Assembly (NCBI GenBank): GCA_903847335.1
Contig: CAINDI010000010.1
Location: 1 to 40,862 of the forward strand
DNA from: an uncultured Verrucomicrobiota bacterium
GTDB lineage: Bacteria > Verrucomicrobiota > Verrucomicrobiia > Palsa-1439
Reading direction: 5' to 3'
Length of the DNA stretch: 40,862 bases
Position numbers and translations under genes: made by a program. Of this stretch, positions 1 to 40,862 are shown one piece after another. The notes below the pieces were generated by a model that was given only the letters and a program-made list of their open reading frames with translations, was not told the DNA's origin and made no database searches. Every line of letters starts with the position of its first letter. Within the stretch, counting starts at the first letter, position 1.

Positions 1-803
1 CGTTGACTCAATTCGGTGCCGGCGAAAAATACAAAGGCGAAGAGGGCGGATTGTACGGTGCCGGTAAGAACACGCCACCGGCAGAATTATTTGTAGCCGC
101 AAAAACCGCCACCGGCAAGATTCAACCGCTGGATGCGACTGGTCAGCCGGCGAAAGATGGCCGGGTGGGATTGGTGGCGGTTGGCATGTCGAATACCACG
201 ATGGAATTTTCTCGGTTTATGACGATTGCCAATGCCGATCCAGAAAAATCGCCGGCGGTTGTTCTCGTGGATGGCGCGCAAGCGGGACGCGACGCTCACG
301 CTTGGGTGGAGAATGAAGAGCCGTGGTCGAAGTTGGATGAACGACTTTCGGCTACCGGCATCACGCCCGCTCAAGTGCAGGTGGTTTGGATTAAACAAGC
401 GTTGGCCAGTCCGACCCGGTACGGCGCATTCCCGGCGCACGCCCGGAAATTGCAGACGGCTTTGGAACTTACCATCAATAGGCTGAAAGCCCGGTACCCA
501 AATTTACAGATGGTTTATCTTTCGAGCCGAATCTACGCTGGCTATGCCTCGACAACTTTGAATCCGGAACCGTACGCCTATGAAGGCGCATTCGCTGTCC
601 GGTGGGTCATCCAAAATCAGCCGCCGCCCGGCCCAGTAGTTTTGTGGGGACCGTACCTTTGGAGTGATGGCGCGGCGTGGCGCCGGGATGATTTCCGGGA
701 CGACGGCACACATCCAAGCAAGACCGGCTGCGAAAAAGTCGCCCAGCAACTCCTGTTGTTTTTCAAGACTGACGAATTGGCCAGACTTTGGTTTACAAAA
801 TGA
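1..803 (+). CDS. SGNH/GDSL-type hydrolase, 3' part (5' end outside window)
   Basis: The reading frame is already open at the window edge and ends at TGA 801-803, so the start and any signal peptide lie upstream. About 266 residues are visible. An early VGLVAVGMSNTTMEF segment resembles the oxyanion block of SGNH hydrolases (Gly-x-Ser-Asn). The C-terminal DDGTHPSKTGCEKVA segment matches the Asp-x-x-His catalytic block V. The family comprises esterases and deacetylases acting on carbohydrate esters or lipids; PVC bacteria carry many secreted copies. The substrate cannot be read from the sequence. The next forward gene begins about 45 bases downstream, so co-transcription is possible. I am fairly sure of the fold and unsure of the function. 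Confidence 0.7.
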   Translation, partial: LTQFGAGEKYKGEEGGLYGAGKNTPPAELFVAAKTATGKIQPLDATGQPAKDGRVGLVAVGMSNTTMEFSRFMTIANADPEKSPAVVLVDGAQAGRDAHAWVENEEPWSKLDERLSATGITPAQVQVVWIKQALASPTRYGAFPAHARKLQTALELTINRLKARYPNLQMVYLSSRIYAGYASTTLNPEPYAYEGAFAVRWVIQNQPPPGPVVLWGPYLWSDGAAWRRDDFRDDGTHPSKTGCEKVAQQLLLFFKTDELARLWFTK

Positions 804-846
804 GTTAGTTGCATGACAGGTAAAAGCGGTTACAGTGCTTTATCCC

Positions 847-1683
847 ATGAAGAACCTCCTCAATCAGTTAATTCAGCTTCAAGAACTCAATTTCGCCAAG
901 GAAGAACAGCAGGCAGCGACCACGAAAATGCCGTTGGCGCAATTAGAAAAATCTATCGCCAAACTCCGCGCACAATTACCGACTGAAACCGCCGACCGTT
1001 ATGACCGACTTTTACAGCGCAATTCCCTCGCCGTCGTTCCCCTCGCCCGCGGAAATTGTTCGCGCTGCGGTCTCGCCGTACCAGCGGCGGTCGTCAATGC
1101 GGTGAAAGCCGGCGAGCAGCTTCAATATTGTCCGCATTGCGGCCGGTTTCTTTTCTTGCCGGAGTCAGTCGGTCGCCAGCCAAAGAAAAAAATTGATTCC
1201 GATGCACCGGTGCCGGTGGGAATCGCACGGTTCTCCTCGGCGAGTTTAATGTTGCCACGCTTGGCGGCCACATCCCGTGAAGAAGTGATTGGCGAGCTAA
1301 CAAAATTGCTGAGCGATGGCGGCTTTATCGAAGATGCTGCCACAATGGCGGAACTGGCTTTGCGCCGGGAAGCGATTGTGAGTACCGGTGTCGAACACGG
1401 CTTGGCATTTCCCCATGTTCGCGATGTCGAAGGCGGCGGCTTGACACTGGCGCTCGGAATGAAACCCAAAGGTCTTGATTTCGGCGCGCCCGCGGATCAC
1501 CTCAGTAAAATTTTCTTTTTCATCGTCATTCCCACTCCGGCCACAGCGTTCTATTTACGACTGCTGGCCGGTTTAGTGCGCACCTTTGAATCCGCCGAAG
1601 CGCGCAATGCGCTCCTCGAATGTGAAAAGCCGGAACAAATGTGGAAGACGCTGACCAAGCTCACGCGCGAAACCATTCCGTAG
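847..1683 (+). CDS. Zinc-ribbon protein fused to a PTS EIIA type-2 domain
   Basis: A 278-residue protein if the ATG at 847 is used. An in-frame GTG at 835 would add four residues, and neither has a good Shine-Dalgarno sequence. Residues 1-60 are polar and helical (probable coiled coil). Residues 71-98 hold a C4 zinc ribbon with two Cys-x-x-Cys pairs (C71/C74 and C95/C98), similar to the DUF164-type C4 zinc ribbon. From about 125 to the end it matches the PTS EIIA fructose/nitrogen type, and the phosphorylatable His lies in GLAFPHVRD (His190). EIIA(Ntr)-like domains usually act as phospho-sensors rather than sugar carriers. With no EIIB, EIIC or HPr gene nearby, a regulatory role is more likely than transport. 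The partner is unknown. It ends 16 bases before the convergent gene at 1700. Confidence 0.75.
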   Translation: MKNLLNQLIQLQELNFAKEEQQAATTKMPLAQLEKSIAKLRAQLPTETADRYDRLLQRNSLAVVPLARGNCSRCGLAVPAAVVNAVKAGEQLQYCPHCGRFLFLPESVGRQPKKKIDSDAPVPVGIARFSSASLMLPRLAATSREEVIGELTKLLSDGGFIEDAATMAELALRREAIVSTGVEHGLAFPHVRDVEGGGLTLALGMKPKGLDFGAPADHLSKIFFFIVIPTPATAFYLRLLAGLVRTFESAEARNALLECEKPEQMWKTLTKLTRETIP

Positions 1684-1699
1684 TTGGCCGCTGAACCGA

Positions 1700-2896
1700 T
1701 TACGGATATTGCCGGGCTTGCAGAATTTCGAGCGCGAGCAAGCTGTAGCTCGTCACCAAAACCGGATCGTTTTCCCACCAGCGATTGTTGTCGTTAATCC
1801 AAAATCCGTCGCTTTTCTGAAGACTGACAAGTTTATTCATCAACTCATATCGCCAGTCGTGCACCTTACCGGTGGCATCGGTGAACGTGTCGTTTCCGAA
1901 AACGGTCAAGGCCTTCGCGACAGTGTGGTAGTAGTAAAATAGTCCTTGCTTGCCGAGACCGGGGTTTTCTTCCAGCGAATAATTTTTCTGGAGCCAATGC
2001 AATGCCGCCACGACGCGCGGATCGTCTTTCTGCAATTCAGCATAGAGGTAACTTTTCAACCCGGCGTAAGTCATGCTCGCATAACTTCGCAACGGAGTTT
2101 TCTCATTCACCGGTTGACCATCGTTAGCAAAACTAAGCGCCGGTAAGCCTTTCGCCGGATCGCCCGGCATATAGATGAATCCGCCACGATCTTCCGGCAG
2201 CGCAACCTTGACCCACGCTTGGTCATTTTTCTCCGGCAAGTTCTGACAGCGTTGGAGAAATTGCGCCGCCTTCTCCCAATGCAGCTTCGACGTCGGTCGC
2301 GGCTTAAACGAACCATCCTCCGCCGTCGGCTTATCCAGCGCCTCCGTCAAGCGCAACGCCTCCAGCGACCATTGCATATTCGACATATCCGGCCGCTCGC
2401 GTTTGCCGTAGCCAATCCCGCCGTAGCTGGCATCGTTCGTCGTGAATCCGGTTCGCTCGTCAAACTGCGAGTTCAGCAAAAACTTCCGGCCATTGCGAAT
2501 GATGTCCGCGTATTCTGATTTACCGGAGGCCAGCAACGCCATCGCACAAATCGCGGTGGAATAATTCGGATATTTATCTTTGTCATCACCGGCAAAAATC
2601 GACCCATTGGTGCGAACATTACTGAGAATAAATTGCACCGCCTTGCCGGCGGCAGTTTGTTCCTCGACCGTCAGCGCGCGACCCGACCGGTAAATCGCCG
2701 TGACCGCCAACGCCGTAATCGCCGGATGATGCCGCCACGAACCATCCGCTTCCTGTTGTTTTACCAACCACGTCAGCCCACGCTGTTGAGCGGTGCTGAC
2801 CTCGTTCAAGAACGAGATTTCACGGCTAGGCAACGCCGGCCCAGCAAAAGTGGTCACGGCAAAACCGGCGGCGAGCAAAGCAATGATGATTTTCAT
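1700..2896 (-). CDS. Secreted prenyltransferase/squalene-oxidase-repeat protein
   Basis: A 398-residue protein using the ATG at 2896, which puts a clean signal peptide (MKIIIALLAAGFAVTTFAGP) at the N-terminus. The longer frame to 2929 would bury that signal. The mature part has repeated alpha-alpha toroid units such as QQEADGSWRHHPAITALAV and KSDGFWINDNNRWW, and the SYGGIGYGKRERPDMSN segment common in planctomycete and verrucomicrobial members of this family. I do not see the full DxDD or QW set expected of a real squalene-hopene cyclase, so it is probably a non-terpenoid periplasmic or secreted toroid protein of unknown role. There is no clear Shine-Dalgarno. It converges with the EIIA gene and diverges from the small open frame at 2992. 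Confidence 0.75.
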   Translation of the reverse strand: MKIIIALLAAGFAVTTFAGPALPSREISFLNEVSTAQQRGLTWLVKQQEADGSWRHHPAITALAVTAIYRSGRALTVEEQTAAGKAVQFILSNVRTNGSIFAGDDKDKYPNYSTAICAMALLASGKSEYADIIRNGRKFLLNSQFDERTGFTTNDASYGGIGYGKRERPDMSNMQWSLEALRLTEALDKPTAEDGSFKPRPTSKLHWEKAAQFLQRCQNLPEKNDQAWVKVALPEDRGGFIYMPGDPAKGLPALSFANDGQPVNEKTPLRSYASMTYAGLKSYLYAELQKDDPRVVAALHWLQKNYSLEENPGLGKQGLFYYYHTVAKALTVFGNDTFTDATGKVHDWRYELMNKLVSLQKSDGFWINDNNRWWENDPVLVTSYSLLALEILQARQYP

Positions 2897-2991
2897 AATG
2901 TGTCTTAGTTGCACCGGAATTCCGATCACGTCAACCGCAAATTACTCGCAAGCTTGCAGACTGCCGGTAACTTGCTAATACTTCCCGCATC

Positions 2992-3168
2992 ATGCCACTC
3001 CAAGTTGAAGACTTTCAGGAAGAGATTGATCGCGCGACTCGCAATTACGAAAAGTTCGTAATTTGCATCGATAAAATCCCGGAGGATTTTTTGCGCAGCC
3101 TGCAATCGCTACTAAAAAAAGCCATACCGCCTATGAAGATCGCGGGCCTGGCCTCCGGCACGGATTAG
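2992..3168 (+). CDS. Possible small protein, 58 residues, unknown function
   Basis: An ATG at 2992 opens a 58-codon frame to TAG 3166-3168. The product begins MPLQVEDFQEEIDRATRNYE and ends KIAGLASGTD. It is mixed-charge, with a likely amphipathic helix followed by EDFLRSLQSLLKK, and has no signal peptide or membrane segment. It fills most of the gap between the toroid protein and the MFS gene, and no longer gene overlaps it. A weak promoter-like pair lies just upstream (TTGCAG, 16 bases, TAATAC) but there is no Shine-Dalgarno. I do not recognise the family. It could be chance coding in an intergenic region. Confidence 0.4.
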   Translation: MPLQVEDFQEEIDRATRNYEKFVICIDKIPEDFLRSLQSLLKKAIPPMKIAGLASGTD

Positions 3169-3283
3169 CACTCGACCAGCATGTCACCATCATGCTCAGC
3201 CAAACCGACACGGACCGGCCACTCTGCGGTATCTACTTTAATCTCCATTCTCCATACCGTCGGCCAGCCGCAACCAAGTCCAG

Positions 3284-4495
3284 CTAATCGGTTTTGCGGC
3301 GCAACATTACCAGCAGCAGAATTGCCGCGACGCCGGTACTCATCCCGAGCCAGAGCAAGACCGTCGGCGCCGGTGTCCGCTTGAAAAAGCTCGTGCCGAA
3401 TTGCAACCAGAACGCCACCACCATCGTCAGCGAAGTCAGCATCCCGCGCGCCGCAAACACCGCGCCGCGCCGGACATCCTCGACTTGCGCTTGCAATTTC
3501 GCGTCGATGTAAATCAACACCGTTGCCGATACCGCACCGAGCACCACCACCACCAGCGACGCCAACCAAATATTTGTCGTCAAGCCCAACCCAATCAATG
3601 CGCCAGCCGCCAGCACCAATTGAAAAAACGGCACCCAATTCGAATGCGCCCACGCCTTGCCGCGACCGAGTAAGCCAATTCCAATTCCAGCGCCGACACC
3701 GGCGGCTGCCGCCAAGTAACCAACGCCGGCCGTTCGCAAGTGCAGCGTTTCCAGCGCATAACCGACAAACACCACCATCAACACACCGAGGAGAAATGCG
3801 AAAAATGCATTCAGCAGCACCAACGGTAACGCCGTCGGATGTTCCCACAGATAAGCGCAGCCGGTTAAAAATTCGCTGTGCCCCGGTTTGGAACTACCGG
3901 TGGTGGCGTGCGGCGGCATCTGAATCGTCCAGAGAATTCCAAAGCTCACCAGAAAACTGGCTCCGCTCATCACAATTGCCGTCGCCACGCCAAACCGTTC
4001 CGCCACGAAACCGCCGAGCGCCGCGCCGCCCACCGTCGCAATCGCCATGCTCGTGGTAAAAATCGAGTTCGCCTGCATTAACTTACCGGCCTCCACGAGA
4101 TTCGGCAGAAACGCCACTCGCGCCGGCAAATAAAATGTCGCGATTACGCCAATCACGCCGACCAGCAAATACACTCGGAACAAATCGCGTTCCTCCACCC
4201 GACCGGTGAGCAACGGCAACAACCACGCCACAATCGCCACCGCCACTACCGTTCGCAACGCATCGCTCACCAGCAACACGCTCCGGCGTTGCCACCGGTC
4301 GAGATACGCCATCACCACCGGCCCCAGCAGCAATCCCGGCAACGCCACCGCAAACGAAAATTTCGCCGTCTCCACCCGCACGTCGTAGCCGTGGACACGA
4401 AACAATTCGATTAAACCCATCTGCAAAAACGAGCCACCGACCGTCAGCACAATTTGCGAGAGCCAGAACCGGCGAAAGTTATGATTCTTCAGCAT
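3284..4495 (-). CDS. MFS-family transporter
   Basis: A 403-residue membrane protein starting MLKNHNFRRFWLSQIVLTVGGSFLQ. The ATG at 4495 gives the typical MFS opening (short basic N-terminus, Arg-Phe-Trp) and overlaps the upstream pseudouridine synthase stop by seven bases (ATGCTGA), indicating translational coupling. A start at 4549 would add 18 residues inside the preceding gene and is less likely. About 12 hydrophobic segments are visible. The cytoplasmic loop after TM2, with DRWQRRSVLLVSDALR, is the MFS motif A region. The organisation resembles the MFS_3/EntS-like drug or siderophore exporter group. The substrate cannot be inferred. Confidence 0.8.
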   Translation of the reverse strand: MLKNHNFRRFWLSQIVLTVGGSFLQMGLIELFRVHGYDVRVETAKFSFAVALPGLLLGPVVMAYLDRWQRRSVLLVSDALRTVVAVAIVAWLLPLLTGRVEERDLFRVYLLVGVIGVIATFYLPARVAFLPNLVEAGKLMQANSIFTTSMAIATVGGAALGGFVAERFGVATAIVMSGASFLVSFGILWTIQMPPHATTGSSKPGHSEFLTGCAYLWEHPTALPLVLLNAFFAFLLGVLMVVFVGYALETLHLRTAGVGYLAAAAGVGAGIGIGLLGRGKAWAHSNWVPFFQLVLAAGALIGLGLTTNIWLASLVVVVLGAVSATVLIYIDAKLQAQVEDVRRGAVFAARGMLTSLTMVVAFWLQFGTSFFKRTPAPTVLLWLGMSTGVAAILLLVMLRRKTD

Positions 4496-5205
4496 CGCGA
4501 TTTTTCCTCGATAAACTGCTCCATGTCCGCCGGTAACTCCGCTCGACAAGTCACCGGCAACTGCGTATCCGGATGCCGGAACGTCACCGCGCTGGCATGT
4601 AACGCATGCCGGGACAGCAGCAATTTTTCAAGCATCGCCTCAGTTACACCGTGTTCGATAAATTCGAGATAGAGCCGCTCGTCTGGTCCGTAAATTTTGT
4701 CGCCGACAATCGGGTAACCCAGCCACGCCATGTGAACACGGAGTTGATGGGCTCGCCCGGTCTTCGGTCGCAAACCGACCACCGTGAAGCCGGTCATTTT
4801 TTTCTCAATCGAAAATTCTGTCACACTCGGCTTACCGGCGGCGTCGATGACGCGCTTGGTATAAACCGGGCCGCCACCGGTCACGCCGATCGGTTGGTCA
4901 ATCGTACCGGTAACCTGCGCAAGTTCGCCCCAGCAAATGGCCCGGTATTCTTTTTGAATTTCGCGCCGGAGCACTTGCTTCCCAAGATTCTTACCAGCAC
5001 GTTCGTTCTTGGCGACAATCACAATGCCACTGGTTTCGCGGTCGAGCCGGTTGATGAGGCGCGGAGTTTCGATACCGTATTCCCGAAGCAACTCCGCCAG
5101 AGAAGTCTGCTCCGGTCGCGAAGCCGAATGACAAACCAAGCCCCCCGGTTTGTCCACCACAAGTACATCGTCATCTTCGAGAAGAATAATCAATGGATGT
5201 GACAA
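4489..5205 (-). CDS. RluA-family pseudouridine synthase
   Basis: Isomerises uridine to pseudouridine in rRNA or tRNA. The catalytic motif is INRLDRETSGIVIVAKN, with the conserved Arg-Leu-Asp and catalytic Asp. It is preceded by DDDVLVVDKPGGLVCH and followed by LRPKTGRAHQLRVHMAWLG, all diagnostic of the RluA/RluC/RluD family. No N-terminal S4 domain is seen, so it belongs to the short form of about 240 residues. No ATG is available. TTG at 5205 gives MSHPLIILLEDDD and starts eight bases after the prepilin stop, whereas TTG at 5235 would overlap the prepilin gene. The target nucleotide cannot be assigned. It overlaps the MFS gene by seven bases. Confidence 0.85.
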   Translation of the reverse strand: MSHPLIILLEDDDVLVVDKPGGLVCHSASRPEQTSLAELLREYGIETPRLINRLDRETSGIVIVAKNERAGKNLGKQVLRREIQKEYRAICWGELAQVTGTIDQPIGVTGGGPVYTKRVIDAAGKPSVTEFSIEKKMTGFTVVGLRPKTGRAHQLRVHMAWLGYPIVGDKIYGPDERLYLEFIEHGVTEAMLEKLLLSRHALHASAVTFRHPDTQLPVTCRAELPADMEQFIEEKSRC

Positions 5206-5213
5206 CGTGAAGA

Positions 5214-5819
5214 CTAAGGGCAACAAGTAGTACAAGTCGGAGGAAACATAGTGCTTACTGTCTTAGCTACCCATGCCACGTGAAAATCCATAAATAGGTA
5301 GTTACAGCTATAAGCTGGCGTGGTCACATGCGCTGATATGACAGAGTTGGAGTCTGCAAATGTCGAAGCTGCAGACCCACCAATGACACCAGAATTTAAA
5401 ACTTCCGTGCAGAGCGCAGTCAAGGAATTCGTCAAATAAATACAGGAGATCCTCGAACCGGCAATCCAATAAGTACCTGCACTTCCGCCGGAGCCAGTGC
5501 CGATGGCATAAGTGCGGCTACCGGCAGAGCGACGATCATCGGGACAGAGAAAAACACCGGCCGTAATATAGTTATTCGTAACCAATTGAGCATCCCAATA
5601 AACACTGTTCGTGGTCACATTTGGCAGATAGTTATTATTGTCGGCGGCAAAGGCGAGCATCCCTACTCCAACTTGCCGCAAATTGCTGGCACAGGCAATG
5701 CGGCGACCTTTTTCTTTGGCTGAACTTAGCGCCGGCAACAATAAGCCAGCTAAGGCGGCGATGATCGTGATGACGACCAGTAATTCAATCAGCGTAAAAC
5801 CAAGCCGGCGACGTTTCAT
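5214..5819 (-). CDS. Type II secretion/type IV pilin-like prepilin (PVC type)
   Basis: A 201-residue protein with a class III signal, [19 protein letters not shown]. The G/F junction would be cut and methylated by prepilin peptidase, and Glu is at position 5 of the mature protein. The following [25 protein letters not shown] is characteristic of the very numerous Verrucomicrobia/Planctomycetes/Lentisphaerae pseudopilins. The C-terminal [11 protein letters not shown] is a variant of the family's end motif, normally ADGHVxW, with Asp-Phe-His in place of Asp-Gly-His. ATG 5819 is chosen because it places the basic residues immediately before the hydrophobic helix. AAGGA lies 12 bases upstream. 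A good promoter candidate is at 5856-5884. These proteins often stand alone, and their role in secretion or surface display is not established. Confidence 0.85.
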
Positions 5820-5855
5820 AAATACACCCAATCCTTCGCGTAAAAGTTCAAATCA

Positions 5856-5884
5856 GGGATACACCGGCCATCACTGCGTGTCAA
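5856..5884 (-). promoter_or_regulatory. Sigma70-type promoter candidate for the prepilin gene
   Basis: Read on the reverse strand, a perfect TTGACA (5884-5879) is followed after exactly 17 bases by TATCCC (5861-5856), about 37 bases before the prepilin ATG. The -35 box is exact and the -10 box matches only three of six positions. Position and spacing support it, but there is no transcript evidence. Confidence 0.45.
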
Positions 5885-5941
5885 CCGCGTTTCTCAGCGC
5901 TGTGTTGAGAATCACCACGCAGTCATGCTACAAGAATAGTG

Positions 5942-6802
5942 ATGCGGTCGCTTCTAAAATACTTCGAGTTTGTGCGGTTCTCACACACGGTGTTTGCGTT
6001 GCCGTTTGCGCTGGCCAGCATGGTAGTGGCGTGCCGGGAAACGCACGGCTGGCCGGGTTGGCCCCGGCTACTTTTAATTTTGGCAGCAATGGTTTGCGCA
6101 CGAACCGCCGCCATGGGCTTCAACCGAATTGTGGATCGGAAATTTGATGCCCAGAATCCACGGACAACGGGTCGGCATTTGCCGGCCGGTAAAATTTCAC
6201 TCGCCGGAGCTTGGAGTTTAGTCCTACTGGCCGCCGGAGGATTGGTTGGCGTGAGCTGGTTCATCAATCCAATCTGCTTTTATCTGTCACCGGTGGCACT
6301 GGTAATTATCTGTTTCTATTCACTGACAAAACGGTTTACGGACTTCACTCATTTCTTTCTTGGCCTAGCGTTGGCTGCCGCGCCGGTCGGAGCATGGTTG
6401 GCAGTAAACGGAAAAATCGCTTGGCCACCGGTGGTGTTAGCGGTAGCGGTAATTTTTTGGCTAGCGGGGTTCGATATCATTTATGCGACGCAGGATTTTT
6501 CAGTGGATAAGGCGACCGGCTTGCGTTCGTTACCGGTGCGATGGGGCATTACCGGTAGCCTACAGTTCGCCCGTTGGGCGCATCTGATAATGTGGCTAAC
6601 GCTCGGCGGATTCGGTTTGATTTCGAGATTGCGCGGTGCATATTTCACGGGATTGGTCATGATCGCAGCGGGTTTAATATACGAACACCGACTCGCGCGA
6701 CGCGGCGACCCGGTCAGCGTGAATATGGCGGCGTTGCGAGTTAATGGCGTGATCAGTGTGATATTTTTGGTGGCCGTAGTAGTGGATGTAATTTGGCAAT
6801 GA
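5942..6802 (+). CDS. mqnP: UbiA-type prenyltransferase for menaquinone (MqnP)
   Basis: An integral membrane protein of about 286 residues. The first Mg2+/prenyl-diphosphate motif is NRIVDRKFD (residues 61-69), and the second Asp-rich motif lies in YATQDFSVDKATGLRS. Both are typical of UbiA-superfamily aromatic prenyltransferases. About eight hydrophobic helices are visible. Its stop overlaps the start of mqnE (ATGA), and mqnA follows. This makes it the prenylation step of the futalosine route (MqnP) rather than ubiquinone-type UbiA or heme O synthase. The ATG at 5942 is preferred over the adjacent GTG at 5939. The family is certain, and the specific role rests on context. Confidence 0.8.
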   Translation: MRSLLKYFEFVRFSHTVFALPFALASMVVACRETHGWPGWPRLLLILAAMVCARTAAMGFNRIVDRKFDAQNPRTTGRHLPAGKISLAGAWSLVLLAAGGLVGVSWFINPICFYLSPVALVIICFYSLTKRFTDFTHFFLGLALAAAPVGAWLAVNGKIAWPPVVLAVAVIFWLAGFDIIYATQDFSVDKATGLRSLPVRWGITGSLQFARWAHLIMWLTLGGFGLISRLRGAYFTGLVMIAAGLIYEHRLARRGDPVSVNMAALRVNGVISVIFLVAVVVDVIWQ

Positions 6803-7896
6803 ATAAATTATTTGAGCGCTCCGAACTACGCGATATTTACGAGAAAGTGGAAGCTGGCCGGCGGATTGATGAAGCCGAGTGCCGGCGGTTGTTTGCGTCG
6901 AATGACTTGGCGACAATTGGTGCGATGGCGAATCTGGTACGCGAACGGAAGAATGCGAACCGAGCGTATTACATTCTCAACCGGCACATCAACTATTCTA
7001 ATCTTTGCATCCTCGATTGCGATTTCTGCGCGTTTTACCGCCGGCGGCGCGATGCCGGTGCCTACGAATACAATCTGATCGAAATGCTTACGAAAGCGCG
7101 CGAGGCACTTCAACTCGGCATCACGGAACTGCATATCGTCGGTGGTCTGCATCCGTCATTCAAGTGGGAATACTACGTCGAGATGCTACGCGAGTTAAAA
7201 AAACTCGATTCCCGGTTGCATCTGAAAGCATTCACTGCCATCGAAATCAAACATCTCGCGTGGGTTGGCAAGCGCAGCATACCGGAGACGTTGGCGGCAT
7301 TGCGGGAAGCTGGGCTGGGTTCGCTCACCGGCGGTGGCGCGGAAATTTTTGATCCAAGCGTTCGCAAAATTATCTGTCACGCAAAAGAATCCGCGGAGGA
7401 ATGGCTGGAAGTCCACCGGATATGGCATCAGATGGGCGGGCATTCGACTTGCACGATGTTAATTGGTCACGTCGAAAAACCGGAACATCGCGTCGATCAT
7501 CTCCGTCAATTGCGCGCTTTGCAGGATGAGACCGGTGGATTCACCGCCTTTGTGACGTTGGCATTTCATCCGGAAAATACAAAGCTGGCGCACCTACCAG
7601 GACCCAGTGGCTACGACCTGCTCAAAACCTTGGCTATTGCGCGGATTTACCTCGATAATCTTGACCACATCAAAGCGTATTGGGTTTTGATGGGCATGAA
7701 ACTCGCACAAGTTTCATTGAGCTACGGCGTGGACGATCTCGACGGCACGATTATCGAAGAAAAAATTTATCACATGGCCGGCGCGCAAACTCCGCAGCAA
7801 ATGGCGCAACCGGAATTGGTACGCGCCATCCGCGAAGCCGGCCGGGAACCGGTGCAACGTGATTCACTTTATCAGCCGGTCGGAGTCGCGAAATGA
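6799..7896 (+). CDS. mqnE: Aminofutalosine synthase MqnE (radical SAM)
   Basis: Catalyses the radical addition joining 3-[(1-carboxyvinyl)oxy]benzoate to adenosine from SAM, giving 6-amino-6-deoxyfutalosine in the futalosine menaquinone pathway. The [4Fe-4S] radical SAM motif Cys-x3-Cys-x2-Cys is at C70, C74 and C77 (CILDCDFCAFY). HIVGGLHPSFKWEYY and CTMLIGHVEKPEHR favour MqnE over the paralogous cyclase MqnC. ATG 6799 overlaps the mqnP stop (ATGA), and its own stop overlaps mqnA's ATG. A TTG two codons upstream at 6793 is the only alternative start nearby. About 365 residues, the usual family length. Confidence 0.9.
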   Translation: MNKLFERSELRDIYEKVEAGRRIDEAECRRLFASNDLATIGAMANLVRERKNANRAYYILNRHINYSNLCILDCDFCAFYRRRRDAGAYEYNLIEMLTKAREALQLGITELHIVGGLHPSFKWEYYVEMLRELKKLDSRLHLKAFTAIEIKHLAWVGKRSIPETLAALREAGLGSLTGGGAEIFDPSVRKIICHAKESAEEWLEVHRIWHQMGGHSTCTMLIGHVEKPEHRVDHLRQLRALQDETGGFTAFVTLAFHPENTKLAHLPGPSGYDLLKTLAIARIYLDNLDHIKAYWVLMGMKLAQVSLSYGVDDLDGTIIEEKIYHMAGAQTPQQMAQPELVRAIREAGREPVQRDSLYQPVGVAK

Positions 7897-8657
7897 GTTG
7901 GCGGATTGGTTCAATTCCCTATCTGAATGTTCGCCCATTGATTTATGGAATCGAAGATCAAGTGGTTTCCACCGTGCCATCCCAATTAGCGGAGTTACTG
8001 CACCGAGGAGAATTCGATACCGGCATCGTCCCAGTGGCGGAAGTGCTCCGGCACGATCAGTACGACATCCTCGATAACGTCGCCATTGCCGCCAACGGCC
8101 CGGTCCAGAGTGTATTATTATTTCACCGGGAGCCGATTGCAAAACTCCCGCGCATCGCGGTCGATACTTCCTCGCGTTCATCAGTAATGCTTCTGCGAAT
8201 TTTATTGCGACTGGTATACCGGAACGAACCGGAGTTTTACCCGCGCCCCACCGGTGCAAAACTTGATGAACACCCGGCGATGTTGGTCATCGGCGATGAC
8301 GCAATCCGGTGTGCACAGCTTACCGGTAGCTGGTCGGTTCTGGATTTAAGTACGGCTTGGCGCGAGTTTACCGGTCTGCCGTTTGTGTTTGCCGTCTGGG
8401 CCGGTCAACGCGGTGTTTTCAAAGATGACGGATTACGGAACCTGCTTTTGACAGCTAAAGCCAATGGCTTGGCAAACATTGAAAAGATTGTCCAAGCAAC
8501 AACAGAAGCTACGCCGGAATTCCGCCGGGAATATTTGACCCGGTCAATTCGATACGACTTAGGCGTTGCGGAGAAGCAAGCGGTGGCAAAGTTTCAGCAA
8601 TATGCGGTGGAATTGGGACTGATTCCAGCGCGCGGCGACTTACGCTACGTCGCTTAA
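7893..8657 (+). CDS. mqnA: Chorismate dehydratase MqnA
   Basis: Converts chorismate to 3-[(1-carboxyvinyl)oxy]benzoate, the first committed step of futalosine menaquinone synthesis and the substrate of MqnE encoded just upstream. The family signature RIGSIPYLNVRPLIYGI is at the N-terminus. It is followed by FDTGIVPVAEVL and a substrate-binding-protein-like fold of 254 residues. The related MqnD (dihydroxynaphthoate synthase) is less likely because of the SxxYLNxxPL opening. Its ATG overlaps the mqnE stop (ATGA). It ends only six bases from the convergent nuclease-family gene, with no visible terminator between them. Confidence 0.9.
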   Translation: MSWRIGSIPYLNVRPLIYGIEDQVVSTVPSQLAELLHRGEFDTGIVPVAEVLRHDQYDILDNVAIAANGPVQSVLLFHREPIAKLPRIAVDTSSRSSVMLLRILLRLVYRNEPEFYPRPTGAKLDEHPAMLVIGDDAIRCAQLTGSWSVLDLSTAWREFTGLPFVFAVWAGQRGVFKDDGLRNLLLTAKANGLANIEKIVQATTEATPEFRREYLTRSIRYDLGVAEKQAVAKFQQYAVELGLIPARGDLRYVA

Positions 8658-8663
8658 CGCAAA

Positions 8664-9140
8664 TTACTCACCAGCTTCTTCCGGTGCGCTCGAATCTTCA
8701 GAGTTTTCTTGGTTCATGCGTTTGAGCACTTCCGTCATATCTTCGACGGACTCAAAAACTTTGGCGGTCACGTAAATCGGACTTTTCTGTTGAACTGCCA
8801 AGGCAATGCAATCACTGGGACGCGCGTCGATTTCGAGAATTTTTTTACCGAGTTCATTCTCTGTCCGGAGAATTAGCCGCGCAAAATAGGTGGTGGCTTT
8901 AATATCGTTGATGATGACACGCTCCACTTTTACACCGAGACCGGTAAAGATATGGCCGATTAAATCATGCGTCAGCGGGCGTTCCTTCGGGGTATTGCGC
9001 ATGAACATCGTAATTGCCGCGCCGACGCTGTGGTCAACGTAGATGACAAAACACTTGTCGTCGTTGCCGATGAAGACCGCACAACCATTGGCCGTCGGCA
9101 AGACACCGCGAACGTGAACTTCCACGACATCGTTCTTCAC
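8664..9140 (-). CDS. Bifunctional nuclease (BFN/DUF151) family protein
   Basis: A 158-residue protein with the full DUF151/bifunctional nuclease domain at about residues 1-135, including the conserved IDARPSDCIALAV segment. Its C-terminus is acidic and Glu/Ser-rich (NQENSEDSSAPEEAGE). Plant members have been reported to act on RNA and DNA; bacterial function is poorly defined. GTG at 9140 is the first start after an in-frame upstream TAA, and no Shine-Dalgarno is visible. It lies 39 bases after the arginine decarboxylase gene on the same strand and may share its transcript. The family is clear and the activity here is unproven. Confidence 0.8.
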   Translation of the reverse strand: MKNDVVEVHVRGVLPTANGCAVFIGNDDKCFVIYVDHSVGAAITMFMRNTPKERPLTHDLIGHIFTGLGVKVERVIINDIKATTYFARLILRTENELGKKILEIDARPSDCIALAVQQKSPIYVTAKVFESVEDMTEVLKRMNQENSEDSSAPEEAGE

Positions 9141-9179
9141 AAAAACTAGAATAGCCTGCGCACCGGGAAATGCAATGCG

Positions 9180-9728
9180 TTAGAAGAGATAAATCGCCGC
9201 TGTAATCACGGTGGTATACAGCCCCTGCGAATGTCCGACAGCGCTTTGAGTGATATTGCTGGTGCGAACAATCTTACCGGAAAGACTAAAGACTTGTTCT
9301 TTCTCGTCCCAGCTCGCGTCCTCGTTAAATTCAATACCCAAGGTTGACGCAAGCATCGCCGCCGCCATGTCTTCAGAAAAATCGCCGGCCGCTTTGTCAT
9401 TCATCCCGTTGGCGTGTAACTCGCTGAGATAACCGTAGGCATCTTCTTCGGCGGGCTGAGCTACGCCAATGGAAGCCGCAATCAACCGGTGCGGCTCATT
9501 GGTAGAAATCTGCGCCAGCACCGCAAACGTGATTTGGCCGGGCTGCAGCATTGGCTCGCCTTGTTTGCGAGAGATAATTTTGCACCGGGGCGGCAAGATG
9601 CTCGACACTCGCACTAGATTACATTTCTCGATCCCGGCATCGCGCAATGCCATCTCGAAGCTGCGCAACTCCAGCTTGTGCGTGCCCACGCCTTTGGTCA
9701 GAAAAATTCTTGATGGAACGAAATGCAT
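9180..9728 (-). CDS. pdaD: Pyruvoyl-dependent arginine decarboxylase
   Basis: Decarboxylates L-arginine to agmatine, using a pyruvoyl group made by self-cleavage. The cleavage site is visible as LVRVSSILPP, between Ser42 and Ser43, with the second Ser becoming the pyruvoyl. The 182-residue length and the GIAQP-like (here GVAQPAEEDAYGYLSE) and C-terminal GLYTTVITAAIYLF segments match the archaeal/bacterial PvlArgDC family. It is divergent from agmatine deiminase, which uses its product, supporting a putrescine/polyamine route from arginine. ATG 9728 is used, and no clear Shine-Dalgarno is seen. Confidence 0.9.
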   Translation of the reverse strand: MHFVPSRIFLTKGVGTHKLELRSFEMALRDAGIEKCNLVRVSSILPPRCKIISRKQGEPMLQPGQITFAVLAQISTNEPHRLIAASIGVAQPAEEDAYGYLSELHANGMNDKAAGDFSEDMAAAMLASTLGIEFNEDASWDEKEQVFSLSGKIVRTSNITQSAVGHSQGLYTTVITAAIYLF

Positions 9729-9758
9729 TGCAGTTGTCTAGCGCCATAAAACAAATTC

Positions 9759-9774
9759 CTTGCACCAATGCAAG
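9759..9774. promoter_or_regulatory. Short perfect dyad in the pdaD-aguA divergent gap
   Basis: CTTGCA and TGCAAG are perfect inverted repeats separated by CCAA, placed almost midway in the 70-base gap between the two divergent polyamine genes. This is the expected position for an operator controlling both, but a six-base dyad can arise by chance. No strong -35/-10 pair was found in either direction. Confidence 0.25.
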
Positions 9775-9798
9775 AGTTTAGTCATCGTTTTCATCGCA

Positions 9799-10818
9799 AT
9801 GAAAACCGGCAACAAACTCAATCCCGCAGGTTACCGGATGCCTGCCGAGTGGGAACCGCATGCGGCCACCTGGCTTAGTTGGCCGCGTCCCGATGGCGCC
9901 AGCTTCCCAGGCCGCTACGCTGAAGTCGTACCGGCACTCGGCGAATTGGTTCGCGCACTCGCTTCGTCCGAACGCGTCAACCTCTGTTGCCGGAGCGACG
10001 AAATCGAACAACGCGCCCGGCAAATCATCAAACGCACACGCAATATTCGTTTCCACCGGATTCCCAGCTATGAACCATGGAGCCGGGATCACGGTCCGAT
10101 TTTCGTTAAACGTGGCCGGCAACTCGCAATCGTTGACTGGCGCTTTAATGCGTGGGGCGAAAAATACCGTCTTTTCGACGATGATGATGCCGTACCGGAG
10201 CGTATCGCCGCGATGCTCCATCTACCACTCTTCCAACCGCCGATGATTTTGGAAGGCGGTTCACTGGACGTAAATGGTCGTGGGTTGCTCCTCACAACCG
10301 AAGCTTGTCTGCTCAACAAAAATCGAAATCCACACCTGAACAAATCACAAATCGAGCGCTACCTAAAAAAATATCTCGGTGTTACCAAAATCCTCTGGCT
10401 CGGTACCGGACTGGTCGGCGACGACACCGACGGTCATGTGGACGACATGACCCGGTTTGTCAGTCCAACCACAGTCGTTACCGTTGTCGAATCCGATCCG
10501 CGCGATGTCAATTATGCAGCCTTACAGGATAATCTGCACCGGCTCCGAAAGATGAAAGCGATTCGCCGCATCATTGAGTTACCAATGCCGGGTGTGGTGG
10601 AATACCACGGACGACGACTACCAGCTAGTTATGCCAATTTCTATATCGCCAATCGCGTTGTCATCTTGCCGACGTACCGGCACAAGCAGAATGATCGGCG
10701 CGCGCAAGAAATTCTTCAGCGACTCTTTCCCGCTCGACGGATTGTACCGATCGACAGCACGAATCTAGTCTGGGGCCGCGGCTCATTTCACTGTCTGACA
10801 CAGCAACAACCACTTTAG
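9799..10818 (+). CDS. aguA: Agmatine deiminase
   Basis: Hydrolyses agmatine to N-carbamoylputrescine and ammonia. It is a pentein-fold enzyme of 339 residues. It opens with [19 protein letters not shown] and carries [22 protein letters not shown] and [13 protein letters not shown]. The nucleophile Cys332 lies in the C-terminal [11 protein letters not shown] motif, close to the canonical GGGIHCxTQQxP. ATG 9799 is preferred over the frame start at 9760 because it gives the normal family N-terminus. It pairs with the divergent arginine decarboxylase. No N-carbamoylputrescine amidohydrolase (aguB) is in the window. Its TAG overlaps the stop of the convergent clpB gene. Confidence 0.92.
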
Positions 10819-13370
10819 CTGCGGACGAAACTCAACTTCTCGTCATCTTGCTTGGCGACGTCAACTTTCACCCGGTCGCCCTCTTTGAACTTACCGGCAA
10901 GAATCTCCAGCGAAAGCGCGTCCAGCAACTTTCGCTGAATCGCTCGCTTCAGAGGACGCGCCCCAAACACCGGATCATAACCTTCCCGGGCCAATACTAA
11001 TTTCGCGGCATCGGTCACAGTCAACGTGATGTGTTGATCGGCAAGCCGTTTCACAACCCGCGTCAGTTGAATCTCCACAATCTGCTTAATCTGCTCAATG
11101 CCAAGTTTGCGGAAGATAACGATTTCATCCACACGATTTAGAAATTCCGGACGGAATTGCGAATGCAAATCTTCCAGAACTAATTTTCCCACATCGTTAC
11201 CATCCGCGTAATGCCGACTACCAATGTTGCTGGTCATAATAATGACCGTATTTTTGAAATCCACCACGCGCCCCTGCCCGTCCGTGAGCCGGCCGTCATC
11301 GAGAATTTGGAGCAAGACATTGAATACGTCATGGTGCGCTTTCTCGATTTCATCAAACAACACCACGGCATACGGATGTCGGCGGACAGCCTCAGTGAGT
11401 TGACCGCCTTCTTCGTAGCCGACATATCCCGGCGGCGCGCCGATGAGTCGCGCGACGGTGTGCTTCTCCATGTATTCACTCATATCAATCCGCACCATCG
11501 CATTTTCGCTGTCGAATAAAAATTCCGCCAATGCCCGCGCCAACTCCGTTTTGCCGACACCGGTCGGACCGAGAAAAATAAATGAGCCAATCGGCCGGTG
11601 TGGGTCTTGCAAACCACTCCTAGCCCGGCGCACAGCATTGGAAACAGCGAGAACACCTTCCTCCTGACCGATGACACGCTGCCGGAGCCGGTCTTCCATT
11701 TGCACGAGTTTTTCGCGCTCGCCTTCAAGCAAACGCGACACCGGGACACCGGTCCACGCACCGACAACTTTAGCAATGTCGTTTTCCGTAACTTCTTCGG
11801 CCAACATGCCGGCGCCCTTCTGAACTTTGGCGAGTTTTCCCTCAGCCGCTTTCAATTGCTTCTCCAGTTCCGGTAACCGCCCATACTCGACCTCGGCAGC
11901 TTTCGCCAAATCACCGGTCCGCTTAGCTTGCTCGGCCTGCTCCCGTGATAACTCAATTGCCGACTTCAAATCGCGCATCTCGTTCACCACGCCGCGCTCG
12001 TTCTGCCATTGCGTTTTCAACTTACGGCTCTGCTCTTGCAATCCAGCCAGCTCCTTTTCCAACTTTGTCAGTCGCTCTTTGCTGGCCTTATCGCTTTCCT
12101 TCTTCAACGCCGTCCGCTCAATCTCCAATTGCATCACGCGCCGCTCCATCTGGTCAATCTCCGTCGGCAATGAATCCAACTCGATTCGCAGCCGGGATGC
12201 CGCTTCGTCCACAAGGTCAATCGCTTTGTCCGGCAAAAACCGGTCCGCGATGTACCGGCTCGACAACATCGCCGCGCTCACCAACGCCGCGTCCTGAATC
12301 CGCACGCCGTGATGAACTTCATAGCGTTCCTTCAGTCCACGTAAAATCGCAATCGTATCTTCCACGCTCGGTTCACCGACAACAATTGGCTGAAACCGAC
12401 GCTCTAACGCCGGGTCTTTCTCGATATACCTCCGGTACTCGTCGAGCGTCGTCGCGCCAATGGTATGCAATTCGCCGCGCGCCAACGACGGCTTCAGCAT
12501 GTTCGCCGCATCCACCGGTGCGCCTTCGGTCTTACCGGCACCGATGATCGTATGCAGTTCGTCGATGAACAAAATGATTTGCCCTTCGGCGGAAATGACT
12601 TCCTTCAGAAACGCTTTCAGTCGGTCCTCAAATTCACCTCTGTATTTCGCGCCAGCCAACATCGAACCGATATCCAATGTCACAATTCGTTTACCTTTGA
12701 GACCCTCCGGAACATCACCGGAGACAATGCGCCGCGCCAAACCTTCCACCACCGCCGTCTTTCCCACACCGGGTTCGCCAATCAAAACCGGATTATTTTT
12801 CGTCCGCCGGGAAAGCACCTGCATCACACGCCGAATTTCCGCGTCACGACCGATGACCGGGTCGAGCTTACCTTTCCGCGCTTCCTCGGTAAGATCGCGA
12901 CCATATTTTTCCAACGTCTGATATTTGTCTTCGGGATTTTGGTCGGTCACAGTGGCATTACCGCGAACCTCCCGGAGCGCTTTGAGAATATCACCGGTCT
13001 TGGCGGCAACTTTTTTCTGGTCGGCAAGGCCAAGCAACAAATGTTCAGTGCTGACAAATTGGTCTTTGAGTTTGTCGGCGTGCGATTGCGCTGAATCGAG
13101 AACTTGCTTCAGCGACTTGCTGAGAAAAGTTTCCGCCGCTCCGTGAACTTGCGGACGCCGGTGTAAATCCTCGTCGAGTTGCCGGAGCAAATCGTCGGGT
13201 TGCAGCCCGAGTTTTTCCAGCAATGGCCGCACCAAACCGTCCGGTTGCTGGATGAGTGCCGTCAGCAAATGTTCGCAGTCAACTTCCTGATGGTTGAGTT
13301 TCTGCGCCACCGCATGAGCAGCCTGCAAAGCATCCTGTGCTTTGATGGTTAGTTTATCGAAGCGAATCAT
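10815..13370 (-). CDS. clpB: ClpB disaggregase chaperone
   Basis: A hexameric AAA+ disaggregase that works with DnaK to rescue aggregated proteins. It has 851 residues, the usual length. Two Clp_N repeats occupy roughly residues 1-145. AAA-1 has Walker A GEPGVGKT (198-205) and the Walker B region LFIDELHT. A long coiled-coil M domain (about 400-530) distinguishes ClpB from ClpA and ClpC. AAA-2 has GPTGVGKT near residue 600. ATG 13370 has AAGGA four bases upstream. I searched the 250 bases upstream for CIRCE (TTAGCACTC-type) and for a sigma32-type promoter and saw neither. It converges with aguA, with overlapping stop codons. Confidence 0.97.
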
Positions 13371-13621
13371 GCCATCCTTCTAAGCAAGCCCGGTGCCAAA
13401 CTCCAAGCTGCACACAAAATCGACTACTGCGTCAGTTTGGCGAAGTTAAACTGTGCCAACTCAACTGGACTGAGACAACCGGTCGCGGAATGGCCGGTTG
13501 CCCCCAACTCCGCCAAGCCGACCACCGCGCCTGAAATCTCACTGACTGCCCTCCGATTTCCTATTGGCGAATAGGTATTCGACGAGGCAGTGACCGCTCT
13601 CGAATGGTTCTTGTTGATCCA
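13371..13621. other. 251-base intergenic region between NERD gene and clpB
   Basis: No credible coding frame was found. Two small perfect dyads are present: CCTATT-GGCG-AATAGG at 13560-13575, and CAACCGG/CCGGTTG around 13477-13500. GCCAAACT/AGTTTGGC arms also occur at 13395-13402 and 13434-13441. None is followed by a T-run, so I do not call a terminator. The clpB promoter must lie here, but no convincing consensus was found. Confidence 0.4.
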
Positions 13622-14413
13622 TCATATAGCAGTTCGCTTGACTGCATTCGATTCAAAATCTTTGTCCATTCGCGCGAGCGCCACAAAGGCTTGGGCGATT
13701 TTATCGATTTCATCGTTTTGTAGCTTCTTGCCATGCGGACTCTCGACTATGTAGCCGTACAACCGTTCGTCACATATACAATGCACCCAGCCGGTCTTGC
13801 CAAAATCCGCTTCCACACGTGCGGAAGGGAAAACAAAGATACCTTGAAAATACGGATCGAGACCGCCAGCCAACATCTGCACTTGCTTCTTAAGTCCCAT
13901 GATTCGTCCCGTGAACTGGTTGATATACGGCTTATCGGTCGGTTTGCCGTTGTGCAATAGTTCACCTTTGACATTTGCGCTGACGACTCCACGCCAGTTC
14001 TTCGTATCAATCAGAAACACGCCGGTCGGCCCAACGACGATATGATCAATATTGCCAAATGGTGTCGCAAGATCGTTGATAACACGAAATTCGTCTGGGA
14101 ACTTTTTCAGCAGAGTACCGATAGTGACTTCGCCGACAGCCCCCCTGAGCATGTCTGACTCTTGCTTGGCCAACGCATCTAACCCTTTCAAGGCATATTT
14201 ACCGGTCAAAAGTTCAACTACTAACAAAAGTAGTAGAAAGATAAGCGTCAGCGGTTGTCCTATCCGAAGTGTCGGTAGAAATACCGAAAACAACAAACCG
14301 ATTACGATTCCGATCACGCCAATAGTGACCATACAAACAACTATGATACGGTTTCTTTTTCTGGCCGCTTCCTGACTGACGTACCGACCGGCTTTACCTA
14401 GAACTTGTGCCAT
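13622..14413 (-). CDS. NERD-domain membrane protein
   Basis: A 263-residue protein. The N-terminus is basic, followed by two transmembrane segments (about residues 22-45 and 54-72). A cytoplasmic NERD (nuclease-related) domain begins with RGAVGEVTIGTLLKKFPDEF. Its core, FGNIDHIVVGPTGVFLIDTKNWRG, keeps the Asp and Asp-x-Lys residues of restriction-endonuclease-like folds. NERD proteins are widespread and mostly uncharacterised; a DNA-processing or stress role is only an inference. ATG 14413 has AGGA six bases upstream. It follows lpxD after a 162-base gap, so it may be a separate unit. Confidence 0.8.
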   Translation of the reverse strand: MAQVLGKAGRYVSQEAARKRNRIIVVCMVTIGVIGIVIGLLFSVFLPTLRIGQPLTLIFLLLLLVVELLTGKYALKGLDALAKQESDMLRGAVGEVTIGTLLKKFPDEFRVINDLATPFGNIDHIVVGPTGVFLIDTKNWRGVVSANVKGELLHNGKPTDKPYINQFTGRIMGLKKQVQMLAGGLDPYFQGIFVFPSARVEADFGKTGWVHCICDERLYGYIVESPHGKKLQNDEIDKIAQAFVALARMDKDFESNAVKRTAI

Positions 14414-14575
14414 TTAATTTCCTGTATTTAAGACCATTCAGTCTTTGCTGAAGGCAAAGGCACGATGGCGAATTTGCTTCACATGTCTCGCGGACTCTAA
14501 CGGGGCATGCATTCTTCGACAAGCTCGGAATACCAATTGGGATGGAACTGACAGACGGTCGTGCTATCGGCAGGA

Positions 14576-15619
14576 CTACTTTAACTTCGCTTGCAGGTCT
14601 GTAATTTGCTGTTCGAGTTCCCGGAGCTTGATGAGAGTCTCCGGCAAGCGTTGTGTGGCAGCGTTGATTTTTTTGAATTCTTTGTGCGGCACTGCCGGAG
14701 CACCGAGCATAAAGGAACCGGGCGGCACATCTTTGGTCACACCGGCTTGCGCCATGATGATGGACTTATCGCCAATGGTCAGATGTCCAGCAATTCCGAC
14801 TTGGCCGGCAATGGTCACGTAGTTGCCAACAATCGTGCTACCAGCCATGCCAACCAGTCCACAAATGATGCAGTGCTCACCGATGACGCAGTTGTGGCCA
14901 ATCTGGACGAGGTTATCAATTTTTGTACCCTTACCGATTCGCGTCGTACCAAACCGGGCGCGATCAATTGCGGTATTCGCACCGATTTCAACATCATCAC
15001 CGATTTCGACATTCCCAAGCTGGGGAATTTTCTTGTGCCGGCCTTCTACCATTTCAAAACCAAAACCGTCCGCGCCAAGAACAACACCGGCATGGAGAAT
15101 TACCCGCGAGCCAATGACGGCATACTCCCGCAATGTGACGTTGGCGTGAAACACACAATCCGTTCCAATCCGGCAACCGGTCCCAATGAAACTACCGGCG
15201 CCAATTACTGACCGGTCACCGATGACCGCATCCGCTTCAATGACGGCATGTGGCTGAATCGAAACATCTTTACCAAGTTTAGCAGTCGCAGCGATTACCG
15301 CGGTCGGATGGACACCCGGGGCAAAGCAAACCGGTGGTGGTGTGATTTTTTCCACGAGCCGCGCAAACGCCGGCATCGGATTTTCAAGAATCACCAACGT
15401 CGCTGGTAGTTCACCGACCACAGTGTCAGCCAGCGCTTGAGTGAGCAGAATGACCGAAGCTTGCGTGGTTTTCAGCGCAGCAACATATTTCGGGTTCCCG
15501 ACAAATGTCGCATCGCCCCGCCGGGCTTCTTTGATTCCGGCCACACCGGTAATGACACTCTCCGGATTACCGACAAGCGTTCCACCGGTAATCGCGGCAA
15601 TTTCGCGAGCGGTGAGCAC
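14576..15619 (-). CDS. lpxD: UDP-3-O-acylglucosamine N-acyltransferase LpxD
   Basis: Adds the N-linked hydroxyacyl chain from acyl-ACP in lipid A synthesis, so the cell is expected to make a lipid A-type outer membrane. It has 347 residues: an N-terminal uridine-binding domain (about 1-100), then left-handed beta-helix hexapeptide repeats. The catalytic His is expected in DNLVQIGHNCVIG (His242). A C-terminal helix follows (LIKLRELEQQITDLQAKL). The start is GTG at 15619, two bases after the skp/ompH stop. The usual downstream partners fabZ and lpxA are absent; a NERD gene follows instead. Confidence 0.93.
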   Translation of the reverse strand: MLTAREIAAITGGTLVGNPESVITGVAGIKEARRGDATFVGNPKYVAALKTTQASVILLTQALADTVVGELPATLVILENPMPAFARLVEKITPPPVCFAPGVHPTAVIAATAKLGKDVSIQPHAVIEADAVIGDRSVIGAGSFIGTGCRIGTDCVFHANVTLREYAVIGSRVILHAGVVLGADGFGFEMVEGRHKKIPQLGNVEIGDDVEIGANTAIDRARFGTTRIGKGTKIDNLVQIGHNCVIGEHCIICGLVGMAGSTIVGNYVTIAGQVGIAGHLTIGDKSIIMAQAGVTKDVPPGSFMLGAPAVPHKEFKKINAATQRLPETLIKLRELEQQITDLQAKLK

Positions 15620-15621
15620 GC

Positions 15622-16251
15622 TTATTTCTTCTTCTCAACCGGTTTCTCTGCGCCTTTATCTTCGGTCTTGGTTATTTCGGCGGGTTTATTCTTGTTGAGA
15701 ATTTTCAGCATGTCCTCGGTAATATCAAAAGATTCCTGCGCGTAAATAATTACCGGCTCTTGATTCAAGCTGTTACCGGACTTATCAAAAACAATGCTGT
15801 AACCGGCATCGCGGGACTCTTTCAACACAATGTCTTTGATTTCCTTCAAAATTCCCTGACGCATCCGCTGGGTTTGCTGGTCCAGCATCTTCCGGTGGCT
15901 TTCCCGGTATTCCTCAATGTTCCGCTGCATGGCCTGAGTTTCAGTCAGCTTGTCCTGCACCGCTTTTTTCTTCTGCTCGCGAACCTCAGCAGTGAATTCA
16001 GTCTTCTCTTGTTCTTCCCGGAGCTTGTTGAGGTCATCCACCAGTTTCCGGTATTGTGCCAACATCTCTTCGTGTTCCTTGTTATATTGGTCGGCAGTAT
16101 CTTTCAATTTTTGCGAAGCCACCGGCGTCCGATAGTATTCGGTGAACAGTCGATTCAGATCAACGGTGACAATTCGCCCACTCGGAACTTGCGCGAAAGC
16201 TCCACCGGTAAGCGTCAGTGCCGCCAAAATAATTACTAGAACTTGTTTCAT
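15622..16251 (-). CDS. skp: OmpH/Skp-family periplasmic chaperone
   Basis: A 209-residue secreted protein with signal peptide MKQVLVIILAALTLTGGAFAQ and the OmpH opening GRIVTVDLNRLFTEYYRT. A long charged coiled-coil forms the prongs of the jellyfish-like trimer. The C-terminal tail is Lys/Glu-rich. Skp holds unfolded outer-membrane proteins for BamA, encoded just upstream. The ATG has AAAGGGA seven bases upstream. It sits between bamA and lpxD, the classic arrangement, which supports the assignment despite low sequence conservation in this family. Confidence 0.88.
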   Translation of the reverse strand: MKQVLVIILAALTLTGGAFAQVPSGRIVTVDLNRLFTEYYRTPVASQKLKDTADQYNKEHEEMLAQYRKLVDDLNKLREEQEKTEFTAEVREQKKKAVQDKLTETQAMQRNIEEYRESHRKMLDQQTQRMRQGILKEIKDIVLKESRDAGYSIVFDKSGNSLNQEPVIIYAQESFDITEDMLKILNKNKPAEITKTEDKGAEKPVEKKK

Positions 16252-16286
16252 ATTTTTATCCCTTTCGTTTGTTTTCCTAAACTATT

Positions 16287-18623
16287 TCAAAATTGATAAC
16301 CGCCACTAAACTGGATTTTACCATTCTTTCCACTTTGCGAGTCAGTCTGAATCGGATACCCGTAATCCAACCGCAACGGCCCGATTGGAAGATTTAACCG
16401 CACTCCCATTCCAGCATCTGACTTGAGGTCGCCGGCGCTAAAAGTATATGAATTCTTTTCTACTTCACCGATATCAAAGAAAAATGCCAAGCGTACCCGC
16501 TCCACTATCGGCAACGAATATTCTGCGGTGGCATTCACCATTGTGTTACCACCAATCGGTTGTCCTTGAAAATCCTTCGGGCCGACATCGCCGTACTTAA
16601 ATCCGCGCAATGTATTTGCGCCACCGAGGAAATACCGGTCATACATCGGCACATCATCTACTCGAACATGCTCACCACCGAGTTCAGTCACAATCGGACC
16701 GGAGCCTTTCGTTGAGCCGAAGGCATCCACGATGCTCACCGCACCGAGAATTTCTAAAACATGTTTCTCAAAAAACGGAAAAAACACCGATGACTTTGCA
16801 TTTAACTTATAATCTGACACATCACCACCGAGCGGACCACCGGCAACTTCGCCCGATATTTCCGAACGAATTCCCTTGGTGGTCAGGAACACACTATCTC
16901 GCGTATCGTACACCAACGACAGCAACGTTGAACTCCGCAACTTCGATCCCGCTTGTGATTGCATTTCTGCCGAGGCATTTGTCGCAATCGTTTCGGAAAT
17001 CTCTTGAATGGTGTATTGGACTTGGGCGCGTAAGAATTCGTTTAATGCTTTTTCGAAGCGTAACGAAGTCCCAGTCCGATTTTCACTGAATTCCGTGCTC
17101 AGGTAACTGCTTTGGGTGTGAAACAAATCCACTCCCAATAGCAACCGCTGATCCAGAAACCACGGCTCAACGAATGAGGCAATGTAATCTTGCCGCTTAA
17201 ATCCGACTTGGGCGCGAATCCGCGCTTTCTGACCGCCACCGGTAAAGTTCGGCCAATTGAACAGATCAAAATTCCCCTGTGTGAGTTCAACAAATCCAAT
17301 CAGACTGTCAATTGAGCTGAACCCGGCACCAAACGTCACATTACCAGTGCGTTGCTCTTCTAGTTGCACCGATAGATCGCGCCGATTTGGAATTGGCGTG
17401 GGTTCCGGTGTGGCCTCGATCTTGGAAAAATAACCGAGATTCTTGAGACGTTCCTTACTCGCATCAATCCGCACCGTGTTATAAATATCACCTGGCGCAA
17501 CCGCTAATTCACGACGAACCACTTTATCTTTAGTGCGCGTATTTCCACGAATGACAACCTTCTCGATATAGATAAGCTCGCCTTCTTGCACCGCATAAAA
17601 CAAATCCAGCATTCCAGTTTCGACATTCGCATCCCGCCGCGAATTCACCCGCGTGTCAATGTAGCCGCGACTGCCGTAATAATCTTCTAGGGCTTTGATA
17701 TCTTTCGACAAGCCGTCAGGTGTAAAGGTTTTGCCGCTATTCATTTTGAGATACTTCTGTAGCTCAGTCACCGTGAACAACTTATTTCCTTCAAGCTTAA
17801 CAGTACCCACCTTGTATTGCTGACCTTCAAAAATCTCGATATGGATGGCCATCCATTTTTTATTCAACCGCTCAACATTACTCGCCTTGATTTCTACATC
17901 GATGTAACCCTTTGACCGGTAATGATCACGAATTTTTTCCAAATCTTCCGCAAATTGCTCGTCCTTAAGCACGCCTGATCCCGCCATCCACGATCCCCAC
18001 CACCGGCGCTTCGTCTTAATCAGTTTTAGCAAGACCGGCGTCTTGACGGCTTTGTTACCGGTAATCTGAATGGCCTTGATGAACACTCGGTCAGCTTCCG
18101 TCGCCTTAAATTTTAGAATCGCCTTGCCGGTATCTTTGTCAAAGCTGCTGACCGGCTCTACCTTCGCATCCGGAAAACCAGCCTTTTGGTAAATCTCAAT
18201 CATCTTCGCCGCAATCTCGTGCGCCTTCCGCTCGTCAAATATATCGCCAACTTTCAATGTAACTTCGCGTTTGAGCCGTTCATTCCGAATCAGCTTACCG
18301 CCTTCGACGGTGATTTCTTTCAGCGTTGCCTTGCCGGTCACCTGATAAATAATCCGCACACCGTCCGTCACTGTTTCTTCCAACACGCGCACATCAAGAA
18401 AAAATCCGGTGCCAATCAAAGTCCGCACATCCTGCTCAATCATGTCACGCAACCGCGGCTTGCCCACTGTCGTCTGAATATTCGCCTGAACAATGGCCCG
18501 ATTGACATTCGCCGGTCCGACGAAAGTAATCTCGATCTCACGAACGATTGGCCCGTCCTCTTCCACTGCCAACACCGGTAAACACATCGCCAGACACATT
18601 AGTAATATCAACCGCCGCATCAT
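16287..18623 (-). CDS. bamA: Outer-membrane protein assembly factor BamA
   Basis: Inserts beta-barrel proteins into the outer membrane. It has 778 residues: a signal peptide (RRLILLMCLAMCLPVLAVE), a series of POTRA repeats to about residue 420, then the Omp85 barrel. The barrel includes the loop segment YFLGGANTLRGFKYGDVGP, with the conserved Arg-Gly-Phe, and ends in Phe (GYQF) as required for barrel recognition. The first ATG (18623) overlaps the dnaB TGA. AAGGAGG lies four bases before it and seven before the next ATG at 18620, so either may be used. Translational coupling to a replicative helicase gene is unusual. Confidence 0.95.
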   Translation of the reverse strand: MMRRLILLMCLAMCLPVLAVEEDGPIVREIEITFVGPANVNRAIVQANIQTTVGKPRLRDMIEQDVRTLIGTGFFLDVRVLEETVTDGVRIIYQVTGKATLKEITVEGGKLIRNERLKREVTLKVGDIFDERKAHEIAAKMIEIYQKAGFPDAKVEPVSSFDKDTGKAILKFKATEADRVFIKAIQITGNKAVKTPVLLKLIKTKRRWWGSWMAGSGVLKDEQFAEDLEKIRDHYRSKGYIDVEIKASNVERLNKKWMAIHIEIFEGQQYKVGTVKLEGNKLFTVTELQKYLKMNSGKTFTPDGLSKDIKALEDYYGSRGYIDTRVNSRRDANVETGMLDLFYAVQEGELIYIEKVVIRGNTRTKDKVVRRELAVAPGDIYNTVRIDASKERLKNLGYFSKIEATPEPTPIPNRRDLSVQLEEQRTGNVTFGAGFSSIDSLIGFVELTQGNFDLFNWPNFTGGGQKARIRAQVGFKRQDYIASFVEPWFLDQRLLLGVDLFHTQSSYLSTEFSENRTGTSLRFEKALNEFLRAQVQYTIQEISETIATNASAEMQSQAGSKLRSSTLLSLVYDTRDSVFLTTKGIRSEISGEVAGGPLGGDVSDYKLNAKSSVFFPFFEKHVLEILGAVSIVDAFGSTKGSGPIVTELGGEHVRVDDVPMYDRYFLGGANTLRGFKYGDVGPKDFQGQPIGGNTMVNATAEYSLPIVERVRLAFFFDIGEVEKNSYTFSAGDLKSDAGMGVRLNLPIGPLRLDYGYPIQTDSQSGKNGKIQFSGGYQF

Positions 18624-20065
18624 TCTGCCTCCTTGTCGCCAGGTACATCTTCATCACTAATGCGCGCCGCATTTTCAAAGCGCGTGTATTCGTTGAGAAA
18701 GCTGAGATTCACATTCCCCGTCGGTCCACTCCGCTGCTTGGCGATATGCAACGTAGCCTGACCTTTGAGTTTCTCGCGGCTTTCGGCATCATCCTCATAC
18801 ACTTCCGGTCGCACCAACAAACCCACGATGTCGGCATCCTGTTCCAGTGAGCCAGATTCCCGCAAATCGGCCAATCGCGGTTTCCCTTCACGCGCTTCCG
18901 GTTGCCGATTCAATTGGCTCAACACAATCACCGGAACATTCAATTCTTTTGCCAGCGCCTTAATCCCGGAGGAAATATCTGCCACCTCGACTTGCCGGCT
19001 CTGGTCGGCGCGCCGCGATGGGGCTTTCATCAATTGGAGATAATCAATCACGATCAATTCAATTTTATACTGCGACTTCATCCGCCGGGCCCGCGCCCGA
19101 ACCTGATTGATAGCCAATCCTGGCGTATCGTCAATATACATCGGCGCTTTAATTAATTCGCTCGCCGCCGTCGTCAGCGCCGCATGATCTTTTTCCCGTG
19201 AAAAACCATCCTGCAACGCCCGGAGATTCACCGCGCCCCGCGAACAAAGCATCCGTTTGACCAATTCTTCCGACGACATTTCCAAGCTAAACACCGCCAC
19301 CGGTTTATTCTGATCAATCGCCACGTTTTCCGCAATGTTCATCGCCAGCGAAGTTTTACCCATTGACGGCCGAGCGGCAATAATAAACACATTGCCACCG
19401 CGCAAACCCGACGTGAGTTTATCAAGATCCCGGAAGCCGGTCGCGAGACCGGTAATCGCTCCACGATTTTCAAACATCTTCTCGATGTTGCTCATCGCCT
19501 CCCGGACCAAAAGCTTCGTCGCTTTCGCTCCGGTCTGAGATTTCTCCGCGTTGATATTAAAAATCTGTTGCTCGACCTCGTTAATCCAATCCGGCACGTC
19601 ATCTTGCCGGTCGAATGCCCGGGTCATAATATCGTGGGCAGCGCTGATGAGCTTACGGAGGAGATGTTTTTCCCAAACGATGTTGATGTAATGCTCAACA
19701 TTCGCGGTCGTAGGTACGCGAGTCACGAGGTCGCTCAGAAAGCCAGCACCACCAATTTCTTCGAGGAGTCCTTTGTCGCGGAGTCGTTGCGCCAGTGTCA
19801 GCGCATCAATCGCCTTGAGACTATCTTGAAGCCCAACAATTTCCCGGAAAATAACTTGGTGGGCGGCATAGTAGAAATACGAACTGTCGAGGTGCTCACA
19901 AACCTGCGCGGCTGCTTCCTCTGGACTCAACAACATCGCGCCGAGCACCGCCATTTCGGCTTCCTGACTATTCGGTAAAATGCGCTCCAGCGCAAGCGCC
20001 GTTAGGCCACGATTACTACCGGCTGGTGCTCCCTGTTCCGACGGCATAATTTTTGTCGGAGGCAT
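18620..20065 (-). CDS. dnaB: Replicative DNA helicase DnaB
   Basis: A hexameric helicase that unwinds the fork and recruits primase. It has 481 residues. The N-terminal DnaB collar domain (about 30-130) starts at ILPNSQEAEMAVLGAMLL. The RecA-like C-terminal domain has Walker A ARPSMGKTS (231-239) and Walker B region IVIDYLQLM. No intein is present. It follows rplI, the common rpsF-ssb-rpsR-rplI-dnaB order, and its TGA overlaps bamA's start. The Shine-Dalgarno is weak (AGGA about 13 bases away), suggesting coupling to upstream translation. Confidence 0.96.
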   Translation of the reverse strand: MPPTKIMPSEQGAPAGSNRGLTALALERILPNSQEAEMAVLGAMLLSPEEAAAQVCEHLDSSYFYYAAHQVIFREIVGLQDSLKAIDALTLAQRLRDKGLLEEIGGAGFLSDLVTRVPTTANVEHYINIVWEKHLLRKLISAAHDIMTRAFDRQDDVPDWINEVEQQIFNINAEKSQTGAKATKLLVREAMSNIEKMFENRGAITGLATGFRDLDKLTSGLRGGNVFIIAARPSMGKTSLAMNIAENVAIDQNKPVAVFSLEMSSEELVKRMLCSRGAVNLRALQDGFSREKDHAALTTAASELIKAPMYIDDTPGLAINQVRARARRMKSQYKIELIVIDYLQLMKAPSRRADQSRQVEVADISSGIKALAKELNVPVIVLSQLNRQPEAREGKPRLADLRESGSLEQDADIVGLLVRPEVYEDDAESREKLKGQATLHIAKQRSGPTGNVNLSFLNEYTRFENAARISDEDVPGDKEAE

Positions 20066-20087
20066 GAGATCTGGCCGTTCCTAACCG

Positions 20088-20606
20088 TTATTTCTTCTTG
20101 GCCTTTTTCGGACTTTCGGGTGCCGGTGCTACTACGACCGGTGCCACCGCGCTCGCAGCCGCCGCTTCAACGTGAATCTTAACCTTAGTCGCCACGGTGG
20201 AATGCAATTTCACATCCACATCAAATACACCGCAGGTGCGAATTGGGTGTTCCAACACAATCTTCTTGCGATCAATCGTGATGCCTTCCTTCTTCAATGC
20301 ATCCGCGATGTCCGCTGCCGTTACTGAGCCGAATAATTTCTCGTCCGGGCCGGCCGGTGCGCTAATCGTAAAGGCTTGCTTGGTCAATTGGTTTTCGACT
20401 TCCTTGGCTCCCGCCAACGACGCCGCTTCTTCCGCCGCACGCTTCTTTTGCATACCTTCAACCCGCCGGAGGTTACCGGCCGTTGCTGGCATCGCCAGTC
20501 CTTGCGGAATCAGAAAATTACGGGCGTAACCATCCGCTACTTTGACCGCTGCGCCTTCTTCGCCGAGATGTTCCACCTTGGCCGTTAGAATCACTTGAAT
20601 GCTCAT
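20088..20606 (-). CDS. rplI: 50S ribosomal protein L9
   Basis: Binds 23S rRNA near the L1 stalk base. ATG 20606 is chosen over the frame start at 20636 because it gives the canonical MSIQVILTAKVEHLGEEG opening and has AGGAG seven bases upstream. The N-terminal domain has the invariant KVADGYARNFLIPQGLA. The connecting helix and C-terminal domain (KLFGSVTAADIADAL) follow. The protein is 172 residues, longer than the usual roughly 150, because of an Ala/Val/Pro-rich tail ending KKAKKK. Confidence 0.96.
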   Translation of the reverse strand: MSIQVILTAKVEHLGEEGAAVKVADGYARNFLIPQGLAMPATAGNLRRVEGMQKKRAAEEAASLAGAKEVENQLTKQAFTISAPAGPDEKLFGSVTAADIADALKKEGITIDRKKIVLEHPIRTCGVFDVDVKLHSTVATKVKIHVEAAAASAVAPVVVAPAPESPKKAKKK

Positions 20607-20625
20607 AAGGATGCTCCTAGAAAAA

Positions 20626-20871
20626 TCACCGGACAATCAACATGGTCCGCGCCCGTTTAATCGCATTGGCGAGCTGGCGCTGGTGCATGGCGCAGTTGCC
20701 GGACAGACGGCGGGACAAAATCTTGCCACGCTCCGTCATGAATTTCTTCAACAGATCACCCTGCTTATAATCAATGCTGACTTGATCTTTGCAAAGTTTG
20801 CAATCGCGTTGGATGGGGACTTCACGCCGGTTGGTTCGCGGCGCGGATTCGTATTCAGTATCTCTTGCCAT
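20626..20871 (-). CDS. rpsR: 30S ribosomal protein S18
   Basis: An 81-residue small-subunit protein that pairs with S6 on the platform. The family core [28 protein letters not shown] is followed by [13 protein letters not shown]. Cys-x-x-Cys (CKLC) plus the downstream Cys and His suggests a zinc-binding C+ form. It lies between ssb and rplI in the conserved ribosomal/replication operon. Confidence 0.96.
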
Positions 20872-20892
20872 AGCTAGTTACTCTTTCGTTGT

Positions 20893-21366
20893 TCAAAATG
20901 GAATATTATCGTCGGCTTCGCTTGCCGGCGGAGCGGATTCTTCTTCAGTCGCCACCGGTTTCACTGCCGGCTTGCCCACAGGTCGCGCCGCTCGCGCCGC
21001 CGGTGGCTGGTCACTAAACTCAGCGCCACTTTTTGGCGAACCGAGAAATTGGAAACTTTCACAGACAACTTTCAGCTTGCTGCGTTTCTGACCCGATTCC
21101 TTATCGTCCCACTGGTCGAGCTTCAACCGACCTTCAATGAAAATCGGACGGCCTTTTGACATATACTGGCCGATAGTTTCCGCTTGCCGGCCCCAGACCT
21201 CAACATCGACGAAGGTGACTTCTTCCTTTTTCTCGCCAGATTCAGTCGTCCAATTCCGGTTTACCGCCAAGCCAATGGTCGCCAACGCCGTTCCCTTCGG
21301 AGTGTAACGCACCTCCGGATCACGGGTCAGATTCCCCATCAACATTACTTTGTTAAAATTCGCCAT
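20893..21366 (-). CDS. ssb: Single-stranded DNA-binding protein SSB
   Basis: A 157-residue protein. The N-terminal OB-fold (about 1-105) opens FNKVMLMGNLTRDPEVRYTPKG and includes FVDVEVWGRQAETIGQYMSKG. A disordered Ala/Pro-rich linker follows. The acidic tip DDNIPF recruits replication and repair partners. It is placed between rpsF and rpsR, as in many bacteria. ATG 21366 has no clear Shine-Dalgarno and starts six bases after the rpsF stop, consistent with coupled translation. Confidence 0.96.
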   Translation of the reverse strand: MANFNKVMLMGNLTRDPEVRYTPKGTALATIGLAVNRNWTTESGEKKEEVTFVDVEVWGRQAETIGQYMSKGRPIFIEGRLKLDQWDDKESGQKRSKLKVVCESFQFLGSPKSGAEFSDQPPAARAARPVGKPAVKPVATEEESAPPASEADDNIPF

Positions 21367-21372
21367 ACGCCA

Positions 21373-21717
21373 CTAGACTTTGACGGCTTCCTTTTTCTCA
21401 GCCTTATCTTTCTTCTTCTTGCGCGGCTTCTCTGGAATCACTTCGCTGATCTGCCAGCGAAACATTTCCGCGTCGAGATGAAATTTCGCATCCAACCCGG
21501 TAATCGCCTTCGCCGGCGCATCAAAAATCACATTGATATAGTGACCGGAGCTGCGCTTCGGACTAACCCGCGCAAATGGCTTCGGCCCCATTTTCTGCAC
21601 GGTTTCAACGCGGCCACCGGCCTGCTCAATCTCTTTTTGAATCCGCTCAATGATTTCTTTTTCGGCATCTTCTTTGCCGACCACATCCAAAATAAATAAA
21701 CCTTCGTATTTCTTCAA
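21373..21717 (-). CDS. rpsF: 30S ribosomal protein S6
   Basis: A 114-residue partner of S18. It opens KKYEGLFILDVVGKEDAEKEI and contains GRVETVQKMGPKPFARVSPK and GHYINVIFDAPA, as expected for S6. The tail is strongly charged (RKKKKDKAEKKEA). The start is TTG at 21717, sharing four bases (TTGA) with the pth stop, with AGAGG a few bases upstream. No ATG is available near the conserved N-terminus, so the unusual start is well supported. Confidence 0.95.
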   Translation of the reverse strand: MKKYEGLFILDVVGKEDAEKEIIERIQKEIEQAGGRVETVQKMGPKPFARVSPKRSSGHYINVIFDAPAKAITGLDAKFHLDAEMFRWQISEVIPEKPRKKKKDKAEKKEAVKV

Positions 21718-22313
21718 ACTGCCTCTTCCTTTCTTCGATTAAACCGATTCATGGCTACCGCAAAACCGTCACGGAAGCAACACTCGACTGCATCCACCGC
21801 CGTTTCCACCGCCGCCACAACTTCTTTGCGTTCCGCCGCTGAAAATCGCCCGAGCACATGCCCGGAAATATCCGCACCGGCCGGCAACGTTCTACCAATC
21901 CCAATCCGCAGCCGCGCAAACTCCTCATTTCCACCTAGCGCCTCGATGATCGACCGTAAACCGTTATGACCACCGCTGCCGCCGGACAACCGCAATCGCA
22001 ATTGCCCCAACGGCAAATCCGCGTCGTCAACTATCACCAGCACTTCCGCCGGTAGCGCTTTCGTCCAATTCACCAGCGCCACGACCGACGCGCCGCTGCG
22101 ATTCATAAACGTCTGCGGCTTGGCAAACATGATTTTGCCAGAGTCCAGCGTTACCTCGCCGACTTCCGCCGCAAACTTCAACTTCTTTCGCAAAGAACAA
22201 TCCAACTTCCCGGCCACTCGCTCCACCACATCGAATCCGATATTGTGGCGCGTTCCGACGTACTCCTTGCCGGGGTTACCCAGCCCGACCACCAACTTTG
22301 CCCGGGCCGCCAT
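21714..22313 (-). CDS. pth: Peptidyl-tRNA hydrolase
   Basis: Releases peptides from stalled peptidyl-tRNA. About 199 residues, with the family opening KLVVGLGNPGKEYVGTRHNIGFDVVE, where the conserved Asn and the catalytic His of RHNIGF are present. Further motifs are KPQTFMNRSG, LVIVDDADLPLGQ and GGSGGHNGLRSI. ATG 22313 is preferred. GGAG lies nine bases upstream and gives MAARAKLVVGLGN; TTG 22328, immediately after the rplY stop, is the alternative. It follows rplY, a standard pairing. Confidence 0.95.
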   Translation of the reverse strand: MAARAKLVVGLGNPGKEYVGTRHNIGFDVVERVAGKLDCSLRKKLKFAAEVGEVTLDSGKIMFAKPQTFMNRSGASVVALVNWTKALPAEVLVIVDDADLPLGQLRLRLSGGSGGHNGLRSIIEALGGNEEFARLRIGIGRTLPAGADISGHVLGRFSAAERKEVVAAVETAVDAVECCFRDGFAVAMNRFNRRKEEAV

Positions 22314-22328
22314 CGCCGGTCGCTCCAA

Positions 22329-23120
22329 CTATTTCTTGCCAGCCGCGGGTTTCGCTTCGGCCTTGCCGGCGGCAGGTTTAGCGTCTGCTTTTCCAGCCGC
22401 AGCCGGTTTCGCCTCAGCTTTGCCGGCGGGCTTCGCATCGCCCTTAGCTTCGCCTTCAGCCGCTTCTTCGCCTTCAACCTTCTTCGCACCGATAACTTCC
22501 GGCTCTCCGGCACCCGCTTCGGCCGTCGCTGTCGCGGCAGCTTCTTCCGCAATCGGAGCCACAACCAAGAAGATGGTCATATCTTTATCATCAATCAAAT
22601 CCACACCGGTCGGCGGCACAACATCACGAACGTGAATGCTCTGGCCAATTTCCAATTTCTCGACATTGACTTCGAGAATTTCCGGCAAATCTTTCGGCAA
22701 ACATTCGACATGCAATTCGCGCATGACGTATTCCAACACGCCACCACCGTTTTTCACGCCAGTCGGCTCGCCCACTGGACGCACTGGTACCTTCGTGCGG
22801 AATTTTTCCGTCGCCAACACTTCGTGAAAGTCCACATGCAAAATCGTGTCCTTAAATGGATGATGCTGAACTTCCTGAATCAGCGCGAGCCGGTTGTTCG
22901 TCTTGCCGCTCTCTTCCACTTGCAAATCCACCAACACGTTTTCACCGGTGGCGCGATGCAACACATCGCCAAGTTCCCGGGAATTGACGGTAATATTGTA
23001 AGGTTTGGTGTGCACACCATACACACTACCCGGCACAACACCTTGTGCCCGCAACCGTTTGACCTGCGTCCGCCCGGTGGTGTTACGCAACTGCGCTTTT
23101 AATTGTACCTGCTTAGCCAT
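22329..23120 (-). CDS. rplY: 50S ribosomal protein L25, long CTC form
   Basis: Binds 5S rRNA; the CTC form carries a second C-terminal domain. It has 263 residues. The 5S-binding domain (about 1-95) has VPGSVYGVHTKP and NVLVDLQVEES. The TL5/CTC domain runs to about residue 190 (IHVRDVVPPTGVDLIDDKDMTIFLV). An unusually long low-complexity tail follows, with repeated Ala-Lys-Pro-Ala-Ala units. ATG 23120 has GGAG eight bases upstream. It lies after prs, as in many bacteria. Confidence 0.94.
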   Translation of the reverse strand: MAKQVQLKAQLRNTTGRTQVKRLRAQGVVPGSVYGVHTKPYNITVNSRELGDVLHRATGENVLVDLQVEESGKTNNRLALIQEVQHHPFKDTILHVDFHEVLATEKFRTKVPVRPVGEPTGVKNGGGVLEYVMRELHVECLPKDLPEILEVNVEKLEIGQSIHVRDVVPPTGVDLIDDKDMTIFLVVAPIAEEAAATATAEAGAGEPEVIGAKKVEGEEAAEGEAKGDAKPAGKAEAKPAAAGKADAKPAAGKAEAKPAAGKK

Positions 23121-23146
23121 ATTTCATTCTCCAATTTTAAAATCTT

Positions 23147-24094
23147 CTAACTCTCTGGTCGCGCTCCATTGACATCAAATAGCGAAGAAACCGATTCCGA
23201 ATTATGAATCCGTTTAATCGCCTCACCCAACACCGGCGCAACTGACAATTCTGTCATTTTGAAACCAGTCACTCGCGAGTGCGGCACAGTATCAGTTGTG
23301 ACCAATTCCTCCAACTTCGATTTTCGCAACCGATCGACGGCATGCGACCCCAGTACGGCATGCGTCACTGAGGCATAAATCTTTCGAGCCCCTTTTGTCT
23401 TCAAAATCTCCGCTGCCCGCGTCAACGTCCCCGCTGACTCCGTCAAATCATCCACCAGCAATACGTCCTTACCCTTCACATCGCCAACCACGCTGAGCAC
23501 TTCCACATCCGTAGCACTCGTGCGTTTCTTCGCCACAATCGCCAGCGGCGCGTGAAACATATTCGCGTAAGCGTGCACCATTTTCACACCGCCGATGTCC
23601 GGTGACACCACGACCAAATTCGACAAATCTTTCTTCTGAAAATACCGATAAATCACCGGTGCCGCATACAAATGATCCACCGGGATGTCAAAAAATCCCA
23701 TGATTTGCTGCGCATGCAAATCCATCGTCAACACCCGATTCGCCCCCGCCGCCACAATCAAATTCGCCACCAACTTCGCCGTAATCGGCACCCGCGGCTG
23801 ATCTTTCCGATCTTGCCTAGCATAACCAAAAAATGGCACCACCGCCGTAATCCGTTGCGCACTCGCCCGCCGGCACGCATCAATCATAATCAGCAACTCC
23901 ATCAAATGCTGATTCGCCGGCGGCGACGTCGGCTGTACAATAAACACATCGCGACCCCGGATGTTTTCGTTAATCTTAACGAAAGTCTCATGATCCGGAA
24001 ACGCCGTGACCGTGGCATCCCCCAGCCGCACACCGACATAGTCGGCAATGCGCTGCGCCAATGGTCGATTCGCATTTCCTGAGAAAATTTTCAT
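23147..24094 (-). CDS. prs: Ribose-phosphate pyrophosphokinase
   Basis: Makes PRPP from ribose-5-phosphate and ATP for nucleotide, His and Trp synthesis. It has 315 residues, the usual class I length. It opens MKIFSGNANRPLAQRIADYVGVRLG and carries the ATP-loop region PFFGYARQDRK. The PRPP-binding loop is VLLVDDLTESAGTLTRAAEIL, where most class I enzymes have DDMIDTAGT: here Leu-Thr-Glu-Ser replaces Met-Ile-Asp-Thr, as in some PVC sequences. Its ATG lies nine bases after a T-run that follows a stable hairpin. Confidence 0.95.
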   Translation of the reverse strand: MKIFSGNANRPLAQRIADYVGVRLGDATVTAFPDHETFVKINENIRGRDVFIVQPTSPPANQHLMELLIMIDACRRASAQRITAVVPFFGYARQDRKDQPRVPITAKLVANLIVAAGANRVLTMDLHAQQIMGFFDIPVDHLYAAPVIYRYFQKKDLSNLVVVSPDIGGVKMVHAYANMFHAPLAIVAKKRTSATDVEVLSVVGDVKGKDVLLVDDLTESAGTLTRAAEILKTKGARKIYASVTHAVLGSHAVDRLRKSKLEELVTTDTVPHSRVTGFKMTELSVAPVLGEAIKRIHNSESVSSLFDVNGARPES

Positions 24095-24102
24095 ACTCGC
24101 CC

Positions 24103-24139
24103 AAAAATCAAGGCCACCCGCACAAGCCGTGGCCTTTGA
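24103..24139 (-). terminator. Terminator-like hairpin immediately upstream of prs
   Basis: On the reverse strand the arms TCAAAGGCCAC (24139-24129) and GTGGCCTTGA (24117-24108) form a stem of about ten pairs with one bulge and an 11-base loop. A run of five T (24107-24103) follows. This is the form of a Rho-independent terminator, but only nine bases separate it from the prs ATG. It could end the ftsZ-side transcript, act as an attenuator, or be a 5'-end stabiliser for prs mRNA. Confidence 0.6.
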
Positions 24140-24150
24140 TGTGGGGAGCT

Positions 24151-24179
24151 TTCTTACCGTAACCCGTCCGGCATTTCAA
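24151..24179 (-). promoter_or_regulatory. Promoter candidate for prs
   Basis: On the reverse strand TTGAAA (24179-24174) and TAAGAA (24156-24151) are separated by 17 bases. The -35 box matches five of six consensus positions and the -10 box three of six. The predicted start would fall near 24144, placing the hairpin at 24108-24139 at the very 5' end of the prs leader. Confidence 0.35.
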
Positions 24180-24208
24180 CCTGAATTTTTCAAGCCACCG
24201 GACCGGCA

Positions 24209-24553
24209 CTATGATTTCTTGTCGCCGATGCGAACCAGTGCGTAAAGAATTGCCGACGGAATTCCACCCAACAACACCAGCACAATGAAAATTCCGTGGC
24301 CTTCACCACGTTTGCGAATATCCGCATACACCCAACTCGCCAGCAGCAAATGAATCACCGCGAGAATGGACAACACGCAACGCAGCAAACACCGCCCCAC
24401 CGGACACATCGGGCAACTTTTTACCGCCGCCGGAGCTGCGCAATGCGGTTGCGTCGAACAACACGCTTTCACCGGCTGCGGCTCGTCTTGTGCCATTACC
24501 GGCAATGCCAGTACCCCACCCAAAACCACTAAACACATCATCATTCTTTTCAT
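24209..24553 (-). CDS. Small Cys-rich membrane protein, unknown function
   Basis: A 114-residue protein starting MKRMMMCLVVLGGVLALPVMAQDEP (signal peptide or first helix). A Cys-rich stretch follows, with ACCSTQPHC, SCPMC and GRCLLRC. Two hydrophobic helices separated by WVYADIRKRGEGHG come next. The last helix ends ILYALVRIGDKKS and resembles the PLDc_N-like small membrane protein pattern. GGAGG lies seven bases before ATG 24553, fixing this start rather than 24583. It follows ftsZ by 58 bases on the same strand. The seven clustered Cys suggest metal binding or disulfides. Function is unknown; a link to division is only positional. Confidence 0.65.
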   Translation of the reverse strand: MKRMMMCLVVLGGVLALPVMAQDEPQPVKACCSTQPHCAAPAAVKSCPMCPVGRCLLRCVLSILAVIHLLLASWVYADIRKRGEGHGIFIVLVLLGGIPSAILYALVRIGDKKS

Positions 24554-24611
24554 AATCAATCCTCCGTTGAACCGACAATACACCGGCTTGATGCTTTTAG
24601 CGACTCGATTC

Positions 24612-25850
24612 CTACCGCTTCAAGCTGACGCCACGCCGGAGATAAGTCGGCACATCGAGGTCTTCGCCGTTGTAAAGCGTCGGCTCGCTTTTCTCAAACC
24701 GACCACGCGGCACACCTTCTAATGGCAAATTTTCCTGCTTCGCCTGCGGTTCTTTCTTAACGGCCGCTGGTTTTACCGATGACGTTACCGGTGCGGCAAC
24801 TTCCGGAACCGGTTGTCGGGTCGCGACCGGTGTCGCTGCCGGTGCCGCGCGCCGAGGTAACGCATTGACGGTGGCAATCACGGTAATCGTTAGCCGGTCC
24901 ACATACGCTTCATCAATTGCCGCGCCCATCGTCACCTGACCTCGCGAAGCGATTCGCGAAATCGGTTCCACCGCGTGTTGCACATCCGCCAGCGTCATAT
25001 CCGGACCGCCCAGCACACTAATCAACACCGCTTCCGCTTTGCCGAGCACATCGCCGCCTTCAAACAACGGATTTTCCAGCAACGCCTTCACCGCCTCGCG
25101 CGATTTATCCTTACCGGTCGCCGTGCCAAAACTGAAAAGCCCGTCGCTGTGTTTGGAACCGAGCGCATTGCGCAAATCGGCAAAGTCCACATTGATCAAA
25201 CCCTTCCGGGCTAGCAATTGCCAGAACGCCTGCACGCCGGTCGCCACCAACTCGTTCCCGCGCTGAAATGCGTCAATCGCCGTCGCGCGTTCACCGGCCA
25301 CCTTAAATAATTTGTCGTTCGGAATGCAAATGACCGCATCGGCTTGCGCCTTGAGTTGGTCTAAACCCGCCAGCGCTTTTTGCCGGCGACCGACACCTTC
25401 AAATGCAAACGGCTGCATTACAAACGCCAGCACCAACGCGCCCTGCTCTTTCGCCGCCTTCGCCACCACCGGTGCCGCACCGGTGCCGGTGCCACCGCCG
25501 AGACCGGCCACAATGAAAACAATCCCGGTATTTTGCGCCGCCGCTTCCAACCGTTCCGCATCTTGCTGCGCGGCGCGCAAACCGAGTTCCACATCACCAC
25601 CGGTGCCGAGACCGTGCGTGATGGCCGAACCAATTTGCATTTTCTCCGCGCCGGTAATTCCACTCAACGCCTGCAAATCGGTGTTCACGGCGACCAGCTC
25701 AATGCCGGCCAGCGGATGCTGCGCATCACCGGCAATCGCGCTGGCGATTTGGCCGACAGCATTGCAACCGGCACCGCCAACGCCGAAAACTTTCAGGCGA
25801 GTGCGGGCCGGCGTCTCATTCGATTCAGTGGTTTTGCGAATGGGTGTCAT
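24612..25850 (-). CDS. ftsZ: Cell division GTPase FtsZ
   Basis: The tubulin homologue that forms the Z-ring. It has 412 residues. The GTP-binding tubulin signature GGGTGTGA is at 118-125, T7-loop residues NVDFADLR at 220-227, and the C-terminal conserved peptide DLDVPTYLRRG at the end, which is the expected FtsA-binding tail after a Pro/Ala/Lys-rich linker. The loop with GVGGAGCNAV and the segment KHSDGLFSFGTATGKDKSRE differ from most bacterial FtsZs, where AMMGxGxAxGExRA is usual. GAGGAG lies six bases upstream of the ATG. It follows ftsA directly. Confidence 0.95.
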   Translation of the reverse strand: MTPIRKTTESNETPARTRLKVFGVGGAGCNAVGQIASAIAGDAQHPLAGIELVAVNTDLQALSGITGAEKMQIGSAITHGLGTGGDVELGLRAAQQDAERLEAAAQNTGIVFIVAGLGGGTGTGAAPVVAKAAKEQGALVLAFVMQPFAFEGVGRRQKALAGLDQLKAQADAVICIPNDKLFKVAGERATAIDAFQRGNELVATGVQAFWQLLARKGLINVDFADLRNALGSKHSDGLFSFGTATGKDKSREAVKALLENPLFEGGDVLGKAEAVLISVLGGPDMTLADVQHAVEPISRIASRGQVTMGAAIDEAYVDRLTITVIATVNALPRRAAPAATPVATRQPVPEVAAPVTSSVKPAAVKKEPQAKQENLPLEGVPRGRFEKSEPTLYNGEDLDVPTYLRRGVSLKR

Positions 25851-25860
25851 AAGTTTCTCC

Positions 25861-27093
25861 TCACATCAGCAACGCGCGAATTTTCAGGAAATAACCGCGC
25901 ACGGTTTGACTCACACGCTCAATCGACGTCGGCGCGTTGTGGTGGTCTCGCTGCGAACCTTGCGCGTACCGGATGAGACCGATGGTGGTGGAATACTCCG
26001 GGCTTTCGATGGTCGCAGTCGGACCGCTGACGGTGTGGCTGTGACCGATGTTCACCGGTAATCCAAAAATATTCGTCGCCAACCGTTCCATCCCGCGCAA
26101 TCGAGCGCAGCCACCGGTGATAAATACGCCGGCGCCGAGGTAATCGGTCAGTTTATTTTTGTCGATGTCTTGCTTGATGAAGTTGAGCGTTTCCTCGACG
26201 CGCAGATTCATCACCCGGCAAAGCTGTTGCTTCGAGACTTCCCGGTCCGCCAAGCCGACTTCGCGCTTCAGATTGATAGTTTCATCCACGTCCAGCAACT
26301 CCAACGAACCATGCTCAATTTTCAGAGCGTCGGCTCGGTTCATCGGAATCTTCAAACCAGTCGCGATGTCATTCGTAATGTGATCGCCACCGACCGCAAT
26401 GACGCCAGTGTGTTGAATCGTGCCGTCCCGGTAAACGATGTAATCCGTCGTACCGCCACCCATATCAATCACGACCGCGCCGAGCTGCCGATGTTCCGGC
26501 GTCAACACCGCCAGCGCCGAAGCGAGGCTGCTGACGGCAATGTTGGCGACATCAAGCGGAACTTGTTTGATGCAGCGAATTGTGTTTTGCAACCGCGTTT
26601 TCACGCCGTGAATCACATGCACATCGGCTTCGAGTTTTGCGCCCATCATGCCAAGCGGCGTCTGAATGCCGTCCGCGCCATCCACATAAAACCGTTGCCG
26701 AATCGCGTGCAGCACCACGTGATCCATCGGAATGTTCACGGCTTTGGCATTGAGCATCACGTTGCGAACTTCGTCCTCAGTAATCTCGCGATCTTCATTG
26801 GTAACGGCGACACTACCGCGATTATTGAAGCACCGGAGATGACCACCGGTCACGCTGGCGTAAACATTCCGAATCTCGACATCTGCGCTTTCCTCCGCCT
26901 GAATCAACGCATCGTGAATGTTCTGCGTCGCGGCTTCCATATTCACAATCTCACCTTTACGCACACCTTCCGATGCCACTTGGCCGACACCGATAATGGA
27001 AATGTTCCCGCCGTCCACGACTTCGCCGACTACGGCGCAGACTTTCGACGTACCGACTTCCAACCCCACCACAATTCGATCTTTTGCCATCAT
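25861..27093 (-). CDS. ftsA: Cell division protein FtsA
   Basis: An actin-like membrane anchor for FtsZ, about 410 residues. It opens IVVGLEVGTSKVCAVVGEV (phosphate-1 loop). The SHS2/1C domain holds CFNNRGSVAVTN. The second nucleotide loop is VVIDMGGGTTDYIVY, and adenosine-loop residues lie in GVFITGGCARLRGM. The C-terminus (TVRGYFLKIRALLM) is an amphipathic membrane-targeting helix. Tandem ATGs at 27093 and 27090 follow an AAGGGG Shine-Dalgarno; the frame start at 27132 would reach into ftsQ and is rejected. The gene order ftsQ-ftsA-ftsZ is canonical. Confidence 0.95.
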   Translation of the reverse strand: MMAKDRIVVGLEVGTSKVCAVVGEVVDGGNISIIGVGQVASEGVRKGEIVNMEAATQNIHDALIQAEESADVEIRNVYASVTGGHLRCFNNRGSVAVTNEDREITEDEVRNVMLNAKAVNIPMDHVVLHAIRQRFYVDGADGIQTPLGMMGAKLEADVHVIHGVKTRLQNTIRCIKQVPLDVANIAVSSLASALAVLTPEHRQLGAVVIDMGGGTTDYIVYRDGTIQHTGVIAVGGDHITNDIATGLKIPMNRADALKIEHGSLELLDVDETINLKREVGLADREVSKQQLCRVMNLRVEETLNFIKQDIDKNKLTDYLGAGVFITGGCARLRGMERLATNIFGLPVNIGHSHTVSGPTATIESPEYSTTIGLIRYAQGSQRDHHNAPTSIERVSQTVRGYFLKIRALLM

Positions 27094-27103
27094 AATTTCC
27101 CCT

Positions 27104-27967
27104 TCAATTTGCAAATGCCACCGGCACCCCACGTGCCACAGTCAAATCCACCGCCGCCACCAACTTCTGCCGTTGCGCCGCCCACGTCATAATCGCGCTG
27201 AGCCGCCGCATTTGTTGTTGAAAATTCGCCACATCAAATTTCACCTGCGTATTTTGCTTCGTCGTCAACGTCAACTGGCGCGGCTTCGAAATATCCACCG
27301 TCGCAATTTCCATCATCGATCCCGCCGCCGCCTGCTGCACTTTATCGAGCAACTCCAACGCCCGGTAAATCTGCTCCGATTGCACCTGCTTGCCGACGCG
27401 CACATCCACCGGTGCCACGCCCGTCAACACCGGCAACGCCCCCGGCGCTTGCGGCTGAATCACCGTGCCATCGCGCAACCGGAGCGGCGTCATCACCATT
27501 CCAGCTCGGTCAATAAACAGCACCGGCGCGTCCGTCGCTTTCAACCGCGCCACCGCAATCCGCTCGTTCACGCGGATAAATAATTTTGACGGCATCACCC
27601 GCCGCACCTCGACACATCGAATCACCGGCACCGCTTCCAAATTCCGTTGCACCTGCGCGAGGTCCAGCGACAAAATATTTTGTCCTTCCGCCACGCCGGC
27701 CAAACCCATCACTTGCGCCTTCGTCATTCCGCCGTCATTCTCGACATCGATTCGCGTGATGGCAAACCGCGGATTTTCGTACACCAATCGCGCCGAGGTA
27801 AATTTCACTAACCGGTAAATTCCGTAACCGCCAAATCCAATCACCGCGACTACCGCCGCGAGGGTCGACAACCAGCGCACACGACTCCGCAGCCGGCCTT
27901 CCGTCTGCACTTTCACATCCAGCAAATACTGGTTCCGCTTCCGCCGGCGATTACCAAGTTTAATCAT
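27104..27967 (-). CDS. ftsQ: Cell division protein FtsQ
   Basis: A bitopic divisome protein of about 287 residues. It has a basic cytoplasmic tail (MIKLGNRRRKRNQYLLD), one transmembrane helix (LSTLAAVVAVIGFGGYGIY) and a periplasmic POTRA domain (FAITRIDVENDGGMTKAQVMGLAGV). An FtsQ/DivIB beta domain follows (PVIRCVEVRRVMPSKLFIRVNERIAVA). Sequence identity is low, as is usual for this family. Position between ddl and ftsA makes the call secure. ATG 27967 overlaps the ddl stop by one base (TGATG), with GGAGG about 13 bases upstream. Confidence 0.9.
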   Translation of the reverse strand: MIKLGNRRRKRNQYLLDVKVQTEGRLRSRVRWLSTLAAVVAVIGFGGYGIYRLVKFTSARLVYENPRFAITRIDVENDGGMTKAQVMGLAGVAEGQNILSLDLAQVQRNLEAVPVIRCVEVRRVMPSKLFIRVNERIAVARLKATDAPVLFIDRAGMVMTPLRLRDGTVIQPQAPGALPVLTGVAPVDVRVGKQVQSEQIYRALELLDKVQQAAAGSMMEIATVDISKPRQLTLTTKQNTQVKFDVANFQQQMRRLSAIMTWAAQRQKLVAAVDLTVARGVPVAFAN

Positions 27968-28881
27968 CAGACTGTCACCGCCTCCATTCGTCGCGCCAAC
28001 GCCAGTTCCACCATCCGCGAACAAAGCGCTGGCAATTCCATTCCCGCCGCCCGCGCCGCCTTCGGCAACAAACTATTCGCCGTCATCCCCGGTAGCGTGT
28101 TCACTTCCAAAACATAAAACTGGCCAGTCGTCTCATTCATCATCAAATCCACTCGCGAATAATCCCGGCAACCGAGACATTCGTGCGCCCGCAACGCAAA
28201 CATCTTCGCACGCGCCGTGATCGTTGCTTCCAACGGCGCCGGACAAATTTCTTCGGCGGCACCGGTCGTGTACTTCGCTTCGTAATCAAAAAATTCCCGC
28301 TTCGTCTTGATTTCCACCACCGGCAACGCCCTGCCATCCAAAATCCCCACCGTGAACTCGCGTCCCCGCACAAACTCTTCCACCATCACTTGCGAATCAA
28401 ATTGCCGCGCTTGTTGATACGCCTGAACTAACGCCGCCAAATCATCCACGCGACTAATTCCCACACTCGAACCTTGCCGCGCCGGTTTCACAAACAACGG
28501 CCAGTGCAATTCCTCCGGCACATTCACGCCATCAAAGATCACCGATTTCGGCGTCGGAATTCCCGCCTCGAGAAAACATTCTTTTGCCAAAATTTTATTG
28601 AATGCTCGCGCACTCGCGCCGGGATCCGAGCCGGTATACGCCACGCCGTGGTCTTCCAAAATTCTCTGAATCTGTCCGTCTTCGCCAAACGTCCCGTGCA
28701 TCGCGATAAACGCCACGTCCACGTCCGCCGGCACATTTACTGCCGTGCCCTGAATATCCACCGGCACCACCGACATCCCCGCGTCGCGCAAAGCCGCCAC
28801 CACCATCGCGCCGGATTTCCGCGACACTTCCGCTTCCGCCGACGGCCCGCCCATCAACACCGCCACTCGTAAATCTTTCAT
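27967..28881 (-). CDS. ddl: D-alanine--D-alanine ligase
   Basis: Makes the D-Ala-D-Ala dipeptide that MurF attaches. It is an ATP-grasp enzyme of 304 residues. It opens RVAVLMGGPSAEAEVSRKSG and has MHGTFGEDGQIQRILE, the phosphate-loop segment KPARQGSSVGISRV, and DLMMNETTGQFYVLEVNTLPGMTANSLLPKA with the Mg2+ ligands. Its ATG overlaps the murC-murB stop (ATGA) and follows GGGAGGGAAGG, a strong Shine-Dalgarno. It is in the expected place, before ftsQ. Confidence 0.95.
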   Translation of the reverse strand: MKDLRVAVLMGGPSAEAEVSRKSGAMVVAALRDAGMSVVPVDIQGTAVNVPADVDVAFIAMHGTFGEDGQIQRILEDHGVAYTGSDPGASARAFNKILAKECFLEAGIPTPKSVIFDGVNVPEELHWPLFVKPARQGSSVGISRVDDLAALVQAYQQARQFDSQVMVEEFVRGREFTVGILDGRALPVVEIKTKREFFDYEAKYTTGAAEEICPAPLEATITARAKMFALRAHECLGCRDYSRVDLMMNETTGQFYVLEVNTLPGMTANSLLPKAARAAGMELPALCSRMVELALARRMEAVTV

Positions 28882-31214
28882 CCTTCCCTCCCTAAAATTT
28901 GAACTTCTGGTTCCAGTTCAATCCCGCGCTCTTGCCGGGCGCGCAACCGAATCTGCTCCATCAACGCCAACACATCGCCCGCCGTCGCGCCGCCTTCATT
29001 CACAATAAAATTCCCGTGCAACTCCGACACTCGCGCTCCACCAACTGCCGTACCTTTCAACCCCAATTCATCAATTAACTTCCCGGCCGCAATCGTTCCC
29101 GGATTTTTGAACACGCAACCCGCGCTTGGCTTCGCCGGCTGACTCGCCCAACGTTTCGCCTCAAACTGCCGGAGCCGCGCATCAATCTCCGCTCGCGCCG
29201 TTTTCTGCCCACGCAAAATCGCCGTCAGCACCACGTGATTCGCAAATAGCGGACAGTTCCGGTAATACACCGGCAACGTCTCCGCCGCTGCATCATAAAT
29301 TTCCCCAGTCATACTCACGTACCGGACCCACTCCACCACATCAAACGTCTGTTTCCCCATCGCCCCAGCATTCATCCGCAACGCCCCACCGAGCGACCCC
29401 GGGATTCCTTCCAAAAACTCCAATCCACCCAGCTCATGCTGCTTCGCCAAATTCACAATGCTCCGCAACCGCGCTCCGCCGCGCGCATACAACCGCTCGC
29501 CGTCCGCTTCCACCTTCGAAAATTCTGCCGCTGAAAGTTGCACCACCACTCCCGCAATCCCGCCATCACGCACCAACAAATTTGTTCCACGCCCCACCAC
29601 CATCACCGGCACATTTCGCTCATGGCAGTAGCGCAACAATTTCGCCAAATCGTTTTCGTTCCCCGGTTCCACCCAAACTTCCGCCGGCCCACCGACCCGC
29701 ATCGAAGTGTGTCGCGCCATCGGTTCATCGCGCCGCACCACCGCGTCGCTGGTCAACGCCGCGCGCAAATCCTTCTCGATACTCACCGGTGACGCCGTTG
29801 CCACCAAAATGTTCGGCCCTTGCTTCGCGAGTTTCTCTGCCACCGCCTGCGCCACCTTATAAATATCACCAGCGCCCATCACCAACACCAAATCACCGGT
29901 GCGCGCTTCCGTGAAAAGTTGCTGCGCCAACCGTTGCAAATCCGGTTCATACGTCACATCGGTTTGTCCCGTCGCCAACACGCCATCATAAATTGTCCGA
30001 CCACTCACACCGGCAATCGGCGCTTCGCTCGCCGCGTACACATCCGTCAGAAAAAGTTTATCGGCTTTCCGGAATGCCGTCGCAAATTCCTTCTGCAACG
30101 CCTGCGTCCGCGAGTACCGGTGCGGCTGAAACGCCGCAATCACCCGCTGATAACCGAGCGTTCGCGCCGCTGAAATTGTCGCCGCAATTTCCGTCGGATG
30201 ATGCGCGTAATCGTCCACCACCGCAATGCCTTCGCCATCGTAGCGGCGTTCAAATCGCCGTTTCGCGCCGGTGAACTTCGCCACCGCCGCCGCGACTTTT
30301 TCAAATGGCATTCCCAATTGATCCGCCACCGCAATCGCCGCTAGCGCATTCACAACATTTTGTTTACCGGGAATCACCAATTCGATTTCACCGAGCCGTT
30401 GGTCCCGGCAAATCACTGTGAACCGGCACCCGCGATTCGTCGGCGTGATGTCGAGTGCCCGATAATCCGCTTTCTCCGACAACCCAAATGAAATCGCCGT
30501 GCGACTTTCCTTCGCCAACGTCGTGCAGTTCGCGCAATCGGCGCAGTAAAATACCGTGTTCAGCGTGCTCCGGAAAAACGATTCAAAATTCGCCAGCAAC
30601 CCTTTCATCGTCCGGTGATGGTCGAGATGTTCCGCTTCGATGTTCAGGCAAATCGAATATTGCGGCGTGAACCCAATCAACGTGCCGTCGCTTTCGTCCG
30701 CTTCCGCCACGAAATACTTACCGGCGCCAAACTGCGCGTTCGTCCCCAGCACCGGCACCTGACCGCCGACGCAAAAAGTCGGCGCGCTATCACTGCGCGT
30801 CAGCACATGCGCAATCAACGCCGTGGTCGTCGTCTTCCCGTGCGTCCCGGCCACTGCGATATTATTTTTGTGCGTCATCAACGCCGTCAACAACAGCCCG
30901 CGCCGAATTGCCGGAATCTTCAACTCCGCCGCCGCGATTAATTCCGGATTCTCTGCGGTCACCGCTGAAGTGAACACCACTAACTCCGTATCCGGCCGCA
31001 CATTCTTACCGGCGTGGCCGACAGAAATTTTTGCGCCGAGCTTCTTCAACCCGGTCGTCTCACCGTTCGGCAACAAATCCGAACCGGTCACGATGTGACC
31101 TTGTTGCAATAGCAACCGGGACAATCCGCTCATCCCGCAACCGCCGATGCCGACAAAATGCACACGGCGCGGATTCACCCAGAGAAAATCAATTAATTGC
31201 TGTCTAGTCAGCAT
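28878..31214 (-). CDS. murC: MurC-MurB fusion: UDP-MurNAc--L-Ala ligase / UDP-MurNAc dehydrogenase
   Basis: A single open frame of 778 residues joining two sequential peptidoglycan precursor enzymes. Residues 1-468 are MurC: VHFVGIGGCGMSGLS, P-loop GTHGKTTT (123-130) and DDYAHHPTEI (334-343). Residues about 478-778 are FAD-dependent MurB: RHTSMRVGGPAEVWVEP, GRGTNLLVRDGG (541-552), GIPGSLGGALRMNAGA (603-618) and a Glu near 770 (LEPEVQ). The expected active-site Ser of the AGSxFKNP motif is Cys700 here (SAGCVFKNP). ATG 31214 is chosen: GGAG sits four bases upstream and it overlaps the murG stop by 11 bases. The longer frame to 31250 lies deep in murG. MurB acts before MurC, so domain order is reversed relative to the pathway. 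Confidence 0.95.
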   Translation of the reverse strand: MLTRQQLIDFLWVNPRRVHFVGIGGCGMSGLSRLLLQQGHIVTGSDLLPNGETTGLKKLGAKISVGHAGKNVRPDTELVVFTSAVTAENPELIAAAELKIPAIRRGLLLTALMTHKNNIAVAGTHGKTTTTALIAHVLTRSDSAPTFCVGGQVPVLGTNAQFGAGKYFVAEADESDGTLIGFTPQYSICLNIEAEHLDHHRTMKGLLANFESFFRSTLNTVFYCADCANCTTLAKESRTAISFGLSEKADYRALDITPTNRGCRFTVICRDQRLGEIELVIPGKQNVVNALAAIAVADQLGMPFEKVAAAVAKFTGAKRRFERRYDGEGIAVVDDYAHHPTEIAATISAARTLGYQRVIAAFQPHRYSRTQALQKEFATAFRKADKLFLTDVYAASEAPIAGVSGRTIYDGVLATGQTDVTYEPDLQRLAQQLFTEARTGDLVLVMGAGDIYKVAQAVAEKLAKQGPNILVATASPVSIEKDLRAALTSDAVVRRDEPMARHTSMRVGGPAEVWVEPGNENDLAKLLRYCHERNVPVMVVGRGTNLLVRDGGIAGVVVQLSAAEFSKVEADGERLYARGGARLRSIVNLAKQHELGGLEFLEGIPGSLGGALRMNAGAMGKQTFDVVEWVRYVSMTGEIYDAAAETLPVYYRNCPLFANHVVLTAILRGQKTARAEIDARLRQFEAKRWASQPAKPSAGCVFKNPGTIAAGKLIDELGLKGTAVGGARVSELHGNFIVNEGGATAGDVLALMEQIRLRARQERGIELEPEVQILGREG

Positions 31215-32274
31215 ACGTCTCCACCAAATCCGCAATTCGCTCCGCCGCATCGCTCACCGCCAACGTCTGCACCGCGCGCGCCATCCCAGCCCGCCGGTGA
31301 GCATCGTCGAACAACCCGGCTAACTCCTCCGGCAGCCGCGACACCGGTTCCGCAATTCGCGCCGCGCCGATGCGCTCAAAAACTTTCGCGTTATGCCACT
31401 GATGATTACCGGTGGCCTGCGGATACGGCAACAAAATCGCCGGCAAACCGAATACCGCCAATTCCGTCAACGTCGCCGCGCCCGACCGGGCTACCACCAA
31501 ATCCGCCGCGCTGTACGGCAATTCCATTTCACTGCAAAAACTCATCACGTTCGCCGTAAATCCATTTTTTTGGTATGCGGCGCGCAACGTCGCCTCGTCG
31601 CGCAGCCCACTCAAATGCACAAATTGCGCTCGCTCTTTCCAAGCGGAAAGCTCCGGTAACGCCGCAATCACCGCCTCGTTCACCGCCCGCGCCCCTTGAC
31701 TGCCGCCCATCACCAAAACCGTCAGTCGCTGACGGTCAAGCCCTAGCCGTTCGTGGGCACCGGCAATTTTTCCCTGCCGGAGCGTTTGCCGAATCGGTGT
31801 CCCGGTCACCGTCACCGGTTTACGCCCAAAAAATTTCGCGCAGTCCGGCACGCCCACCGCAATATGATCCGCCCACTTGCCGGACCACCGGTTCGCCTTG
31901 CCGGGTACAGCATTCGACTCGTGAATTAACTTCACACCGCGTCGTCGCCACTTGGCCGCGAACACCGCCGGTGCCGAGGTAAATCCGCCCATGCCCAGCA
32001 CCGCGTCCGGTTCAAACTGCCGACATTCTTCCAAACAATCGCCAACCGCTCGCGCTAACCGGACACAAAATTTCACCAAGCCACCGGCACCGGTATAACC
32101 CACTGCCGAAACTGACCGAACCGTGATTGCTGAATTTTTTAGTGCCGCTTGATCCACCGCTTTTTCCGAAACCAACAATTTCACTTCGTGCCGGCGCGAC
32201 ACCAACATTTCCGCGACCGCAAGGCCGGGAAACAAATGCCCGCCCGTTCCGCCGCATGCGATGAGCACTTTCAT
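31204..32274 (-). CDS. murG: UDP-GlcNAc:lipid I GlcNAc transferase MurG
   Basis: Adds GlcNAc to lipid I to form lipid II on the inner face of the membrane. It is a GT-B enzyme of 356 residues. It opens MKVLIACGGTGGHLFPGLAVAEML. Further motifs are HESNAVPGKANR, MGGSQGARAVN and the nucleotide-sugar site ARSGAATLTELAVFGLPAILLPYP. Its ATG overlaps the ftsW stop (ATGA), and its own TAG lies inside the start of the MurC-MurB gene, so the three are translationally linked. Confidence 0.96.
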   Translation of the reverse strand: MKVLIACGGTGGHLFPGLAVAEMLVSRRHEVKLLVSEKAVDQAALKNSAITVRSVSAVGYTGAGGLVKFCVRLARAVGDCLEECRQFEPDAVLGMGGFTSAPAVFAAKWRRRGVKLIHESNAVPGKANRWSGKWADHIAVGVPDCAKFFGRKPVTVTGTPIRQTLRQGKIAGAHERLGLDRQRLTVLVMGGSQGARAVNEAVIAALPELSAWKERAQFVHLSGLRDEATLRAAYQKNGFTANVMSFCSEMELPYSAADLVVARSGAATLTELAVFGLPAILLPYPQATGNHQWHNAKVFERIGAARIAEPVSRLPEELAGLFDDAHRRAGMARAVQTLAVSDAAERIADLVETYAD

Positions 32275-33410
32275 ATGCTTAATTCGCGTTGCTCAAAAAA
32301 TTCTCGCTCGACCGTGCGCGTTTCCATCGCGCCGTGCCGGTAAATACTCAGTAAAACGCCCACCGCCACCAGATTCATCATCACGTTCGACCCGCCGTAA
32401 CTGAGAAACGGCAACGCGAGACCTTTCGTCGGCAACCACGCGGTGACGACGCCGATATTGATGAGTGTTTGCAAACCAATCATCGTGGTAATTCCGAACC
32501 CGAGATATTGGCCGAACAAATCCGGCGCACGCAGACTGATGATGATGCCGCACGCCACCAACGCGATGAAACATGCCAGCACCGCCAGCACGCCGATGAG
32601 ACCGAGTTCTTCGCCGACGATTGGAAAAATGAAATCGGTGTGCGCTTCCGGCAGATAAAACATTTTTTGTCGGCTATTGCCGAGACCGAGACCGTTAATG
32701 CCGCCGGAGCCAAACGCCAGCATCGCTTGCCAGACTTGGTAACCGGGGCCGGCTTTGTATTTTGCGAGGTCGGTGAAGGCCAGCATCCGACGCATCCGGA
32801 CCGCATTATGTGAAATCAAGACCGCAAAACCGATGATGCCGGTTAAAATTGTTGGGCCGAGGTACCGGAGGCGAACGCCGGCCACAAACATCATCGCGAT
32901 GGCGACTGCCGCCAGCAACGCCGTCGTGCCGAAATCTGGTTCGGCCAAAACTACCAGACACGTTCCACCAACCACCGCCATCGGCAGCAGAAAACCGCGA
33001 CCGAAGCGTTCAATCCAGCGTTTTTCTTTGGCGAGATAATGTGCTAGCCAAGTGATGAGCGCGAGCTTGGCAAACTCCGATGGTTGAACACGAATACTCC
33101 CAAGACCAAGCCACCGGCGCGCCCCACTCACTTTGATTCCGACGTGCGGAATCAGCACCACAACTAAAAGTGCACCGGCAATAATCAATGCCGGTTTGGC
33201 AACCGCGCGGAGTTTCGGATACGGCGTGGCCGCCATGACCGCACAGCAAACGCCGCCGAGCGTCATCCAAACGAGTTGCCGTTTCAGTAGATAATTTGGG
33301 TCGCCATATTTGTCACGCGCTTGCAGTGAGCTAACACTGAAAAGCATGACAACGCCCACCGTCACGAGAATTAACGTGGCGATGAGCAGAGTGATGGCGG
33401 CTTTGTTCAT
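32271..33410 (-). CDS. ftsW: SEDS peptidoglycan polymerase FtsW
   Basis: A ten-helix SEDS-family glycosyltransferase that polymerises lipid II with FtsI at the septum, about 379 residues. Conserved segments include SGARRWLGLGSIRVQPSEFAKLALI, VLAEPDFGTTALL and LGNSRQKMFYLPEAHTDFIFPIVGEELG. LPTKGLALPFLSYGGSN near the C-terminus is diagnostic of FtsW/RodA. Location before murG favours FtsW over RodA. ATG 33410 is preferred over GTG 33419; neither has a strong Shine-Dalgarno. A GC hairpin lies just upstream. Confidence 0.94.
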   Translation of the reverse strand: MNKAAITLLIATLILVTVGVVMLFSVSSLQARDKYGDPNYLLKRQLVWMTLGGVCCAVMAATPYPKLRAVAKPALIIAGALLVVVLIPHVGIKVSGARRWLGLGSIRVQPSEFAKLALITWLAHYLAKEKRWIERFGRGFLLPMAVVGGTCLVVLAEPDFGTTALLAAVAIAMMFVAGVRLRYLGPTILTGIIGFAVLISHNAVRMRRMLAFTDLAKYKAGPGYQVWQAMLAFGSGGINGLGLGNSRQKMFYLPEAHTDFIFPIVGEELGLIGVLAVLACFIALVACGIIISLRAPDLFGQYLGFGITTMIGLQTLINIGVVTAWLPTKGLALPFLSYGGSNVMMNLVAVGVLLSIYRHGAMETRTVEREFFEQRELSI

Positions 33411-33428
33411 TTCATTCACTCGCGCCGC

Positions 33429-33457
33429 GTGGCGGCGGCCAATCGGACCGCCGCCAC
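33429..33457 (-). repeat. GC-rich perfect hairpin between the LysM gene and ftsW
   Basis: GTGGCGGCGG (33429-33438) and CCGCCGCCAC (33448-33457) form a perfect ten-pair stem with a nine-base loop. On the reverse strand it lies 19 bases after the LysM stop and 19 before ftsW. No T-run follows, so an mRNA processing, stabilising or partial-termination element is more likely than an intrinsic terminator. Confidence 0.6.
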
Positions 33458-33476
33458 TGCGTTGCGATGGATTGTT

Positions 33477-34391
33477 TTAGTTCGTTGAAACAATCGGCGC
33501 GGCAATCGCGGGAGTCGCCGTGGTCAACACCGGCATCGGCGCGGCGGCCGACGGGATGACGAGCTTCTGGCTGACGGTGACGCGTTTGACGTCGCTGATG
33601 TTGTTGGCCTTCATCAATTCAGCCACCGACACATTGTATTTCTTCGCAATGCTGCCGACGGTTTCGCCGATGTCCACGATGTGCGTGGTCTGGCCATTAT
33701 CAACCTGCATACCGGGCTGCCAAGCGCCGACGTTGGCAGTCGTGACTGGCGCGGTGACCGGAGTCGTTGCCGCAGCGGCTGGGATGACGAGCTTCTGGTT
33801 CACTTTCAACGAGTCGCTGGTCAAGCTATTTGCCTGTTTGAGCGAAGCCACGCTGACGTTGTTCGCTTTCGCGATTTTCCAGAGCGAATCACCGGACTTC
33901 ACGGTGTAGCTGTTGCCGCTGATGGCTGACGTGACCGGCGCGGTTGCGGAGCCAATCGCCGGTGTCGCGGAAGCCACGGCGGTGACTGGCGCTTCGGCTT
34001 TAGCCGGAATGGTGAGCTTCTGACCGACCTTGAGCGCGGCGGTCTTGGTGAGTTTGTTCGCACTCGCGAGTTCGCTCACTTTGATGTGTTCCGCCTTCGC
34101 GATCTTCATCAGCGTCTCACCCTTTTTGACGACATACGTGCGAGCCGCCGGAGCTGGTGCTACTACCGGCGCGATCGGCGCTAAGCTCGACGGAGCCGGC
34201 AAGGCTGGCGTCAGGCTTTGCGTGTTCTGGTCGGCTGTTGTCGCAACGGCATTGGTCGCTGTTTCGTCAGCCGATCCGGCGGACGCGACTTCGGGCGCTT
34301 TGGCGCGGGAGCAACCTTCAAATACGAAGATGCCTCCGATAACTAACACATGCAGTGCAACTACGATCAATACGACTTTCGATACTTTCAT
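33477..34391 (-). CDS. Membrane-anchored protein with three LysM domains
   Basis: A 304-residue protein. An N-terminal hydrophobic anchor (VVLIVVALHVLVIGGIFVF, about 6-24) is followed by a Cys that does not fit a good lipobox (FEGC). A Pro/Ala/Thr-rich spacer follows, then LysM1 (85-129, YVVKKGETLMKIAKAEHI), LysM2 (161-204, YTVKSGDSLWKIAKANNV) and LysM3 (236-280, HIVDIGETVGSIAKKYNV). LysM domains bind GlcNAc-containing peptidoglycan. There is no catalytic domain, so it is probably a periplasmic scaffold. It sits between murD and ftsW inside the division/cell-wall cluster, where canonical clusters have no such gene. AAAGGA lies just before the ATG. Confidence 0.85.
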   Translation of the reverse strand: MKVSKVVLIVVALHVLVIGGIFVFEGCSRAKAPEVASAGSADETATNAVATTADQNTQSLTPALPAPSSLAPIAPVVAPAPAARTYVVKKGETLMKIAKAEHIKVSELASANKLTKTAALKVGQKLTIPAKAEAPVTAVASATPAIGSATAPVTSAISGNSYTVKSGDSLWKIAKANNVSVASLKQANSLTSDSLKVNQKLVIPAAAATTPVTAPVTTANVGAWQPGMQVDNGQTTHIVDIGETVGSIAKKYNVSVAELMKANNISDVKRVTVSQKLVIPSAAAPMPVLTTATPAIAAPIVSTN

Positions 34392-34455
34392 TTTTCCTTT
34401 CGTTACGTTTTATTTTTCTACGTTTATTGGTTTGGGTTGGTTGATTGTTGATTGC

Positions 34456-34507
34456 GTTGTAGCCGCGCTCGGCGAGCGCGCTGGCCCTCACCGAGGGCGG
34501 CTACAAC
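34456..34507. repeat. REP-like 52-base inverted repeat at the murD 3' end
   Basis: Outer arms GTTGTAGCCGC (34456-34466) and GCGGCTACAAC (34497-34507) are perfect. After one mismatch the pairing continues with CTCGG/CCGAG, giving a 17-position stem around an 18-base GC-rich loop. The right arm contains the murD stop codon. It looks like a REP/palindromic interspersed element, but only one copy is in this window, so that class is inferred. Confidence 0.55.
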
Positions 34508-35856
34508 AAAGCTAATACTTCCTTCTTAAACTCGTCGCCGCGATGTTCATAATTTTGAAACATGTCAAAGCTGGCGCACGCCGGTGATAACAACACCGTG
34601 TCGCCGCACCGCGCATGGCTGACCGCCATTCGCACCGCCTCGCTCATCGAATTTGCTCGTTCGCAAGGCGTCACATCACCCCACGCGCGATCAATTTCCT
34701 CCTGCGTCTCGCCGATGAGCACGGCCAGTTTGACTTTTTCTGCAATCACCTCCTTGATGCTGGAGAAGTTGAGTCCCTTGTCCCGCCCGCCGGCAATCAA
34801 GACCACCGGGCCCGGCAACGACCGCAACGCCTTCTCCACCGCGTCCACGTTCGTCGCCTTCGAATCGTTAATAAAAGTTACGCCTTCTTTCGCCGCCACC
34901 ACTTCACACCGATGCGCCTGCGGGCAATACGCCCCCAACGCCTCGCGAATCGCCGCCACCGGCAGCTGCATCGCCAACCCAGCCGCGAACGTCGCTAAAA
35001 TGTTTTCCGCGTTGTGCAACCCGCGCAAATTCGTCTCGTCCATCTTCAGCAAAATTCCGTTGCACTCCGGCAGCCGGCACCAAATCGTCTGTCCGTCGAG
35101 CCACAAATCCGCTTTCTCGCCGTATGCGCTGACGGTAATGAGCCGCGCCTTCGGCTGAATCCCAAGCTGCTTGAGCCAATTCAAAATCTCCACGCTGACA
35201 ATCGCGAAATCGTCCGCCGTCTGGTTCATGAAAATCCGCGCCTTGGCTCGCGCATATTCTTCCATCGAACCGTGCCGGTCGATATGGTCCGGCGTCAGGT
35301 TCAACCAAATCGCAATGTTCGGACGGAACTGCTCGATGGCTTCCAATTGAAACGAGCTCGTCTCCACCACCAACGCATCCAATCCCGCGCTCTGCTCGGC
35401 AGCATTGGAAAGTGCGTTCCCGATGTTACCGGCGGCAATCGTCCGCTTACCGGCCGTCTCCAACATCAAATTGATTAACTCGGTCGTCGTCGTTTTTCCA
35501 TTCGTACCGGTAATCGCCACAATCGGGCACAAGCAATACCGGTACGCCAATTCCAATTCGCTCAAGACCGGTGTCTTCTGCCGGCGCAATTCTGTTACCA
35601 CCGGCCGTTCCGGCGCGATACCGGGACTCAGCACTGCAAAATCAAACCGGGCGGCCGCATCAAAATGATTTCCCAACTCAACGCGCACACCAATCTGCCG
35701 CAGCCGGTCCGCGCGCTCCGTCAATTCAACAGTTTCACCTTCATCGCGGACGACGACATGCGCGCCGTCCCGTTGCAACAACGACGCCGCCGCCATTCCG
35801 CTCCGGCCTAAGCCGAGCACCAGCACGTCTCGATTTTTCACATCAATTGTTTGCAT
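34501..35856 (-). CDS. murD: UDP-MurNAc-L-alanine--D-glutamate ligase MurD
   Basis: Adds D-Glu to the nucleotide precursor. It has 451 residues. The N-terminal Rossmann opening is VLVLGLGRSGMAAASLL, the P-loop GTNGKTTTTELIN, the central domain NLTPDHIDRHGSMEEYARAK, and the C-terminal domain FINDSKATNVDAVEKAL and AGGRDKGLNF. It is the only Mur ligase in the window not fused to another. ATG 35856 follows GAGGT and starts three bases after the mraY stop. The TAG stop is inside the inverted repeat at 34456-34507. Confidence 0.96.
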   Translation of the reverse strand: MQTIDVKNRDVLVLGLGRSGMAAASLLQRDGAHVVVRDEGETVELTERADRLRQIGVRVELGNHFDAAARFDFAVLSPGIAPERPVVTELRRQKTPVLSELELAYRYCLCPIVAITGTNGKTTTTELINLMLETAGKRTIAAGNIGNALSNAAEQSAGLDALVVETSSFQLEAIEQFRPNIAIWLNLTPDHIDRHGSMEEYARAKARIFMNQTADDFAIVSVEILNWLKQLGIQPKARLITVSAYGEKADLWLDGQTIWCRLPECNGILLKMDETNLRGLHNAENILATFAAGLAMQLPVAAIREALGAYCPQAHRCEVVAAKEGVTFINDSKATNVDAVEKALRSLPGPVVLIAGGRDKGLNFSSIKEVIAEKVKLAVLIGETQEEIDRAWGDVTPCERANSMSEAVRMAVSHARCGDTVLLSPACASFDMFQNYEHRGDEFKKEVLALL

Positions 35857-35859
35857 GCA

Positions 35860-36966
35860 TTACCTCAGTTTCAACGTCGCCAATCCTAACAATGCGAAAA
35901 TTACCGACAGCACCCAGAAGCGCGTCGTGATTTTTGTCTCGGCCCAACCGAGATGTTGAAAATGATGATGAATCGGCGTCCGCAGAAACACCCGGTATTG
36001 CTTGCCGCGCAGTTTGCACCCGGCCACCTGAATCATGACCGACGCCGCTTCCATCACAAAAATTCCACCGACAATTACCAACACCAATTCCTGTTTGATC
36101 ATCAGCGCAATCGCGCCAATCAATCCGCCAATGGCCAGCGATCCGGTATCGCCCATGAAAACTTCTGCCGGATGACAATTGAACCAGAGAAATCCGAGAC
36201 TCGCTCCGACCAGCGCCGCGCACACCACCGTCAACTCCGCGCTCCCCGGCACAAATGGCATCGTGAGATAGCTGGCGATCTTCGCGTTGCCGGCGACAAA
36301 CGTCATCACTGTGAACGTCAATGTCACAATCAGCGTGCAGCCGATGGCCAATCCGTCCATTCCGTCGGTCAAGTTCACCGCGTTCGACGAACTGGTCACC
36401 ACCAGCGCAAACCACCCGAGCATCAGCAAACCCATATCCGCAATGATTGGCTTCTTGAAAAATGGCAGATAAAATTCCCGCGCGATTTTGCCGACCACCG
36501 GATGCGAAATCAAATAAGCCGCGAGTGCCACACCGAAAAGCAGTTGCGCGATAAATTTCGTCCGCGACCGCAACCCTTTCGAATTGCGCGCACTGACCTT
36601 GGCGAGATCGTCGAGAAATCCGACGAACCCAAGACACAACATCGTCGCCAAGCAGAGCAGCACCATCGGATTGTCCGGGCGCGCCCACAGCAATGTCGCA
36701 TCCACCACCGCCCACAAAATCAACACACCGCCCATCGTTGGCGTTCCGGCCTTCTCGCCAGCTTTTGGCGCCAACGAACCCAATTCGTCCGCGCCGCGAA
36801 TCGGCTGACCGGCCTTCAACTCCGTCAGCTTCCGAATCATCCACGGCCCGCTGATGATGCAAATGAGCAACGCCGTGATCGCGGCAAAGACCGCGCGAAA
36901 CGTCGTGTATTGAAACACGCGTAATGGCGCAACCCACCCCGTCAATTTGCTCAAATAAAACAGCAT
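35860..36966 (-). CDS. mraY: Phospho-MurNAc-pentapeptide transferase MraY
   Basis: Transfers phospho-MurNAc-pentapeptide to undecaprenyl phosphate, making lipid I. It is a ten-helix membrane enzyme of 368 residues. It has GTPTMGGVLIL, the Asp pair GFLDDLAKV, the catalytic-site segment NAVNLTDGMDGLAIG, EVFMGDTGSLAIGG and the cytoplasmic HHH motif RTPIHHHFQHLGW. AAGGA lies eight bases before the ATG, 22 bases after the murE-murF stop. Another open frame covering nearly the same span in a different phase has no homology and is a shadow. Confidence 0.97.
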   Translation of the reverse strand: MLFYLSKLTGWVAPLRVFQYTTFRAVFAAITALLICIISGPWMIRKLTELKAGQPIRGADELGSLAPKAGEKAGTPTMGGVLILWAVVDATLLWARPDNPMVLLCLATMLCLGFVGFLDDLAKVSARNSKGLRSRTKFIAQLLFGVALAAYLISHPVVGKIAREFYLPFFKKPIIADMGLLMLGWFALVVTSSSNAVNLTDGMDGLAIGCTLIVTLTFTVMTFVAGNAKIASYLTMPFVPGSAELTVVCAALVGASLGFLWFNCHPAEVFMGDTGSLAIGGLIGAIALMIKQELVLVIVGGIFVMEAASVMIQVAGCKLRGKQYRVFLRTPIHHHFQHLGWAETKITTRFWVLSVIFALLGLATLKLR

Positions 36967-36988
36967 TCTCTTTGTCCTTCAGCTCCAT

Positions 36989-39910
36989 TTACCTCAGTGC
37001 AAATGCCTCCAGCACTTTCTCCAAATAAATTCCCCGCGAACCTTTCAACAACACAAAATCGCCATCGCGCAGCAACCACCGCAACGTCGCCGCCGCTTCC
37101 ACCGCATCGGCCACCGCCACCACACGTTGCGCTCCCAGACCGGCTGCCAACGCGCCATCTGCAATCCCGCGCGCATTCGGTCCGACCGTGACCAACAATG
37201 CCACACCTGTTTGCGCGACTAGCTCACCAATTTCCCGGTGCGCCGGTGCTGTGTGTGCGCCGAGTTCCAACATATCGCCCAGCACAGCAATTTTTCGGCC
37301 GCGGCCTGGCGTTTCACGCAACATCGTCAACGCCGCTTTCATCGAGACGACATTGGCGTTGTAGCAATCGTTGACGAACCGGATGCCAGCCAGCACTTGC
37401 TCCTGCATCCGCATTCCCGGAAACTCCATCGTTTCGAGGCCTTCCCGGATTTCGTCGAGGTCGAGTCCCTGCATGTAACCAACCGCCGCCGCCTGCAACG
37501 CATTATAAATTTGATGCCGGCCCAACGTTCGTAACCGAATCACCACATCGCCGCGCTTTTTCGCGATGTTCAACCGGAATTTGATGTCGCCATTAATTTT
37601 AATTTCGCTCGCCCGGATGTCGGCGTAGTTTTCGATGCCGATAGTCACTACTGCCGCGCGTGTCCGGGCGCGCAATTCTTGGAACCACCGGTCATCTGCG
37701 TTCAAAACAGCAAAACCATCCGCCGGTAGGTTTTCCAGCAACGTGCCTTTTTCTTTCGCCACACCGGCTTCGTCGCCGAAAAATTCAACGTGACCCAAAC
37801 CGATATTAGTAATCACTGCAATCTGCGGCTGACAAATTCCGGTCAGCGTCGCGATTTCACCGGGATGATTTGTGCCGAGTTCAAATACGCCGAAATCATC
37901 ACCGGCGGTCAACCGCAGCAAGTTCAACGGCATGCCGATGTGGTTGTTTTTGTTACCGGTGGTCTTGGTGACACTGAATCGCTGGCCGAGAACGGCGGCG
38001 ATCATTTCTTTCGTCGTGGTCTTGCCGGAGGAGCCGGTAATTCCGATGACGCGGGTTGTGGGGGGCATTTGCCGGCGGTAGTTCGTTGCGAGTGTGTGCA
38101 ATGCGGTGAGGGTGTCTGGCACTTGTAACAGCGCCAAAGCACTAGGCGAGTGTATTGCACGGGTAGGATGGTGCGAAACTACCGCCGCGGATGCCCCCCG
38201 CTGCGCCGCGTCATCCAAAAATTCATGTCCATCAAAATTCGGCCCCCGCAGCGCGATGAAACAATCGCCGCGCTCCAGCGCGCGCGAGTCAATGCCGACG
38301 TGCTGCACCGGCGTCGCGGGGTTGCCTTGAAGAATCTGAGCGTTGCACAATTTCGCAATATCACCGACACGCATGATGGGGTTCTGGTTACCGGAAGTGA
38401 CGGTAATGGCAGTAGCGCTTCGTGACGCCACCACCACACCTTGAGTTCGAAAATAATCTTCCACAACTTGCCGGTCGCTGAACGGCACCGTTGTGTCGGC
38501 AAATTCCTGATAGGCCTCGTGACCTTTACCGGCAATCAACACACTGTCGCCCGGCTGCGCCAGATCGAGCGCTCGTTCAATCGCTTCCAACCGATCCGAC
38601 ATCACCACATACCGGTCTTGATTGCCGGCCGGGAAACCGGCTTCGACTTGCCGGAGAATTTCGCACGGGTCTTCAGTACGCGGATTGTCGCTGGTCAAAA
38701 TTGAAAAATCAGCCAGCTCAAACGCCGCCGCGCCCATCGGTTTACGTTTGGTGGTATCGCGGTCGCCACCGCAGCCAAATACGCAAATCAGCCGGCCTTT
38801 CGTTAATTCGCCAACGGTTGCCAGCACATTCCGGAGCGCGTCCTCGGTGTGCGCATAATCCACGTACACGCCAAACGGTTGACCGGTCTGAATCTTTTCC
38901 AATCGTCCCGGCACCGCCGGCATCGTTGCCAGCGCGCGTTCGATGGTTTCCAAATCAATTCCGAGCGCCACCGCCGCACCGATTGCCGCGAGCGCATTAT
39001 GCACATTGTACCGGCCAATCAGCGGCAACGTCACCGGCACACTGCCGAGCGGCGTGCGGACAACAAAATACGTCTCGTTCGCTGACACGCGCACGTCGGA
39101 AGCGCTGACCATCGCATCGCCTAGGACGCCGTACGTCACAACGGCGTTTTCCCCACCCAAGCCTGCAATCAATCGGCGCCCGTATTCGTTGTCCGCATTC
39201 ACCACCGCTTGGCCGTGTTTGCGCATTGCGCCCAACCCGGCAAACAATCGCGACTTCGCTTTGAAATATTCTTCCATCGTCTCGTGGTAATCGAGATGGT
39301 CTTGCGTCAAGTTCGTAAAAATCGCCACGTCGTAGTCAATCCCGGCCACTCGCTTCCGGTCGAGCGCGTGCGAGCTGACTTCCATCGCCACACCTTTGCA
39401 ACCGGCGCGCAACATCTGGCTCATCAAATCTTGAATCTCCACCGACTCCGGTGTCGTCCGCGCCGCCGGAATAATCCGATTGCCAACTTGGTATTGCACC
39501 GTGCCAAGCATCCCAGTACCCAGCCCAGCCGCTTCCATAATCGCCTTCACCATGAACGCCGTCGTCGTCTTGCCATTCGTACCGGTCACGCCGACGACTT
39601 TGAGTTGTTGCGAAGGATGATTGTAAAAACTCGCCGCCGCCAACGCCAACGTCTGCCGCGCATCGTCCACCCGGATCTGAGTCGCTCGCGGATTCAGACC
39701 AGTATCATGCTCGAACACGATTGCCGCCGCGCCCCGGTCAATTGCCATCTCGACATACCGATGACCATCGGTTTTCTCTCCCGGCATTGCGAAAAACAAA
39801 TTACCGGGCTTCACGCGCCGGGAGTCATAAGAAATCCCGGTAATGTCCCGGTCAAGCGAACCTTCGACAGCGAGCGGATGAACGGTTTGGAGAATCTCGG
39901 TGAGTTTCAT
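36989..39910 (-). CDS. murE: MurE-MurF fusion: meso-DAP-adding / D-Ala-D-Ala-adding ligase
   Basis: One continuous frame of 973 residues combines two consecutive ligases. Residues 1-495 are MurE: P-loop GVTGTNGKTTT (107-117), the carbamylated-Lys region YFKAKSR, and DNPR (408-411), the motif for meso-diaminopimelate rather than lysine. A short linker near 497-511 leads to MurF from about 513: RVGDIAKLCNAQIL, P-loop GITGSSGKTTT (623-633), NHPGEIA, NDCYNANVVSMKAAL and LKGSRGIYLEKVLEA. No frameshift or internal stop marks the junction, though an internal ATG precedes the MurF part. The ATG overlaps the ftsI stop by one base (TGATG). Confidence 0.96.
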   Translation of the reverse strand: MKLTEILQTVHPLAVEGSLDRDITGISYDSRRVKPGNLFFAMPGEKTDGHRYVEMAIDRGAAAIVFEHDTGLNPRATQIRVDDARQTLALAAASFYNHPSQQLKVVGVTGTNGKTTTAFMVKAIMEAAGLGTGMLGTVQYQVGNRIIPAARTTPESVEIQDLMSQMLRAGCKGVAMEVSSHALDRKRVAGIDYDVAIFTNLTQDHLDYHETMEEYFKAKSRLFAGLGAMRKHGQAVVNADNEYGRRLIAGLGGENAVVTYGVLGDAMVSASDVRVSANETYFVVRTPLGSVPVTLPLIGRYNVHNALAAIGAAVALGIDLETIERALATMPAVPGRLEKIQTGQPFGVYVDYAHTEDALRNVLATVGELTKGRLICVFGCGGDRDTTKRKPMGAAAFELADFSILTSDNPRTEDPCEILRQVEAGFPAGNQDRYVVMSDRLEAIERALDLAQPGDSVLIAGKGHEAYQEFADTTVPFSDRQVVEDYFRTQGVVVASRSATAITVTSGNQNPIMRVGDIAKLCNAQILQGNPATPVQHVGIDSRALERGDCFIALRGPNFDGHEFLDDAAQRGASAAVVSHHPTRAIHSPSALALLQVPDTLTALHTLATNYRRQMPPTTRVIGITGSSGKTTTKEMIAAVLGQRFSVTKTTGNKNNHIGMPLNLLRLTAGDDFGVFELGTNHPGEIATLTGICQPQIAVITNIGLGHVEFFGDEAGVAKEKGTLLENLPADGFAVLNADDRWFQELRARTRAAVVTIGIENYADIRASEIKINGDIKFRLNIAKKRGDVVIRLRTLGRHQIYNALQAAAVGYMQGLDLDEIREGLETMEFPGMRMQEQVLAGIRFVNDCYNANVVSMKAALTMLRETPGRGRKIAVLGDMLELGAHTAPAHREIGELVAQTGVALLVTVGPNARGIADGALAAGLGAQRVVAVADAVEAAATLRWLLRDGDFVLLKGSRGIYLEKVLEAFALR

Positions 39911-40862
39911 CAGAGTTTCGCCACCTTTTTCTCGTCGACATCTGGGAATTGCGGCGGAATCGAAAGATATTGCGTGACCTTTTCCGCCACACCCCGGAAC
40001 ACCGGTCCCGCCACCGAGCCGCCGTAATACGCGCCACCCACTGGATTATCGAGCGACACCAAAATCGAAATCTCCGGATCCGCCGCCGGCAAGTAACCAA
40101 TAAACGATGAGTAATATTTTTTGACGTATTGCCCGTTCTCAATTTTTTCCGCCGTGCCCGTCTTACCGGCAACATCGTAACCTTTCACCGCCGCCTTTGG
40201 TGCTGTGCCTTCCGGTGATGCCACCCGCCGGAGCGCCGTCGCCATCAAACCGCAAACTTGCGCCGTAATTGGCTGACCAACCTGCTGCGGTTGAAATTTT
40301 GTCACCGGTACATTGTTTTCATCCACGATGCTTTTAATCAGAGTCGGCTTCAGCAAATGCCCACCGTTGGCAATCGCATTCATCGCCATCATCATCTGAA
40401 TCGGCGTCGCCGCAATTTCGTGGCCCATCGGAATCCGGCTAATCGAAAGCGGATTCCATTTCGCCAACGGATGCGCGATACCGGAGACTTCCCCCGGCAA
40501 CTCAATCCCGGTCTTGTGCCCGAATCCGTAGGCGCGGATGTAGCTATACAAACGCGCCGCACCGAGTTTGGTGATGCCGATTTTCGCTGCACCAATATTG
40601 CTGGAGTGAAATAAAATTTCCTCGACGCTCAACACGCCGTACGGATGCGAATCGTGCAAAACTCGACCGGCAAACGACCACGCACCGCGTTCGCAATCAA
40701 ACCGGTCTGCCAACGTAATCAAGCCATCATTCATCGCACCGGAGCAGACGACGATTTTGAACGTCGAACCCGGCTCCGCCACGTCGCTCACGCACCGGTT
40801 CCGCCGGGCATCCGCTGGGAACGCGCCGGGATTGTTCAGATCAAACGTTGGCCGGCAACTCA
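39910..40862 (-). CDS. ftsI: Septal penicillin-binding protein FtsI (PBP3), C-terminal part
   Basis: A class B transpeptidase that crosslinks septal peptidoglycan with FtsW. The frame remains open to the window edge, reading PTFDLNNPGAFPADARRNR before the catalytic motif, so the N-terminus and membrane anchor lie outside. All three penicillin-binding motifs are present: Ser-x-x-Lys (EPGSTFK), Ser-x-Asn (HSSNIG) and Lys-Thr-Gly-Thr (GKTGTAEK). The GTG at 40791 is not a real start because conserved FtsI residues continue upstream. It lies directly before murE-murF. No PASTA domains follow the transpeptidase. Confidence 0.94.
   Translation of the reverse strand, partial: SCRPTFDLNNPGAFPADARRNRCVSDVAEPGSTFKIVVCSGAMNDGLITLADRFDCERGAWSFAGRVLHDSHPYGVLSVEEILFHSSNIGAAKIGITKLGAARLYSYIRAYGFGHKTGIELPGEVSGIAHPLAKWNPLSISRIPMGHEIAATPIQMMMAMNAIANGGHLLKPTLIKSIVDENNVPVTKFQPQQVGQPITAQVCGLMATALRRVASPEGTAPKAAVKGYDVAGKTGTAEKIENGQYVKKYYSSFIGYLPAADPEISILVSLDNPVGGAYYGGSVAGPVFRGVAEKVTQYLSIPPQFPDVDEKKVAKL

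Follow-up and report, generated by a model that had tools for sequence, protein, structure and literature searches.

A membrane-anchored LysM protein encoded next to ftsW in Verrucomicrobiia has a strongly conserved histidine-bearing membrane helix and may assist the septal synthase

The window, a stretch of 40,862 nucleotides from an uncultured bacterium of the Verrucomicrobiia, carries a dcw cluster with the gene order murE–murF fusion, mraY, murD, a LysM gene, ftsW, murG, murC–murB fusion, ddl, ftsQ, ftsA, and ftsZ. The LysM gene (33477–34391, minus strand) codes for a bitopic protein of 304 amino acids with three LysM domains. On the same strand it is preceded by murD (34501–35856; TIGR01087, 420 bits), the usual but inconstant upstream neighbor, and followed by ftsW (32271–33419; TIGR02614, 380 bits), the constant neighbor, which encodes the proposed partner. 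The gaps amount to 109 nt toward murD and 57 nt toward ftsW. The open reading frame, the Pfam matches, the structural model, and the neighboring genes all bear out the initial annotation, which had described a triple-LysM, membrane-anchored protein between murD and ftsW. It had also stated that canonical dcw clusters are devoid of a LysM gene. This is true for Escherichia coli, where murD runs into ftsW with a one-base overlap and nothing lies between the two, but it does not hold for the class of the window and for the Chlamydiota, in which the gene is the rule. The LysM frame starts with ATG, immediately 5′ of which lies the GA-rich stretch ACGAAAGGAAAA. The intergenic stretch between murD and the LysM gene (34392–34500, minus strand) has a strong hairpin (−29.9 kcal/mol, z −2.97). 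This hairpin, located at 34440–34510, at or just past the murD stop, is a single-copy element of the assembly if its own inverse match is left aside, and it is possibly an attenuator or a processing site. Two gene fusions are found in the same cluster: MurE–MurF (36989–39910, 973 amino acids; PRK11929 with 954 bits, under the cut-off of 1023) and MurC–MurB (28878–31250, 790 amino acids), the latter being described in passages of PMC4803751 as a signature of Verrucomicrobia.

The LysM model of Pfam (PF01476) matches the whole protein with an E value of 4.2e-43 and 145.5 bits (cut-off 20.9) in three stretches, all encoded on the minus strand: domain 1 at 34005–34136 (E 1.2e-12, 49.5 bits), domain 2 as the best match at 33780–33908 (E 1.6e-17, 65.1 bits), and domain 3 at 33552–33683 (E 3.1e-11, 45 bits). 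The N-terminal membrane helix comprises approximately residues 5–25 (34317–34379, minus strand) according to alignment, conservation, and model; His14 is buried within it and Cys27 follows just past it. Residues 28–83 (34143–34310, minus strand) form a linker rich in Pro, Ala, Ser, and Thr (45% Pro plus Ala) which is predicted to be mostly disordered. A single-sequence AlphaFold2 model with a mean pLDDT of 59.9 has one helix at 5–25, disorder at 25–79 (pLDDT below 50), and three times a LysM-type fold, a beta-alpha-alpha-beta unit, at 84–128, 160–203, and 234–280. Among solved structures, the closest in sequence are LysM regions of proteins such as LytE and Extracellular protein 6. The Pfam search revealed no credible domain other than LysM; M23/LytM and other catalytic domains, TonB_C, and SPOR are all absent.

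For the comparison with other genomes we used murG together with about 7 kb of upstream sequence from approximately one hand-chosen genome per genus of the phylum, a few extras, and the close relatives of the window genome. The sample was drawn from the 131 murG-positive genomes among 135 searched (G133, G136, G040, and G124 had no murG at the threshold); left out were L271–L274, which do not bear on the pairing, and G003, in which no ftsW was found and whose LysM frame L256 is a paralogue. Directly upstream of ftsW, 45 of the 47 genomes of the class, the window included, have the helix-bearing LysM gene. The place of the gene in the cluster is therefore conserved among close relatives and the initial annotation is not refuted in this respect. 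As the window genome has just six LysM matches in four frames, and as the gene pair recurs across the class, the position of the gene is not due to chance. The LysM paralogues of the window genome are without the histidine-bearing helix. Seven of the class genomes have mraY instead of murD upstream of the pair; murD is located elsewhere in G016 and G022 and was not found in G015, and the other four are judged from the gene order. Thus, the expression "inserted between murD and ftsW" gives the position correctly but misplaces the emphasis, as it is ftsW with which the gene stays together when murD is not upstream.

The two exceptions within the class, G025 and G077, are reduced genomes of 0.9 Mb and belong to one genus. 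Both have a short frame between murD and ftsW that keeps the membrane helix and its histidine and is without LysM, that is, the LysM domains have been lost before the helix. These remnants have diverging flanks and no clear start codon, so they may be decaying pseudogenes. On the minus strand of the fetched loci they are found in L150 (5052–5432) and in L255 (G077), either as a pseudogene or as a helix-only protein.

In the Chlamydiota, whose genomes were reached via a 16S primer pattern (G157, G158, and G165 were dropped for want of murG, G164 because of a contig edge, and L116 was left out too), the gene directly before ftsW encodes a protein with an N-terminal helix and two LysM domains in 18 of 20 fetched loci. 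Upstream of it lies murD in 17 of these loci, and the stretch of the 18th begins at that point; the remaining two of the 20 comprise one locus without ftsW and LysM and one that is cut short. In a second draw, which shares four genomes with the first set and contains many genomes of 1.0–1.3 Mb, possibly Chlamydiaceae, all 30 genomes have, by coordinates, a pair of LysM matches a short way upstream of the best match to ftsW. The chlamydial proteins end just past the second LysM domain and no further domain is apparent. One chlamydial genome (G200) has an ftsW with an internal TAA, possibly an assembly error. In Planctomycetota a helix-plus-LysM gene is present in six of 11 loci, on the other side of ftsW, between ftsW and murG. 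These loci (L246, L248, L249, L250, L252, and L253) share a different conserved start, MGQLEKYGLYVL and MSFIERFGLGALF. With regard to position, membrane-anchored LysM genes linked to ftsW are a recurrent feature of three PVC phyla, and the term "lineage-specific", which the first description had used, is too narrow.

The helices of 47 orthologues, 45 from the class and two from outside, were aligned. At one column His is found in 46 of them, the sole exception being G015 with Ser, and the neighboring columns vary among hydrophobic residues; in background hydrophobic windows His occupies the center in 0.5% of the cases. The comparison of the window genome with a congener points to strong purifying selection on the helix: dN/dS is 0.02 for residues 1–30, with 11 synonymous changes and one nonsynonymous change, 0.37 for the linker, and 0.24, 0.20, and 0.43 for the three LysM domains. 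Among ten genomes of the family the mean identity is 90.4% for the helix, 63, 67, and 52% for the LysM domains, and 36% for the linker. FtsW as a whole reaches 68% in these genomes, and the 95th percentile of its 27-residue windows is 90.3%. Hence, in the window's family the helix is conserved on a level with the best-conserved FtsW windows of this length. In the Chlamydiota the polar position is occupied by Asn in all 18 proteins with a tight consensus around it. Identities there are 59.5% for the helix, 56 and 65% for the LysM domains, and 20% for the linker, so that the chlamydial helix does not stand above the LysM domains. A homology comparison of chlamydial helices with those of Verrucomicrobiia put none of the 18 beyond the 95th percentile of the background (p = 0.065). 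The best-preserved part of the protein in the bacterium of the window and its relatives is the histidine-bearing helix and not the end that would grip the wall, which suggests that the protein plugs into the division machinery. It is the most telling part of the protein and had been passed over in the initial annotation. In the library searched we found no publication on the helix or its histidine, and, measured against this library, three points seem to be new: the signature of the helix, its degree of conservation, and what became of the gene in reduced genomes.

The architecture alone would also permit a plain structural tether, possibly a lipoprotein, that links the inner membrane to the wall and whose gene resides in the operon merely for convenience of expression. 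In line with this idea, 36 of the 47 orthologues have a Cys past the helix, and six of the 47 match a PROSITE-like lipobox pattern. Nevertheless, neither a mere anchor nor a cleaved signal needs an invariant buried histidine and a helix with a dN/dS of 0.02. As the helix evolves like an active site, an anchor alone is insufficient, and we consider this explanation very doubtful. The window protein itself was rejected as a lipoprotein since the Glu before its Gly-Cys fails the lipobox; 40 other orthologues fail it too.

A helix–helix contact with a conserved membrane protein is the simplest account of the conservation. We suggest, with about even confidence, that the LysM protein is bitopic, binds peptidoglycan, and serves the septal synthase FtsW as an accessory, with the layout of FtsN but unrelated to it; the synthase assisted is probably the FtsW–FtsI complex. 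The cytoplasmic tail is very short. The single membrane helix that follows would dock on a conserved protein of the membrane, for which FtsW is the most likely candidate, by a face with a single buried polar residue, which is His in Verrucomicrobiia and Asn in Chlamydiota. The flexible Pro/Ala-rich linker would carry the three LysM domains into the periplasm where they would bind glycan strands. In this way the protein might keep the synthase in place on its substrate or on its product; alternatively, it might signal the presence of septal peptidoglycan. FtsW is named here because it is the sole gene product always encoded next door; adjacency and conservation of the helix do not by themselves name it as the partner. 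We infer FtsW as the binding partner, a location at the septum, and an effect on synthesis.

LysM domains bind peptidoglycan. In E. coli the role proposed here is played by FtsN with its cytoplasmic tail, one helix, a disordered linker, and a C-terminal peptidoglycan-binding SPOR domain. The window protein shares this layout but has LysM instead of SPOR. Moreover, it has only about four residues before the helix and therefore no FtsA-binding tail, unlike FtsN.

By gene order, we take the slot between murD and ftsW to be that of the chlamydial "NlpD" (Cpn0902/CT759; NlpD of Waddlia). Both proteins have, in addition to the murD–LysM–ftsW slot, an N-terminal helix that has a polar residue at its center, a linker, and LysM repeats; they differ in the number of LysM domains (three in the window protein, two in the chlamydial one) and in the polar residue of the helix (His versus Asn). 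For Waddlia chondrophila NlpD, passages of PMC5147048 and PMC6956297 describe a septal location and a passage of PMC6635528 describes binding to E. coli peptidoglycan. On the grounds of its layout and of this chlamydial counterpart in the passages cited (PMC5147048, PMC6956297, PMC6635528), the earlier comparison of the protein with SPOR-type septal scaffolds seems plausible.

The name NlpD points to another explanation, namely that the protein is a scaffold or activator of hydrolases in the manner of NlpD and DipM, which would bring cell-separation amidases to the septum, or that it trims peptides itself. In fact the LysM domains cross-match the NCBIfam models of DipM, ActS, and NlpD among others, all of the NlpD/DipM type being far below their cut-offs, and passages of PMC9928106 and PMC13104611 report carboxypeptidase activity for Cpn0902 of Chlamydia pneumoniae, the counterpart annotated as NlpD. 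However, the window protein has no M23/LytM or other catalytic domain, the chlamydial proteins stop after the second LysM domain, and the constant neighbor is a synthase gene and not an amidase gene. A passage of PMC13104611 further states that chlamydiae kept no homologues of NlpD and EnvC and that Cpn0902 is misannotated. LysM is common to the window protein and to NlpD, DipM, and ActS; the LytM domain is theirs alone, and its absence in the Pfam search rules out membership in the NlpD family. Thus, we regard a hydrolase helper as unlikely. The carboxypeptidase reports on Cpn0902 also count against the FtsW-accessory reading: such an activity is at odds with a protein that has LysM domains alone, and a mere LysM tether would leave it unexplained.

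The gene as a neighbor in verrucomicrobial clusters is already known. A figure of 2016 (PMC4803751, Fig. 7B) draws LysM genes near fused murB/C in Verrucomicrobia, usually in the order ftsW–murG–murB/C; in the passages concerned the gene appears as a symbol without protein analysis, and it is probably the same gene as that of the window. In Verrucomicrobium spinosum ftsW (VSP_RS36295), murD (VSP_RS36300), and murG are essential according to passages of PMC12283558, and the main text of this dcw essentiality study does not mention LysM. The library searched held no prior link between LysM, dcw, and Verrucomicrobia, nothing useful for Akkermansia, and no LysM-bearing TonB-like transducer.

A role as an FtsW accessory protein would bear on the FtsZ-less division of Chlamydiota and on the regulation of FtsW outside E. 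coli. The gene is kept beside ftsW in a class that has FtsZ as well as in a phylum that has none, so the LysM protein is a candidate for a partner of FtsW that predates the loss of FtsZ. V. spinosum offers a free-living, genetically tractable host for this question compared to the obligate intracellular Chlamydiota, and His14 gives a sharp prediction.

A buried histidine in a bitopic helix is also, according to passages of PMC12215075 and PMC12204202, a hallmark of TolA and TonB, whose helices bind their motor via a conserved His in the motif S-x3-H-x6-L-x3-S. The LysM protein resembles these transducers in having one helix with a conserved His, a disordered Pro-rich linker, and a C-terminal binding domain, and it could be suspected that its helix docks outside an ExbB/TolQ-type proton motor and that the linker and the LysM domains pass on a pull or set the motor in place at septal peptidoglycan. 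TolA/TonB helices of the same genomes do look like the LysM helix, for example, TolA FACLAHAGLIGGIILFEG and LysM IVVALHVLVIGGIVVFEG in G009. With the His masked, 10 of 17 TolA helices scored above the 95th percentile of 760 FtsW/MraY helices on a matrix of the LysM helices (p = 0.0012). Here the background helices were placed at their best register, as an earlier sliding-window scoring was register-biased, and the TolA/TonB helices had been chosen for holding a His (33 of 50 loci; 31 recovered by script, 17 used as TolA). The chlamydial Asn recalls a report, cited by its title in PMC8928145, that Asn fully replaces His20 of TonB. Motor genes were found in all 29 relatives. In a second set of 20 genomes they were present in 19, namely in G077 and in 18 of the 19 Chlamydiota. 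As every relative, the reduced G025 included, has an ExbB/TolQ gene, presence or absence of the motor is uninformative.

Several observations speak against docking on the motor. The orthologues have no Ser before the His (the motif position at −4 is Val in 37 of 47 orthologues), position +11 is mostly Pro, Glu, Gln, or Asn, and the full motif is not found; the C-terminal domain is different as well. There is no clear motor box: by eye no shared pattern is seen, the single-sequence model has no such strand, and the best hexamer after the helix, a crude measure, has a median hydropathy of 1.37 in 43 proteins versus 1.68 in 25 TolA/TonB proteins (p = 0.008). LysM and TolA helices show no significant covariation when matched by lineage (p = 0.17). 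Nor do the LysM helices resemble these TolA helices more than they resemble the other TonB_C helices (mean 0.88 versus 1.54). Within the family the LysM helix has 90% identity versus 48% for the TolA helix (six of the ten genomes), and in Chlamydiota the TolA-like proteins keep the His while the LysM protein has Asn. Motor docking is therefore live but weaker than the FtsW-accessory reading, and we hold it to be quite unlikely. It is decidedly improbable that the LysM protein is a further kind of His-helix transducer which would have an ExbB/TolQ motor at the division site and LysM gripping the glycan, with proton-driven motion acting on, or being steered by, septal peptidoglycan, both in FtsZ-bearing Verrucomicrobiia and, with Asn for His, in FtsZ-less Chlamydiota.

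Coming back to FtsW as the likely partner, the pairing with the LysM gene is less general in the remainder of the phylum. Outside the class ftsW adjoins murG in 16 of 49 fetched loci, and the LysM gene precedes ftsW in two of these 16; the other 33 loci have no ftsW in reach and are uninformative on the pairing. Since most of the phylum outside the class is without the LysM gene beside ftsW, FtsW does not in general require the gene for its function. Seven genera outside the class (L185, L188, L191, L194, L196, L202, and L203) have a lipoprotein-like protein with one LysM domain encoded 1.2–1.9 kb upstream of murG. It resembles the paralogue L006 of the window genome, whose sequence suggests TPR-like repeats, and in the three loci inspected the next gene codes for a coiled-coil protein with a C-terminal helix.
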